In this document: positions 1 to 64,000 of the stretch, in pieces
How the letters are laid out: each line of letters opens with the position of its first letter
Position numbering within the stretch: position 1 is the first letter of the stretch
From: Micavibrio aeruginosavorus EPB
Lineage (GTDB): Bacteria > Pseudomonadota > Alphaproteobacteria > Micavibrionales > Micavibrionaceae
DNA length: 64,000 bases
NCBI RefSeq assembly: GCF_000348745.1
Contig: NC_020812.1
Span: 1,559,444-1,623,443, forward strand
Direction: 5' to 3'
Translations under genes and position numbers: made by a program
Notes under the pieces: generated by a model
Told to the model about the DNA's origin: nothing
The model's input: only the letters and a program-made list of their open reading frames with translations
Database searches by the model: none

Positions 1-92
1 TGGTAGCCGGAATAAAACTAAGAACTTATGTAAAGAACTTACGCTTACCTGTCAAAGGCAACAAAATTATTTATAAAAATCAAATATTTAGG

Positions 93-566
93 CTAAACTT
101 CAATCGGCACGCCCGGCACATCTTTGGTCGAGCGGATGGCCAGAGAGGATTTCACCGAGGTTACGTTCGGTGCCGCGGTCAATTGTTCAGTCAGGAAATG
201 CTGATAATCATCCCAATCCTTGGCCACGATTTTCAGCAGGAAATCCGTCTCACCCGCCAACATGTGCGATTCACGCACCATCGGCCAGGTTTCAACCAGT
301 TCCATGAACTTCTTCAAATCATTCTCGGCCTGGGACACCAGCTTCACTTGCGCAAACACGGTCACGCCGTATCCCATTGCGGTTGAATCAACACGCATGA
401 AATAACCGCGGATGTAACCGGATTCTTCCAACGCGCGCACGCGGCGCAAACAAGGCGGTGCGGAAATGCCCGCTTTTTGGGCCAGTTCTACGTTGGTGAT
501 GCGTCCGTTTTCCTGCAGGTGGTGAAGGATTTTCTTATCGATTTTATCGAGCTTGACGCGTCGCAT
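93..566 (-). CDS. Lrp/AsnC family transcriptional regulator
   Basis: A 157-residue protein of the usual Lrp/AsnC length. Residues about 5-60 form the winged helix-turn-helix (LDKIDKKILHHLQENGRI, then a recognition region with SAPPCLRRVRALEESG), and residues about 70-145 form the RAM/AsnC ligand-binding sandwich. Proteins of this family bind DNA as dimers or octamers and usually sense an amino acid. It is transcribed away from the ELM1-family gene across a 149-base gap, so its promoter lies in that gap and autoregulation is possible. The effector and targets cannot be read from sequence. Confidence 0.93.
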   Translation of the reverse strand: MRRVKLDKIDKKILHHLQENGRITNVELAQKAGISAPPCLRRVRALEESGYIRGYFMRVDSTAMGYGVTVFAQVKLVSQAENDLKKFMELVETWPMVRESHMLAGETDFLLKIVAKDWDDYQHFLTEQLTAAPNVTSVKSSLAIRSTKDVPGVPIEV

Positions 567-715
567 GGGGATATGTATTTCGCAAAATTGTTATATGAAC
601 GAAGGACGCTCTGATATAAAGTTGCGCGTGGCCCTATGCAAGCCCTTTCTGAAGGTGTTTTTCGCATTGGTATAACACCGCAAAACAGCAAGATAATCTT
701 TGGAAAATCCCCACA

Positions 716-1669
716 ATGACACGCTGCTGGATCGTCACCGAAGGTCTGACCGGAACGGAAAATCAATGTCTTGGCGTGGCCGAAGCGCTTGGCGTTATTC
801 CGGAAATAAAGCGCATTAACCTGAAACAGCCCTGGCGCACCCTGTCCCCATGGCTGGGGTTTGAACATGCGGGCATATTCACGGGCGATCCCATCACCGC
901 CCCGTGGCCCGACCTCGCCCTGTGTTCCGGACGCAAGGCCATTGCGGCCGCGCGATATATTCGTAAAGCCAGCGGTGGCAAAACGCTGGTCGTACAAATT
1001 CAGGACCCGCGCGTTTCGCCGGACCAATTCGATATGGTTGCCGTTCCCGCGCACGACCCCACACGCGGACGCAATGTCATCGTGACGACGGGCGCACCAA
1101 ACCGCATCAATAAAAAAACGCTGGATGATGCGCACGGTGATTTTGAATCATTGCTCTCGCCACTGCCCGCGCCGCGCGTGGCCGTGATGATTGGCGGCAC
1201 CAGCAAGGCCTATGGCATGAATGATGATGTCGCCCGCACATTGGCGGCACAGTTGAAAAATTTACGCGATCAGGGATGCGGTTTGATGATCACCGCATCA
1301 CGCCGCACAGGTGAAAGCCAGCAAGCCATCATCCGCGATACGTTGAAAGACGACCCGAACGTTTTCTTCTGGGATGGCACAGGCCCCAACCCTTATCTAG
1401 GGTTCCTCGCCTGGGCTGACGCCGTTCTGGTCACCGCCGACAGCGTGTCGATGTTGTCCGAGGCAGCCACCGCCGGGAAGCCCGTTTACATCATTCCCAT
1501 GGCCGGGGGTGCCCCCAGGATTGATGCCCTGCACCAGGCCCTGATCAAACACGGGGCGGCCCGGATGTTTGAGGGAAAACTGGACCAATGGACATATCGC
1601 CCCCTGAATGACGCCGGAATCGTGGCTTTGGCCATATGGAATGCTCTGAAAAACCCGAAAAAGGGATGA
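716..1669 (+). CDS. ELM1-family (DUF1022) protein
   Basis: A 317-residue protein matching the mitochondrial fission ELM1 / COG3660 family by its N-terminus (WIVTEGLTGTENQCLGVAEA), the central GGTSKAYGM segment and the C-terminal VTADSVSMLSEAATAGKPVY segment. The layout resembles a GT-B glycosyltransferase with two Rossmann halves, and the last motif resembles a sugar-nucleotide-binding site. The bacterial function is not established; a nucleotide-sugar role is inference. It lies 78 bases upstream of trxB on the same strand. Confidence 0.82.
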   Translation: MTRCWIVTEGLTGTENQCLGVAEALGVIPEIKRINLKQPWRTLSPWLGFEHAGIFTGDPITAPWPDLALCSGRKAIAAARYIRKASGGKTLVVQIQDPRVSPDQFDMVAVPAHDPTRGRNVIVTTGAPNRINKKTLDDAHGDFESLLSPLPAPRVAVMIGGTSKAYGMNDDVARTLAAQLKNLRDQGCGLMITASRRTGESQQAIIRDTLKDDPNVFFWDGTGPNPYLGFLAWADAVLVTADSVSMLSEAATAGKPVYIIPMAGGAPRIDALHQALIKHGAARMFEGKLDQWTYRPLNDAGIVALAIWNALKNPKKG

Positions 1670-1747
1670 TTTTGCCCTTTACCCCTCCTCCTCCGCCAAT
1701 TAAGACTATGTTATTCAAGTCATTTAGTAGAGTAAGGACGGATCGTC

Positions 1748-2737
1748 ATGAGCACTGGCGCGGATACAACGACGCACACGAAAGTTTTGATTATTGGATC
1801 TGGCCCAGCCGGATACACGGCGGCCATCTATGCCGCGCGCGCCAACTTGAATCCGATTCAGGTGTTGGGTCTGGAACCCGGCGGGCAATTGACCATCACC
1901 ACCGACGTTGAAAACTTCCCCGGCTTCGCCGATGTGATCCAGGGGCCGTGGTTGATGGACCAGATGAAGGCCCAGGCCGAACATGTCGGCACCACCATGG
2001 TTTATGATTTTATCAAGGACGTGGATTTCAACGTCCGCCCCTATCGCGCCGTGGCCGATTCCGGAACGGTGTACACCGCCGACACCGTGATCATCTGCAC
2101 GGGCGCGAAAGCCCGCTGGCTCGGCCTGGAAGGTGAACAGACATTCCGTGGCCTGGGTGTATCCGCCTGCGCCACATGCGATGGGTTCTTCTTCCGCGGG
2201 AAGAAAGTTGCCGTTGTCGGTGGCGGGTCCGCCGCCGTGGAAGAAGCCATCTTCCTCACCAATTTCTGTGAAAAGGTCACGCTGATCCACCGCCGCGATA
2301 CATTGCGTGCGGAAAAGATCGCACAGGACCGCCTGTTCAAAAACCCGAAGATCGAAGTGATCTGGGACAGCGTTGTCGAAGACATTCTGGGCGATAACGC
2401 GCCCGGCGGCGCGGGCGTGACCGGATTGTCGTTGAAAAATGTCAAAACGGGTGATGTTTCGACACTGGATGTCGACGGCATGTTCGTCGCCATCGGCCAC
2501 GTTCCGGCGACGGAGATTTTCAAGGGCAAGGTCAATCTGGACAGCGAAGGCTATATTGTCACCGCACCGGATTCCACAGCGACCAATATCCCCGGCGTGT
2601 TTGCCGCGGGCGATGTGAAAGATAAAACATTCCGTCAGGCCGTCACCGCCGCCGGTATGGGATGCATGGCCGCGCTGGAAGCGGATCGCTATCTGGCCGT
2701 GCTGGAATCCGACCACCGCGCACAAGCCGCCGAATAA
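1748..2737 (+). CDS. trxB: thioredoxin reductase
   Basis: A 329-residue flavoprotein that uses NADPH to reduce thioredoxin in the cytoplasm. The FAD-binding motif GSGPAGYTAAIYAARA is at about 17-31. The redox-active CATC pair is Cys141/Cys144. The NADPH-binding motif GGGSAAVEEA follows, and a second FAD motif (GVFAAGDVKD) lies near the C-terminus. Length is normal for low-molecular-weight TrxB. The ATG follows an AAGGACGG stretch. A LysR regulator starts 34 bases downstream, a pairing common in alphaproteobacteria. Confidence 0.97.
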   Translation: MSTGADTTTHTKVLIIGSGPAGYTAAIYAARANLNPIQVLGLEPGGQLTITTDVENFPGFADVIQGPWLMDQMKAQAEHVGTTMVYDFIKDVDFNVRPYRAVADSGTVYTADTVIICTGAKARWLGLEGEQTFRGLGVSACATCDGFFFRGKKVAVVGGGSAAVEEAIFLTNFCEKVTLIHRRDTLRAEKIAQDRLFKNPKIEVIWDSVVEDILGDNAPGGAGVTGLSLKNVKTGDVSTLDVDGMFVAIGHVPATEIFKGKVNLDSEGYIVTAPDSTATNIPGVFAAGDVKDKTFRQAVTAAGMGCMAALEADRYLAVLESDHRAQAAE

Positions 2738-2771
2738 CGAAACACCAAACGCAGAACAGGACAGCACGGCA

Positions 2772-3662
2772 ATGGATTGGGACAAGCTTCGCATTTTTCA
2801 CGCCGTCGCCGAGGCCGGAAGCTTCACCCATGCCGGTGAAACCCTGAACCTCAGCCAATCCGCCGTATCGCGGCAGATCAGCTCGTTGGAAGAAAGCCTG
2901 GGCGTGACCCTGTTCCACCGCCATGCGCGGGGCCTGTTGCTGACTGAACAAGGTGAATTGTTGCACAAAACGGCGCGCGATATTTTCGGCCAATTGTCGA
3001 TGATCGAAGGGCAATTGCTGGATTCCAAACAATTGCCCGAAGGGCCGCTGCGCATCACCGTCGCCGAATTTATCGGTTCCACATGGTTGGCCCCCAATCT
3101 GGGGCGCTTCCGCGAACAATATCCAGATATTCAACTGACCATCCTGTTGGATGATCGCATCTTGAATCTGGGCATGCGCGAAGCCGATGCGGCCATTCGT
3201 TTGTACAAGCCGGAACAACCCGATTTGATCCAGCGTCAATTGACGACGTTGAATTTCCGCATCTGTGCGTCATCGTCTTATTTGAAAAAACACGGCACAC
3301 CGAAAGACATCAAGGACCTGCAATCCCACACTTTGATCGGGTTCCCGGAAAACGTGCCCGCCCCCTATGCCGATCCGAACTGGCTGTTCCGCATCGCCGG
3401 TGTGGACCCGGAAGATTACAACAAGATCATTATGATGAACTCGCTCTATGCCATCCAACGCGCGGTGGAGAGTGACGCCGGGATCGCATCCCTGCCCGAT
3501 TACATGATCCGGCAGAATCCCGACCTGCAAATCATCCTGCCCGAGGCGGAACGGGCCGGTGTCGACATGTATTTCGTCTACCCGGAAGAACGCCGCCATT
3601 CCCGCCGCATTGCGATTCTGCGGGATTTTCTGGTCGAGAACATTCAGAAGGCCGGAAAATAA
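2772..3662 (+). CDS. LysR family transcriptional regulator
   Basis: A 296-residue LysR-type regulator. The N-terminal winged helix (residues 1-60, with AGSFTHAGETLNLSQSAVSRQ) matches the family, and residues about 90-290 form the periplasmic-binding-protein-like effector domain (ITVAEFIGSTWLAPNLGRF). The start WDKLRIFHAVAEAGSFTHA is typical of the regulator that follows trxB in alphaproteobacteria. With 34 bases between them the two genes are probably co-transcribed. A rho-independent terminator follows at 3694. The inducer is unknown. Confidence 0.92.
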   Translation: MDWDKLRIFHAVAEAGSFTHAGETLNLSQSAVSRQISSLEESLGVTLFHRHARGLLLTEQGELLHKTARDIFGQLSMIEGQLLDSKQLPEGPLRITVAEFIGSTWLAPNLGRFREQYPDIQLTILLDDRILNLGMREADAAIRLYKPEQPDLIQRQLTTLNFRICASSSYLKKHGTPKDIKDLQSHTLIGFPENVPAPYADPNWLFRIAGVDPEDYNKIIMMNSLYAIQRAVESDAGIASLPDYMIRQNPDLQIILPEAERAGVDMYFVYPEERRHSRRIAILRDFLVENIQKAGK

Positions 3663-3693
3663 ACCGATTTTCGGCACTGCAAACGGCCTTTAC

Positions 3694-3716
3694 AACGCCC
3701 GGTTACGGGCGTTTTC
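3694..3716 (+). terminator. rho-independent terminator after the LysR gene
   Basis: An 8-bp perfect stem AACGCCCG / CGGGCGTT with a GTTA loop is followed by a T-rich tail. It ends the trxB-lysR transcript. Confidence 0.8.
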
Positions 3717-3785
3717 TTTATGAAAATCAATACACTAACCCCTCGATATGCAGAAAATGCATAGCAGGCTCTGCAAAAAATGCTG

Positions 3786-3815
3786 TAGACGCGAAGGAGC
3801 GAGTGGGTATATAAA
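3786..3815 (+). promoter_or_regulatory. putative sigma-70 promoter of the candidate small RNA
   Basis: A TAGACG hexamer (3786-3791), an 18-base spacer and TATAAA (3810-3815) place a start site near 3821, exactly where the first hairpin of the downstream RNA begins. The -35 match is only moderate. Confidence 0.45.
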
Positions 3816-3820
3816 GCGGC

Positions 3821-3923
3821 CATCGACGTTTCGACGTTGATGGGATCTTCCCAGATCCTACGTCTCCCAGACGTGAAACCTCCCTGTTCAACTCGCCGGG
3901 CCCAAGTGGTCCGGTTTTTTTTT
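3821..3923 (+). ncRNA. candidate small RNA, four stem-loops with C-rich single strands
   Basis: In the 332-base gap before the patatin gene are four consecutive hairpins. Hairpin 1 is 3821-3842 (CATCGACG pairing with CGTTGATG, one G-U pair). Hairpin 2 is 3843-3858 (GGATCT / AGATCC, loop TCCC). Hairpin 3 is 3860-3874 (ACGTCT / AGACGT, loop CCC). Hairpin 4 is 3896-3914 (CCGGGCC / GGTCCGG) followed by nine T, a strong terminator. The linker 3875-3895 holds CCTCCC. Exposed CUCCC-like runs could pair with Shine-Dalgarno sequences, as described for the alphaproteobacterial anti-SD (cuckoo-type) small RNAs. It could instead be a leader or attenuator of the patatin gene, but the terminator argues for an independent transcript. 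No homology search was possible. Confidence 0.55.
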
Positions 3924-3994
3924 GCGCGAATTGGATGGGGCCGCGATATACTGGATACCCGATTCACTTTCAGCGTTTTTACAGAATCACATCC

Positions 3995-5266
3995 GTGTCC
4001 GAATCCAACAGAACCCAGATTGCCCTTTTCAACTATGGTGGCGGCTTACGCGGCCTGATCCCCGCCTACATCATGGCGCGGATTGAGGATGTCACCGGTC
4101 TGCGCATGACCGATATGGTCGATATTTTTGCCGGGCCCTCCACCGGATCAATTTTGAACGCGGCGCTGAATTTGCGCCACCCGGAACATCCGGAACAACC
4201 CAAATACCGCGCGCGCCACATGGTACGTTTTTATGAACGCGAAGGCGCCCGAATTTTTCCGGCGGATTCATTCCGCGAGATGCGCGGCCTGATCCACGAC
4301 TTTAACAACCGCACGATGAAATTGAACCAGCTGAACTGGCTGTTCAAACACGGGCATTATGATCCGTCCAATCTGGGCCATGCGTTGCAGGCGTTGTTTG
4401 GCACGGCGCAATTATCCGACTCCCTGCGCAGCCTGATCATTCCCTGCTACAACATTGATGGCGATGGGATTGAAGCGGTGACGGAACGTGGTGAAACGGG
4501 CAATTCCCCCGTACACACAAAAAACAATTTCATCAACGAAGGGGGCCATGCGCTGTGGTTGAAAAGCATGCGCACGGGTACACCGGCGGAACACCGCGCC
4601 AATACGCCGCATGTTTCTTTGTATGATGCCGTAATGGCCAGTTGCGCCGCCCCCACCTATTTCCCATGCCACCACTTCCCGGCCACATTGCCCGGGGATT
4701 CCGAACGCAAATATTACTCGGCGATTGACGGATGTATTTTTGACAACCCGTGCATCAGCTATCTGGGCGCGATCCGCCAACATATTCAGCCGGGCCAGAA
4801 CTTGAAAATGATTGTTCTGGGCACCGGTTACACCAACAAATCCATCAAGCGTGATGAGTGGAACCGCTTTGGCGCGTTGGGGGTTGTCGACCCGGTCAAT
4901 GATTTGCCGCTGATCAACATCTTCTTTAACGCATCAGAATCCGCGTTGATGGATTCATTCGCGGCGGAGATGGGCGACAATCTGTACGTCTTCAACAAAT
5001 CCCTGCACGCTGGACGCCATGGCGATTTCCCCAGCATCCAGATTGACGACGCCAGCCCGGAAAATATGAACCGCCTGCGCCTGTTCTTCGAAGCCATCAT
5101 GGAAGACAATGCCCGGATGTTTGATGATGTCTGCCACATCCTGGTCAGCAACCGCGACCGCCGGTCCGACGAAGATCGCAGCAAGCGCAAGGAAGGCATT
5201 CTGCGGTATTTCGTATCCATGTTCGATGGCCGGGATTCCAGCACGGACCGCTCGCTGGACGATTAA
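3995..5266 (+). CDS. patatin-like phospholipase family protein (first of pair)
   Basis: A patatin-like acyl hydrolase of 423 residues from the GTG at 3995; an upstream in-frame ATG at 3935 would add 20 residues that do not resemble the family. The oxyanion loop reads NYGGGLRG (residues 13-20) where the family has DGGGxRG. The nucleophile elbow is GPSTG with Ser49, and the catalytic aspartate lies in IDGCIFDNP (Asp245-Gly246), so the Ser-Asp dyad is complete. No signal peptide is seen. Such enzymes release fatty acids from lipids. A second patatin-like gene follows on the same strand after about 160 bases. Substrate and secretion are unknown. Confidence 0.85.
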   Translation: MSESNRTQIALFNYGGGLRGLIPAYIMARIEDVTGLRMTDMVDIFAGPSTGSILNAALNLRHPEHPEQPKYRARHMVRFYEREGARIFPADSFREMRGLIHDFNNRTMKLNQLNWLFKHGHYDPSNLGHALQALFGTAQLSDSLRSLIIPCYNIDGDGIEAVTERGETGNSPVHTKNNFINEGGHALWLKSMRTGTPAEHRANTPHVSLYDAVMASCAAPTYFPCHHFPATLPGDSERKYYSAIDGCIFDNPCISYLGAIRQHIQPGQNLKMIVLGTGYTNKSIKRDEWNRFGALGVVDPVNDLPLINIFFNASESALMDSFAAEMGDNLYVFNKSLHAGRHGDFPSIQIDDASPENMNRLRLFFEAIMEDNARMFDDVCHILVSNRDRRSDEDRSKRKEGILRYFVSMFDGRDSSTDRSLDD

Positions 5267-5428
5267 AAAACGCTGAATTTAGCCCCCTAACCCACTGAAA
5301 CGCCGCGAATCTGGGGATATTTTCGCGCCGCACAACACCGCAAACCTGACATCCCGGGAAATATGGTCTAAGTTTCCGTTGCGATATGCAAAACAAGTCA
5401 CCCGCGTAAACAAAAAGTGACGTTATAT

Positions 5429-7177
5429 ATGAGCAACAGGGATAACACCGATCATCAGGAACCGCAGGATTACGTTCTCTACGTACCCGGCGGCGTGCTT
5501 TGGGGCATTTACCCCCTGGTCGTTCTCAAGTTTCTTGAGGACCTGACCCAGCTTCCCGTCAGCAAGCAATTCAACAATTTCGCCGGATCATCCACCGGGG
5601 CCGTTGCCTTGGGCGGATTGAATATTCCGAAATCCAAAGGATCGACCGAACCGCGTTATTCCGCCGCCGATGCGCTGGAGTTTTACAAGGTCGTTGGCCG
5701 TCGTACCTTTCCACCACGGTCCGCTTACTATGAACGCCAGTTGATTATGGATCTGGTCAAGCTGGGGCATGAATTCACCCGTGAAATCGTATGGATGGCG
5801 TTTGAAAAAACGGATGCCCTGCTCTCTGCCGGGGTCAACGGTGCCGGGCGATTGATGAACCGCCTGAAGCGATCGACCACGCCGTATGAACCGTTTATCC
5901 TGAAACCCATGCGGTTCCTGCACAACACGCTAATCCGCCCGGTGGACAATGCCGTGGAACGGGGGATTGACCATTTGCTGGCCAAATCCCGCTATGACAT
6001 CAATGTCCTGCGCGAGGCGCTGGACACGGCCTATCGGTTTGAAGATACAAACGAGCCGGTCAAGCTGCACGAAACGATTGTCAGCCATCATGTCACATCC
6101 ATGAACGTGACCCGGAACGAACCCGCCATTTTCTTCCACTTCAAGGACGAAAACGGCATCACGCGGCATGTTTCGCACCCCGACATGGACGTCGTCGATC
6201 TGACCTGCGCCAGCAGTGCGGCCCAGACGATTTTCCAGCTTTATAAAGCCAGCAACGAAAACCATTATTGCGACATCGCCCATTTTGACACGCCGCAAAC
6301 CCCGATCAACAGTTATCAGGGCCGGATGCAAAAGAACAAGAACATCAAGCTGATCATGATTGGCACCGCCAAACGCGATGCCGAGATTGATGTCCAACGA
6401 TTGAACGGCATGCTGTTCCTGCAACAATTGATTGGCCGTTTGGGCGCACACCTGCTGGGCCTGCCGCAACGCTTCATTCTGCAACGCGACCTGATGAATT
6501 TGCGCCAGAATTTGGGTGCCGATAATGTCGTCGTGGTCGACAAGTCGATGAGCAAGGACACACTGCGCGCACAGGTCCTCAGCAATCCACGCCTGATCAA
6601 TGCGGCGGCCCATTTCGGGGTTGACCTACGCGCCCGGTCACAGATCAGTCACCAAGACCGCACCCCATCCCCGGATTTATTCGACTCGCGCGACGATAAC
6701 ATTGAAAAAATGGAATCGTTTGGCTGGGACATGGTGTGGGAAAATATTGATACGCTGGTCCCCTTGGCCAAGGAACTGGTCCAGAACGCGGCCCTGCGCG
6801 GTCATATTACAAATGATCGGGCTGCCGAAATCATTCGCGGGATAGACAAAATATATCCGATGAATGAAACCGCCATGGCCCACGACCATGATAACGACAA
6901 CACTCCGGCCCCGGAACCCAGCAAACCCAGCAAATGGCTGCAGTTTGATGAGCGCGCCCCAACCACGTTGCGCCAATCCATCACGGGCTTGTTTAACCGC
7001 ATTGTCCAACGTGACAAATATACACCGCCCCCGCCGCCTGCGGCCCCCTACATCCGTGATCGCGACACCTTTGCGCCGCACCAGGATGCAGAGTCCTGCA
7101 ATGTCTGCGCCAGCGGGAACATAGACCCGAAAAAACAGCGTCCGCCCTGCACACACAAGGGACCGGAACCGAAGTAG
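5429..7177 (+). CDS. divergent patatin-like protein (second of pair)
   Basis: A 582-residue protein from the ATG at 5429 (an in-frame GTG at 5417 is the alternative). The glycine-rich oxyanion loop is altered to VPGGVLWG, with the conserved Arg replaced by Trp. The nucleophile elbow GSSTG (Ser55) and a candidate catalytic Asp (Asp282 in YCDIAHFDTP, where the family has DG) are kept. It is longer than most bacterial patatins: an insert lies between about residues 80 and 200, and a proline-rich C-terminal tail contains CNVCASG. Activity may be weakened or altered by the loop change. Tandem position after another patatin suggests duplication and divergence or a paired role. Confidence 0.75.
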   Translation: MSNRDNTDHQEPQDYVLYVPGGVLWGIYPLVVLKFLEDLTQLPVSKQFNNFAGSSTGAVALGGLNIPKSKGSTEPRYSAADALEFYKVVGRRTFPPRSAYYERQLIMDLVKLGHEFTREIVWMAFEKTDALLSAGVNGAGRLMNRLKRSTTPYEPFILKPMRFLHNTLIRPVDNAVERGIDHLLAKSRYDINVLREALDTAYRFEDTNEPVKLHETIVSHHVTSMNVTRNEPAIFFHFKDENGITRHVSHPDMDVVDLTCASSAAQTIFQLYKASNENHYCDIAHFDTPQTPINSYQGRMQKNKNIKLIMIGTAKRDAEIDVQRLNGMLFLQQLIGRLGAHLLGLPQRFILQRDLMNLRQNLGADNVVVVDKSMSKDTLRAQVLSNPRLINAAAHFGVDLRARSQISHQDRTPSPDLFDSRDDNIEKMESFGWDMVWENIDTLVPLAKELVQNAALRGHITNDRAAEIIRGIDKIYPMNETAMAHDHDNDNTPAPEPSKPSKWLQFDERAPTTLRQSITGLFNRIVQRDKYTPPPPPAAPYIRDRDTFAPHQDAESCNVCASGNIDPKKQRPPCTHKGPEPK

Positions 7178-7183
7178 AAGACA

Positions 7184-7217
7184 CAAAAAAACGGCCACAC
7201 ACAGGTGGCCGTTTTTT
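7184..7217. terminator. bidirectional terminator between convergent genes
   Basis: A stem ACGGCCAC / GTGGCCGT with an ACACAG loop is flanked by A7 on the left and T6 on the right. It can end both the patatin (+) and the aminotransferase (-) transcripts. Confidence 0.88.
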
Positions 7218-7237
7218 CATTCCCATATCAGATTTTG

Positions 7238-8458
<1,221 letters not shown>

Positions 8459-8486
8459 TCAGATCTCCTTCAGAGGTTAAAACTGT

Positions 8487-9461
8487 TTAAGCGGCAACGG
8501 GCAGGAACGGATTGCCATGCCCGCGTAAATTACTGGCGGGATAACACCCCATAATCCGCATCGCGGCGGTGTGGCCCGCAAATTCATCCAGAACCGGTTT
8601 CATCGCCGGGTCCGTCATGTTCGCACCCACATCGACATAGAATGTCGGATTGGGCCGCGCCGGGCCGGCCATGTATGTTTCCAGTTTGGTCATGTCGATA
8701 TTGTGGCGTTCAAACACGTTCAGAACGCGGAACAACGCCCCCGGCTTGTGCGCGGTTTCAAACAGGATCGAGCTGATCGCCGGGCCGGATATGGCCCCCG
8801 CCGCCAGCGATTCACGCGCCAGAACCAGGAAGCGCGTGGTGTTCATATCCACATCTTCAATATTTTTCTGCAAGATCGTCATGTTGTACAGATCCGCCGC
8901 ATCTTCGGATGCAATCGCCGCAATGTCCGGTGACATGGAATTGGCAATGGCACGCGCGGCCCCCGCCGTGTCGTAATATTCCTTCGCCGATGCACGCGGC
9001 AAATTGTCGGCCATGAATTTGCGGCACTGGGACAAGGCCTGCGGGTGGCTGCGCACTTCGCGGATGGATGAGAGAGCCGCGGCCACCTCCTCCGCGCTCA
9101 AATCGCTTTCTTTCCACGCGACGATGTCTTTGGTGGTCATATTTTCCGGCGGTGCGCCACGAAAGGCCTTGTGCGGGATCATCAAACAATGATGGATCGG
9201 CACCATATGTTCACCAACGATAAACAAACCGGATTCAGGCAGCAGGTTATAAACCTCCATCACCCGGCCGGATGTGGAGTTTTCAACCGGGATCATGGCG
9301 AAATCGACATCGCCGTTTTCAACGGCGTTCAACGCGTCCTGAAATCCGCGATAGCCCTGGTAATACCCGCCGGGGAAATATTCGGAACAGGCGCGATAAG
9401 AGAATGATCCCTTGATGCCCTGATAACTGACCCGCATTGGCTTGTTTTCCGTATCGCCCAA
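8487..9461 (-). CDS. pheA: prephenate dehydratase
   Basis: A 324-residue stand-alone prephenate dehydratase, which converts prephenate to phenylpyruvate. The catalytic domain covers about 8-205, with the substrate loop PVENSTSGRV and the TRF motif (NTTRFLVLA). A C-terminal ACT domain follows (KPGALFRVLNVFERHNIDMT), the usual site of feedback by phenylalanine; the ESRP-type motif reads LETYM here. There is no chorismate mutase domain. It lies upstream of the aminotransferase on the same strand, consistent with a small phenylalanine operon. Confidence 0.94.
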   Translation of the reverse strand: MGDTENKPMRVSYQGIKGSFSYRACSEYFPGGYYQGYRGFQDALNAVENGDVDFAMIPVENSTSGRVMEVYNLLPESGLFIVGEHMVPIHHCLMIPHKAFRGAPPENMTTKDIVAWKESDLSAEEVAAALSSIREVRSHPQALSQCRKFMADNLPRASAKEYYDTAGAARAIANSMSPDIAAIASEDAADLYNMTILQKNIEDVDMNTTRFLVLARESLAAGAISGPAISSILFETAHKPGALFRVLNVFERHNIDMTKLETYMAGPARPNPTFYVDVGANMTDPAMKPVLDEFAGHTAAMRIMGCYPASNLRGHGNPFLPVAA

Positions 9462-9545
9462 GATATCCCATCCGGTAAAAGTGACCGTGAATTTTTACTA
9501 TGGGAAGTACGGCGATGCAACAGCGCCTATGCGTAAAAACGGCCC

Positions 9546-10661
9546 TTAAAACGCGTCCGGACGGATCAGTTTTGCCGTATCCGCGGAAACAACCGGGATA
9601 ACGGTGAAATCCAGCCCCGCCCCCTGCGCCCAATCGGCCAACGGTGCCAGAAGCGGGTCCTTCAACCCCTCGCGGATATATCCGGCCAAACGCGGCAAGT
9701 GGGCCAGATACCGGTCCTTGCCATCGCGCACGGCCAGGCGGATAAACTGCCCCAGAACACGGCAATGGAATTGCGTCGCCAGCACGCGATACCACGCGCG
9801 GAAAATATCACGTTCATCATCGGTCATATCCGCACAATACCGATCCAACATGGCATTGCGCAGATCAACGGGAACATCCACCCGCGCATCTTCCAACAGG
9901 TTGGCCAGATCATACGGGGCCGGCCCCGTCATTGCGCCCTGAAAATCCAGAATACCGCAACGGTTCAGATCATTTGCCCCCGGCAACCACATCAGATTTT
10001 CGAAATGATAATCGATATGCAGCAACCCGCGCGGCACCGGCGGCAGGGATTGTTCAATTTTGTCCCACGCGGCCAGGTAATCATCGACGATGCCATCAAT
10101 ATTCTTCCGCCCCAACGCCGCAGGCATATACCAATCCACCAAACGGCGGCGGCCGGTATGCACGTGGCTGGCGTAATAATCAGGCAGCTTTATATCGCCA
10201 ACCTTTGCCCGTTGACGCAGGGCGATCAATGCATCGGTGGCCAGGGCGTACAGATCTTCGCGTGTCGCGGCGCCTGTTTCCAAAGCCCGTTTAAAGGACA
10301 CATCGCCGAAATCTTCGATCAGCACGTACCCTTCCGCCGCATCCGTATCATACACGGTGGGCGCGCGAAGGCCGATGGAACGCAGATAGGCGCTGATGCG
10401 CAGAAAATCGCTAATCGAATGACCCGGCGTGGCCATCGGGTGGCCGTCGGGCATGGCCTCCATCAAAACGCGGGTTTCACCATCCGGCTTTTGCAAGCGA
10501 ACATAACGGCGGAACGCTGAATCTTCACCCACGGGATGAATGCTGGCATCCCCCCACCCGGCACGTGACAAGAAATCCGCACGCAAAGCATGGCGGGCAT
10601 TAAACCATTCGAGTGGAGTCATGGATGGGGACGCAGTTGGTTTGGATTTTGATTTGGGCAT
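9546..10661 (-). CDS. AmgK-like sugar/aminoglycoside phosphotransferase
   Basis: A 371-residue kinase of the APH fold. Motifs include the ATP-lid region (YVLIEDFGDVSFKRAL), the catalytic loop LLHIDYHFENLMWLPG and the metal-binding segment GILDFQGAMTGPAPYDL. The layout matches the AmgK family, which phosphorylates N-acetylmuramic acid and N-acetylglucosamine at the anomeric position in cell-wall recycling. The partner genes murU and tsaE are not next to it, so the assignment rests on the sequence. An internal ATG at 10619 is an alternative start. It lies 15 bases after a conserved small gene on the same strand. Confidence 0.78.
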   Translation of the reverse strand: MPKSKSKPTASPSMTPLEWFNARHALRADFLSRAGWGDASIHPVGEDSAFRRYVRLQKPDGETRVLMEAMPDGHPMATPGHSISDFLRISAYLRSIGLRAPTVYDTDAAEGYVLIEDFGDVSFKRALETGAATREDLYALATDALIALRQRAKVGDIKLPDYYASHVHTGRRRLVDWYMPAALGRKNIDGIVDDYLAAWDKIEQSLPPVPRGLLHIDYHFENLMWLPGANDLNRCGILDFQGAMTGPAPYDLANLLEDARVDVPVDLRNAMLDRYCADMTDDERDIFRAWYRVLATQFHCRVLGQFIRLAVRDGKDRYLAHLPRLAGYIREGLKDPLLAPLADWAQGAGLDFTVIPVVSADTAKLIRPDAF

Positions 10662-10676
10662 TGAAGAAATCTTATT

Positions 10677-11093
10677 CTATTTTTTATCGGCAGGCGGTGT
10701 GCGCCCCGCCAACTTCTTCAACGCGTCAATATGCGATTGCGAAGCCTTCTTCCGTCGGCCGGACAACGCGGGTGATCCGCTTTCGTGACCGAAAATGGCC
10801 GTGCCCGCACCGGATAACGCTTTCAATATTTCCTTGCCGAATGTATCGGGGGCCATATCCAATGTGCGCGGCGTGGCGGGAATGTCCTCGTCAATAATCG
10901 CGCCTTCCGGGTGTTCGACAACGCGATTGACGGCGTGGGCCACGATACCGGTTAAGTGTGGTTGCGCCAGCGCCATCAGCAAGCGCGGGTCTTCATAACT
11001 CCACGCGATCACTTGCTGACGGGCCTTGGTGGCATTTCCACGTGACAGGCGCAGGGCCTCCCGGATGCGGCTTTCGGCATATTCACGGCTCAT
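10677..11093 (-). CDS. conserved alphaproteobacterial protein of unknown function
   Basis: A 138-residue soluble, probably helical protein with no signal peptide or membrane segment. The N-terminal half (SREYAESRIREALRLSRGN, then ARQQVIAWSYEDPRLLMAL) is of a kind often seen as a short conserved protein in alphaproteobacteria. The C-terminus is a basic, low-complexity tail (RRKKASQ, ending in DKK). Only 15 bases separate it from the AmgK-like gene, so the two are probably co-transcribed. I do not recognise a function. Confidence 0.75.
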   Translation of the reverse strand: MSREYAESRIREALRLSRGNATKARQQVIAWSYEDPRLLMALAQPHLTGIVAHAVNRVVEHPEGAIIDEDIPATPRTLDMAPDTFGKEILKALSGAGTAIFGHESGSPALSGRRKKASQSHIDALKKLAGRTPPADKK

Positions 11094-11180
11094 GGTCTGG
11101 CCCTCCGATGGCCTGTCTTTGATCCTTCCTCCAGTTTGACACAGTTTACGCCCGCGTCAAAACCGGGAAGATCAAAAACA

Positions 11181-12410
11181 CTAACCAACTGTTTTTAAAT
11201 CAAAAATTCGTGAAAGCGCCAGATATAACCCGGCCTGCACCGGGGCCACATTGTGCAGACAGGCGAGATCGACCACACGCCCCACATTTTCGGTAATTTT
11301 TGCGATCGTCATGGATTTGGCCGCCGCCACCTTGTCGCCCGCATCATGGGTCAGCTCGACAAAGGCCGCAATAATGCCCCCCGGGTTGGCAATGAAATCC
11401 GGGATCAGCATGACGCCCCGATCGTGCAGGGCCAAACGCGCGGAGTCGCTGACCGGGCCATTGGCCCCCTCGACCACCAGACGGGCCTGAATGCGCCCGA
11501 CATTGTCATCCGTGATCACATTTTGCACGGCGCATGGGAACACCACATCAACATCGTGATACAGAACATCCGCCGCATCGACGGAAGTGAGCGTGCCCTC
11601 CATCGGTAACAATCCGGTGGCCGCATCAAAATCCATGCGGATCAGCGCATCGCGCAAATCACCCGACAATGGTTTTTCAAACACCCATGTGCCGCCATAT
11701 TTCGGATCAGCCATGGACGCCAGTTGCGCACCGTGTTCGCTGAAATACCGCAGAACCGCCGCCCCCATGGCCCCCATGCCCTGCACCGCAAAGCGGACAG
11801 AGGACAGATCGTTTTGATTCAAGTCCAGAAAGGCCTTCGCCGCCGTCGCCACACCCAATCCGGCAATGCCTTCACGGTCGTAATCGGTGCCACCCATGTG
11901 GACAGGTTTGCCGGTAAAACTACGTGTGGATTGCAATTCATCACATGCCCACAGCGCATGTTCCGGCTTGCCACCAATATCAAACCCAAACCCACCGAAC
12001 ACCCCGCCATTTTCATGCAGGAACGGTTTGCACAGTGAAACGAACCGACGATATTGCGTTTCAAATCCATCGGCGGATGAATTGGCGCACAATCCCGATT
12101 TCGCCCCACCCAACGGCAACCCGGCCGCCGCGTTTTTCAGCGCCATGGTCCGCGCCAACATGCGCACTTCGTCCAGCGTCAGGTTCGGCGTGATGCGCGT
12201 GCCGCCCTTGCCGGAAAATTGCAACGGCCCGCCCGCACTGATCTTCGTGTTCCAGACGACCACATGCCCTTCGACACCGAGCGCAGGGTCGCGCACGGTC
12301 ACTTCGAATTCCGGTTTCATCGCGGCGAAGCGTTGTTTCAAATTGTCCAGTTCATTGAGAAATTCAGAACCCGTGACGGCGGCCCGATCCAGCGCGGCAT
12401 TGTTGGTCAT
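11181..12410 (-). CDS. Glu/Leu/Phe/Val family amino-acid dehydrogenase
   Basis: A 409-residue NAD(P)-dependent dehydrogenase that deaminates an amino acid, probably glutamate. The substrate-binding lysine motif PLGGAKSGL is clear, and a Rossmann domain carries AVQGMGAMGAAVLRYF. The C-terminal region VVEGANGPVSDSARLALHD with IPDFIANPGGIIAAF is typical of the family. The ATG at 12410 (MTNNAALDR) fits better than the longer frame from 12470, whose first 20 residues look non-homologous; ATG 12428 is a third choice. Coenzyme and exact substrate cannot be fixed from sequence. Confidence 0.87.
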   Translation of the reverse strand: MTNNAALDRAAVTGSEFLNELDNLKQRFAAMKPEFEVTVRDPALGVEGHVVVWNTKISAGGPLQFSGKGGTRITPNLTLDEVRMLARTMALKNAAAGLPLGGAKSGLCANSSADGFETQYRRFVSLCKPFLHENGGVFGGFGFDIGGKPEHALWACDELQSTRSFTGKPVHMGGTDYDREGIAGLGVATAAKAFLDLNQNDLSSVRFAVQGMGAMGAAVLRYFSEHGAQLASMADPKYGGTWVFEKPLSGDLRDALIRMDFDAATGLLPMEGTLTSVDAADVLYHDVDVVFPCAVQNVITDDNVGRIQARLVVEGANGPVSDSARLALHDRGVMLIPDFIANPGGIIAAFVELTHDAGDKVAAAKSMTIAKITENVGRVVDLACLHNVAPVQAGLYLALSRIFDLKTVG

Positions 12411-12511
12411 GTGAAAACCCTGATCCATTTGTTTTTCAAAGAATGGACGGATTTTCGCACGCCCGCACAACCCTCAGCAAGGCGGTCACAGGGCGGTGCA
12501 ACATAATGATT

Positions 12512-16078
<3,567 letters not shown>

Positions 16079-16265
16079 TCAGATCAAAGGTTTTTTCTGG
16101 CCGCGCGCCCGCCGAACCTGACTTTTTGCACCGCAACAAATACCCCAATAAAATCAGTGCACTATGACAAAAAAGATGGCGACAAAAAACGGATTGGGAT
16201 AAATACTGTGCCGCAGCAGACAAAAACAACCAATCCAACTGCGTCAAAAACAGGACACGAGTCGT

Positions 16266-17057
16266 ATGGGACTGCAATTTGCCAATGTGACAAAGGATCG
16301 CAAGGATCTGTTTAACGCCCTTGCCCAGGCCTACAATGAAATTTACATCCCGGCCTTCCCCGATGTGAACGAACGCGAAAGCCTGGAACAAATCCACGGC
16401 TTGATGAGCGGCGCCGTTCCGGGCGTACAGGCCATCGTGAACATTGCCGGAAACAATTTGACCTCCAATGGCCCGGACCGCGTGGTCAAGGGCATTGCCG
16501 TGGCCTATCACTTTCATCCGGAACATGTCGGGTTGCTGGCCTATAACGCCGTGTGTCCGAACGCCAAAGGCGAAGGCATTGGAAAAATTCTGGTCCACAG
16601 CCGGATTGAATCGCTGAAACAAATGTCCGCCAACCAGAATGCATCATTGCGCGGTGTGTTTGTTGAATGTCACGACCCCGCCGTGATTGATGCAAAGAAC
16701 GATGTCATGGACCCCAGCGCCCGCATACGCCTGTTTACGTCGTGGGGCGCACGTGAAGTGCCGTTTAACTATGTCCAGCCGCCGCTGGACGCCCATCTGG
16801 ATTATTGCGACACCATGAATTTGTACAATTATCCGGTGGACGGATGCTATGCTACCCCGGATGCCGCGCTGGATTTCGTCAAGGCGCAGTTTAACAAAGC
16901 CCTGCCCAACTTCGACCACACCCAGATCGCGCATTACCGGAACATGATGCAGGAACTGGCGGAATGGCGCGCGAAGGCCGCCAACGACAACACCCCGCAA
17001 AAGGAAACCGCCCCCCTGTTGGACAAGGCGGCGGTTCAATCTTTGAAATTCGTTTAA
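16266..17057 (+). CDS. GNAT-like acetyltransferase family protein
   Basis: A 263-residue protein. Residues 101-110 (KGEGIGKILV) match the acetyl-CoA pyrophosphate-binding motif of GNAT enzymes, preceded by a beta strand (VGLLAYNAVCPN). The C-terminal 100 residues (PLDAHLDYCDTMNLYNYP) are not a standard GNAT part. It is convergent with a nitrilase-family gene and shares its terminator hairpin. GNAT and nitrilase domains are fused in some bacteria (the YhcX type), so a functional link is possible but unproven. Substrate unknown. Confidence 0.65.
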   Translation: MGLQFANVTKDRKDLFNALAQAYNEIYIPAFPDVNERESLEQIHGLMSGAVPGVQAIVNIAGNNLTSNGPDRVVKGIAVAYHFHPEHVGLLAYNAVCPNAKGEGIGKILVHSRIESLKQMSANQNASLRGVFVECHDPAVIDAKNDVMDPSARIRLFTSWGAREVPFNYVQPPLDAHLDYCDTMNLYNYPVDGCYATPDAALDFVKAQFNKALPNFDHTQIAHYRNMMQELAEWRAKAANDNTPQKETAPLLDKAAVQSLKFV

Positions 17058-17063
17058 GTCTTT

Positions 17064-17092
17064 AAGAAGCGGCTGAAATTAAGCCGCTTCTT
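17064..17092. terminator. bidirectional terminator overlapping the nitrilase 3' end
   Basis: An 11-bp stem AAGAAGCGGCT / AGCCGCTTCTT separates the convergent GNAT and nitrilase genes. Its right arm covers the last codons (Lys-Glu-Ala-Ala-stop) of the nitrilase gene. Confidence 0.75.
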
Positions 17093-17996
17093 TAATTTCC
17101 ACGCCATCGGCATTCCACGGGCCCGGCCAGACTTCCGGTTTGCCATGGCGGATCGCACGAATTTGGCCCAACGGCACATCACGGGAAATCAGCATCTCAC
17201 CCGGCAAATCCTTGCCCGGGGATACGGCGATTTCCGCCCAGATCCCGGTGTAACCAAACGCTTCTTCGCACGGCAGGTACAAGGACGCCCCACTGTGATA
17301 CGTGTCGCGCTTTTTCCCGGCCAGGGTCGGCGCACCCACGCAACCGACAACGGCCAGCGCGGTCAGCATTTCAACGGCACGCGCCTTGGCACAGCCGAAT
17401 ACGCGGTGATAACCCGACGGTTTCGACGTTTGCGACGGCACAAAAATCAAATCAATGTCCAACGTGGACATTTTGCAGGACAGCGCTGGCATTTCGATGT
17501 CGAGGCAGATCAGGATGGACAGGCGGAAACCGCGCCATTCAATAATTTTAATATCCTTGCCGACTTCCAATTCCCACGATGCCGGGTCCTTTTCAAACGG
17601 GGTCATGACCAGCTTGTCATGGAACGCCGCTTCGCGATCCGGGAACAGGAACCAGCAACGGTTGGTAAAACCATTGCCGCTGTCATGCGGCCACGGCATG
17701 CTGCCCGCCACCAATGCAACGCCCGTTTTCTTGACCAACTCTTGCAGGATCGGTTGAACGATCTGGGCTTGGCCCGCCATCCATTCGACTTCGCCCGTCG
17801 GGGCCAGATCGGCCGGGGCGTAATGCAACATCCCTTCCGAGCAATATTCCGGGATCAGCAGCACATCAGCCTTTTCCGCCTTCGCGCGCTCCAGCTGGCG
17901 CTCCACCAGATCGCACCAATCCTGGGCGGATTTTACGGGTGTGGCATAGTTGGCAACCCAATGGGCAATCGTCATGGTTTCGGTATTGGTCGTCAT
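17079..17996 (-). CDS. carbon-nitrogen hydrolase (nitrilase superfamily)
   Basis: A 305-residue amidohydrolase with the complete Glu-Lys-Cys triad: Glu50 (LLIPEYCSEG), Lys128 (AAFHDKLVMTPFEKD) and Cys164 (ILICLDIEMPAL). These enzymes hydrolyse amides or nitriles in the cytoplasm through a cysteine thioester. There is no signal peptide. An internal Met at position 8 (MTIAHWVANY) may be the true start, because the family usually begins just before this first strand. Substrate not predictable. It is convergent with the GNAT-like gene. Confidence 0.88.
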   Translation of the reverse strand: MTTNTETMTIAHWVANYATPVKSAQDWCDLVERQLERAKAEKADVLLIPEYCSEGMLHYAPADLAPTGEVEWMAGQAQIVQPILQELVKKTGVALVAGSMPWPHDSGNGFTNRCWFLFPDREAAFHDKLVMTPFEKDPASWELEVGKDIKIIEWRGFRLSILICLDIEMPALSCKMSTLDIDLIFVPSQTSKPSGYHRVFGCAKARAVEMLTALAVVGCVGAPTLAGKKRDTYHSGASLYLPCEEAFGYTGIWAEIAVSPGKDLPGEMLISRDVPLGQIRAIRHGKPEVWPGPWNADGVEIKEAA

Positions 17997-18104
17997 CTCA
18001 TTACACCAGTCTGCTACAGGTCAAAGGGGATTATATTGCGGCGCCAATAAACCATTGCCGCCGCCAAGTTTCAACACATTCCGACACGGAATTGAGCCAA
18101 AGCG

Positions 18105-18521
18105 TCAATCAAACAAAGGGGCCCATCCGCCGTGTCCGTCTTTGCGAACACCATAAAGGCGGCGGCAAGGGCTGAGCGTATAGCCGTTGGGATTTTTCAG
18201 GATATTGTCCGCCCGACGGGCCTGAACAAAAATATGGTACAGCGTATCAATCGCATCCTTGCCCGACACTGTGGCGTTTTCCGCCAGCAGGCCCCGTTCC
18301 CGGCGCGGGTATTTCAAACCGGAATTTTCCATCCCCGTCCGGTTGACCAACCCGTGCGCCACGGCCCGGTTCAAAACATCGGACAAATCGACCGCCCGGA
18401 TCGCCTGCCCCGCCACGGCGTTGAAATGCATGCGGGCAGAGTCGGCCCGCAAGGCAGCAATATCCGCCGCGCGATGCGCCTCGGCCAAGGCCTTTTCTTT
18501 CAAAATTTTTAATGATTTCAT
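18105..18521 (-). CDS. hypothetical protein, basic and alpha-helical
   Basis: A 138-residue protein I do not recognise. The first 60 residues are predicted helical and rich in Ala, Arg and Lys (KILKEKALAEAHRAADIAAL). The C-terminus (CRRLYGVRKDGHGGWAPLFD) has a conserved-looking GHGGW block. There is no signal peptide or membrane segment. It lies upstream of the nitrilase gene and downstream of sdhE, all on the minus strand. Codon use looks like its neighbours, so it is probably real. No function assigned. Confidence 0.6.
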   Translation of the reverse strand: MKSLKILKEKALAEAHRAADIAALRADSARMHFNAVAGQAIRAVDLSDVLNRAVAHGLVNRTGMENSGLKYPRRERGLLAENATVSGKDAIDTLYHIFVQARRADNILKNPNGYTLSPCRRLYGVRKDGHGGWAPLFD

Positions 18522-18600
18522 CGCCTTAAGCCCTCTGTCCCGCCATTACCGCATGGCACAAGAGGAGCATAAACGCGGATCGGGCGTTATGTCAATATAA

Positions 18601-18879
18601 TCAGCGATCAAACGGCTGGTGATCCAGCAGTTTTTGCAGCACCGGCGTAACCAGATTGGCGGGGGGCGTGGCTTGTCCCGTGACCCAGTTATACAAATCC
18701 ACATCGTTCAATTGCAGGACATTAGCATAATCGGCCAGTTCCGCGGCCGAGAAGCCGGGCACATAATCCCGGGCAAAACGGCCCAGAATGATGTCCATTT
18801 CCTTGGTTCCGCGATGATCGGATTGATACATCAGGCGGCGGCGCAGATCGTCAACGGGTTCGGAAGGGTGCGTGTTCAT
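18601..18879 (-). CDS. sdhE: FAD assembly factor SdhE
   Basis: A 92-residue protein from the ATG at 18879; a longer frame upstream runs antisense to recG and is not credible. It has the SdhE/YgfY motif RGTKEMDIILGRF, with the RGxxE core that contacts SdhA during covalent flavinylation of succinate dehydrogenase, and the helical FSAAELADYANVLQLNDVDL segment. It starts 45 bases from the divergent recG, an arrangement typical of alphaproteobacteria. Confidence 0.93.
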   Translation of the reverse strand: MNTHPSEPVDDLRRRLMYQSDHRGTKEMDIILGRFARDYVPGFSAAELADYANVLQLNDVDLYNWVTGQATPPANLVTPVLQKLLDHQPFDR

Positions 18880-18923
18880 AATGGCGACTTTACCCGCCCC
18901 CCATATTTTGGTCAAATCCCCCC

Positions 18924-21068
18924 ATGACCAATAACTCCAGCCAGCCCGAACATGCCGAAGCCGCACCACCGCCCAAATCCATCGGGCGGCCTTTTGCGCT
19001 GGACCCGCTGTTCCGGCCATTGACCGTTTTATCCGGTATTGGCCCGCGCAATGGCAAATTGCTGGAGAAGCTGGTCGGCGGACCGAAGATCCTCGACCTG
19101 CTCTGGCACAAGCCCATCGACTTTATTGATCGGCGGTACGCCCCCACGCTGGCCGAAGCCCTGCCCGGTAAAACCGCCACGCTCACCCTGCGCGTTGAAA
19201 AACATACGCCGAACACGCGGCGCAACCTGCCCTATCGCGTGCGATGCACGGATGATACGGGGTCCATTGATCTGGTGTTCTTTAACGCGCATAAGGATTA
19301 CATCGAAAAAAACATGCCGCTGGGTGCCACCATCATCGCCAGTGGCAAGGTTGAAGCGTATCAAGGCCAGTTGCAAATGGTCCACCCCGACGCGTTGGGC
19401 GCGCTGGAGGACAAGGATGCCATCGCCACCATCGAACCCATCTATGCCCTGACCGCTGGCGTTACAAACAAGGCCGTGCGCAAGGCCATCCATTCCGCCC
19501 TGCCCGCCGTTCCGCAATTGCCGGAATGGCAGGATGCCGCCTATTTCGCGCGCCAGCACTGGCCCGCTTGGGATGAGTCCGTGCGCGTCCTGCACAATCC
19601 ACCCGGCGAAAACGGGTTATCGCCGCTGCACCCCGCCCGCGCGCGGCTGGCCTATGATGAATTGCTGGCCAACCAATTGGCGCTGTCGCTGGTGCGGTAC
19701 CGCCAACGCAAGGTGAATGGCCGCGCCTATAACACCAACGGCCCGCACCGCGCCCGCGTTCTGGCCGCCGTGCCGTTTGAATTGACGGGCGCGCAGAAAC
19801 AGGCTTTGACCGAAATTGACGCCGATATGGGCAGCGATGAACGCATGTTGCGTCTGCTCCAAGGTGATGTGGGCAGCGGCAAAACCGTTGTAGCCGCCCT
19901 GTCCATGATGAATGCCATTGATGCGGGCGCGCAGGCGGCGTTGATGGCCCCGACCGAAATTCTCGCCCGCCAGCACGCGCAAAGTTTGAAACCGTGGTTG
20001 GATGCCGCCGGGGTGCGTTTCGTCATCCTGACGGGCCGCGACAAGGGCAAAGCCCGCGACCTGCTCCTGCAACAAATCGCCAGCGGCGCGGCGCAAGTGG
20101 TGATCGGCACCCATGCTTTGTTTCAGGATGACGTTATTTTCTCCGACCTCGGCCTCGCCGTGATTGATGAACAACATCGTTTCGGCGTTCACCAGCGCCT
20201 GCAACTGGCATCCAAGGGCAAGGGTGTGGATACGCTGGTCATGACCGCAACGCCGATCCCGCGCACCCTGACCCTGACCGCCTATGGCGATATGGATGTC
20301 AGCCGCTTGAATGAAAAACCACCGGGGCGTAAACCCGTGGACACGCGATTGATGTCCCAGGACAAGCTGGATGAAATGATTGACGGCGTCGCCCGCCAGA
20401 TTGCCACGGGGGCCCGTGTGTATTGGGTTTGCCCGCTGGTCGAAGAGTCCGAGGTGATGGATCTGGCCGCCGCCGAAGAACGGTTCGATATTCTGCAGGC
20501 CCGTTTTGGCGATCGTGTCGGCCTTGTCCATGGGCGGCTGAAGCCACAGGAAAAAGACGATGTCATGGAAAAATTCGCCCGCGGCGATCTTTCCATCCTC
20601 GTCGCTACGACGGTGATCGAAGTGGGCGTGAACGTACCCGAAGCCACCATTATGATTATCGAACATGCTGAACGGTTCGGCCTGGCCCAGTTGCACCAGT
20701 TGCGCGGGCGCGTGGGACGCGGCGGGGATAAATCATTTTGCTTCCTGCTGTACTCTGGCCCCCTCTCCGATAATGGCAAGGCCCGATTGGCCACCATGCG
20801 CGATACAGAAGATGGATTCCTGATCGCCGAGAAAGATCTGGAACTGCGCGGCAGTGGCGATATCCTCGGCACCAAGCAAAGCGGCTTGCCCACATTCCGC
20901 CTCGCGGACCTGTCGGCCCATGCCGAATTGCTGGCCACCGCCCGGGATGATGCCCGGTTGATCATCGACAAAGACCCGGACCTGAAAGGCCCCCGGGGCA
21001 ACGCCCTGCGCCACCTGCTTTATCTCTTTGAAAGAGATCAAGCGATTCAATATCTTAGGTCCGGTTAA
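18924..21068 (+). CDS. recG: ATP-dependent DNA helicase RecG
   Basis: A 714-residue RecG that remodels stalled forks and branched DNA. The N-terminal wedge/OB domain covers about 20-270. The helicase core has LLQGDVGSGKTVVAALSM (Walker A), DEQHRFGVHQR (motif II), MTATPIPRTLTLTAYGDMD (motif III) and QLHQLRGRVGRGGDKSFCFL (motif VI). A C-terminal TRG-like region follows (DLELRGSGDILGTKQSGLP). Divergent from sdhE. A weak hairpin and a T-run follow the stop codon. Confidence 0.97.
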   Translation: MTNNSSQPEHAEAAPPPKSIGRPFALDPLFRPLTVLSGIGPRNGKLLEKLVGGPKILDLLWHKPIDFIDRRYAPTLAEALPGKTATLTLRVEKHTPNTRRNLPYRVRCTDDTGSIDLVFFNAHKDYIEKNMPLGATIIASGKVEAYQGQLQMVHPDALGALEDKDAIATIEPIYALTAGVTNKAVRKAIHSALPAVPQLPEWQDAAYFARQHWPAWDESVRVLHNPPGENGLSPLHPARARLAYDELLANQLALSLVRYRQRKVNGRAYNTNGPHRARVLAAVPFELTGAQKQALTEIDADMGSDERMLRLLQGDVGSGKTVVAALSMMNAIDAGAQAALMAPTEILARQHAQSLKPWLDAAGVRFVILTGRDKGKARDLLLQQIASGAAQVVIGTHALFQDDVIFSDLGLAVIDEQHRFGVHQRLQLASKGKGVDTLVMTATPIPRTLTLTAYGDMDVSRLNEKPPGRKPVDTRLMSQDKLDEMIDGVARQIATGARVYWVCPLVEESEVMDLAAAEERFDILQARFGDRVGLVHGRLKPQEKDDVMEKFARGDLSILVATTVIEVGVNVPEATIMIIEHAERFGLAQLHQLRGRVGRGGDKSFCFLLYSGPLSDNGKARLATMRDTEDGFLIAEKDLELRGSGDILGTKQSGLPTFRLADLSAHAELLATARDDARLIIDKDPDLKGPRGNALRHLLYLFERDQAIQYLRSG

Positions 21069-21090
21069 GCGCAGAATTTGCGCCCTTTTT
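21069..21090 (+). terminator. weak terminator after recG
   Basis: A 5-bp stem GCGCA / TGCGC directly after the stop codon is followed by CCTTTTT. The stem is short, so termination may be partial. Confidence 0.45.
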
Positions 21091-21148
21091 CCGAATTGAT
21101 TAAGATGCGTCACCGCATATTTAACGGCTTTCATAATAGAGGCAGGCC

Positions 21149-22009
21149 ATGACAAATCTGGTTCCCCAAAACGGTCAAAACCCGGACGACAATAGCGACG
21201 AAGACAAAGACACCAATGCAAATGCCGTTGGGTTTGTTCGCCGCAATGAAGAAGAAGAAAGCGAAGATGACCGCATCGCTCGCCGCCGCCGCGAAGAAGC
21301 GATGGAAAACGCACTGATCCGCCTGAACCAGGTGCATGAAGAAGAAGGCACAAAGACATTCGGCTCCGCCCGCCGCGATGATGATGCGATCGAAGGCGAA
21401 TTTATCGAAGCCGATTTCGGCCCCGCCGAACCGCAAAGCACCATGGCCGAGGATGCCGCGATCAACGCCGAAGCCGAACGCCCGGATGCGGAACGTGAAT
21501 CCTTGCGTGATATGTTCAACCGCATGGCCCACTTGCAAAGCGTCCTGTGCAAAGTGTTCGAGCAGGAAACCGTCAATCCGTATTACGTCGAAGAACTGGC
21601 GAAGACAGTGACGGTTACAGTTGAGCTGGAAAAATCGTTCGAAGCCAAGGGCGCAGATGATTTCATCTCCGTCTCCCGCGACCATATTTTCGCGCAAAAC
21701 AACGATGTGTCATTCGCCACGGCCTATGAAATGACCCTGATCGCCATGACGGATCCATCTTTGCGCGAAGAAGGCGTAGATGTCCGCGGCAATGCCAAGG
21801 ACCGCTTGATCCTGAGCCTGATGGCCGAGGAATGCGGATTGCCGGTGAACAATGCACCAAACGCAGATGCAGAAACGATCGCACGTTTGAAATCCGACAT
21901 TCAGGGATGGATCGCCCAACGCAACGGCGTCGGCCCCATCACCGCCACACCGGACGAAGACGAACCTGAACAAAAACCGGCCTATCAACGGACCTTTGCC
22001 CCGGCGTAA
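21149..22009 (+). CDS. acidic hypothetical protein
   Basis: A 286-residue soluble protein of unknown function. Residues 1-110 are strongly charged and low in complexity, with acidic stretches (NEEEESEDDRIARRRREEAM) and probable disorder. Residues 125-250 look folded and helical (LRDMFNRMAHLQSVLCKVFEQ, then DRLILSLMAEECGLPV). There is no signal peptide or membrane segment. It has a Shine-Dalgarno-like AGAGGCAGG before the ATG and a strong terminator after the stop, so it is probably its own transcription unit. Confidence 0.72.
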   Translation: MTNLVPQNGQNPDDNSDEDKDTNANAVGFVRRNEEEESEDDRIARRRREEAMENALIRLNQVHEEEGTKTFGSARRDDDAIEGEFIEADFGPAEPQSTMAEDAAINAEAERPDAERESLRDMFNRMAHLQSVLCKVFEQETVNPYYVEELAKTVTVTVELEKSFEAKGADDFISVSRDHIFAQNNDVSFATAYEMTLIAMTDPSLREEGVDVRGNAKDRLILSLMAEECGLPVNNAPNADAETIARLKSDIQGWIAQRNGVGPITATPDEDEPEQKPAYQRTFAPA

Positions 22010-22030
22010 TACAGCCGTACAAACAGATAA

Positions 22031-22066
22031 AAAAGGGACGGTGGTTATTCACCCCGTCCCTTTTTT
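22031..22066. terminator. bidirectional terminator
   Basis: A stem GGGACGG / CCGTCCC with an A-run to the left and T6 to the right separates the convergent acidic-protein gene and the minus-strand DUF2927-like gene. Confidence 0.88.
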
Positions 22067-22085
22067 ATTCCGCTCAATACGCATA

Positions 22086-23093
22086 CTACCAACAACGACC
22101 GCTGTCGGCTAACACTTGAAACACATCGGCCTTATCCATGCCCGACTTGATCGCGGGGCAATAAAGTAATTTAAGAAGATATTTTTGATAAGCCGTGGCA
22201 TAGCCCACACTATCAGGGCTTTGCACTTTAGATAATTCCGGCAATCCCAACGCACTCATAAGGCACTTCGGGACCAATCGGTCAACATCACCCTCCGTTG
22301 CAGACAGATTGATTTTGCAAACCACAAGATCAATATTGTTGTTATGATCTGGCAGAATATACGCCTCCATCAACGGATCAGATGCATCAATCATAACGCC
22401 ACCCCAAAGCCCGCGCTCTTGCAGTTCAACCTGGTAGCTATCAACCCCGGGATTATTGACGTAACGCGCCTTTAGCGAATTTGTTGGAACAATTCGGATT
22501 CTTGCATAATTTTCCGTCGCGTCATCGACGTCTCCCATGGGCATGAACGTCAAAGAAGGCGCTCCCCCCCCGGATAATTGGGGAATGGTTTTCCGGACAG
22601 ATTTTTCAATAGAAGAATACAGTTTGTCGCCCTCTTTTTTATTATAAGGACTGATACTGGAAAAATTTTGCCCCTGTGAATAAGCAGGCCACCCAAACGC
22701 CACAGATATTTTTGATTGCGGCCATTTGTTTACAACACCGGATTTAGGCCACCCATTGGGACGATGAATATGATCCGCAATCCATGGGCGATATTTCTTC
22801 TCCGTTTCGTAAGTGCCGTTTTCACCCTTCATATAATAACCAACCATCGCTCCAAAAAGCGATGATCCGTCCTTATTTACAACATCGTCGTTCCAAAAAC
22901 GGTTCGAAAAAGCGGAATTCAAGAAAGCCGCGATTAAATCACCGCGCGTGTAAACTTGATCATCCAGCATGATCTCCGCACTGGCACGATCTTTACCAGA
23001 GTCAAAAAATGCGTGCGACGCCTTGATGGAACAAAGGAAAATTGAAAAACAGGCAATTGATAATAAAAAATATGCTTTATAAGAAAATCGCAC
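22086..23093 (-). CDS. secreted DUF2927-like protein
   Basis: A 335-residue protein from the GTG at 23093, which sits behind a run of eight G and directly begins a clean signal peptide (about residues 1-28, ending SHAFF); the longer frame from 23132 would overlap cysE. The C-terminal pattern KCLMSALGLPELSK followed by YLLKLLYCPAIKSGM resembles DUF2927, a secreted domain of unknown function. The base composition is visibly more AT-rich than its neighbours, suggesting transfer. It follows cysK-cysE in the same direction but is probably unrelated in function. Confidence 0.7.
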   Translation of the reverse strand: MRFSYKAYFLLSIACFSIFLCSIKASHAFFDSGKDRASAEIMLDDQVYTRGDLIAAFLNSAFSNRFWNDDVVNKDGSSLFGAMVGYYMKGENGTYETEKKYRPWIADHIHRPNGWPKSGVVNKWPQSKISVAFGWPAYSQGQNFSSISPYNKKEGDKLYSSIEKSVRKTIPQLSGGGAPSLTFMPMGDVDDATENYARIRIVPTNSLKARYVNNPGVDSYQVELQERGLWGGVMIDASDPLMEAYILPDHNNNIDLVVCKINLSATEGDVDRLVPKCLMSALGLPELSKVQSPDSVGYATAYQKYLLKLLYCPAIKSGMDKADVFQVLADSGRCW

Positions 23094-23110
23094 GCCCCCC
23101 CCTTTCGAGA

Positions 23111-23746
23111 TTAAATCCCCGACCCTTTCCACTTTTCCGCCATCACACGGACGGACACGCGGTCGTCGTCCGCGGCATCACCGACGGGCAAGCCGTAATA
23201 GACTTCTGTGTCTTTATCTTTCTGCCCCGTGATGCGGGCGGGAATGCCGACGACGGTGGCCCCCGGCGGCACGTCGCGCGTGACGACAGAATTGGCCCCG
23301 ATGGCGGCGTTGTCGCCGACGCTGATCGGGCCCAAAATCTGGGCCCCGGCCCCGATCATGACATGGGTGCCGATATCCGGATGGCGTTTGCCGCATTGCG
23401 GGCCATGCCCGGTACCGCCCAATGTAACACCGTGATAAATGGTGCATTCATCCCCAATTGTCGCGGTGGCCCCGATGACAACGCCCGTACCATGGTCGAT
23501 AAAAACATTTTTACCGATTTTCGCCGCCGGGTGGATTTCGATGCCCGTGATCCACCGTCCGACATACATCCAGAACCGTGCCAGCGCGCGCAATTTATGG
23601 GCCCACAAAAAATGCGCCAGCGGATGGAAGATCGTCAGGATATGAAAGCCGGGATAACAAAACACAACCTCGGCCCATGTCGGACACGCGGCATCGCGGT
23701 CACGAATGGAGCGAATGAAATCCTGTAATCCCGCGATTAAATTCAT
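23111..23746 (-). CDS. cysE: serine O-acetyltransferase
   Basis: A 211-residue serine acetyltransferase making O-acetylserine for cysteine synthesis. The N-terminal helical part is short, and the hexapeptide left-handed beta-helix covers about 75-190 ([20 protein letters not shown] and [16 protein letters not shown]). The chain ends in GSGI; a C-terminal isoleucine is what CysE inserts into the CysK active site, so a cysteine synthase complex is likely. Its ATG overlaps the cysK stop by 4 bases (ATGA), indicating translational coupling. Confidence 0.95.
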
Positions 23747-24696
23747 TCCAGCCCCTCAAACAAAACGGTCGACAAATAGCGTTCGGCAAAGGATGGAATA
23801 ATCACAACGATCATTTTTTCCGCATTGGCGGGGTCTTTGGCCACCTGTATTGCCGCCCACAACGCCGCGCCGGACGAAATGCCGACGGGCAGCCCTTCGA
23901 CCCTTGCCACCTCACGCGCCATTTTGACGGCATCATCGTTTTCGACTTTGATGATTTTATCAATCAAATCGGTTTGCAGGATGGATGGCACGAAACCGGC
24001 ACCAATTCCCTGAATTTTATGCAGGCCCGGTTCACCACCGGACAAAACCGGGCTGGCCGCGGGTTCGACGGCGATGGTTTTAAAACCGGGATTGCGTTCC
24101 TTTAACACGCGCGACACGCCGGTCAACGTCCCGCCCGTCCCCACGCCGGAAATCAGAATATCGGCCATACCATCAGTATCATTCCAGATTTCTTCCGCCG
24201 TGGTCCGTTCATGAATGGCTGGATTGGCGGGATTATCAAACTGCCCGGGGATGAAACTGTCGGGATATTCGGCTTTTAATTCATCCGCCTTGGCAATTGC
24301 GCCCTTCATGCCCTTGTCCGCCGGGGTCAGGACCAGTTCCGCCCCCAACAGTTTCAGCATTTTCCGGCGTTCCACCGACATGCTTTCCGGCATGGTCAAA
24401 ATCAGGCGATATCCACGCGCCGCCGCGACAAAAGCAAGGGCAATGCCCGTATTCCCCGATGTGGGTTCGATCAAAACAGTTTTACCGGGTGTAATCTCCC
24501 CCGCGGCCTCCGCCGCGTCGATCATGGCAAAACCAATCCGGTCCTTAACCGACGCCAGCGGATTAAAAAACTCCAGCTTGGCCACGATGTCGGCGGTCAC
24601 ACCATATTTTTCCGACAGGCGTTTCAATCGCACGATGGGCGTTGCGCCGATCGTATCAATGACCGAGTCATAAATTTTTCCACGAAATTCGGTCAT
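23743..24696 (-). CDS. cysK: cysteine synthase A (O-acetylserine sulfhydrylase)
   Basis: A 317-residue PLP enzyme that makes cysteine from O-acetylserine and sulfide. The PLP lysine is Lys51 in [11 protein letters not shown], with the substrate loop TSGNTG and the phosphate-binding GVGTGGT. The ATG at 24696 is chosen because AGGAG lies just upstream; a start five codons earlier is less likely. It overlaps cysE by 4 bases and lies 15 bases after the DUF502 gene, so all three are probably one transcript. Confidence 0.96.
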
Positions 24697-24711
24697 GCTT
24701 TGTCTCCTCAA

Positions 24712-25419
24712 CTATTTTTTCTTGCCGTTCCCGTTCTTCGGTTGCGGCGGGTTTGATGTGGGGTCCGGCGGGGTAATAATGCCGCCGGAAACAATCATCT
24801 TGATTGCGTCTTCAACATTCATTTCTAAGAAAATTAAGTCTTTACGCGGAATAAACAACAGGAAGCCCGATGTCGGGTTCGGCGTGGTGGGCAGGAACAC
24901 ATTCACCACCTCATCATCCGTTAAGCGCTGAACCTCGCCTTTGGTCGATCCGGTCACAAACCCCATCGCCCAAATGCCGGGACGCGGGTATTGAAACATG
25001 ACGGCTTCGCGGAAGGCTTGCGATTGCGCGCCCATCACCGTTTCAAAAACCTGTTTCGTGGCCCCGTACAACGTGCGGATAACGGGCATACGGTCAACAA
25101 TATATTCCGAAATATTGATGACCACACGGCCCATAAAATTCCGCGCGAACCACCCGATGGTGATAAAAAACGCCACCGCAATAATCAACCCCAACCCCGG
25201 CACCGCGGTTTGCGGGTAATAATGCGCGGGAATAATGGCCGACACTTGGCTGTCGATAAATTTCAGAAACACCCATGTCAGATACAGCGTGATTGAAATC
25301 GGCGCCGTCACCAAAATACCCGCAAGGAAATACCCGCGAATTTTTGCAAAGACGCTCAGATGGAACGGCTCACGCTCCTGCGGTTGGTTGGGGGTGGTTT
25401 GCGGCTGTTCGGTGGTCAT
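24712..25419 (-). CDS. DUF502 family membrane protein
   Basis: A 235-residue inner-membrane protein. Two transmembrane segments are clear, at about 31-57 (YFLAGILVTAPISITLYLTW) and 78-98 (GLGLIIAVAFFITIGWFARN), followed by the DUF502 signature region (MPVIRTLYGATKQVFETVMG) and a soluble C-terminal part ending in a Lys/Asn-rich tail. The ATG at 25419 has AGGAG about 9 bases upstream. Function is unknown across the family. It is the first gene before cysK-cysE. Confidence 0.87.
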   Translation of the reverse strand: MTTEQPQTTPNQPQEREPFHLSVFAKIRGYFLAGILVTAPISITLYLTWVFLKFIDSQVSAIIPAHYYPQTAVPGLGLIIAVAFFITIGWFARNFMGRVVINISEYIVDRMPVIRTLYGATKQVFETVMGAQSQAFREAVMFQYPRPGIWAMGFVTGSTKGEVQRLTDDEVVNVFLPTTPNPTSGFLLFIPRKDLIFLEMNVEDAIKMIVSGGIITPPDPTSNPPQPKNGNGKKK

Positions 25420-25527
25420 GCGCCACATCTCCTGAAAGACAAGGTGGAATTACGCGAAAAGGATCATGGAAAAGATACCATGTCCGCGCCCGATGACCAG
25501 TGCACATGCGCAAAACGCGCAAAAAGC

Positions 25528-25567
25528 GACCCCCTGAAGGTGTGTGGGCCTTCAGGGGGTCTTTTTT
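25528..25567. terminator. strong orphan terminator hairpin
   Basis: A perfect 13-bp stem GACCCCCTGAAGG / CCTTCAGGGGGTC with an 8-base loop is followed by T6 on the plus strand, with an A5 run to its left. No annotated gene ends here, so it either ends a short unannotated transcript or insulates the downstream island. Confidence 0.75.
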
Positions 25568-25714
25568 ATCGTGGGGCTTGGGGGAAGCTATCCACGGCGT
25601 TTGGTGTGTGAAGCATTTATTGGTGTGTGTGTATGGGGAGATACCAATAAACGCTATAATTCCAAACGTAAGGCGATATAAACCATAGTTTTCCATAGCG
25701 CGTCAACATTATTT

Positions 25715-25744
25715 TTGATAAAAAATAAGTTCCCACGCTATAAA
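25715..25744 (+). promoter_or_regulatory. probable sigma-70 promoter of the XRE-CDPS operon
   Basis: TTGATA (25715-25720), an 18-base spacer and TATAAA (25739-25744), each matching 5 of 6 consensus bases. The predicted start site is near 25751, about 60 bases before the regulator. Confidence 0.55.
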
Positions 25745-25813
25745 AAATAATGTATAACAGACCGACTAGCTAAAAACCGCAGGAAACTGCCCTTTTATGA
25801 GGTTTTGACGCAC

Positions 25814-26476
25814 GTGGCCATTACCGCAGACCAAATCCGCGCCGCCCGGGCCTTAAAAAACTGGAGCCAGGCCGATCTCGCCGAGCGAGTCGACATGGCC
25901 ACGCCGTCCATTGGCAACATCGAATCCGGCAAACACAACCCCACCCCCCAAACCCAAGCCGCCATTATCGAGGCGTTTGAAGATGCGGGGATTGAATTTA
26001 TTGATGGGGGTGTGCGGAAGAAACAAGACTTGGTTACCATTTTCGAAGGTGACGACTGCTATCTGAAATTATTGGACGATGTTTTTCGCACCTTGGCCAA
26101 ATCAAAGGGCGAAGTCCTTTTTAGCGGATCAGATGAAACGCGATCCCCGCCGGAAGTCATTGAAAAACTGCGTGCCATTCGCCGCTCTGGCATACGTATG
26201 CGCTCACTGGTCATGGAAAATGACACCTATTTAATGGGGAGTTTGGGCGAGTATCGGTATATGCCCAAATCCGTTTTCGTCGACAGCGACGTCAAAGTTA
26301 TTTTCGGTGACTGCATCGCTTATCTCGTAAGCTGGAAAGACGTTTGGAAGGTTATCATCCTTCGAGAGCCATCAATTTCCGCCGAAGCCACAAGGATTTT
26401 TGAGTTTTTCTGGTCTGTTGGACAAATTCCGACAACCTCCACAGCAGAGATTCTGTATGAGGAGAAAACCCAATGA
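25814..26476 (+). CDS. XRE-family regulator with C-terminal sensor-like domain
   Basis: A 220-residue protein from the GTG at 25814 (GAGG 11 bases before); a TTG at 25805 is possible. Residues about 5-60 form an XRE helix-turn-helix (IRAARALKNWSQADLAER), followed by the EDAGIEFIDGGVRKK linker common in alphaproteobacterial XRE proteins. Residues about 80-215 form a separate alpha/beta domain with EYRYMPKSVF and a late AYLVSWKDVWKVIILRE strand pair, resembling the effector domain of TrmB-like regulators. Its stop overlaps the start of the cyclodipeptide synthase gene (ATGA), so the two are coupled and it probably controls that gene. Confidence 0.78.
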   Translation: MAITADQIRAARALKNWSQADLAERVDMATPSIGNIESGKHNPTPQTQAAIIEAFEDAGIEFIDGGVRKKQDLVTIFEGDDCYLKLLDDVFRTLAKSKGEVLFSGSDETRSPPEVIEKLRAIRRSGIRMRSLVMENDTYLMGSLGEYRYMPKSVFVDSDVKVIFGDCIAYLVSWKDVWKVIILREPSISAEATRIFEFFWSVGQIPTTSTAEILYEEKTQ

Positions 26477-27192
26477 TGAAGGTTGCCCCCAAAAGCCTTT
26501 CCATCTGGAAAGAGTACAAAACCGCCTGCGTTGGCATTAGCATGCACAGCGAGAACCATGTTGGCGAAGCGTTGCATGGCATGTTGAATTGGGTTCAAGA
26601 AAATTTTGAGAACTGTATTCTCGATTTCTCTGACCTCCTGTATCGGCACAACTATATTTCGGCGGGATACAGCCCTGAAGTTGCATTTAAACTATCCCAA
26701 GAAGACGGGAGCAAATGGCTCCGCAATAACATGGATATAATCCAATCTATATCCATACCGACCAAAATTATACATTGGCAGACATGGCTGAATCATCCGG
26801 ACTTCATCCCAAATCTTAATCAGTTCCGCCATGCGTATAACACGCAACCGGCATTCCGCGACGCCTTACTGGGTGACGTATCAAAATTTTATAAGCGGAA
26901 AAATTCTGAACCGTCATCGGGTATCGAAAGCATAGAGAATTCTGTTGAATACATGCTGGAAGAGCTGGCAGCACACTCTATCCTTTACACAGAGCACCCA
27001 TCTGCCGTCATTTATCCAGGCAAGCAACACGAATCCTTTAAAATGGTTCGCGCCGGACAAGTTGCCTCTGTTCCGCAAGGCATCAAGAATTCAAAATATG
27101 TACGCATGATCGTCTATAATTTTGACAGCAAATGTACACACACCCCTGATGTACGCGGGGCCGAGACGTGCTTGATTAGTCAAGCCGCATAA
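26473..27192 (+). CDS. tRNA-dependent cyclodipeptide synthase, XYP type
   Basis: A 239-residue protein with the layout of cyclodipeptide synthases, which join two amino acids from charged tRNAs into a diketopiperazine. By comparison with AlbC (Ser37, Tyr178, Glu182, Tyr202), the likely equivalents are Ser23 in ACVGISMHSENH, Tyr160 and Glu164 in EYMLEEL, and Tyr181 in VIYPGKQ. Tyr-Pro after the last position and no Asn three residues after the serine place it in the XYP rather than the NYH subfamily. GGAG lies 8 bases before the ATG. The gene is more AT-rich than its surroundings, suggesting transfer. No P450 or oxidoreductase is adjacent. The product cannot be predicted. Confidence 0.82.
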   Translation: MMKVAPKSLSIWKEYKTACVGISMHSENHVGEALHGMLNWVQENFENCILDFSDLLYRHNYISAGYSPEVAFKLSQEDGSKWLRNNMDIIQSISIPTKIIHWQTWLNHPDFIPNLNQFRHAYNTQPAFRDALLGDVSKFYKRKNSEPSSGIESIENSVEYMLEELAAHSILYTEHPSAVIYPGKQHESFKMVRAGQVASVPQGIKNSKYVRMIVYNFDSKCTHTPDVRGAETCLISQAA

Positions 27193-27240
27193 AATATCTC
27201 TAAAACTAGCCCCTAATTCCCCACAAAAACATAACGCACT

Positions 27241-27282
27241 GGCGTGACATGATTTTCCTGTCACGCCATTTCTTTTGTTTTT
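27241..27282 (+). terminator. terminator of the XRE-CDPS operon
   Basis: A 9-bp perfect stem GGCGTGACA / TGTCACGCC followed by TTTCTTTTGTTTTTT. Confidence 0.85.
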
Positions 27283-27351
27283 TATGACGTTGACGTCAAT
27301 GCGATATGCGCCACGTTAGTCACGACGTTAAAGCCAGCATGGAGAAGGCCC

Positions 27352-27555
27352 ATGATTCATCTTGGCCCCGATGCGCCGGGCATCATTTTGTTTTCATCCA
27401 GTCTCAGCGCCATCATCGCATTCGGCACCGTGATGGCCTTGTGCATGACCATGGCTTTGGAACCCCTCGCCCCGCTGCGTGGGGAGGATGGACGGCCGGA
27501 CCCAAGCGTGACGATCCCGCAGGACCTGCCGGAGACAACGTTGAAGTTATATTGA
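27352..27555 (+). CDS. small membrane protein
   Basis: A 67-residue frame with a good ribosome binding site (GGAGAAGG 3 bases before the ATG). It holds one predicted membrane segment, about residues 10-35 (GIILFSSSLSAIIAFGTVMA), and a polar proline-rich tail. It stands alone between a terminator and tRNA-Lys. No family recognised. A longer overlapping frame from 27306 is less credible. Confidence 0.5.
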   Translation: MIHLGPDAPGIILFSSSLSAIIAFGTVMALCMTMALEPLAPLRGEDGRPDPSVTIPQDLPETTLKLY

Positions 27556-27572
27556 TGTTTGGGAAGAGAGGG

Positions 27573-27648
27573 TGGTGACTGCTCAGGGATTCGAACCCTG
27601 GGCCTACTGATTAAAAGTCAGTTGCTCTACCGGCTGAGCTAAGCAGTC
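27573..27648 (-). tRNA. tRNA-Lys (anticodon UUU)
   Basis: On the minus strand the 7-bp acceptor stem GACTGCT / AGCAGTC, the D arm (GCTC / GAGC), the anticodon stem ACTGA / TCAGT with loop CTTTTAA, and the T arm CAGGG-TTCGAAT-CCCTG all fold. The anticodon is TTT. The CCA end is encoded (27573-27575). Confidence 0.96.
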
Positions 27649-27745
27649 TTACCCGTTGCGAACGCCCCGTAGTGGCTGGGTGCGTATATTAGGCCGATGC
27701 AAAATATGAATACATGGGCCCTTCGTCAAGGTTTCTTTTCAAAAC

Positions 27746-27797
27746 AATCCCAAAGAACTGCATTTTTTTTGAAAATATTGGAATCTTTGGGATTTTT
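27746..27797. terminator. long-loop inverted repeat, probable coaD terminator
   Basis: Perfect 11-bp arms AATCCCAAAGA (27746-27756) and TCTTTGGGATT (27784-27794), with a 27-base AT-rich loop and a T-run on the plus strand. It lies 50 bases beyond the coaD stop. Reading on the minus strand it is followed by GTTTTG, so termination there is plausible but weaker. Confidence 0.5.
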
Positions 27798-27843
27798 CAG
27801 CCCCACAGCCCCACCCATACGGGGCGGAGCCGTGGCCCAAAGG

Positions 27844-28362
27844 CTATTTCAGGCCGAATTTGGCCTTCATCCGGGATTCGACATTGGGCGTCACCACACC
27901 CGATACATCCCCACCCAGCGAGCAGATTTCCTTCACAAAGGACGAGGATACGAACTGCCACTTGTCCGAGGCCATCAAAAACACGGTTTCAATGTCCGGG
28001 TTCAGCTTGGCGTTCATACCCGTCATCTGGAATTCGAATTCAAAATCCGACACGGCGCGCAAGCCCCGGATAATGCACGATGCCCCAACGTCACTGGCGA
28101 AATCAATCAACAGATTGCTGAACGGTCGTATTTCAATCTCGCAATATTTATCATGCATATTGGCGATATCGGTTTTCACCAGATCAATCCGTTCATCAAT
28201 GGTGAATAACGGCCCTTTGCGTACGTTCCCGGCCACGCCGATAATCAAACGGTCCACCATCTTGCTGGCGCGTTGAATAATGTGCAGATGCCCCTTGGTC
28301 AGCGGATCAAACGTGCCGGGGTAAACGCCGACGCGGTGTTTGCTATCCAGATCTTGGGTCAT
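27844..28362 (-). CDS. coaD: pantetheine-phosphate adenylyltransferase
   Basis: A 172-residue enzyme that transfers AMP to 4'-phosphopantetheine, the penultimate step of coenzyme A synthesis. It has the nucleotidyltransferase motif YPGTFDPLTKGHLHII near the N-terminus, the RGLRAVSDFEFEFQM substrate segment and VSSSFVKEI at the end of the active site. The ATG at 28362 follows AAAGGAAC and overlaps the Nudix stop by 4 bases; a longer frame from 28422 is non-homologous at its start. Last gene of gyrA-nudix-coaD. Confidence 0.95.
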   Translation of the reverse strand: MTQDLDSKHRVGVYPGTFDPLTKGHLHIIQRASKMVDRLIIGVAGNVRKGPLFTIDERIDLVKTDIANMHDKYCEIEIRPFSNLLIDFASDVGASCIIRGLRAVSDFEFEFQMTGMNAKLNPDIETVFLMASDKWQFVSSSFVKEICSLGGDVSGVVTPNVESRMKAKFGLK

Positions 28363-28820
28363 TTGCTTGTTCCTTTCAGATTCATTCCCATGTAACGCAC
28401 AGCCCCCAGGCCATCGCGCCACGCCCCATCACGAAGGAAATTGGGGAACACGATGTCCACCGCCTGTAATTCCTCGTGGGTGAAAAAACGCACTTCTTCA
28501 ACCGCACCGCCCTGGTCTACCCAGCCATCCTGAACCGCGCCGGATTCAATGGCACAGATGAAATGGACCTGTAACGTGTGAAACGTTTCAGCAGCGTCAT
28601 AATATTCGGATACGGCATACATATCGCCGACAGAAACGATCAGCCCCGTTTCCTCATACACCTCACGTCGGACGCAGGTTTTAATATCCTCGCCCAGATC
28701 GGCCCGCCCACCCGGCAGGGTCCAAAACGTGCCATCGCCATCCCCGCGCACCAAAAGCAGACGGCCCCGATCAACGATCAGGGCCCGTCCGGCAACTTGT
28801 GGCGCGGTGTATTTCGCCAT
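28359..28820 (-). CDS. Nudix hydrolase
   Basis: A 153-residue Nudix protein. The Nudix box GGRADLGEDIKTCVRREVYEETG is complete, with the metal-binding REVYEE core. It hydrolyses a nucleoside diphosphate linked to another group; the substrate is not predictable. Its ATG shares one base with the gyrA stop (TAATG), and its stop overlaps the coaD start (ATGA), so the three genes are translationally coupled. Confidence 0.92.
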   Translation of the reverse strand: MAKYTAPQVAGRALIVDRGRLLLVRGDGDGTFWTLPGGRADLGEDIKTCVRREVYEETGLIVSVGDMYAVSEYYDAAETFHTLQVHFICAIESGAVQDGWVDQGGAVEEVRFFTHEELQAVDIVFPNFLRDGAWRDGLGAVRYMGMNLKGTSK

Positions 28821-31561
28821 TATTCCTCAACCGGTGCGTCGGTATCGTTGGCCGGAGCCGCGGCGTCACCATCGATGGCGGCATCGTCCCCTTCCTCACG
28901 GATCAACCAGGCGACGGAGACGACTTTTTCACCCTCCGAAACCTTGAACAGGGTCACGCCCTGGGCGCTGCGGCCCGTGAAGCGGACGTCATGGACCGGC
29001 ATGCGGATCAATTGGCCCGCATCGGACACCAGCATCACTTCGTGTTCGTCCGTGACCGGGAATGTGGCGATCATTTCCCCGCCATTCTTCGCCGTCAGGG
29101 ACATGTTGGTCACACCCTGACCACCACGACCGGACAAACGGTATTCATAGGCCGATGTCCGTTTACCAAAGCCCTTGGCCGTCACGGTCAGCAGGAATTG
29201 TTCTTTTTCCTGCAATTCCTTGAAACGGGCCTCGGACAAGTCGATGTCGCCACCTTCAAATTCCACGCCCTCTTCGTCCGCGCCACGCAATTTGTTGGCC
29301 ATCTTCAGATAGGCCGTGCGTTCGTCGGCGGTCGCCTCAACATGGGTCAGGATGGACATGGAGATAACTTCGTCATCATCCTTGGCCAATTTCACGCCGC
29401 GCACACCGGTCGATGTCCGGCCCGAGAAGACGCGAACGTCATCAACGGGGAAGCGGATGGCCTTGCCCAGACGGGTGGCCAGCAGGATATCGTCGTCTTC
29501 GCGTGCGATTTTGACGGAGATCAGCTTCTCGCCCTCTTCCTCCAGCTTCATGGCAATCAGGCCATTGGAGCGGATGGAGCGGAAATCGGACAATTTGTTC
29601 CGGCGGACGTTGCCCTTGCTGGTCGCAAAGATAATATCCATCGTATCCCAGATTTCTTCATCTTCCGGCAGACGCATGATGACGGAGATATTCTCCCCCT
29701 CCTCCAGCGGCAGCATGTTGATGAGAGCCTTGCCCCGGGCCTGCGGCGTGCCCAGCGGCAATTGCCAGACCTTCAGCTTGTGCACGATCCCACGGCTGGT
29801 GAAGCAGAGCAACGGCGTGTGGGTCGAGGCCACGAACAGATCGGTTACGAAATCTTCGTCTTTCAGGCCCGTACCGCTGCGCCCCTTGCCACCACGGCGT
29901 TGCGCGCGATAGGTGTCCAGCGGAACGCGTTTGGCGTAACCGCTGTTGGTGATGGTCACCACCATTTCCTCACGCTGGATCAGATCTTCGATATCTTCTT
30001 CGAATTCCGCGTTGACGATTTCCGTGCGGCGCGGCGTGCCGAATTTGGTTTTCACCTCGATCAATTCGTTGGTCAGAACGGCCAACAATTTTTCACGGCT
30101 GCCCAAAATGGCCAGATATTCGGCGATGGCATCGGTGATTTCTTTCAATTCATCGCCGATTTTGTCGCGTTCCAGACCGGTCAAACGGTGCAGGCGCAGG
30201 TCCAGAATGGCTTTCGCCTGAACTTCGGACATTTGGTATGTCCCGGCACCATCGACCAGATATTCCGGATCGTCGATCAACGCGATCAACGGGGCGACAT
30301 CGCCCGCCGGCCAGCGCTTGGACAACAGTTTTTCTTTGGCTTCCGCCGGGTTCGGGGCGTTACGGATCACAGCGATGATTTCATCGATGTTCGCAACGGC
30401 CACAGCCAGACCGGCCAAAACGTGCGCCCGGTCACGGGCCTTGCCCAGTTCGTAAATTGTGCGGCGTGTAATGACCTCTTCGCGGAATTTCACGAAGGCG
30501 GAAATAAAATCGCGCAACAGCAAGGTTTGCGGGCGGCCATGGTTCAGGGCCACCATGTTGCACGGGAATGATGTTTGCAGTTGGGTATGTTTGTACAGCT
30601 GGTTCAAAACAACATCGGCGATGGCGTTTTTCTTCAGCTCGATAACAATACGAACACCGTCGCGGTCGGATTCATCACGAATTTCCGCCATGTCTTCAAC
30701 GATTTTTTCGCGACCCACTTCGCCCAGGCGTTCGAGCAAGCGGCCCTTGTTCACCTGATACGGCACTTCGTGCACGATGATGGCTTCGCGTTTGTCGCGC
30801 ATATCCTCAATCGAGCATTTCGCGCGCATCATGATGGACCCGTTACCGGTCATGTAAGCGGATTTAATGCCCATGCGGCCCAAAATTTGCGCCCCTGTCG
30901 GGAAATCCGGCCCATGAATGTGAGCCATCAAATCTTCGGTCGTCACATCCGGGTTTTCGACATAGGCACAGCACGCATCAATCACTTCGCCCAAATTGTG
31001 CGGCGGAATGTTCGTGGCCATACCAACGGCAATACCACCCGCCCCGTTGACGAGCAGGTTCGGAACGCGTGCCGGCAGAACGGTCGGCTCCAGCGTGGAT
31101 TCGTCGTAGTTGGGGCGGAATTCAACCGTGTCCTTGTCGATATCATCCAACAGGGCTTCGGCCGGTTTGGCCAGACGCGCTTCGGTATAACGCATCGCCG
31201 CAGCCGGATCGCCGTCCATGGAACCAAAGTTACCCTGACCATCAATCAACGGCAGACGCAGAGAGAAATCCTGCGCCATACGAACCATGGCTTCGTAAAT
31301 CGCGGAGTCGCCGTGCGGGTGGTATTTACCCATGACGTCACCGACGATACGTGCCGATTTCTTGTAGGATTTATCGGACGTGTACCCGCCCTCTTTCATC
31401 GCGAAGAAGATGCGGCGGTGAACCGGCTTCAAACCGTCGCGCACATCGGGCAGCGCACGGGACACGATCACGCTCATCGCGTAATCGAGGTAGGATTTCT
31501 TCATCTCGTCTTCGAGGGAAACGGTCGGGAGAATCGGATCCTGGGTCGCGGTATCGGTCAT
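28820..31561 (-). CDS. gyrA: DNA gyrase subunit A
   Basis: A 913-residue gyrase A. The catalytic tyrosine is Tyr125 in [10 protein letters not shown]. The quinolone-resistance region reads [15 protein letters not shown], with Ser86 and Glu90 at the positions of E. coli Ser83 and Asp87, the usual susceptible-type pattern. The C-terminal beta-pinwheel covers about 520-880 with the GyrA-box-like [11 protein letters not shown] short acidic tail ends the chain. First gene of the gyrA-nudix-coaD unit. Confidence 0.98.
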
Positions 31562-31665
31562 TGTTCTACGGCCTTTATCAAAAACGGCGGAAACGCTTGG
31601 TTTTCTTGTGAAATTTCAAGGTCATTAAGTAGCATTTTTGCCACCTTCAAACAACGCCAAAATGG

Positions 31666-31693
31666 CAAAAAGCGGGGCTTTTCCAGCCCCGCA
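31666..31693 (-). terminator. terminator after the DUF2059 gene
   Basis: On the minus strand a stem GCGGGGCT / AGCCCCGC is followed by TTTTTGCC. It separates the DUF2059 gene from gyrA. Confidence 0.8.
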
Positions 31694-31727
31694 AAATCAC
31701 ACATAACGCATTGTAATTAAACGTATT

Positions 31728-32180
31728 TTATTCGGAACCCGCCGGGGCCGATGTCGCATTGATCCCAAAACGCTCATCCGCCAGCGCTTTATCCAACATA
31801 CGGATAATTTCCGGCTGTAATTTTTCCTGATAAATCGGCAGTTTTTGGGCCACGGCCTTGGCCTCGGGTGAACCGAAATAATCCACCATCGCCTGTAATT
31901 CCGCCGTGGTGAACAAATCCACCATCGTATCGACCGACATTTTTTCCAGGGCGGCATAATCGAACGCCTTGTCCACCATGGCGATAAAACGTTCCTGATC
32001 GGCCGGAGGCAGGTTGCGCGCCACTTGCTCAACAGCCTCGCTCACCTGTTCGCGGGCCGGGCGAATTTTGTGCATTTCAATTGCCAATTCGCGGCGTTTG
32101 GTCATATCCGCATCATCCTGTGCAAAGGCCGGGACGGACATGGCAAAAACGACAAAAGCGGACAGAAACAAGCGCAACAT
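31728..32180 (-). CDS. DUF2059 domain secreted protein
   Basis: A 150-residue protein with a signal peptide (residues 1-20, MLRLFLSAFVVFAMSVPAFA) and a helical DUF2059 domain, with the segment FTTAELQAMVDYFGSPEAKA that marks the family. It is periplasmic by prediction. The function of DUF2059 is unknown. It has its own terminator and lies between the tandem-HIT gene and gyrA. Confidence 0.88.
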   Translation of the reverse strand: MLRLFLSAFVVFAMSVPAFAQDDADMTKRRELAIEMHKIRPAREQVSEAVEQVARNLPPADQERFIAMVDKAFDYAALEKMSVDTMVDLFTTAELQAMVDYFGSPEAKAVAQKLPIYQEKLQPEIIRMLDKALADERFGINATSAPAGSE

Positions 32181-32259
32181 GGAGGGTCCCTTATCTGGCG
32201 GTGAAGTCCCCTATCATAGCGGCTTCCCCCCCAAATGTCACCCCAGCGCAATCGGCATC

Positions 32260-33228
32260 TTAGACGGGTTTTAAATCCATAACATTGGATCGGGACGGGC
32301 TGTCCCAGAAATCGAAGGGGAAGGTCACGATGTCTTTCAACACCACATCCTTGCCCACGTTTTTGGCATCGTAATAATCGGTGTTGTTCGGCCAGGCGGC
32401 TTGCGGGATCAGGCGAACAATCCCGCCGCGCGGGCTGTCCATATCCCCGGCATAACGCGGCAACACGTGCAGATAGGCCCGGCTCATCATTTGCCCGCCG
32501 GCACGGCCAACATCCCACCCGATATTATATCCATCGGGTGGCGTTGTGCCCGCCTGTTGCATGGCCATGATCTCCAGCGCCAATTCCAGTTGCGCCAGAA
32601 ATTCGCCTTCGGAACAATCCAGCAGGGATTTACGGGGCGCATGCGGCAACACCACGCTGTGCCCCTGCGCCACCGCCACATCACGCGGCAGGTTGACGGC
32701 ATAGGCCAGATCATTGCGCGCCACCAACGGCATCATGGTGGTGACATGTTTTTCCAACGTGCGTTGCGCGGATTTGGATGCCGTATTGTAAAAATCGGGA
32801 ATGGATTGAAACGGCATGCGCACCAACCCGCCCAACGGATTGATTTTATGTGCGCGGTTCACCGTATTGTAACGCGGCATGATATGCATATGCGCATGCG
32901 CGATGGATTGCCCGCCATGAAACCCAATATTCCAACCCACATTGTACCCATCGGGTTTGAAATGCGCATTGAACGCGGCGGTCAGGGTTTTGAACATGCG
33001 GAAATGTTCCACCAATTCATCGCGCGCCAGATCGGTAAAACGATACGTGCCAAAATCACGCGGCAGAACCAGCGTATGCCCCAACGTGGATGGAAACCCG
33101 TTCGACACGGCAAAGGTCAATTCCCCCTGCCCCAGCCAATCGGCCCGATCGGTAAAGGGGCTGGGCCGCATGCCTTCGGGCATCCGGTCGCGGGCGGCGT
33201 TATAAAATGTCGGCTTGATGGGGTTCAT
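32260..33228 (-). CDS. tandem HIT-domain protein
   Basis: A 322-residue protein with two HIT domains (about 25-125 and 165-265). Each carries GYN[VI]GW followed by a GGQ block. The first has a full histidine triad (His111, His113, His115 in HAHMHIMPRY). In the second only the last histidine remains (SRAYLHVLPRY, His254), so it is probably not catalytic. HIT enzymes hydrolyse or transfer nucleotides. Internal duplication with loss of one active site is the likely origin. Substrate unknown. Confidence 0.82.
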   Translation of the reverse strand: MNPIKPTFYNAARDRMPEGMRPSPFTDRADWLGQGELTFAVSNGFPSTLGHTLVLPRDFGTYRFTDLARDELVEHFRMFKTLTAAFNAHFKPDGYNVGWNIGFHGGQSIAHAHMHIMPRYNTVNRAHKINPLGGLVRMPFQSIPDFYNTASKSAQRTLEKHVTTMMPLVARNDLAYAVNLPRDVAVAQGHSVVLPHAPRKSLLDCSEGEFLAQLELALEIMAMQQAGTTPPDGYNIGWDVGRAGGQMMSRAYLHVLPRYAGDMDSPRGGIVRLIPQAAWPNNTDYYDAKNVGKDVVLKDIVTFPFDFWDSPSRSNVMDLKPV

Positions 33229-33283
33229 GCCTGTTCCAACGTTTTATTTTCCGGAACATAGGGCCATCCCCCACAAAAAGGCA

Positions 33284-33307
33284 ATAAAAATCCCCCGATT
33301 GGGGGAA
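33284..33307 (-). terminator. terminator after the oxidoreductase gene
   Basis: On the minus strand TTCCCCC-AATC-GGGGGA is followed by TTTTTATT, a few bases after the stop codon. Confidence 0.8.
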
Positions 33308-33312
33308 TTTCA

Positions 33313-34185
33313 TCAGGAAACCAGCCGCTTTATCAATACACTGGCATCACAGCGCCCATGCCCCTGATCGGCCAATTCTTTGTAAAATTCCCGGATCTGT
33401 GCGGTGACGGGCAGGTTTGCGCCGTTGTTTTTGGCCTCGTCCAAAGCGATGCCCAGATCCTTGTAAATCCAATCCACGGCAAAGCCGAAATCGAATTGAT
33501 CGCGCACCATGGTTTTGCCGCGGTTTTCCATCTGCCAGCTTTGGGCGGAGCCCGCACTGATCACGGCCAACACCTCATCCATATCCAGACCGCTTTTCAT
33601 GCCAAAGGACAAGCCTTCGGCCAAGCCTTGCAACACACCAGCAATGCACATCTGATTGACCATTTTGGTCAATTGTCCGGTACCGCTGGGCCCCATGTGG
33701 CGAATTTCACGCGCGTACACCGCCTTGAGGATTGGTGCGACTTTGTCATACGCGGTGCGATCACCGCCGCACATGATCGTCAGAACGCCATTCACGGCCC
33801 CGGCCTGCCCGCCAGATACGGGGCAATCCAGAAACGTGACACCCTTGTCCGCAAAGAACGCCGCCATCTCACGCGAGACATCGGCGGACACCGTTGTGTG
33901 ATCCACGATGATGGCCCCCGCCTTCACCGTATCCGCCACACCGTTTTCACCGGTCAAAACCTGACGCAGATCATCATCATTGCCCACGCACAGACATATC
34001 AAATCCGCGTCCCGCGCGGCATCCGCCGGGGTCAGCGCTTTGCGCCCCTGATATTCACCCAGCCATTGATCCGCCTTGGCGACACTCCGGTTATAAACCG
34101 TCACATCCGCGCCACTCTTTTTCGCCAGATGCCCCGCCATGGGATACCCCATGACGCCCAAGCCAAGGAACGAGATTTTTTGCAT
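33313..34185 (-). CDS. 3-hydroxyisobutyrate dehydrogenase-like oxidoreductase
   Basis: A 290-residue beta-hydroxyacid dehydrogenase. The NAD(P)-binding motif GLGVMGYPMAGHLAKK is at the N-terminus, the substrate motif FLDCPVSGGQAGAVNG is near 120, and the catalytic lysine is in GTGQLTKMVNQM. It could act on 3-hydroxyisobutyrate, tartronate semialdehyde or a related compound; neighbours do not settle which. Confidence 0.88.
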   Translation of the reverse strand: MQKISFLGLGVMGYPMAGHLAKKSGADVTVYNRSVAKADQWLGEYQGRKALTPADAARDADLICLCVGNDDDLRQVLTGENGVADTVKAGAIIVDHTTVSADVSREMAAFFADKGVTFLDCPVSGGQAGAVNGVLTIMCGGDRTAYDKVAPILKAVYAREIRHMGPSGTGQLTKMVNQMCIAGVLQGLAEGLSFGMKSGLDMDEVLAVISAGSAQSWQMENRGKTMVRDQFDFGFAVDWIYKDLGIALDEAKNNGANLPVTAQIREFYKELADQGHGRCDASVLIKRLVS

Positions 34186-34233
34186 GATGATACTCTTTTC
34201 TCTTAACGGCGCAGAACCATGAAAGCGCGCCGA

Positions 34234-34857
34234 TTAACGGCGCAGGGTCATGTAATCCCACCACACACCCTGGCGGCCCTGACGGTCGGTGTCATCGCCC
34301 AAGACGGTGGCCTTAAACCCGACATCAGCGGCCAGACGTTTCACTTCATTCGCCCCCACCTTGTACATCGGGCGGTCATCCGGCGATGGGCCATGGCGCA
34401 GTGACATATAAATCAGCGCCCCCGGCGCGGCCATATCCCACATGGCGCGCATGGTGGTTTTGCGCGCATCGGGGGACAAATGCATCCACACCGCGCTCAT
34501 CACCATCACGTTAAATTCACGGTCCAACGCCATGACGTCGCGCATATGCGGCAGGCTGTCGACCATGTACTGCACATTCGGGTGGGATTTGCGGTCTTCG
34601 GCCACGCGGATCATGTCAGCTGCGGCGTCAAAGGCCACAACATGAAACCCCTTATCCGCCAGCCATACAGCATCGCGCCCCGTGCCACATCCAATATCCA
34701 ACGCGTTCATGCGCGTGGTGCCATCGCATTCCGGCAACAACGGCTCCAACCCCGGCAATACGGCAGGGGAACTCATCGCATTGTACAAATCAGCCAGTTT
34801 TTCAGCCTGCTGGTTATACGCGATAATGCTGATGTCATTCTTGCTTTTGGATGTCAT
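34234..34857 (-). CDS. class I SAM-dependent methyltransferase
   Basis: A 207-residue methyltransferase of the UbiE/UbiG-like fold. Motif I is ALDIGCGTGRDAVWLADKG, and the acidic motif II VVAFDAAADM follows. AAGGGGA lies 7 bases before the ATG. The substrate is unknown. It is separated from ssb by a strong terminator and from the oxidoreductase by 48 bases. Confidence 0.88.
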   Translation of the reverse strand: MTSKSKNDISIIAYNQQAEKLADLYNAMSSPAVLPGLEPLLPECDGTTRMNALDIGCGTGRDAVWLADKGFHVVAFDAAADMIRVAEDRKSHPNVQYMVDSLPHMRDVMALDREFNVMVMSAVWMHLSPDARKTTMRAMWDMAAPGALIYMSLRHGPSPDDRPMYKVGANEVKRLAADVGFKATVLGDDTDRQGRQGVWWDYMTLRR

Positions 34858-34875
34858 GCGCGTGTCCCCTTTTAA

Positions 34876-34914
34876 ACAATAAGGCCCCGGCTTTATAAAA
34901 CCGGGGCCTTAAAA
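34876..34914 (-). terminator. terminator after ssb
   Basis: A perfect 10-bp stem AAGGCCCCGG / CCGGGGCCTT with a 10-base AT-rich loop. A T/A-rich flank is present on both sides. Confidence 0.82.
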
Positions 34915-34928
34915 CATTCAAACTTTAT

Positions 34929-35426
34929 TTAGAACGGAATTTCGTCGTCCATATCATCGATACGGGCGCCACCGCCGGACGCGGCACGCGCCGGAGCCGG
35001 TGAACCGTAATCGGCCCCCCCGCCCATACCAGAGCCCATATCGTTGGCGCCGCCAAAACCAGACCCACCGCCGCTGCGGGAATCCAGCATGGTCAGTTCG
35101 CCACGGAACGGGCGCAGGACCACTTCGGTCGTGTATTTTTCTTGGCCGTCTTTGTCGGTGTATTTGCGGGTTTCCAATTGGCCTTCGATGTACACTTTCG
35201 CGCCTTTTTTCAAATAACGCTCGGCAACAGTGGCCAAATTGTCGTTAAAGATCACCACGCGGTGCCATTGGGTGCGTTCCTGACGCTCGCCGGAATTTTT
35301 GTCTTTCCAGCTTTCGGATGTGGCGATGGACAGGTTCACAACCTTGCCGCCCGACTGCATCATCCGCACGTCCGGGTCGTTGCCCAGATTGCCTACCAGA
35401 ATAACCTTGTTCACGCTGCCAGCCAT
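34929..35426 (-). CDS. ssb: single-stranded DNA-binding protein
   Basis: A 165-residue SSB. The OB fold ([19 protein letters not shown], then EWHRVV-like QWHRVVIFN) covers residues 1-110, a glycine-rich linker follows, and the acidic tip DDEIPF is the docking site for repair partners. The ATG at 35426 is the family start; the longer frame is not homologous. A LexA-like site lies 18-32 bases upstream. Confidence 0.96.
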
Positions 35427-35443
35427 GGCCTGCTCTCTCTCAT

Positions 35444-35458
35444 GTTCTATATTTGTTT
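35444..35458. promoter_or_regulatory. LexA-like site upstream of ssb
   Basis: GTTC-N7-GTTT, one base off the alphaproteobacterial GTTC-N7-GTTC SOS box, just before the ssb start. Confidence 0.5.
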
Positions 35459-35564
35459 CGGGAAAACCGGGGTCACTATTACCCATCGTGCGCCGGATGA
35501 AAAGCGCGTTTTGCGCCATTTTTACGGTTATGCACCAGGACAGGCCCCCCCGGCCACTTTTTCC

Positions 35565-35593
35565 TTGCCCCACTTGTCCAGCTTACGTAAATT
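35565..35593 (+). promoter_or_regulatory. promoter of the first ClpA-like gene
   Basis: TTGCCC (35565-35570), a 17-base spacer and TAAATT (35588-35593). The same hexamers and spacing occur before the second paralogue at 38290. The preceding C makes CTTG, which also opens heat-shock-type -35 elements. Confidence 0.6.
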
Positions 35594-35660
35594 ACCGTCC
35601 TTGCAAAAAGAGTACGTAAAAAGCCCGGAAAACGTGGGCGCCTATCAGGGAGCACATATA

Positions 35661-38171
35661 ATGGTACTGACTCAGCACAGTGAAAACCACCTGAAAACCT
35701 TCGCGAGCATCAGTGTCATCGCTGAGCAAGTTGGGGCCCTGCCCACGCATTTTCCCGACTTGAATGACAGTTTAAAAACATTGCCACAGGATGTCGTCCG
35801 CGGCCGCTCATTCCATGAAATCGTCATCGATGATTTTCTGGAGCTTTACGCCTGCATCGCCAAAGACCTTTCGGCGGACAAGGCTTACCCCGAATTTTAC
35901 GGCGAAATCATGCGCCACCGGAACGGCGAAACGATTGTCCCGGAAACCGCGCAGGAATTTCTGGCCGCGCATATCGAACAGGTGAGAAAAGACGCAAGCC
36001 CGTCCTATAACATGGAATGTGTCGGTCTTTTGGAGCTGTCGCCGAAGGGCCAAGAGGTTATTCCGACCGTGGCAGGCTTGTTCAAAACCATGGCCCGCCT
36101 GTTCGGCCAGCTGCATCTCAGCGACGAAGCCATTCAAACCAACAGCTTGGCCGAAGGCCTGGCCGCGGCGATGGAGCAAATCTATCCGGAGCCAACCGAA
36201 ACACCGGCACAGAGCGCGGAAGCGCAGGCTGTTTCAACCGACGATTTCGGCCCCGAGGAAGACGCACACGATGTCTTGTCCATCTATGGCATCAACATCG
36301 CCGAAAACATTGCAAAGCCGCCGCAGGCCCCCGAATTTGACGGCGCGATTGAAACCCTGTCGCGCGTCCTGTTACGCCCGCATGGCGCACAGGCCTTGCT
36401 GCATGGAAAAGATTACAGCAACGCGCGTATTCTGGTTGATATCCTGGCCCACAAAATGGCCGCGGGTGAAGGACCGGGATATTTGAAAGACGCCTCCATC
36501 TACCGCATCAGCCTGACCGAGATGCTGTTGAAATCCGCCGATTCCGGCCCCGCCGGCCAGAGCGCCAAATCGATGCTGAGCGACGTTTTAGACACCACCA
36601 GCGCCCACAATCTGGACAACCCGGATGAACCGATCATCCTGCATTTCGACGATTATGGCTGCGCCCAAAAACCGCTCAGCTATGACGCGATGATGATGGA
36701 TTCCACGGGAATGTTGCGGACCATTATCAAACATTACGCCGACAATGACCCCAGCCTGATGATGGTGTTTAACGCCACGGATGCGGAATTGCATGACCTG
36801 AATGAGGATACAACAAAATACGAACGCATTGCGACACCGGAACTGTCCACGGATTCCGTGCTGCTTCACATGCTGAGAACCGTTGTAAATCTGGAATCAC
36901 AAAAATCCATTGAGATCAGCGATTCCATTCTGGAAGATATCATCCAAAAATCCGATGCCCATATGCCGAAAACAGCATCGCGCATGATCCGTGCCACCGA
37001 TGTTCTGTTGTCCGCCGTTGCGGATGCAGAATTGAAGGGCCACGACACGCTGACATACGAATCTGTCTGCGTCGCCGTTGCCGCACGGTCGAAAAAACCA
37101 CTCGAAACGATCAATGGTGACGGGGCCAGCCGCTACACCAACCTGGCCGAAAAATTGTCCGGCAAGGTTTTTGGACAGGACGAAGCCATCAAGATCGTTG
37201 CCGACACGCTGGAACTGGTTGGGCATGGATTGCATGATCCAAAACGCCCGTTTGGCGTATTTTATATGACCGGCCCGACCGGCGTCGGGAAAACCGAATT
37301 GGCCAAAGTTCTGGCCGATACGCTGGGCACCGACCTGATCACCGTCAACATGGCGGATTTCAGCGGCGAACATACCATCAGCCGCCTGCTCGGCTCCCCC
37401 CCGGGCTATGTCGGATATGGTGATAAGACCGCATTGGAAGACGTGGCACAGAAACCCTATGCCGTCATCCTGATCGATGAGGCCGAAAAAGCCCACCGCA
37501 CCGTCGACAACGCATTCATGAAGATCATGGACGAAGGGGAACTGACCCTGCTCAACGGCAAACATATCGACTTCCACAACACGGTTTTAATGTTCACCAG
37601 TAACCTGGGGGCCCGTGACGCCGAAGAGGCTGGGAAAAAGAACGGTATCGGGTTCAGCGCCAGCAATGGGCAGACTGAACGCGATCAGGCCAGCAAGGAA
37701 GCCCGTACCAAAGCCATTCAGGAAACACTGAAACCGGAATTCCGCCAGCGCGCAACATTGATCGACATGAACAGCCTGACGCCGGATTCCGTGCGATCCA
37801 TTGCCTTTAAAAAGATCAATGAGGTGTCCGATCGCCTGCGCCAGAACAAGGCCTATGCGAATATGGACATCGACCTGACCCAACAGGCCATGGATGAATT
37901 GATGAAAATTGGTTATGACCGCGCCAGCGGCGCACGCCACATGGAACGGGCCATCCGTGACAATGTGAAGGTACCGCTGGTCCACTGGCTGAACAAAAAC
38001 GCAGACCAAGTCGCTGGCAAAGATTGCACCCTGGTCATTGAAAGCGTTTTGAAAGACAGCTTCCGCGCCAGCGTCACGCAAAATGCAAGGGCCGTGAACG
38101 ACAACAGCGAGGGCAGGCCCCAACGCCGCCCGGCCGCACGTACGCAGCCAAGCCCCCCGAAACCGGAATAA
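35661..38171 (+). CDS. ClpA-like AAA+ ATPase with degenerate first nucleotide site
   Basis: An 836-residue protein from the ATG at 35661 (CAGGGAG 7 bases upstream); the much longer frame crosses the ssb gene and the promoter. Residues 1-220 form an N-terminal domain unlike Clp_N. The first AAA+ module has lost its Walker A (HGKDYSNAR, 248-256). The second is intact: GPTGVGKT (538-545), a GYVGYG pore loop, Walker B ILIDEAEK (603-610) and sensor FTSNLGA. IGF at 663-665 sits where ClpA and ClpX carry the ClpP-binding loop. A Clp D2-small domain (MERAIRDNVKVPL) ends the fold. It is probably an unfoldase. No clpS or clpP is adjacent. Paralogue of the next gene. Confidence 0.85.
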   Translation: MVLTQHSENHLKTFASISVIAEQVGALPTHFPDLNDSLKTLPQDVVRGRSFHEIVIDDFLELYACIAKDLSADKAYPEFYGEIMRHRNGETIVPETAQEFLAAHIEQVRKDASPSYNMECVGLLELSPKGQEVIPTVAGLFKTMARLFGQLHLSDEAIQTNSLAEGLAAAMEQIYPEPTETPAQSAEAQAVSTDDFGPEEDAHDVLSIYGINIAENIAKPPQAPEFDGAIETLSRVLLRPHGAQALLHGKDYSNARILVDILAHKMAAGEGPGYLKDASIYRISLTEMLLKSADSGPAGQSAKSMLSDVLDTTSAHNLDNPDEPIILHFDDYGCAQKPLSYDAMMMDSTGMLRTIIKHYADNDPSLMMVFNATDAELHDLNEDTTKYERIATPELSTDSVLLHMLRTVVNLESQKSIEISDSILEDIIQKSDAHMPKTASRMIRATDVLLSAVADAELKGHDTLTYESVCVAVAARSKKPLETINGDGASRYTNLAEKLSGKVFGQDEAIKIVADTLELVGHGLHDPKRPFGVFYMTGPTGVGKTELAKVLADTLGTDLITVNMADFSGEHTISRLLGSPPGYVGYGDKTALEDVAQKPYAVILIDEAEKAHRTVDNAFMKIMDEGELTLLNGKHIDFHNTVLMFTSNLGARDAEEAGKKNGIGFSASNGQTERDQASKEARTKAIQETLKPEFRQRATLIDMNSLTPDSVRSIAFKKINEVSDRLRQNKAYANMDIDLTQQAMDELMKIGYDRASGARHMERAIRDNVKVPLVHWLNKNADQVAGKDCTLVIESVLKDSFRASVTQNARAVNDNSEGRPQRRPAARTQPSPPKPE

Positions 38172-38176
38172 TCACA

Positions 38177-38206
38177 AAAGCCCGCCCCAAACAGGCGGGC
38201 TTTTTG
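38177..38206 (+). terminator. terminator after the first ClpA-like gene
   Basis: A stem AAAGCCCGCC / GGCGGGCTTT with a 7-base loop and a T5 tail lies a few bases after the stop. The two paralogues are therefore separate transcripts. Confidence 0.88.
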
Positions 38207-38289
38207 CTGGCACCATCCGGGAAAAGCGGCAGAAACCATAGACTTTTTGGCATCTTCCCCAGCCTCGTACTTTTTTATAAAGATATTTC

Positions 38290-38318
38290 TTGCCCCATAC
38301 CAAAGCTTTATGTAAATT
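38290..38318 (+). promoter_or_regulatory. promoter of the second ClpA-like gene
   Basis: TTGCCC (38290-38295), a 17-base spacer and TAAATT (38313-38318), identical in hexamers and spacing to the promoter at 35565. An AGCTT block in the spacer is also shared. Confidence 0.6.
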
Positions 38319-38377
38319 AAAGCCCAGAGAAAAGACAAAAACCGCGTAATTTATAAGCGTTATCAGGGAGATAAAGA

Positions 38378-40882
38378 ATGGCCGAGACCGCCCGCGAAAC
38401 CACCCTTCTGAGCATCTTCAACACCATTGAAGCCGTCATGGCCCAGATGCAAACGCTGGATAAACATCCAGGGGTTCTGACATTCCTGGAAAGCGCTCCG
38501 ACGGACCTGGTTCAAGGCCGCACCCTTAAAGAAATTGTTGCAGATGATTTGATGGAGCTTCACGCCCTCGTCTTCAAAGATGTGTCTGCCGATGGGCGAA
38601 ATGCCGATTTTTATTTCCAACTGATGCAACACCGCCATCAAGCCATGGTGTCTCGCCCCGATGCGGATATGACGTTGCGTTACAACGCCGACAAAAAGGC
38701 AGAGACAAAACAAAGCGCCTATATCCCCATGGCCCTGCGTCTGACGAAAGACGTTCCGTCGATGGTGCAGGTTTACACCTATCTGCAAGACAGCTTTGAA
38801 CAACTCAGCGGCGGATTTGGACAGATTTTGTTCAGCAACGACGCCATGGTGTCCTATCAGGCCGCCAATGAGGCTGTCAGCGCCCTGCAACAAAGCGATG
38901 ATAGCGGGACAAAGAAAAACCTGGCCTTCGTCCACGCGGATGACAGCAAGATCTCGAAAAAATTGCGCTCGCTGTTGAATGAATATGCGTCCGACTTCAC
39001 AATCGAAGCCAAAGATCTGGACGACAATCATGGCCGTGACGAAGACGTCAAACGCCTGTCCCGTGTATTGCTGCAACAAAAAGGGGCCAGCGCCCTGCTC
39101 CATGGCGGCGAAGGCATTGGCAAGAGCACTGTGGTCAAAGCCCTGGCCAGAAACATGGCCGAAGGCAAAGGCCCCGGTCAGATGAAGAATGGCAGCATTT
39201 TCAAATTGAATCTGGCCGACATGCTGTTTAACGGCCCGTCATCGGTTATCGACAAAAAACCGCAGGTGAAAGACGTCCTGCTGGATATTTTGAACAATGT
39301 GGCCGATCACAACGCCAAAAACCCGAAAGAACCCGTTATCCTGTATATCGAGGACTTTGGAAATTCGACATCGGCATTGAAAGAAAATATGACAGCCCTG
39401 CGCGCGCTGATCGCCCACGAATTGTCCCAGAACAAAGACCTGCATTTGATTGCCAGCGCGACAGACCAGGAAATATTCCTGATCAAAAAACAATCGCCGG
39501 ATGTTGCAGCCGTATTTGAAACACTGAAACTTCAAGAACTGCCCGCCGATATTGCAATGATACAATTGCAACGTCATGCGGAAAAAATTTCCAACTATCA
39601 CTCGGTTGAAATTACACAGGACGCTTTGGATCATATCGCGGCAAAAACCGATCGTTATATGCCCAACCAATTCCGCCCCGGAAAAGGCATCGGCATTTTG
39701 CTGTCCGCCGTTGCGGAAAGCGAGCTGAACAATGAATCCACGCTGAGCATTGCGACGATTGATAACATCATCGCCGAAAAAACAGGCCTGCCGCTGGCTT
39801 TAATCGGCGGATCGGCATCGGATCGCATCGAAAATCTGGGCGATACTTTGTCCCAACGGATTTTCGGCCAGGACGAAGCCGTAACAAAAATTTCCAAAAC
39901 CATTGGGTTGGTGAACCGCAATTTGCACGACCCGAAAAAGCCGCTGGGCGTCTTCTACCTGATGGGCAGCAGCGGCGTCGGGAAAAGCGAGCTGGCAAAA
40001 TCCTTGTCGGAATCGCTGTTTGTCGATGAAAAAGCACTGATCACCGTGAACCTGGCCGACTTCGCCGAAAAACACACGGTCAGCCGCATCGTCGGTTCCC
40101 CGCCGGGCTACATTGGTTACGGTGAAGAAACCGCGCTGGAAGCCGTGGACAAAAAACCCTTCTCTGTCGTGCTGTTCGACGAAGCCGAAAAGGCCCACCC
40201 GGAAGTGGACAACGCCCTGATGAAAATCATGGATGAAGGCGAGCTGACCCTGCTGAACGGCAAGAAGCTGAACTTCCGCAACTGCGTCCTGATCTTCACC
40301 AGTAACTTGGGGGCAACCGCAGCCCAAAATGCCGCCGATGAAATCAAGGAAAAGGCGACAATTGGCTTCACCGCCCCTTCGAGAGAAGATCGCGAAAACG
40401 ATGCCCAAAAAGCCGCCGCGAAAGAACGGTTACAAGCCGCGAAAGACCGCCTGAAACCGGAATTCCGCAACCGGGCGACCTTTATCGACATGAAGGATCT
40501 GACGCCGGAGGTTGTCCGCACCATCGCGCTGAAGAAAATCGACGGCGTGTCGGCCAGCCTGCGCCAGAACAAGCTCTATGCCGGATTGACGGTCCAGCTG
40601 TCCGACAATGCGCTGGATGAGTTGATGAGCGTTGGCTTCGACGCCAAGAACGGGGCCCGCCCGATGGATCGCGCCATCCGCGATTACGTCAAGGTTCCGT
40701 TGGCCGATTGGTTGAAGCAAAACGAAGCCGATCTGGCCGGGGAAGCCAAAACCCTGACCGTCGACAGCGTGAAAGACAGCTTCGCCGTGACAGCCACCGC
40801 GACCGCCGCCAACCAGAACAAGGCCGAGACCGCCAAACCGGTCACCCGCAAACCGAACGGCCCGGCGGCGCAGCCGGCTTAA
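38378..40882 (+). CDS. ClpA-like AAA+ ATPase with two intact nucleotide sites
   Basis: An 834-residue paralogue of the preceding gene, similar in length, order and N-terminal domain (LVQGRTLKEIVADDLMELHA here, VVRGRSFHEIVIDDFLELYA there). The first AAA+ module keeps Walker A (GGEGIGKST, 243-251). The second has GSSGVGKS (530-537), GYIGYG pore loop, Walker B LFDEAEK from 599 and sensor FTSNLGA. IGF at 662-664 matches the ClpP-contact loop position. The KYRG-type first-ring pore loop of ClpA is not visible. CAGGGAG precedes the ATG. Its function is probably ATP-driven protein unfolding, with or without ClpP. Substrate unknown. Confidence 0.86.
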   Translation: MAETARETTLLSIFNTIEAVMAQMQTLDKHPGVLTFLESAPTDLVQGRTLKEIVADDLMELHALVFKDVSADGRNADFYFQLMQHRHQAMVSRPDADMTLRYNADKKAETKQSAYIPMALRLTKDVPSMVQVYTYLQDSFEQLSGGFGQILFSNDAMVSYQAANEAVSALQQSDDSGTKKNLAFVHADDSKISKKLRSLLNEYASDFTIEAKDLDDNHGRDEDVKRLSRVLLQQKGASALLHGGEGIGKSTVVKALARNMAEGKGPGQMKNGSIFKLNLADMLFNGPSSVIDKKPQVKDVLLDILNNVADHNAKNPKEPVILYIEDFGNSTSALKENMTALRALIAHELSQNKDLHLIASATDQEIFLIKKQSPDVAAVFETLKLQELPADIAMIQLQRHAEKISNYHSVEITQDALDHIAAKTDRYMPNQFRPGKGIGILLSAVAESELNNESTLSIATIDNIIAEKTGLPLALIGGSASDRIENLGDTLSQRIFGQDEAVTKISKTIGLVNRNLHDPKKPLGVFYLMGSSGVGKSELAKSLSESLFVDEKALITVNLADFAEKHTVSRIVGSPPGYIGYGEETALEAVDKKPFSVVLFDEAEKAHPEVDNALMKIMDEGELTLLNGKKLNFRNCVLIFTSNLGATAAQNAADEIKEKATIGFTAPSREDRENDAQKAAAKERLQAAKDRLKPEFRNRATFIDMKDLTPEVVRTIALKKIDGVSASLRQNKLYAGLTVQLSDNALDELMSVGFDAKNGARPMDRAIRDYVKVPLADWLKQNEADLAGEAKTLTVDSVKDSFAVTATATAANQNKAETAKPVTRKPNGPAAQPA

Positions 40883-40907
40883 TAGAGCACAGTTTTAACA
40901 CCACCTC

Positions 40908-40940
40908 GCCCCCGGCTGGTCACCCTGCCGGGGGCTTTTT
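40908..40940 (+). terminator. terminator after the second ClpA-like gene
   Basis: A 9-bp stem GCCCCCGGC / GCCGGGGGC with a 10-base loop and T5. Confidence 0.88.
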
Positions 40941-41009
40941 ATGCCCATGGGGCCAAAAAGCCCCTAGCCAAGCCGCCCCCGAATCCCATATACATGGAAA
41001 GCCAGAGTA

Positions 41010-41024
41010 GAACTTTTCGGGAAC
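41010..41024. promoter_or_regulatory. LexA box upstream of uvrA
   Basis: GAAC-N7-GAAC (41010-41013 and 41021-41024), the alphaproteobacterial SOS operator, 10 bases before the uvrA ATG. Confidence 0.8.
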
Positions 41025-41034
41025 ATTTCGCACT

Positions 41035-43908
<2,874 letters not shown>

Positions 43909-43929
43909 CCCCCCCCCTTACGCCCCACC

Positions 43930-44016
43930 GTCATCCCCGCCTTGCGCGGGGATCCGGGGGCATAGGGCATATATCGCCACGGCCCTTTCCAGATCCCCGC
44001 ACAAGGCGGGGATGAC
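43930..44016. repeat. palindromic intergenic repeat element
   Basis: Two inverted copies of a unit (GTCATCCCCGCCTTGCGCGG and its near complement ending AAGGCGGGGATGAC) surround a short centre. Each arm is itself nearly palindromic around GCGCGGGG. This is the form of small repetitive palindromes scattered between genes in alphaproteobacteria. Only one copy is in this window. Confidence 0.65.
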
Positions 44017-44173
44017 AAAAAGTGCGCACGATAACACATTGAAAATAAACAATAAAATGCACCAAATTTCCCTCTTGCACCCCACCATCAAGTTATGGTA
44101 AATATAAGGGCGCCTGAATGCAAAAAAACCAATAAAAATCAGGCGTCAAATTGGTAAAAAACGGTGGTGTGCA

Positions 44174-45139
44174 ATGTTAAACGGTAAAACATATTACGAA
44201 ATTCTGGGCGTTGATCCGAAAGCGGACGATGCGGTGATCAAGGCCGCCTATCGCGCCATCACCAGCAAATATCACCCCGACAAAAACCCGGGCGATGCGG
44301 CCGCGGAAGAAAAAACCAAAGAAGCCAATATTGCCTATGCCGTGCTGAGAGATGATCGCGCCGGATACGACAGCATGCTGGCCTCCACATACGCGGCAAA
44401 CAAACCCAGCGTTAATCAACCGCCATCAACCGAAGTGCGCCAGTCATACAGCCCGCCGCAAAAATATACAGAACCAGAAGCACAGCAGGCCAAACCGGGC
44501 TTCGACCGCACCGAACAAAAACCCGGTTTTGAACGCAGCCAACGCAACGCCGCGCAACGCCAAGCCAACCTGAGCAAGAAATCAGGTCTGGGAAAATATT
44601 TCGTCGCCGCCGCTTTGGGCGGTGCCGCCCTGTGGGCCTATAACGAATTTTTCAAAAATGACATCGACATTAAACCGATCCCGACGCCGGTGCCAAACAC
44701 CGTGCAACAGGCCCCAAAAACGGCGGCCCCACAACAGCCAACGGGGAATGGTTACGTGATCCAGCCGGGCGAATTGTCCCCGCAATGGAAAGCCATCGTT
44801 TGCGTCCCGCGCATTCCGCAAGACCGCATGGGTGACAACGCCTATCGCGTCAGCGAAGTTCTGCCGCAACAGGAAAAAATTGATGCGATTATCGAAGGCA
44901 TGAAACGCGATCCGAACAGCGAACTGGTCAAAATGGCCCAACGCAATAACACCCATATTCGCGTCACCTACACCCCGGCGGGTTACAAGGCCGAGCCGAT
45001 TATTCACAATATCACTAACACATTCTCGCTGAATTGTGACAAGGGCTTCTTCCGCTATCCCAGCACGAAGGAACCGCAATACAGTCTTGATAAATTCATG
45101 ACTGCCCCGATCAGCAAGCTGAAACCCGTTCGTTATTAA
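44174..45139 (+). CDS. membrane J-domain protein
   Basis: A 321-residue protein with an N-terminal DnaJ domain (about 4-70, with the HPD motif in [10 protein letters not shown]), a polar Gln/Pro-rich linker, one membrane segment (about 138-155, [19 protein letters not shown]), and a C-terminal domain of about 130 residues with no recognised family. The HPD motif implies stimulation of a DnaK-type ATPase near the membrane. The gene 12 bases downstream encodes another membrane protein, so they probably form an operon. Confidence 0.82.
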
Positions 45140-45150
45140 GAGTACGTACC

Positions 45151-46122
45151 ATGACCGAACAGAACAAACCCGAACAAGCCAGAATTGAACACAAACCCAC
45201 GACAGCACAACGCTTAAAGCAGAAAGCGGCCGCGCTGTTCAAAAAAACGCCGGGTGCCATGGGCACAGGCGGCCAGATGGCGTGGAGCGGCCTGCGCAAA
45301 ACCGGCAAAGGGCTGGGTGTAGCAGCTCTGTTCGGAGCCGCACTGGGTAAAAAAATGGGCTGGAAGGGTTTAGGCTATCTCATCGGCATTCCGGCCGCTA
45401 TTGCCGCGGCCGTTGTCGTTGGCGGTATTGCCATCCCTGTTATTGCCGCTGTTGGTGGCTTCTGGGGCCTGAAAAAATTAAACAACCATATTCCACTGCA
45501 AAAAGCGCTCGGCTGGGTCGCCATCGGCCCCGTTATTGTCGCCGCAGGACAGGCTTTGTTCCAAGAGCGTATCAATCCGATGGAAAACCCAAAGGATGCC
45601 TTCGACTATACGCTCAGCCAATCAGGCCAGAATTACAAAACACTGGGCACGTGGATTATGTCGGGCGGCATGTGGGCCGTCGACAAAGTCAACAGCACAG
45701 TGGATATGAGCAAAGTTCCGGCGGAAAAAGTCAAAGAAACAGCCGCGTCTTATGGCCTGACGGACACGTTCACCAAGCAAACAACGGTTACGCTGAGCAT
45801 TCCCGATAACCACATGGCGATTGAATGCCATGAAAAACTGACATCGGATTTCAAGAAAGCGAATGGCGAAAAACTGGCCGCATTAAAAGACTACAACACC
45901 AAACGCATCAATGAATGGAAAGCGGACCCGAACGGGTTGATCACGCAATACGCCGCAAAGGGCGACGTGATGATCATTTACCCGAGATTCAATGATAAAT
46001 CCCAACATCTGGTGGCCCCGCGCTCCTACGCGCCCAGCTCCTACGCCGCGTGCCCGCAAGGTTATGAACGCGACCTGCACTCGCTGAAATCCTGGCTGCA
46101 GAACAAGCACACATCCCGCTAA
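45151..46122 (+). CDS. hypothetical membrane protein, partner of the J-domain gene
   Basis: A 323-residue protein, unrecognised. After a basic N-terminus (RLKQKAAALFKKTPGAMGTG) come two or three hydrophobic segments between about 50 and 100 (LIGIPAAIAAAVVVGGIAIP) and another near 120. The C-terminal 150 residues are soluble with a CHEKL and a CPQGYERDL cysteine. It follows the J-domain gene by 12 bases and both end in a short soluble domain. No function assigned. Confidence 0.65.
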   Translation: MTEQNKPEQARIEHKPTTAQRLKQKAAALFKKTPGAMGTGGQMAWSGLRKTGKGLGVAALFGAALGKKMGWKGLGYLIGIPAAIAAAVVVGGIAIPVIAAVGGFWGLKKLNNHIPLQKALGWVAIGPVIVAAGQALFQERINPMENPKDAFDYTLSQSGQNYKTLGTWIMSGGMWAVDKVNSTVDMSKVPAEKVKETAASYGLTDTFTKQTTVTLSIPDNHMAIECHEKLTSDFKKANGEKLAALKDYNTKRINEWKADPNGLITQYAAKGDVMIIYPRFNDKSQHLVAPRSYAPSSYAACPQGYERDLHSLKSWLQNKHTSR

Positions 46123-46144
46123 GCTTTGCGGACAAGAACAAATA

Positions 46145-46172
46145 AAAAACCTCCCACACGGGAGGTTTTTCT
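46145..46172. terminator. bidirectional terminator
   Basis: A stem CCTCCC / GGGAGG with A6 and T5 flanks separates the convergent membrane-protein gene and nsrR. Confidence 0.85.
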
Positions 46173-46588
46173 TATCCAAAAATGGATTTGTTTTTCACGG
46201 TGTCGGCCAAAGTGTGTTCATTCAGCGCCGCAATAAAGGCCCGGTTTGCATCACGCAGATAATGTTTTAACTGGCATGCCCCCGTAATCCTGCATGTATT
46301 GGTTTTGCTGTCGAAACATTCCACCAAATTCATATTGGGTTCCAGCGCCTGTACAATGTCCCCCAAGCGCAATTGCGCGGTTCCGTCGGCCAGACGAATG
46401 CCGCCCCCCCGCCCCTTTGTCGACACGATGTATCCGGTTTGCGATAAATGGTGAACCACCTTCACCAGATGGTTGCGGGATATACCGTAATGATCGGCGA
46501 TGTCCTTCACGCTGCACATATCGCCCGCACGCGCGGCCAGAAACATCAACGTTCTCAATCCATAATCTGTAAATACGGTCAGTTGCAT
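46172..46588 (-). CDS. nsrR: Rrf2-family nitric oxide-sensing repressor NsrR
   Basis: A 138-residue Rrf2 protein with an N-terminal winged helix (MQLTVFTDYGLRTLMFLAAR). Cys91, Cys99 and Cys105 (ECFDSKTNTCRITGACQ) are spaced as in NsrR, and Asp8 is present, so a [4Fe-4S] cluster sensing NO is expected. It is divergent from the nitric oxide dioxygenase gene hmp with a 78-base gap that holds a palindromic operator. The true start is ATG 46588; the longer frame enters hmp. NO should relieve repression. Confidence 0.9.
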   Translation of the reverse strand: MQLTVFTDYGLRTLMFLAARAGDMCSVKDIADHYGISRNHLVKVVHHLSQTGYIVSTKGRGGGIRLADGTAQLRLGDIVQALEPNMNLVECFDSKTNTCRITGACQLKHYLRDANRAFIAALNEHTLADTVKNKSIFG

Positions 46589-46625
46589 ACAACCCTCATA
46601 TCCTGCTTGACCTTTGTAGCATATT

Positions 46626-46656
46626 TTATAATATATATCAAAAATACATATTATAA
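46626..46656. promoter_or_regulatory. NsrR operator between nsrR and hmp
   Basis: Two 13-base arms, TTATAATATATAT (46626-46638) and ATACATATTATAA (46644-46656), are inverted repeats matching at 12 of 13 positions, separated by 5 bases. The palindrome covers the divergent promoter region, as expected for an NsrR site. Confidence 0.65.
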
Positions 46657-46666
46657 GGATACCATC

Positions 46667-47902
46667 ATGCTCGACCAAAAAACCATCGATATTGTTAAAT
46701 CCACCGCCCCCGTTCTGGACCAGCACGGCGAAACGCTGACCCGGCATTTTTACCAACGCATGTTCACCCACAATCCAGAAGTGGTCCCCTTCTTCAATCC
46801 CGCGCACCAAAAATCCGGCAGCCAGCAACGCGCCCTCGCCGCTGCCATCTGCGCCTATGCGGCCAATATCGAGAATCTGGAGGTTTTGGGAAATGCCGTT
46901 GAATTGATTGCGCAGAAGCATGCGTCCCTGCACATCAAACCGGAACATTATCCGATTGTTGGCGAAAACCTGCTGGCATCCATTCGCGAAGTGCTCGGCG
47001 ATGCGGCCACCGACGACATTATCAATGCATGGGCCAATGCCTATGGCTTCCTGGCCAATATCCTGATCAACCGTGAAGCCCAGATTTATAAAGACAACGC
47101 CACAATGCCCGGCGGCTGGGATGGCTTTAAGACATTTCATGTTATGCGCAAAGAACGCGAAAGCAGCATCATAACATCGCTATATTTAACGCCGCAGGAT
47201 GGATCGGATCTGCCCACTTTCAAGGCCGGGCAATATATTACCATCCGCATGCCGACGCCGAACGGGTCAACAACCATGCGCAATTACAGCCTGTCCGACA
47301 AACCGGGGCATGATTATTTCCGCATCAGTGTAAAACGCGAAATGCCACCCGAATCCAACACCCCCGCCGGATATGTGTCGAACATGTTGCACGACGCGGT
47401 CAATGTTGGCGATACGGTTGAACTCTCCGCCCCGTGTGGTGAATTTTTCTTCGACCCATCAGAACATCACACCCGCCCGCTGGTCCTATTGGCCGCAGGC
47501 ATTGGTATTACGCCGTTGATGAGCATTCTTCTGACCGCGTTGGATACTCACAAGGGCCGCGACATTTTCCTGATCCATGGATGCTTGGATACCGATGTCC
47601 AGCCATTTAAATCCACATTGGATCAATTGTCGCAAACCCACCCAAACCTGCGCGTCCATTACCGTTACAGCGATATGAAACCCGCAGACATCTCAAACAC
47701 CACCAATGTCAGCACCGGTTTTGTGGACGCGGAACTGATTGAATCGATTATTCCGGGGCGGAATGCGGATTATTATTTCTGTGGCCCGAAAATATTCATG
47801 GTGAATATTTATCACCAGCTTCTGGACTGGGGCATCCCGGCATCACAGGTACATTTCGAATTCTTCGGCCCGCGTCAGGAATTGGATAAAAAAGCCGCCT
47901 GA
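46667..47902 (+). CDS. hmp: nitric oxide dioxygenase (flavohemoglobin)
   Basis: A 411-residue flavohemoglobin that oxidises NO to nitrate with O2 and NADH. The globin domain (1-140) keeps Tyr29, Gln53 and His85 at the E. coli Hmp positions. The FAD domain has MRNYSLSD, and the NAD domain has AAGIGITPLMSIL. The ATG at 46667 follows AAGGA by 7 bases; a longer upstream frame overlaps the operator. It is controlled by the divergent NsrR. Confidence 0.97.
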   Translation: MLDQKTIDIVKSTAPVLDQHGETLTRHFYQRMFTHNPEVVPFFNPAHQKSGSQQRALAAAICAYAANIENLEVLGNAVELIAQKHASLHIKPEHYPIVGENLLASIREVLGDAATDDIINAWANAYGFLANILINREAQIYKDNATMPGGWDGFKTFHVMRKERESSIITSLYLTPQDGSDLPTFKAGQYITIRMPTPNGSTTMRNYSLSDKPGHDYFRISVKREMPPESNTPAGYVSNMLHDAVNVGDTVELSAPCGEFFFDPSEHHTRPLVLLAAGIGITPLMSILLTALDTHKGRDIFLIHGCLDTDVQPFKSTLDQLSQTHPNLRVHYRYSDMKPADISNTTNVSTGFVDAELIESIIPGRNADYYFCGPKIFMVNIYHQLLDWGIPASQVHFEFFGPRQELDKKAA

Positions 47903-47922
47903 TCCACACAGAACCACAAAAG

Positions 47923-47951
47923 CAAAAAACCTCCCGCAAGGGAGGTTTTTT
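47923..47951 (+). terminator. terminator after hmp
   Basis: A stem CCTCCC-GCAA-GGGAGG with flanking A6 and T6. Confidence 0.88.
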
Positions 47952-47957
47952 GTGGAA

Positions 47958-48042
47958 TGGTGCCCCAGGTCGGACTCGAACCAACACACCTTTCGGTACC
48001 GCATTTTGAGTGCGGCGCGTCTACCAATTCCACCACTGGGGC
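47958..48042 (-). tRNA. tRNA-Leu (anticodon CAA)
   Basis: A class II tRNA of 85 bases with encoded CCA (47958-47960). Acceptor stem GCCCCAG / CTGGGGC, anticodon stem CCGCA / TGCGG with loop CTCAAAA giving anticodon CAA, a long variable arm (TACCGAAAGGTG) and the T loop GTTCGAGTCC. Confidence 0.95.
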
Positions 48043-48119
48043 ACTGGCGGGGACTATAGGCAAAAATTATCCGCGGATCAATAGGATAAATTCGATAAAA
48101 ATCAGTATGTTGGCGTTTT

Positions 48120-49886
48120 TTATTTGCCAATCCCGACCCAGTCGGTGCCGTTACAATACTGCATGACGCTGTGGGTGGTGTTGTAAACCATCGCCCCCCG
48201 GTTCCCCGTCGGGTTGGAACATCCGGATCCGCCGGGGGCGACAGTCGGCCCCATGGAAATCCAATCCGCCCCATTGCAATACTGCATAACACCGCTGGTG
48301 GAGTTAAAGACAATCTGCCCTTCGGCCCGGAACGGGTTCGCACACACGCCACCTTCCGGATTGTCGTACAGGGCTGCGACTTCATTTGCGGCCAGAACAC
48401 GGCCATACATCCGCACATCGTCGAGCAAACCGTTAAAGGTCCGCGCCGTTCCATTGTCATTCCCGATGTTGATATTGGCCGTTTCGGCCACCACCGACCC
48501 CGTCGGGGTTGTGGATTCAGTAACACCAACAGGGGAACCATTCACGTAGAGAGCGGGATCGTTACCAAGGGCACCGTAATCATAGGTCACGACAACATGC
48601 GTCCAGGCGTTGAGCGGAATAACAGGCGAGCTGGACCCCCAAACGCCATTGCTGCCGTTCCATCGTGACGCTTCAAACACCAAATGGCCGGGATTCAGTA
48701 GATAGAAGATGAAACCCTCTTGCCCGCCGGTTCGTTTGTCGATAATACGCCCACGATCCCCCTCGCCCCAACCGCGCGGGTAAATCCAGGCTGAAACACT
48801 CAATGTGTTAATGTCGTTGAAGACCGGATGGGTGTACACAATCACGGTGTCGTTTACGCCATCAAAATCCAGCGCGCCATTGACGCGGCCGCCCGTCGGT
48901 TGCCATATCGGGCCACCACCCAATGTACCGATATTGGCGTTTGGCGAAGAATCCGTTGCAATCAACCCACTGGATTCATCGAATTTCCACCGCCCCAACA
49001 GGCTGGCATGGGCCGTCGCCGTCCCCGATTGCAAAACTTCCTCGACCTCAGCCTGAGACAGCGCACGATTATAAATACGCGTATCATCCATGGCACCCAG
49101 CAATGTTCCACCACCAGCCAACTGGCTGCGCCCCAGCCAGAGCGCGGCGTTATTCTGCAGCGGCGTAAACGGTCCGGATCCATAGCCTGCGGCCACGCCG
49201 TTGACATACATAATCAGCTCTTGCGCCACATTGTCCCATGTACAGGCCAGGTGATACCAGACGCCCAGTGACGGTGCCACCGTCTGTTCAATCTGTCGCC
49301 AAGTCGTACCATCATGGAACCCGCAGTTCAGGACATAGCTCGACCCGTTATAATAAATGTAGAAACGGTAATTCGCCTGTCCCGCGACTCCTTTTTCAAA
49401 GAAATAATTGGCAGCCACAGGCCCATCAAACCGCGCCCATGTGGTCAAACTAAAGGATGACAGATCAAGTGTTGAATGATCGGGAATAGCCAAATAATCA
49501 TTACTCCCATCGAACAACAACGCGCCGCCACGGATACCAGAAATCCAGGCAGACGTCGTATTCATATTCGTCAAGGTCGCATTGTGCAGGCCCAGCATAT
49601 CGGCCGCAATCGCGCTGCCTGTACCGTCATCCATTTTCCACCGCGCGACCAGCCCATCGGTTGGGCCATTATTTCCGCCCGGTGCGATACTGGCCCCCAT
49701 GGAAATCCAGTTTGTGTCGTCACAATACTGCATCGTGCCATGCGTCGTATTATAAACAATCTTGCCCTCTTCCCCCGCGGGATTGGCACAGGCGGCGTGG
49801 GCCGATTTTGGCAGAAAAACAACAGACAACAACAGCATGGCCACCGCAATTGGCACCCATTTTTTATTGATCGACTGTTGTCCCAT
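48120..49886 (-). CDS. secreted LamG-domain protein with two-cysteine modules
   Basis: A 588-residue exported protein from the ATG at 49886, which begins a clear signal peptide (ending KSAHA); a GTG at 49934 would overlap the upstream gene. It holds two concanavalin-like LamG domains (about 80-265 and 285-490, each with GGALLFDGSNDYLAIPDHS-type strands). Three copies of a 35-residue module with two cysteines (CANPAGEEGKIVYNTTHGTM, one near the N-terminus and two at the end) are shared with the two genes upstream. It is probably a cell-surface or matrix protein. Last gene of the 12-kb cluster. Confidence 0.82.
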   Translation of the reverse strand: MGQQSINKKWVPIAVAMLLLSVVFLPKSAHAACANPAGEEGKIVYNTTHGTMQYCDDTNWISMGASIAPGGNNGPTDGLVARWKMDDGTGSAIAADMLGLHNATLTNMNTTSAWISGIRGGALLFDGSNDYLAIPDHSTLDLSSFSLTTWARFDGPVAANYFFEKGVAGQANYRFYIYYNGSSYVLNCGFHDGTTWRQIEQTVAPSLGVWYHLACTWDNVAQELIMYVNGVAAGYGSGPFTPLQNNAALWLGRSQLAGGGTLLGAMDDTRIYNRALSQAEVEEVLQSGTATAHASLLGRWKFDESSGLIATDSSPNANIGTLGGGPIWQPTGGRVNGALDFDGVNDTVIVYTHPVFNDINTLSVSAWIYPRGWGEGDRGRIIDKRTGGQEGFIFYLLNPGHLVFEASRWNGSNGVWGSSSPVIPLNAWTHVVVTYDYGALGNDPALYVNGSPVGVTESTTPTGSVVAETANINIGNDNGTARTFNGLLDDVRMYGRVLAANEVAALYDNPEGGVCANPFRAEGQIVFNSTSGVMQYCNGADWISMGPTVAPGGSGCSNPTGNRGAMVYNTTHSVMQYCNGTDWVGIGK

Positions 49887-49909
49887 AATTCGGCTCACTG
49901 TCTTTACCC

Positions 49910-51904
49910 TTATTCCGGCCCCATTGAGATCCACGTATCACCTTCGCAGAATTGCATGACGCCATGCGTGGCATTATAGGTCATATCCCCCGCCGCGCCC
50001 GTCGGATTGGAACACCCGCCGCCGCCATTCCCGTTCGGCCCCATCGGCACCCAATTCGTTCCATTGCAATATTGCATGACATGATGGGTCGTATTGTAAA
50101 TAATATCGCCCTGGTCCGCCGCGGGACTTGTGCACGACCCGCTTGCCGGGTTGACCTTGCGCACGCACCGTGCCGTGTTGATCTCGTCTTTGACCGGATC
50201 ACCAGTGACGCCATCGGGCATATTTTGACGCCAGGCGGTGAATTGCCCGTTTTCAGTCGATGACCACAAACGACGCTGCGCCCCCGCGGCTCCGGCATTG
50301 AGTTCAAACCCGCCAATCGCAACACGGTTGGTGCGCAAGACGGCCAGCTCGTCCAAGGCGGGCAGATACCAGTCACTCCGCCCCGATGATGTCAAATTGC
50401 CACAATATTGCGCGGCTTGGTGCGGCTGTACCCCGCCTGTGATGCTGTCGGCATCCGTAATCAGCAGGGACGCCGTGTTCGCGGAACCACTGGTCGTGCT
50501 GCTCGCCCCGCCGACCGTATCGCCGCTGGCGTTCGCATTGTTATATGCGAATGTGGATCGCGTTCCGGTACAGCTTGCACCGTTCCATGTCATCCCCGCA
50601 TCACAATGCGTCGTATACATTGGAAAGCTACCATCCGGTGAAAGACCGGCATAGACCGTCCCGTCAGAGCATTCCTGCCCAATGGTTGTACACCCATCCG
50701 GCGCGCCGCCTGATCCGCCACCGGTGCTCAAAACAACCAGGGAACCGGCCAGTGTGGCCGTCACATAAATATAATTCCCGTTCACAATCACATCGTGCGC
50801 GCCATTCAGATACGTCGCGCTTTGTACCGTATAGGCAATTGATGGATCGCCCTTATCGGTTACATCGACAATTGCCAGTGAATCGTTGTCATAGGACGTC
50901 GTAAAAACGTAATCGTCGACAAAAAATACATCCCGAGAATTGTTAAACCACGTTGTATCTTCCAACGAGCCAACAACCCACGAGTTGGTGGGGCTTGAAA
51001 TATAAACGACACCAAAACGATCTCTTTCGCTCGAGACCGCATACGCGTATTGGCCTGACACGTCAATCGACAAAAATCCGTAATAGTACGTCGGATCAGG
51101 ACCCAGAACATGCGTCACCGTCGGCGAACCCGGCGTTGTCAGATCAACGATACCAAACGCCCCGGCATAGGTAACAACGTAACCATAATTGCCGGATATT
51201 TTAATCGCCGTTGTTTCGTCCAAATTCGCGCTAAACCCAGTCCCCCCAACGGTTGGCGGCGTTGTCGCCACATTAACCGCGGTCACCCCGGTGTTTGCAG
51301 TGCGCAATGTGACGTAGGCATAAGACCCAAGAACATCCACACCCGTGACACGATCCAATGTCGTCGCATTCGTCTGCGATGTCGCAATCACCGGGCTATC
51401 AGGATCAACCACATTAACCTTGTACAGGGTATCGTTCGGGTCACCCGTTACATACACAAAATCATTATTTGGGGCCGCCACGCGCGTGGCCCCGGTTACC
51501 GCTACACTGCCCCGCAAAACAGGATTGGCGGGGGAGCTGATATCAAAAATGCTCAGCGTATCCGCCGTTTCATCAATGACATACAGAAAGTTGCCATACT
51601 TCGCCATATTCCCGGGCGCAGCCACGCCGGATACAGCATTCAGAATTGTCGGTTGCCCAATCGTCGTCGACGTCGATTCAGACCCAACACCAATCGCCAC
51701 CCAATTGGTGTTGTTGCAATATTGCATGACCTTGTAATTGTCATTGAACAGCATGTCGCCGGCATTCCCGGCCGGGCTGACACATGCGGCAAGAGCCGTG
51801 CTGGAAATCACCCCTGCCCCGGCAACACTCAACGCGGCCGAAAGAAGAAACGATGATAAATGCCGTTTCAAAGAAAATGATGGGGGCATAACGGGCTGTT
51901 GCAT
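49910..51904 (-). CDS. secreted LVIVD/DUF1566 protein with two-cysteine modules
   Basis: A 664-residue exported protein from the ATG at 51904 (signal peptide ends near ALAAC). Residues about 70-400 are LVIVD-type repeats of a beta-propeller (for example SIFDISSPANPVLRGSV). A DUF1566-like domain follows (DWYLPALDELAVLRTNR, then RLWSSTENG and ARCVRKV). Three copies of the two-cysteine module occur, one at the N-terminus and two at the C-terminus. It is probably surface-exposed. It lies 14 bases after the giant fibre gene and 23 before the LamG gene. Confidence 0.8.
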   Translation of the reverse strand: MQQPVMPPSFSLKRHLSSFLLSAALSVAGAGVISSTALAACVSPAGNAGDMLFNDNYKVMQYCNNTNWVAIGVGSESTSTTIGQPTILNAVSGVAAPGNMAKYGNFLYVIDETADTLSIFDISSPANPVLRGSVAVTGATRVAAPNNDFVYVTGDPNDTLYKVNVVDPDSPVIATSQTNATTLDRVTGVDVLGSYAYVTLRTANTGVTAVNVATTPPTVGGTGFSANLDETTAIKISGNYGYVVTYAGAFGIVDLTTPGSPTVTHVLGPDPTYYYGFLSIDVSGQYAYAVSSERDRFGVVYISSPTNSWVVGSLEDTTWFNNSRDVFFVDDYVFTTSYDNDSLAIVDVTDKGDPSIAYTVQSATYLNGAHDVIVNGNYIYVTATLAGSLVVLSTGGGSGGAPDGCTTIGQECSDGTVYAGLSPDGSFPMYTTHCDAGMTWNGASCTGTRSTFAYNNANASGDTVGGASSTTSGSANTASLLITDADSITGGVQPHQAAQYCGNLTSSGRSDWYLPALDELAVLRTNRVAIGGFELNAGAAGAQRRLWSSTENGQFTAWRQNMPDGVTGDPVKDEINTARCVRKVNPASGSCTSPAADQGDIIYNTTHHVMQYCNGTNWVPMGPNGNGGGGCSNPTGAAGDMTYNATHGVMQFCEGDTWISMGPE

Positions 51905-51918
51905 GGGACAGCCTTTCT

Positions 51919-54900
51919 TTATTCGGCTCTGCGGCGACGACGCAGGCCCGTGTTGTTCCACATAAAGGCCAGACCCAAACCACCGAGAATAACAATCACA
52001 CCCGCAACCATACCGGCACCAAAGCCAGCTTTGCCGATGCCATATCCCGTATGCGCCTTCATGCCATTCATATCCGCGCGCAGATCATCAATCGAATCCA
52101 TCATCGCAACCTGTTCGGTTTTCAGCGACGCCAGTTCTGCTTTCAGATTGTCGTTCTCGGCTTTCAGTGTCTTGGTCGCCTCGATCAGCGGCGCAACGAA
52201 TCCGCTATAGTTGACCGATTTCGTGCCCATTTCATCCTTGGCCGTGCGCACCAGTTCGGGGAACACTTTTTCCACTTCCTGCGCCATCACACCCAGCTCC
52301 AGTTGGCCGGAAACATTATCGCGCATGCGGAAGCTGTAGGTGTCGATCTGATCCAGACGGGCCAGAACGTCCTGCGCATCCAGTTGCTGGATGTCGGTTT
52401 TCAAACGAATATCCGATGTATCAGTCAGAACACCGGTGTACGTAATGTCGCCTTGGGCATGCAGTGCAACACCGGTGCTGGTGTTTGTGAAGTAACCGCC
52501 ATACCCAGCGGAACTGCCAGATTGACCGTAAACACCATAACCAATACCCGATGCATTCGGGTTGTAACCAAACACGCCGCGGCCCGTCGTGCTTGCAGCC
52601 TCGCCCCATACACCACTGGTGGCCCCGCTTGCGCCAGCAGCATAACCTGTGATACCGCGACCGCTTGTGCTGGCCGATTGACCGAAAACACCTGAGGTCG
52701 TGCCCGTTCCTGCCACGGCCAAACCATAAACACCACGGCCGGAAGTACTGTTGGTTTGACCGAACACACCATCCGCCACACCAGTCGCAGAGTTCGCCAA
52801 ACCATAAACGCCGCGGCCCGTATCACCGTTCGACTGGCCATAAACGCCATAGTTCGCCGCGCCGCCGGTCGTTGACGTGGCGATACCATAAACACCATAC
52901 CCCGTTGCACTGGCAGACGAACCATGAACGCCAAAGTTGGTGCCACTCAGTGCCGTAGCCTCACCCTGCACACCATAACCCGCAGAGCTAGCCGATGAAC
53001 CATAAACACCTTTGTTGCTGGCAGATGTGTCCGATGCTGTACCAAATACCGCAGCACCGGTAACCGAGGTCCCCATAACCCCTGAACCGCCCCCATCATG
53101 GTTTCCTCGAACGCCCGACACGGCCGCAGCATTGCCCGTTGAAACCCCGAGCACAGCCGCAGCACCATTCGCGTTTGTTCCTGAAACTGTATTAATCTCA
53201 CCGTAAACTGCGGAACTGTTTTGGGAGGTACCGCCATTTCTGGTCACAATCGACGACAGACCACGAACGCTCGCTCCCCCTGTCGTCGTTGTGTTGATAT
53301 TAAGTAGCCCCACGCCCGCGCCCGCCGTGGCCGGTGCAGACAAGGACAAAAGCGCACCCGTCGTACGCGAGGTCGATTGCAACGACAAACCCGTTTCAGT
53401 GGTTAAAGAATCCCAATTCCAGGTTTGCGTATAATTCCCATTATTAATGCTGTTTGTTGCAGTGGCCGCGGTCAGCCCGCTGATTGCACCACCACCGCCG
53501 CCGCCACCGCAGGCCGCGTTTTCCCAGTTCGTGCCGTCATAAACCAGACATTCACCGTTCGCCGGGCTGGCCAACGCGACGTCGCCCAGATTGGCGATGG
53601 TCATTTCATTCGGGGCGTTCCCGGCCTGACCCGTGATATTGATGCGGTCGGATACGTTAATGCGGCCCGTTACGCCCAACGTGGTGGTGGCGTTATTCCA
53701 TGTGAAACCAGCAACGCCATGCAATTCGCCATTCGAATTAAACTGAACATAAGTATTGGCACCGCCCGGCGTTGCCCCGGCAGCCCCCGGAACCCATTCG
53801 GACCCGTCATAGACCAGCGCATCACCATTGGCCACGCCCGTCGTATCCACATCGGACAACCCATTCAGGCCCATATAGGTCGGCAGGTTCCCGGCCACGC
53901 CGCCCATGGCAATTTTTTCACCGACGCTGACCACGCCGCTGATGCTCAGGATCGTATTACCCTGATCCCATGTGAAATCCGCCGTGCCGCCCAACGCGCC
54001 GTTGGAATTAAACTGAACATACGTATCAGCCCCGCCCGGAGTCGCACCGCCGCCACCACCACCGCAAGCCGCCGCAGTCCATTGCGCACCATCATAGGCC
54101 AGACATTCACCATTCGCCACGCCCGACACGTCAACATCGGACAAATCGGCCAGAGCAATATAGGTCGGTGCGTTACCCGCCGTGCCACCCAGAACCAGAC
54201 GGTCGCTGATGCTGACCACGCCGTTTACGTCCAGCGTTGTGGTGCCTTCATTCCATGTGAAGTTCGAAGACCCGTCCAGCGTACCGTTGGAATTAAATTG
54301 AACGTTGGTATCCACACCGCCCGGCGTTCCGCCACCGCCAATCGCTTCCCAATCATTGGCCGCCACGGCGCACATTTCAAATGTGTCGGTGCTGGACATG
54401 TAACGGATGGAACCTTCGCGGCTGGCATCGCACGCCTCCCCGCTATAGGCAATCTTGATCGTGCCTTCCACTTCAAACGCGGTATCGGCGGACAGGTTCG
54501 ACGCCGGAACACGCGGGTCGATCACCATTTTACCGCCGAACAAGCCCATGGTGTTGTTATCGGCCAATTCGACGGCCTCTTGAGCGCTCATAAAGATACC
54601 CAGCGATTGATTCCCAGTCACTTTCGGGAAGACCGTAAGGAAATTATTCGCATTGTCCGCAGTCACAAGACCGATGGCCATTGTGGCTTCACCCACCAAT
54701 GGGTTTTGGCTTCCCTGTTCAGGGTCAGAGCCTACAAACAATCCATCACCGGCAACAGCGGCAAGCCCCATGGCAATACCGTATCGACCAGTGGCCATGG
54801 TTCCCTCACCCATCGCGGTCGAGGCCTCGCCCGTGGCCATTGAAAACGTCCCCATTGCGGTGCTGGCATAACCAGACGCCTTCGTTTGATGCCCCAGGGC

Positions 54901-57900
54901 CGTACTGTTCTCACCGCCTGCAAAGGATGCGCTACCGCTGGCAAGGCTGCGGTTACCCAGAGCCCGAGACGTGCTCCCCAACGCCGTTGCCGCGTAGCCG
55001 CCCGCTTCGGTATCGGCCCCGAAAGCCATGGATGAATCACCACTGGCAATTGAATTTTCACCGACGGCGAAGGCCTGGTTCCCGGTGGCCTGGGTGAAAT
55101 TACCCATGGCGACGGCGCGCTGGCCGCTGGCCGTTGTATTTTGCCCCAAGGCCACGCTCGCCCACCCGCGGTTCGCGGAATCCCAGAACACGTCATCACC
55201 GACAAATCCGGCCCGGAATGCAGCGTTGTCCTTATCAAAGAACATCTTCGTATTATCATCGGACGAACCGGAATCATCATCCATTTGAGAAGAACCGATG
55301 ATCAGGCTTCCTTCGGACGTGTAAACAAAGTTGGCATCAGCCGCGAATGAATTGTTGGAGTTAAACTGAATCTGACGATCCGCACCCGCGGCGCTTGGGG
55401 CGCTGGATGTACAGGCACTGTTGATCCAGTTTGTACCGTTATAGGTCAAGCATTCACCGTTTGCGGAACCAGACAACACGACATCGCCCAGATCATTCAG
55501 ATCTTCGACAAAGTTGCTGACCGGGGGATCGCCCGCGACCTGTTCAATATTGCCGCCAATTTCTTCCCATCCGCTGGCCGTTGCCGCGCAGACTTCGAAG
55601 GTGTCGGTATTGCTCATGTAACGGATGGAGCCTTCGCGCGATGCGTCACAGGCTTCGTTGCTGTAGGAAATTTTGATTGTGCCTTCGACTTCGAAGGTTG
55701 TATCCGCCGTCAGGTTCGTCGCCGGAACACGCGGGTCGATCACCATTGTACCGCCGAGCAGGCTCATCTGGTTATTGGCCGATACAACCAATCCATCCTG
55801 ATCACCCATGAAAATACCCATGGATTGAATGCCGGTGACCTGGGATGGAGTCGTGATGGTCACAGCATCATCAATCAAACCAAGAGCCAGAGATCCATCT
55901 CCCAAACCGCTGAGCGCCACACCGTCACCAGCCACAACACTACGGCCCATGGCTGTGCTGGAAAGACCGCTGGCTATCGTCTGGTTACCAGCCGCAAAGC
56001 TGTTGGCACCACTGGCCGTTGTCACATGACCCAATGCAACGCTTGCTATACCACTGGCCGTATTTTGCCGCCCCATGGCCACGCTGTATGTACCGCTGGC
56101 TGTGCCGGTCTGACCAGAAACAAAACTATACGAACCGCTCGCAGTAACAGCACGTCCCGTTGCAAAGCTGGCGAGACCACTGGCAGTCGTATCCAGACCA
56201 AATGCAGCGCTGTTCACTCCGATGTTGGCATCATCCCATTGCGCCAAGGCAACGCGGCCGGCGCGGAATGCACCTTTGGAACGATTAAAGACCATCCGTG
56301 CATCTTCATTTCCGGTGGTTGTGTCATCGAACTGGTACGAACCAACAATAAAATCGCCGGCAGATGTATAAACAAATCTCGAATCCGCCGCCAACGCTCC
56401 ATTCGAATTAAACTGGACCTGGCGATCCGTACCGGCGGCACCGATCGAACCAGCGCCGACCGTCCCCACAACCCAGTTTGTGCCGTCAAATATGATGGCA
56501 TTACCGTCCACAGCACCCGTTGTATCCACATCGGTCAGATCACCCAGGCGCATCAATTGCGGAGCGCTGCCGACCTGTCCCGCGATGTTGACGCGGTCAG
56601 TGATATTCACGCGGCCCGTAACGTTCAACGCGCTGGAGCCTTCCGCCCAGGTAAAGCCCGGCGAACCGGCCAGTTTCCCGCCGCTGTTAAACTGCACTTC
56701 CGTATCAGCCCCACCGGCACCGGATACGTCGGCGATGTCGATACAATTCAAACCATCTTCATCGCAATATTCCGTTGCACCGACCGCGCCGTTGACGTCC
56801 AGACGCAGGCCCGCATCCGCCGCCAGATCACCCAGAACGATATTCCCGTCGGATTGCAGGATCATGGCATCCAGATCCATGGACGTACCGTTATGTACGC
56901 CAAACTGGATCGCCCCTGTCGCGCCTGTATGCGGGAACTGGATCATCGACACCAGATCAGAATTATTCCACGCCCCGATCGCACCAACGGCGGCACCATC
57001 GGCCACATTACCCTGCAGATTGATCCCAACCGCGCCCGAAGCCAACCCCGTGGACACAGAAAATTCGCGCGCGGCACTCATCAAATTCGGCGCTGTTGTT
57101 CCCACACCGACATTACCATCCGGCAAAACAACCAGACCGACGGACACGCAATCCTGCACATCGCCTTCGCCGTCAAAATCACCCGCGACATAACCCGCCG
57201 GGCACACGGCCGTATCATACAGCGTATCACCCGTTTGCAGACGGCCCGTTGGCGATGCTACACCAAGGCCCATGCGCGCGGTTGCGCGGTCCCATGTGAA
57301 ATTTGCATCAGCACCCAGCGTACCGGCGCTGTTATAAACAACCTGGCTGTCAGAACCGGGCGCGCCACCAACACTGCTGCTGCTGGAAATCGGCGACCAT
57401 GTGCCGCTGCTGTTCTTGATTTCCATGATGCCGTTATTGTCGCGGATACCGTACCCGGTCGTACCACGCGTTGTACCCCAGTTCAGGTAATGGTTCGGCC
57501 CGATACCAACATCATTTTCCGAATACAGACCCCAGCCACCAGCAAGGTTTTGGAAGTAACCACCAATACCATCAGGGCTGTTCACATCACCATAAACGCC
57601 ATACGTGTTGCCCGTCGCTGATGCCGCGCGAGCAAAAAGACCATATCCGTTAGAACCATTACTGATCGCCTGAACACCGTAGTTCACACCTACCGTGGCG
57701 CTGGCATAACCATACACACCGCGGCCGCTGCCACTATCGCTTTGACCAATAACGCCCGTTACAAATCCTGCTGCCCCGCTGGCAAGACCAGTGATCGCCG
57801 ATGCACCCGATGTCGTCGATGTCGTTGAAACATTCAGCGCCGCCGCCGATGCTCCCGTGTTCGTTCCGGCGATATTCAGGATGCTGCCTGATGTGATTGA

Positions 57901-60138
57901 CGACGATCCCAAAATCAGGCCGTTATCCGTCGTCAGAGAATCCCAGCGCCATGTCTGCGTGTAGTTCGCGTTGTCGATGATGTTGGTCGCCGCCGCTTCC
58001 TGCAACGCGCTGATGCGCGGGGAACCAACGCCACCGCCACCGCCGCCAGACGCACCGATCGTGTACCAATTGCCATCGGACGAGCAATATTCCAGCGCAT
58101 CGCCGGAACTGGTGTATTTGATCGAACCGGATGTTCCAGCCGCGCAACCATTGGCCGTATCACCGATACGGATTGCACCAGCAACTTCCAAATCCATATT
58201 CGGATTTGTTGTGCCGATACCCACTTCACCAGACGCCAAAACCGTCAACGCCGGCGCACCGCCGACATTCAGCGACACGCCCGTGCCCTGTTCATACAAA
58301 CCGGAGTCGGAATTTACACGGAACGATTCACCCAGAACATAACCAGAAAATTCACCATTCCCGACAACATCCAACGCCTGCCCCGGTGACGGTTCACCGA
58401 TACCAACGTTCCCGGATGAATCGACGACGAGGCGTTGCAGACCATTCGTGGAAATGGCCAAATCGCCGGCTCCTGAGCCAAAAATACCCGTATCCGCATC
58501 GCCATCAAACGAATAAGCAGGAGCGCCCGCATTTCCCTCATCAGCATAGAAACTTTCGCTCGCACGAATATCGCCAGCAACATCCAGCTCTTCAGACGGT
58601 GCCATACCAATACCGACAAGGCCGGCACTGTCGATCACCAAGCGCGTTGTGTTCGACGTCCCAAGAAGAAGATCTGACCCACTGGTGCTGTAGAAAACGT
58701 TAGGAGCAACTTCATAGCGATCCGCATTCACGGTACCGCCTTCAACATCAAGCTTATATCCAGCACCCGGCGCGCCCCCTATACCAAGGCGACCACCAGA
58801 AATATCACCAAAAATGAAATTGCTGATACGCAGTTCATTGCTCGTACCAGCAGCAAGCGCATCCGAATTACCAATGATGATGTTGTTCGAACCCGTCGTA
58901 ACACCACCCCCAGCACCCGAGCCTATCATTACGTTGTTGTTACCGGTTGTAATATTGTAACCGGCCGAGTTACCCAACAACGTATTGTTATCGCCCGACA
59001 CTATAGCTTCGCCCGAGCCCAAGCCCAGCGCTACGTTACTGATCGCCTGCGCAGGATCTACGTTCAGGTTGGCGTCTTCAGAACCAAGAAACAAGTTACG
59101 GCTAGCGCCATGGCTATATCCATCGGTCAGCCCGTCAATATTGCCGCCAACGCCGCCCGATCCACCGATATCAACCCACTTGTCCCCATCCGGGTCCAGA
59201 ATAACGTCCGCGGAGGGATCGCAAATCTGCAACAGCTGGCCACCGCCAGATGTATCGATGCGCAACACGCCCGTGTTGGCAACGTTACAAACGCCGGACG
59301 TTGCCTGCGTCGGCAGTTTCATCAAACCGCCCGCGCTCAAATCAAGGAAGCCGCTGTCAAACTTTGCACCACCCTGGAAGCTGGTTTCGCTCAGGAAGCT
59401 TGCGGCCTTGCTCAGTTCGATTTCTTTATCGATGGTTGCAACATTCGGACTGCCCTGCTTCAACGTCCACAGGCCATCAGACAAACCACGTGCATCATCA
59501 TAAGTGAAGGTGTGAACAATATCATCACCCGCCTGCGTCACATGGTCGTTATTCGCCGTATACGTTTCGCAAGCCGTTTGGAATGCACGGTCGGGACCCG
59601 CGGAAATAATTGCCAGCACGACAGAGCTGTTGGCGGCGGCATCCACAGTTGGCCCATCAATCAGACCGGCGGCGCAAGTCCCCGTACCAATATCTTTCAT
59701 GTCCCAAACGCAATAGCCGTATTCCGTTCCCCATGGGTCGGTTTTGGTTGCGCCGATAACACCGGGGATCAAACCACCATTGGTGGGAATGGGTTCGCTA
59801 CCCGATGGGCCACGCGGCACCAACGGCTCGATATAACCATCAGCATCGCAATCGCCACCCGCCGACTGTTGTGCAGCCTCCATAATCGCAAGCTTCGCCG
59901 CCAACTGCATTTGCGTGTCGGCTTTGGCTCTCTGGTTTACGGTGACAACGGTGGAAAGAGGGCCACGCATCAGCGCGGTGGATGCGGCACCAACAACGCC
60001 AATGAGGGCGACCGCCCCGAACAGGGCGGCGAAAATATTCCCGCGCTCGCTTCTGCGCTGTGACGTCAAACGGAAGTCCCCCGCTAGGTCCCTAGTATTA
60101 TTACGCTCAATATTATTCTCGGGCCGGTGGTCGGTCAT
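51919..60138 (-). CDS. giant surface fibre with S74 chaperone domain and C-terminal anchor
   Basis: A 2739-residue protein with a strong ribosome site (GGGGGGAG). A membrane segment lies at about 34-57 after a basic stretch. YadA-head-like ASG repeats occur near 358-424, 1312-1403 and 1663-1798, seven VQFNSNG modules are scattered between about 930 and 2150, GVYG-type repeats lie near 800-890 and 2365-2553, and four two-cysteine modules are present. A Peptidase_S74 intramolecular chaperone domain starts at Ser2575-Asp2576 with Lys2580 as the likely dyad partner. A coiled coil follows, then a membrane segment (2707-2727) and RRRRR. Length and repeats suit a trimeric adhesin. Alternative: a tail-fibre-derived protein; no phage genes are nearby. 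Confidence 0.85.
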   Translation of the reverse strand: MTDHRPENNIERNNTRDLAGDFRLTSQRRSERGNIFAALFGAVALIGVVGAASTALMRGPLSTVVTVNQRAKADTQMQLAAKLAIMEAAQQSAGGDCDADGYIEPLVPRGPSGSEPIPTNGGLIPGVIGATKTDPWGTEYGYCVWDMKDIGTGTCAAGLIDGPTVDAAANSSVVLAIISAGPDRAFQTACETYTANNDHVTQAGDDIVHTFTYDDARGLSDGLWTLKQGSPNVATIDKEIELSKAASFLSETSFQGGAKFDSGFLDLSAGGLMKLPTQATSGVCNVANTGVLRIDTSGGGQLLQICDPSADVILDPDGDKWVDIGGSGGVGGNIDGLTDGYSHGASRNLFLGSEDANLNVDPAQAISNVALGLGSGEAIVSGDNNTLLGNSAGYNITTGNNNVMIGSGAGGGVTTGSNNIIIGNSDALAAGTSNELRISNFIFGDISGGRLGIGGAPGAGYKLDVEGGTVNADRYEVAPNVFYSTSGSDLLLGTSNTTRLVIDSAGLVGIGMAPSEELDVAGDIRASESFYADEGNAGAPAYSFDGDADTGIFGSGAGDLAISTNGLQRLVVDSSGNVGIGEPSPGQALDVVGNGEFSGYVLGESFRVNSDSGLYEQGTGVSLNVGGAPALTVLASGEVGIGTTNPNMDLEVAGAIRIGDTANGCAAGTSGSIKYTSSGDALEYCSSDGNWYTIGASGGGGGGVGSPRISALQEAAATNIIDNANYTQTWRWDSLTTDNGLILGSSSITSGSILNIAGTNTGASAAALNVSTTSTTSGASAITGLASGAAGFVTGVIGQSDSGSGRGVYGYASATVGVNYGVQAISNGSNGYGLFARAASATGNTYGVYGDVNSPDGIGGYFQNLAGGWGLYSENDVGIGPNHYLNWGTTRGTTGYGIRDNNGIMEIKNSSGTWSPISSSSSVGGAPGSDSQVVYNSAGTLGADANFTWDRATARMGLGVASPTGRLQTGDTLYDTAVCPAGYVAGDFDGEGDVQDCVSVGLVVLPDGNVGVGTTAPNLMSAAREFSVSTGLASGAVGINLQGNVADGAAVGAIGAWNNSDLVSMIQFPHTGATGAIQFGVHNGTSMDLDAMILQSDGNIVLGDLAADAGLRLDVNGAVGATEYCDEDGLNCIDIADVSGAGGADTEVQFNSGGKLAGSPGFTWAEGSSALNVTGRVNITDRVNIAGQVGSAPQLMRLGDLTDVDTTGAVDGNAIIFDGTNWVVGTVGAGSIGAAGTDRQVQFNSNGALAADSRFVYTSAGDFIVGSYQFDDTTTGNEDARMVFNRSKGAFRAGRVALAQWDDANIGVNSAAFGLDTTASGLASFATGRAVTASGSYSFVSGQTGTASGTYSVAMGRQNTASGIASVALGHVTTASGANSFAAGNQTIASGLSSTAMGRSVVAGDGVALSGLGDGSLALGLIDDAVTITTPSQVTGIQSMGIFMGDQDGLVVSANNQMSLLGGTMVIDPRVPATNLTADTTFEVEGTIKISYSNEACDASREGSIRYMSNTDTFEVCAATASGWEEIGGNIEQVAGDPPVSNFVEDLNDLGDVVLSGSANGECLTYNGTNWINSACTSSAPSAAGADRQIQFNSNNSFAADANFVYTSEGSLIIGSSQMDDDSGSSDDNTKMFFDKDNAAFRAGFVGDDVFWDSANRGWASVALGQNTTASGQRAVAMGNFTQATGNQAFAVGENSIASGDSSMAFGADTEAGGYAATALGSTSRALGNRSLASGSASFAGGENSTALGHQTKASGYASTAMGTFSMATGEASTAMGEGTMATGRYGIAMGLAAVAGDGLFVGSDPEQGSQNPLVGEATMAIGLVTADNANNFLTVFPKVTGNQSLGIFMSAQEAVELADNNTMGLFGGKMVIDPRVPASNLSADTAFEVEGTIKIAYSGEACDASREGSIRYMSSTDTFEMCAVAANDWEAIGGGGTPGGVDTNVQFNSNGTLDGSSNFTWNEGTTTLDVNGVVSISDRLVLGGTAGNAPTYIALADLSDVDVSGVANGECLAYDGAQWTAAACGGGGGGATPGGADTYVQFNSNGALGGTADFTWDQGNTILSISGVVSVGEKIAMGGVAGNLPTYMGLNGLSDVDTTGVANGDALVYDGSEWVPGAAGATPGGANTYVQFNSNGELHGVAGFTWNNATTTLGVTGRINVSDRINITGQAGNAPNEMTIANLGDVALASPANGECLVYDGTNWENAACGGGGGGGAISGLTAATATNSINNGNYTQTWNWDSLTTETGLSLQSTSRTTGALLSLSAPATAGAGVGLLNINTTTTGGASVRGLSSIVTRNGGTSQNSSAVYGEINTVSGTNANGAAAVLGVSTGNAAAVSGVRGNHDGGGSGVMGTSVTGAAVFGTASDTSASNKGVYGSSASSAGYGVQGEATALSGTNFGVHGSSASATGYGVYGIATSTTGGAANYGVYGQSNGDTGRGVYGLANSATGVADGVFGQTNSTSGRGVYGLAVAGTGTTSGVFGQSASTSGRGITGYAAGASGATSGVWGEAASTTGRGVFGYNPNASGIGYGVYGQSGSSAGYGGYFTNTSTGVALHAQGDITYTGVLTDTSDIRLKTDIQQLDAQDVLARLDQIDTYSFRMRDNVSGQLELGVMAQEVEKVFPELVRTAKDEMGTKSVNYSGFVAPLIEATKTLKAENDNLKAELASLKTEQVAMMDSIDDLRADMNGMKAHTGYGIGKAGFGAGMVAGVIVILGGLGLAFMWNNTGLRRRRRAE
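52480..53045 (-). repeat. GVYG-type repeat block in the giant gene
   Basis: About a dozen units of roughly 15-18 codons, each containing GVYG or GVFG after a short Ala/Ser/Thr-rich stretch, just before the S74 domain. A smaller related block lies near 57480-57755. Confidence 0.7.
54745..55150 (-). repeat. YadA-head-like repeat block in the giant gene
   Basis: About 14-residue units with the pattern A-G-x-x-[ST]-x-A-[ST]-G, typical of trimeric autotransporter heads. A second such block lies at about 55930-56205. Confidence 0.7.
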
Positions 60139-60440
60139 ATGCCACTCCCCCCTCTTACCGGGGTGCCGTCACATACAATCGTTTTCATACCCCAAGCCCA
60201 TAATTCTTTAACCGACTGAATTAAAAATTCTTTTTTGTTTTTATGGAGCCGGGGCAAATTGCAAATACACTGGCTTAGGTTAGATTCTCCCAGAAAATCA
60301 TTACCAAAACCATAATTCCCGACACCAAGGCCCGCGATCCAACGTTTTGAAAAAAATACATTTTCGCACTCACCTGCCCGGGTTACGGCCAGGGGAGAAT
60401 TGCATCGCATTCTGAATGATATGATCCGGGGTAAACCCAT
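60135..60440 (-). other. possible short ORF ahead of the giant gene
   Basis: In the 456-base gap 60139-60594 a minus-strand frame of about 101 codons (from the ATG at 60440) ends in TGA overlapping the giant gene start (ATGA). It has several Cys and Trp residues (SQCICNLPRLHKNKKEF) but no recognised family, and it may be only the leader of the giant gene. A terminator at 60484 precedes it. Confidence 0.25.
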
Positions 60441-60483
60441 GGAAATACAACACTTGGGATAGGGTGAAGAACGCGAGAATATA

Positions 60484-60515
60484 TAAAAAACGAACCGGGG
60501 ACGACCGCCCCCGGT
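60484..60515 (-). terminator. terminator after the unknown gene
   Basis: On the minus strand a stem ACCGGGG / CCCCGGT with a loop is followed by TTCGTTTTTTATA, about 80 bases after the stop of the gene at 60595. Confidence 0.65.
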
Positions 60516-60594
60516 GAAAACGGGTACACACACCCGTCTATCTTACGGATTTTAAAGCGCGAATCAAGCCAACGCCCGCGCCAGAGGGCGAATT

Positions 60595-61224
60595 TCAGCC
60601 CCGCCCGGCCACCGGAGCCTGATTACGAAAAACCTCTGGTGCCACCGCCTGCACCTGCAGGGCAATACCGCCCGCCCGGTCGGTCAGCAGATGATGCTCG
60701 CGCAGGGCGCTGGCAAACTGTTGCCCCAGCTTTTTATCCGTAAACATATTGGCCGGACTGACCACCAGCGCGGCATCCCCCCCACTCACGATTTTACGGA
60801 GTGGCTCGACAAAATCCGGGTGGTTGGCCGCAAAAGATTGCACGTTCTGGGCCGTTGCATTGAAAATTGACGGCATAAAAGGCCGCCCATTGGCATTCTT
60901 CATAAACCCGGGGTGATAGTCTTTCTGAAACCCGTGCGCGGCATAATCCGACAACACCTTCATCACCGACGCATCGCGCGACAAACCCGTATTTTGCAAG
61001 GCTTTATCCAATGCCTGTAACCGATCCGCCGGAAGCGTTTCACCACTGCGATCACGCCAGCTTTTCGCCAGCCTGCTGAGATCGTCAAAAGCCTGCGGAT
61101 GATCACGGCGCAATGTATCCAGTTGGCCACGCATGGTCGTGTAGCCCTGCTCGGTCAAAAACCCACCATCAACATCCACGTTCAACGCCACAAGGCGGGA
61201 TCCGCCACGCTTATAATCGGTCAT
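60595..61224 (-). CDS. hypothetical protein
   Basis: A 209-residue protein I do not recognise. It is mixed helical with no signal peptide or membrane segment. Segments of note are the N-terminal RGGSRLVALNVDVDGGFLTE, a central DYHPGFMKNANGRPFMPSIF and a C-terminal helix (KKLGQQFASALREHHLL). AGAAAGAG lies before the ATG. It stands alone between the giant fibre cluster and dsbB. Confidence 0.65.
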   Translation of the reverse strand: MTDYKRGGSRLVALNVDVDGGFLTEQGYTTMRGQLDTLRRDHPQAFDDLSRLAKSWRDRSGETLPADRLQALDKALQNTGLSRDASVMKVLSDYAAHGFQKDYHPGFMKNANGRPFMPSIFNATAQNVQSFAANHPDFVEPLRKIVSGGDAALVVSPANMFTDKKLGQQFASALREHHLLTDRAGGIALQVQAVAPEVFRNQAPVAGRG

Positions 61225-61370
61225 AACGATCTCTTTCTTACGGGTTCTGGTTTTCGAGTCAGAGCCCCTGACTATCTGTATCAGAGCATACAGCTCGATA
61301 TGTAAATATTAGGTAAAGCAAATACAAGATAAATGCCCACAAACCTGCCATTTTCACGGTAGAATACTAC

Positions 61371-61947
61371 ATGACTGCCCATGACCACCAACGACCACAG
61401 CACATCATCAAAGCCATGCACCTGAAAAACCTGATCAATTTTGCCCTGACCCGCCCCACCCCAGCCGCCGCGTTTTTTTTTTTTTTTTTTTTTGCTGCTG
61501 GCGGCGGCGTTTATTTTTCAATATGGCTTTGGCTTGGCCCCATGCGTGTTGTGCATCTATCAACGCTGGCCCTATGCCGCGATCATCGTGATTGGACTGA
61601 CCGCCTTCGTTCTGGCCCGACGCGGTCACGCCAAACCGGCCGCCGCGCTGATTTTTATCACCGCACTGATCTTTATCGGCGAAACGCTGCTCGCCGCCTA
61701 CCATGTTGGTGTTGAATATCATTGGTGGGCATCCGCATTCGAAGGATGCTCCACCGGATTTGATGTCACGGGCGGCGGATCCATTCTGGATAAAATAGAA
61801 AGCACCGCGGCTGTACGCTGCGATGCTGTGGCATGGTCGTTGTTTGGAATTTCAATGGCGGGCTATAACGCGATCATCGCTTTCGCCATGGGGATTTATG
61901 CGATCGTCGCATCCATCATGGTCACGCGCAAAGCCAATGGGTTTTAA
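61371..61947 (+). CDS. dsbB: disulfide bond formation protein B, frame broken at a poly-T tract
   Basis: Most of a DsbB, the membrane enzyme that reoxidises DsbA with quinone. The frame from 61492 gives four membrane segments, the LAPCVLCIYQRWPY cysteine pair and a second pair (FEGC...AVRCD). The natural N-terminus (MHLKNLINFALTRPTPAAA from 61371/61416) is in another frame, joined only through a run of 21 T at 61473-61493. Removing one T would join AFFFFFF to LLLAAAFIFQYGF in a single frame. Either a phase-variable tract or a sequencing error explains this; both are possible. Confidence 0.8.
61473..61493 (+). repeat. homopolymer of 21 T inside dsbB
   Basis: A run of 21 T in the region coding for the first membrane segment of DsbB. 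It sets the reading frame of the gene (see the dsbB entry). Confidence 0.9.
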
Positions 61948-62063
61948 GCGAACAACCCAACCAGACCCGTAATGCCCAGACCGACCGCGCCGTAGAAAAT
62001 ATAAAAGCCCACGCTTTCTTTCAGGCTGCGGGATTTGGACAGGTCAAACAGGTCGTTAAACAT
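61944..62063 (-). CDS. small membrane protein (39 residues)
   Basis: A 39-residue frame from the ATG at 62063: a polar start MFNDLFDLSKSRSLKESVG and a C-terminal membrane segment GFYIFYGAVGLGITGLVGLF. It overlaps the dsbB stop by 4 bases on the opposite strand. It resembles in layout the start of the 118-residue membrane protein upstream (MF, short helix, then membrane segment). No family recognised. Confidence 0.5.
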   Translation of the reverse strand: MFNDLFDLSKSRSLKESVGFYIFYGAVGLGITGLVGLFA

Positions 62064-62201
62064 TTTGCGAAGGCCTTTTTCAAAAATCAAATTGTGCGAA
62101 GTATTTATACTTAAATGTTGCACCTGCGAAGTCAAGCAGAATCTTCTGAAAACGCCTTATTTTATTGAACTTTTGCCACCTCCCCTATCCTTCAGCATAA
62201 G

Positions 62202-62228
62202 AAAACCGGGCCCCGCGGGTGCCCGGTT
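62202..62228 (-). terminator. probable terminator of the 118-residue membrane protein gene
   Basis: A stem AACCGGGC / GCCCGGTT with a GC-rich loop, followed on the minus strand by TTC. The T-run is short, so it may be weak. Confidence 0.55.
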
Positions 62229-62242
62229 CGTTATTCAGTCAA

Positions 62243-62257
62243 GTCACGTAACGTGAC
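62243..62257. promoter_or_regulatory. 15-base perfect palindrome
   Basis: GTCACGT-A-ACGTGAC lies immediately after the stop codon of the 118-residue membrane protein gene. It is unlike a terminator because no T-run follows. Possibly a protein-binding site. Confidence 0.35.
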
Positions 62258-62264
62258 GCGCGTT

Positions 62265-62621
62265 CTATTTGCGTGCGTCGAACGTGCTGAGCAATGCAAC
62301 GGGGATCAGCCCCAGAAGCACACCCGTGGTCCAGGCCAAATAAATACCTGCGACCGCCAGGATGATTGAGAACACATCGCTGCTCAATCCCTTGCTCATA
62401 ACGATACCGCTGGCCAGCAACAGCACGAAGGCTGAGCCGATCATCGTGTAAACAGATCCACCTTCGAAGAAACTTCCGGCTGCGCCATCAATGACGCCCA
62501 TCATTCCCAAGACGTGGACCAACGTTGTTGAAATACCCACCAAGATCACCGTCTGTACGACGAAGAACATGATGGCATCCATCACCGTTTTTTGATTTAT
62601 GCTAAAGACCTTCCCAAACAT
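62265..62621 (-). CDS. hypothetical membrane protein
   Basis: A 118-residue protein with three predicted membrane segments (about 14-40, 55-76 and 84-110, for example VVQTVILVGISTTLVHVLG) and a short basic C-terminus (STFDARK). A strong GGGAGG lies 5 bases before the ATG. No family recognised. The neighbouring 39-residue protein shares the MF-start layout. Confidence 0.7.
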   Translation of the reverse strand: MFGKVFSINQKTVMDAIMFFVVQTVILVGISTTLVHVLGMMGVIDGAAGSFFEGGSVYTMIGSAFVLLLASGIVMSKGLSSDVFSIILAVAGIYLAWTTGVLLGLIPVALLSTFDARK

Positions 62622-62658
62622 GACAACCTCCCTTCAAGGTTCTCTTACGCTTATGGGC

Positions 62659-63228
62659 TTACTGGTCTACAAGCTCTGTATCCCAGTAGAGAAAGTCGCC
62701 CCAGCTTCTATGCAAGAAGTTTGGAGGAAACCTTCGCCCGTTTTCCTGGAGCTCGAATATCGACGGCTGTATGGGATCGGTCATCGGAAACATGCCACAC
62801 TCGCGTGGGGTCATGCTGCCTTTGGCCAAGTTACATCCCTGACAGGCCGTGACGATATTGTCCCAGGTTGTACGTCCGCCCCGTGACCGCGGGATCACAT
62901 GATCGAACGTCAACTCTTGCGTCCTGAAGGTATCGCCACAATACTGGCATTCAAACCCATCCCTCAGGAACACGTTAAATCGCGTAAAGGCCGGTGCCCG
63001 TTCCATGGGCACGTATTCCTTCAGCGCCAGAACGCTGGGCAGCCGCATCTGATGCGATGGCGAGCTGATCACGCGTTCATATTCCGACACAACGACAACG
63101 GATTCGCGGAAGATTGCTTTAATCGCGTCCTGCCACGACCAGAGTGAGAGAGGGAAATAACTCAACGGTCTGAAATCCGCATTCAGGATCAGAGCCGGAC
63201 ATTGTTCAAGGGGAGTTATAGCACTCAT
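62659..63228 (-). CDS. HNH endonuclease family protein
   Basis: A 189-residue protein common in alphaproteobacteria. The HNH core (about 100-145) has the zinc pair CQYC, the catalytic DHVIPRSRGG and the second pair CQGC in NIVTACQGCNLAKG. The first 90 residues (LILNADFRPLSYFPLSLWSW) are a conserved N-terminal extension. AAGGAG lies near the ATG. The role, perhaps in DNA repair or restriction, is not known. Confidence 0.87.
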   Translation of the reverse strand: MSAITPLEQCPALILNADFRPLSYFPLSLWSWQDAIKAIFRESVVVVSEYERVISSPSHQMRLPSVLALKEYVPMERAPAFTRFNVFLRDGFECQYCGDTFRTQELTFDHVIPRSRGGRTTWDNIVTACQGCNLAKGSMTPRECGMFPMTDPIQPSIFELQENGRRFPPNFLHRSWGDFLYWDTELVDQ

Positions 63229-63429
63229 GCAAACACACTCCTTCGCTGTGACGAAAGGGAGACCCTACGGGCGGGAGTGAGGAGAACAAAAAGGTCTCGC
63301 GCTTTGCCTACACAATATATTGTAGGGCAAAAACACATTTTGCACAATTTTTTCGCAATCGAAGATTGATGCGTTGCGTCAATATGGTAAGACGCTTTCT
63401 TCACACGCAGAGCGGAAGAACGCCCGTCT

Positions 63430-64000
63430 TTAATGGCCTAAATGCGATTGCAGGAATTCCGAACCCGTTTCAATCGCGGCATCATCAATGCCATGCGCCA
63501 GATACGGGATCATCTTCCCTGTCACTGGAAACCCTTTGTTTTCAAGCGTCTGTAACGCCATTTGATAAAACCCAACGGGCACGACCGGGTCCATTCCCCC
63601 ATGCACCAGATGAATGGGCAATTTGCAAATTGCATCACCATTCAATCCATCAGCACCCGCTAATAAACCGGAATAAGCCAGCACACCGGCAAGCTTTTGC
63701 GCACGGCGCGGCGCAACATAAAGCGCCATCATCGTGCCCTGGGAAAAGCCCAGCAACGCGATATTTTCATCCTTCAGCCCGTAATGGTCCCGCTGTTCCG
63801 TAATAAAATCATCGACGATTTTCGCACTCTCTTTCACACCGCGCTCCATCGCCTCCTGCGTAAATTCGCGGATGGAAAACCATTGCCGTCCCATCGGGGC
63901 CATATCAAATGGTTGCGCGCCATCGGGTGATACAAAAACCGTATGCGGCAATTTTTCCGCCAGCACCGGGGCCAACCCCAGCAAATCCTGTCCGTCCGCG
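63430..64000 (-). CDS. phospholipase/carboxylesterase family hydrolase, 5' end beyond window
   Basis: An alpha/beta hydrolase of the YpfH/carboxylesterase type. The nucleophile elbow is GFSQGTMM, the acid is in HGGMDPVVP and the histidine in YLAHGID, so the triad is complete. The frame stays open to the window edge (ADGQDLLGLAP), where the family continues with an HGxG oxyanion motif, so the start is missing. Substrate unknown. Confidence 0.88.
   Translation of the reverse strand, partial: ADGQDLLGLAPVLAEKLPHTVFVSPDGAQPFDMAPMGRQWFSIREFTQEAMERGVKESAKIVDDFITEQRDHYGLKDENIALLGFSQGTMMALYVAPRRAQKLAGVLAYSGLLAGADGLNGDAICKLPIHLVHGGMDPVVPVGFYQMALQTLENKGFPVTGKMIPYLAHGIDDAAIETGSEFLQSHLGH

Follow-up and report, generated by a model that had tools for sequence, protein, structure and literature searches.

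The region analysed was a window of 64,000 nucleotides of the Micavibrio aeruginosavorus EPB chromosome (GCF_000348745.1, NC_020812.1, positions 1,559,444 to 1,623,443), a genome of a close relative of a bacterial predator, and coordinates below are those of the window. Two genes on the forward strand, gene 1 at 35661-38171 (P0001, 836 aa) and gene 2 at 38378-40882 (P0002, 834 aa), encode Clp-type double-AAA+ proteins, and are flanked by a divergent ssb gene (34929-35432, reverse strand) and by uvrA downstream (41035-43908, forward strand). The open frame of gene 1 extends further upstream, with a TTG at 35142, however in the near-identical genome G002 the first start codon of the frame gives a protein of 838 aa, which supports the start at 35661. 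Each gene is preceded on the forward strand by a ribosome-binding-like CAGGGAG element, at 35646-35652 and 38364-38370 respectively, although this pattern and a promoter-like pattern were drawn from the same sequences on which they were counted. An intrinsic-terminator-like hairpin and T run is present right after gene 1 (38176-38205, forward strand; z -3.2), so the pair is probably not one simple operon.

BLASTP aligned the two proteins over their whole length at 39% identity, N-terminal regions included, confirming the gene duplication proposed in the first-pass annotation. Pfam searches identified AAA_2 and ClpB_D2-small in both proteins and no Clp_N was listed for either at an E limit of 10 (for gene 2 among the best 25 of 48 families), nor was Clp_N detected at E<=1 when the N-terminal regions were searched alone. 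The N-terminal domain, put at roughly 220 residues in the first-pass annotation and here termed the head, was refined from structural models to about 190 residues followed by a linker, corresponding to 35661-36230 in gene 1 and 38378-38947 in gene 2 (both about residues 1-190, forward strand). It has no Pfam family and is predicted to be all-helical, with pLDDT in the gene 2 model below 50 only after residue 175.

Traces of the first AAA+ ring (D1) were detected by Pfam only in gene 2, whilst in gene 1 this ring was seen by alignment to gene 2. The D1 Walker A position of gene 1 (36405-36428) is erased, reading GKDYSNAR against GGEGIGKS in gene 2 (39104-39127), and neither ClpA's D1 pore loop nor its arginine-finger motif was seen in either protein, indicating by motif that these are not proteins with two working ATPase rings. 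In contrast, the second ring (D2) is intact, with the AAA_2 module at 37245-37754 in gene 1 (residues 529-698, with Walker A/B and a GYVG pore loop) and at 39938-40477 in gene 2 (residues 521-700). Both D2 modules carry an IGF tripeptide (37647-37655 and 40361-40369), aligned with the IGF of ClpA, at the position of the loop through which ClpA probably docks ClpP, and not aligned in ClpB. The loss of Walker A from gene 1 beside its retention in gene 2 is compatible with a mixed hexamer but does not show it. These features do not represent gene decay, as dN/dS between this genome and G002 was 0.073 for each gene.

The genome separately encodes clpS-clpA, an adjacent second clpA, clpB and clpP genes. 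The best NCBIfam model for both proteins was ClpA (TIGR02639), however the scores of 274 and 325 bits are far below the cut-off of 993 bits, and scores against the ClpB and ClpV/TssH models (234/316 and 240/319 bits) were likewise below the cut-offs of 1232 and 885 bits. These data support the first-pass interpretation of an additional, non-housekeeping ClpA-like pair with a new N-terminal domain and a changed first-ring pore loop, although that the pair is specialised remains an inference. What could not be seen from this sequence is that the head is not tied to Clp.

To determine the distribution of the head, genomes of the order were searched and it was identified in 22 proteins from 18 of 142 genomes. 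This is a lower bound, since one head-bearing gene (L202) was missed by the head search and found only through a search for CbbX. In 22 of 22 cases the head precedes an AAA+ engine, but of four kinds: Clp, Lon, FtsH-like and CbbX/SpoVK-like, the FtsH-like engine resting on one gene cut by a contig end. A Clp-type protein beside ssb in a further genome (G022), with a dead D1 and an LGF loop, has an N-terminus that was not found by the head profiles (E limits 10 and 1) and for which hhalign gave a probability of 26 and E 7e-4; it was retained as a candidate but not counted. Weak hits G122:C120, G010 and G113 were dropped. A first scan of named genomes with the gene 2 head found nothing, whilst a second with four heads gave five loci. 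In samples of the wider class and phylum the head was found in 1 of 385 genomes (own only) and 2 of 398 (own plus G835, E 6e-4 over 63 of 193 positions), the G835 hit being excluded because one such hit in about 400 searches is near chance.

Homology of the heads across engines was examined with profiles trained without one engine class, which recovered all withheld heads of the 19 aligned (E 8e-8 to 3e-46) and also L202, which was in no training set (2e-6 to 3e-10), with no hit outside the family at E<=1 among 862 ORFs (the heads' own included) plus reversed heads. Searches of Pfam and PHROGs with the heads gave only scattered weak matches (DnaI_N in 3 of 19 heads, best E 0.0048; FUT8_N_cat in one, the lowest E of all at 0.0025; PHROGs best 0.0022 in one) and PDB sequences gave none. 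No convincing fold match was obtained, with best Foldseek E-values of 0.9 (PDB) and 0.11 (BFVD) for the window head and 0.39 (PDB) for the better head model. VIA-align gave a best Z of 7.1 (bestrophin, 140 aligned, rmsd 13.7; the next 14 rows, from the same bestrophin family of entries, Z 6.6-7.0, rmsd 3.6-4.7) and 5.4 (14-3-3, 76 aligned, rmsd 3.8), values within the range given as common for helical models and not used. The family appears to be undescribed, no paper on it having been found in the literature listings searched (papers consulted: PMC3189940; PMC1084345). An ordinary ClpA duplication with a drifting N-terminus, for which the best NCBIfam model would speak, is very unlikely: scores are far below the cut-off, D2 groups outside ClpA and ClpB, and the fusions of the same head to Lon, FtsH-like and CbbX engines refute it unless those prove to be artefacts.

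The head gene is divergent from ssb in 16 of 18 carrier genomes, the window included, with uvrA next on the other side in 9 of those 16. Two members at the locus (in genomes G115 and G116) start 2.4 kb from ssb with ORFs between, and in the remaining two carriers the copies found lie elsewhere (G082, whose ssb was not found, and G047). Of six genera with several carriers, four have mixed engines. Judged against a guide tree of species, the heads follow genus and not engine: AU tests rejected grouping by engine (all 0.00096; CbbX 0.00036; Clp 0.0078; Lon 0.047) but not by genus (0.57-0.70). The head tree is nevertheless weak, since heads are only 9-47% identical across engines; 11 of 16 labelled nodes have UFBoot of 71 or less, and grouping of the three Clp heads of genus g1 was not rejected (AU 0.084). 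Head-bearing engines, in contrast, group together against the housekeeping copies sampled, with FastTree local support of 0.97 for Lon, 1.0 for CbbX without G047 and 0.87 with it, but only 0.72 for Clp D2 including G022. D2 Walker A/B and pore loop are kept, and [ILV]GF was present in 6 of 7 distinct Clp-type head proteins whose D2 was seen, the exception being PGF in G114.

These data suggest that the engine segment is replaced in place, by recombination with a standing pool of head-engine genes, while the 5' leader and head are kept. In one of three cross-engine congener pairs examined, the Lon-type G013 with the CbbX-type G124, DNA similarity runs through ssb, the 5' leader and part of the head and then stops until uvrA. 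In the other two (G013-G122 and G001-G004) no DNA similarity was detected in the head at all, so the breakpoint is seen once. An alternative is that whole genes, head and engine together, moved between species and landed in the same slot. The grouping of head-bearing engines within each class indicates that complete head-Clp, head-Lon and head-CbbX genes did exist as a pool, G082, G027 (second copy) and G047 (two) carry such genes away from ssb, and the absence of head DNA similarity in two of three pairs is also in favour. This alternative is however considered unlikely, given the AU tests, the G013-G124 DNA similarity crossing the 5' leader and part of the head but not the engine, and the 47% identity of the Lon-type G013 head to the CbbX-type G124 head of the same genus, which is more than that of the CbbX-type G122 head to G124 (39-40%).

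The head was the least conserved part in 10 of 10 within-engine comparisons. In the window's genus (G000 against G001 and G004) head identity falls to 16-25%, where GyrA is 83% and ClpA/ClpB/Lon are 81-84%. Fast change is not special to these genes, however, since between the same species the adjacent ssb is 59-60% and the second clpA 51% identical. Between the two nearest genomes positive selection was not found, head dN/dS being 0.11-0.13, and it was the D2 of gene 2 and not its head that had the higher dN (0.037 against 0.017). Fast head divergence, patchy occurrence and engine turnover could reflect an arms race with phage or another invader, and the FtsH-like member matched the anti-phage IteA/IetA models (E 1e-35 and 1e-37). 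The IteA score (124 bits) is nevertheless below its cut-off (510) and FtsH fits far better (E 3e-125), and in the 5 of 22 proteins scanned the best PADLOC stretches lie in AAA or Lon-protease parts, none in a head. No head was found in viral contigs with a query of four heads, or in phages or plasmids with a query of one, and the neighbourhood is a housekeeping one (gyrA, ssb, uvrA). With 5 of 22 proteins scanned against known anti-phage families, a role as a conflict gene seems improbable but remains open.

The explanation we favour, with moderate confidence and in the absence of experimental data or a known target, is that the pair belongs to a lineage-specific family of head-directed AAA+ machines in which the head, standing where each engine's own N-terminal region would be, is inferred to recruit a target or place the machine, whilst the engine behind it unfolds the target. 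In the window D2 would be the working motor and D1 a largely dead ring, and the IGF loop should dock ClpP, so that the outcome should be degradation; both ClpP docking and degradation as a common output are inferences. In sister species the same head stands before Lon, with its own protease, an FtsH-like engine whose protease part was not seen, or a CbbX/SpoVK-type remodeller, which has no protease, so degradation cannot be the direct output there. Alternatively, the head may control assembly, activity or cellular position of the ring, with target choice lying in the engine. This is consistent with its occurrence in front of AAA+ engines in all 22 proteins and its predicted all-helical structure, and nothing shows binding, but it appears doubtful because the head stands where Clp_N of ClpA and LON-N of Lon, probable substrate-recognition regions, would be, serves engines of different classes, and is less conserved than the engine parts, unlike an assembly part. 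More tentatively, the head may be an engine-agnostic targeting domain that defines what is attacked, with any AAA+ motor that can pull (Clp+ClpP, Lon, FtsH-like, CbbX) plugged in behind it by recombination at a fixed chromosomal slot, giving bacteria of the Micavibrio lineage a re-aimable and re-motorable targeted-unfolding or degradation system, possibly shaped by conflict. AAA+ machines are usually classed by their engine, whereas here the N-terminal part appears to be kept and the engine exchanged, within genera and at one locus. This offers a natural experiment on whether target choice can be separated from the motor, and a set of heads for testing portable targeting domains. Names given by the engine (ClpA, Lon, FtsH, SpoVK) would hide one orthologous gene slot in this lineage.

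Compared with ClpA/ClpC, Hsp100 unfoldases that feed ClpP, the two proteins share the two-ring order, the intact D2 motor, IGF at the ClpP-loop position and the D2-small domain, but differ in the absence of Clp_N and in the D1 and model-score differences described above. All five Lon-type members have the AAA, Lon_lid and Lon_C of LonA protease but no LON-N match, the head being in its place, and in the two scanned (L057 and L059) the lon model aligned only from position 252-256 of 795. The FtsH-like member shares the AAA module of FtsH (TIGR01241), but the model aligned only from position 147 of 598, so the N-terminal part is missing and the head is in its place. The CbbX/SpoVK-like members have a single AAA, with an AAA_lid_6 match in most and SpoVK as best model in the four scanned, but carry the new head in front and score below the cut-offs of the CbbX, SpoVK and EccA models. 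The nearest precedent for the inferred engine replacement is the non-orthologous domain displacement of RpfB against YabE (PMC1084345), where the same accessory part and genomic context are associated with replacement of the catalytic part by an unrelated one. In that case two enzymes are involved between two phyla, whereas here there are four ATPase engines, partly among congeners, at one locus, and the kept part is the fastest-evolving.

Genes 1 and 2 lie in tandem on the plus strand at 35661-38171 (836 aa) and 38378-40882 (834 aa), respectively. The two proteins align end to end at 39% identity, and by region they are 27% (N-terminal head), 33% (D1) and 56% (D2) identical. A Pfam search identified AAA_2 and ClpB_D2-small in both proteins, traces of D1 only in gene 2, and no Clp_N. 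The best NCBIfam model was ClpA, although the scores of 274 and 325 bits are well below the cut-off of 993. The genome is a single contig of 2,458,610 bases and also carries clpS and two adjacent clpA-like genes (785 and 787 aa) in one locus (L009), clpB in a second (L010), and two strong clpP matches at 1354355 and 2313683 besides two weak ones, so the gene 1/gene 2 pair is additional. The two clpA-like genes, at L009 5841-8204 and 8409-10766, are near clpS and a second clpP, and the second clpA diverges fast, being 51% identical to its likely counterpart in G004, a relative of the same genus, against 81% for clpA. These data uphold the first-pass annotation, which had described a duplicated tandem pair of ClpA-like AAA+ ATPases with an N-terminal domain unlike Clp_N, differing from housekeeping ClpA also in the first-ring pore loop and probably representing an additional, specialised unfoldase system.

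Among relatives, a genome of the same genus (G002), whose two proteins are 97% identical to the pair, is 2,481,983 bases long, exactly the length printed for the obligate predator Micavibrio aeruginosavorus ARL-13 (PMC3189940). Of five record titles of more distant carriers of the head, two name Micavibrio and three say only Alphaproteobacteria. Between the window genome and G002 dN/dS is 0.073 for each gene, with the linker plus dead D1 of gene 1 at 0.075, indicating that gene 1 is maintained. Interestingly, dS in the pair (0.19 and 0.26) is lower than in the six neighbours measured (0.38-1.1), which could mean codon constraint or recent exchange. A J-domain protein (44174-45139, plus strand) and a protein without Pfam match (45151-46122, plus strand) follow uvrA in both genomes, and the second of these has the highest dS of the genes measured, about 1.1. 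Further along the window, a 2739-aa protein (51922-60138, minus strand) with YadA-head repeats and a C-terminal endosialidase chaperone (Peptidase_S74), with neighbours containing LVIVD and Laminin_G_3 domains, looks like part of a surface adhesin locus.

To characterize the motor regions, both proteins were aligned with ClpA, the second ClpA and ClpB. Gene 1 has lost the D1 Walker A whilst gene 2 keeps it, and the D1 pore loop and RRF arginine-finger motif of ClpA are not intact in either gene nor in any Clp-type relative aligned. In contrast, D2 keeps Walker A, Walker B, the GYVG-type pore loop, arginine finger and sensor 2. At the position of the ClpA IGF tripeptide, which likely docks ClpP, genes 1 and 2 have IGF and relatives have LGF (G025), IGF (G004, G116), VGF (G115) and PGF (G114), whereas ClpB has none. 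A terminator-like hairpin follows gene 1. A second group of Clp-like proteins, without the head, is present in relatives G071, G025, G004, G013 and G115 (loci L189, L190, L191, L192 and L197); these have an intact second-ring Walker A and, by eye, a degenerate first ring (for example GASGVGMTS), with the L192 frame starting inside it.

When 58 relatives were searched with the gene 2 head alone, 8 were matched (own genome included), some in other genera, and the proteins identified were not all of Clp type. Of the six apart from the near-identical G002, three end in AAA + Lon_lid + Lon_C and one in a single AAA with AAA_lid_6. A profile search of 142 genomes of the order gave 18 carriers, and two wider profiles gave the same 18 apart from weak hits. 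In total 22 head proteins were identified: Clp type in the window genome G000 (2), G002 (2), G004, G025, G071, G114, G115 and G116 (the last by sequence only); Lon type in G013, G018, G027 (2) and G082; CbbX/SpoVK type in G001, G017, G122, G124 and G047 (2); and FtsH-like in G079, with the G071 and G079 genes cut by contig ends. All 22 heads are N-terminal to an AAA+ engine. In the two Lon-type members scanned the lon model starts at position 252-256 of 795, and the FtsH-like engine at 147 of 598, so the head stands where LON-N or the N-terminal part of FtsH would be.

To test homology between heads, four profiles were trained, each without the heads of one engine class. Every withheld head was recovered (the weakest, a G047 CbbX head, at 8e-8), with no hit outside the family at E<=1 among 862 ORFs plus reversed heads, and a head in no training set (locus L202 of G047) scored 2e-6 to 3e-10. 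AlphaFold models of the window head (mean pLDDT 72, below 50 only after residue 175) and of a CbbX-type head (pLDDT 86.5, pTM 0.85) show the same predicted order of nine helices over the head, although they rest on the same seven sequences and so are not independent. No library named the fold.

In 16 of the 18 carriers a head gene starts next to ssb in the opposite direction, about 170-680 bases away in 14 and 2.4 kb away in two (G115 and G116, with ORFs between). The uvrA gene follows in 9 of the 16, whilst in 2 the contig ends and in 5 it was not found in the stretch retrieved. The heads of G082 and G047 and the second head of G027 lie in stretches without ssb or gyrA. In G047, from another family of the order, the two head-CbbX genes are at L202 2194-4104 and L063 9793-11475. 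The ssb side was also retrieved for 32 relatives without a head, one for each of 32 genera (one of them carrier genus g10). No head was found in any of these stretches, three of which are under 2.5 kb because the contig ends, and 26 of 32 hold uvrA, either next to ssb or with other genes between. In relatives without a head the ssb-uvrA interval can hold GGDEF proteins (identified by Pfam for L102 and L115, and by motif only for L090 and L109). One of the 32, G022, has a Clp-type protein beside ssb (L098 671-3352) with a dead D1, intact D2 and LGF loop, whose N-terminus is at best a remote relative of the head (hhalign probability 26, E 7e-4).

Six genera have more than one carrier and four of these are mixed: g1 (Clp pair, Clp, CbbX), g10 (Lon, CbbX, CbbX and one non-carrier), g14 (FtsH-like, CbbX) and g15 (Lon, Clp), whilst g24 (Lon) and g52 (Clp) are not. 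On a guide tree of GyrA, SSB and UvrA the engines are interleaved. For 19 heads (excluding L202 and the two near-copies from G002), trees in which heads group by engine were rejected (AU: all engines 0.00096, CbbX of the family 0.00036, CbbX all 0.0041, Clp 0.0078, three Lon at ssb 0.023, all Lon 0.047), although grouping of the three genus g1 Clp heads was not (0.084); grouping by genus was not rejected (0.57-0.70). In the engine trees, head-bearing engines group together against the housekeeping copies sampled, with local support of 0.97 for Lon (5 against 11), 1.0 without G047 and 0.87 with it for CbbX (against 5 domains of 4 proteins, a thin sample), and 0.72 for Clp D2 with G022 and without the cut G071 (10 against 38); the G047 engines are thus the least certain members of the head-CbbX group. 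We interpret these data as suggesting that the engine classes are old and that exchange draws on a standing pool, with the resident head retained. At the DNA level, G013 (Lon) and G124 (CbbX) are similar through ssb, the 5' leader and head codons up to about 107, with gaps, and then not again until uvrA. The other two cross-engine pairs tried (G013-G122 and G001-G004) show similarity only in the flanks, whilst G124 and G122, both CbbX, are similar in the engine too.

The sequence CAGGGAG lies just before the start codon in 15 of 22 head genes and 3 of 255 control ORFs. This control is weak because control starts are the first possible codon, and only 21 of 255 show any Shine-Dalgarno-like site there, against 21 of 22 head genes. 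CTTG followed at near-fixed spacing by CT(C/T)(T/A/G)A is present in 9 of 22 head genes (Clp, Lon and CbbX types), in 0 of 255 controls and in 0.3 of 22 in shuffles. Both patterns were drawn from these sequences and most members are related by descent at one locus, so these data show retention of the leader rather than regulation.

Within the window's genus (G000 against G001 and G004) heads are 16-25% identical where GyrA is 83%, UvrA 78-80% and SSB 59-60%. Over all congener pairs at ssb that were compared, heads range from 16 to 72% (GyrA 78-95% where both are known). The ClpA, ClpB and Lon controls are 81-84% (the Clp ones on about 600 residues), and D1 and D2 of gene 2 against G004 are 40% and 58%. 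The head was the least conserved part in 10 of 10 within-engine comparisons. However, between the two nearest genomes selection is purifying (head dN/dS 0.13 and 0.11), and there the D2 of gene 2 has a higher dN than its head. This tempo, together with patchy occurrence, is consistent with a possible role in conflict, whereas the neighbourhood and purifying selection argue against it, and the match of the FtsH-like member to anti-phage IteA/IetA models is far weaker than to FtsH and below the IteA cut-off.

Most likely the head brings a target, or brings the machine to a place, and the engine pulls, although a role for the head as target receptor is inferred from its place and tempo. In this interpretation D2 does the pulling in the window pair, D1 is a spacer ring and ClpP would finish the job. 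Lon gives the same output in one chain, and the FtsH-like engine perhaps does too, whilst the CbbX type would only remodel. No description of this family was found in the literature listings examined. AAA+ machines with accessory domains and non-orthologous domain displacement (PMC1084345) are both already known, and we regard the family as a variant of these; what is new is the family itself, whose engine appears to be swapped.
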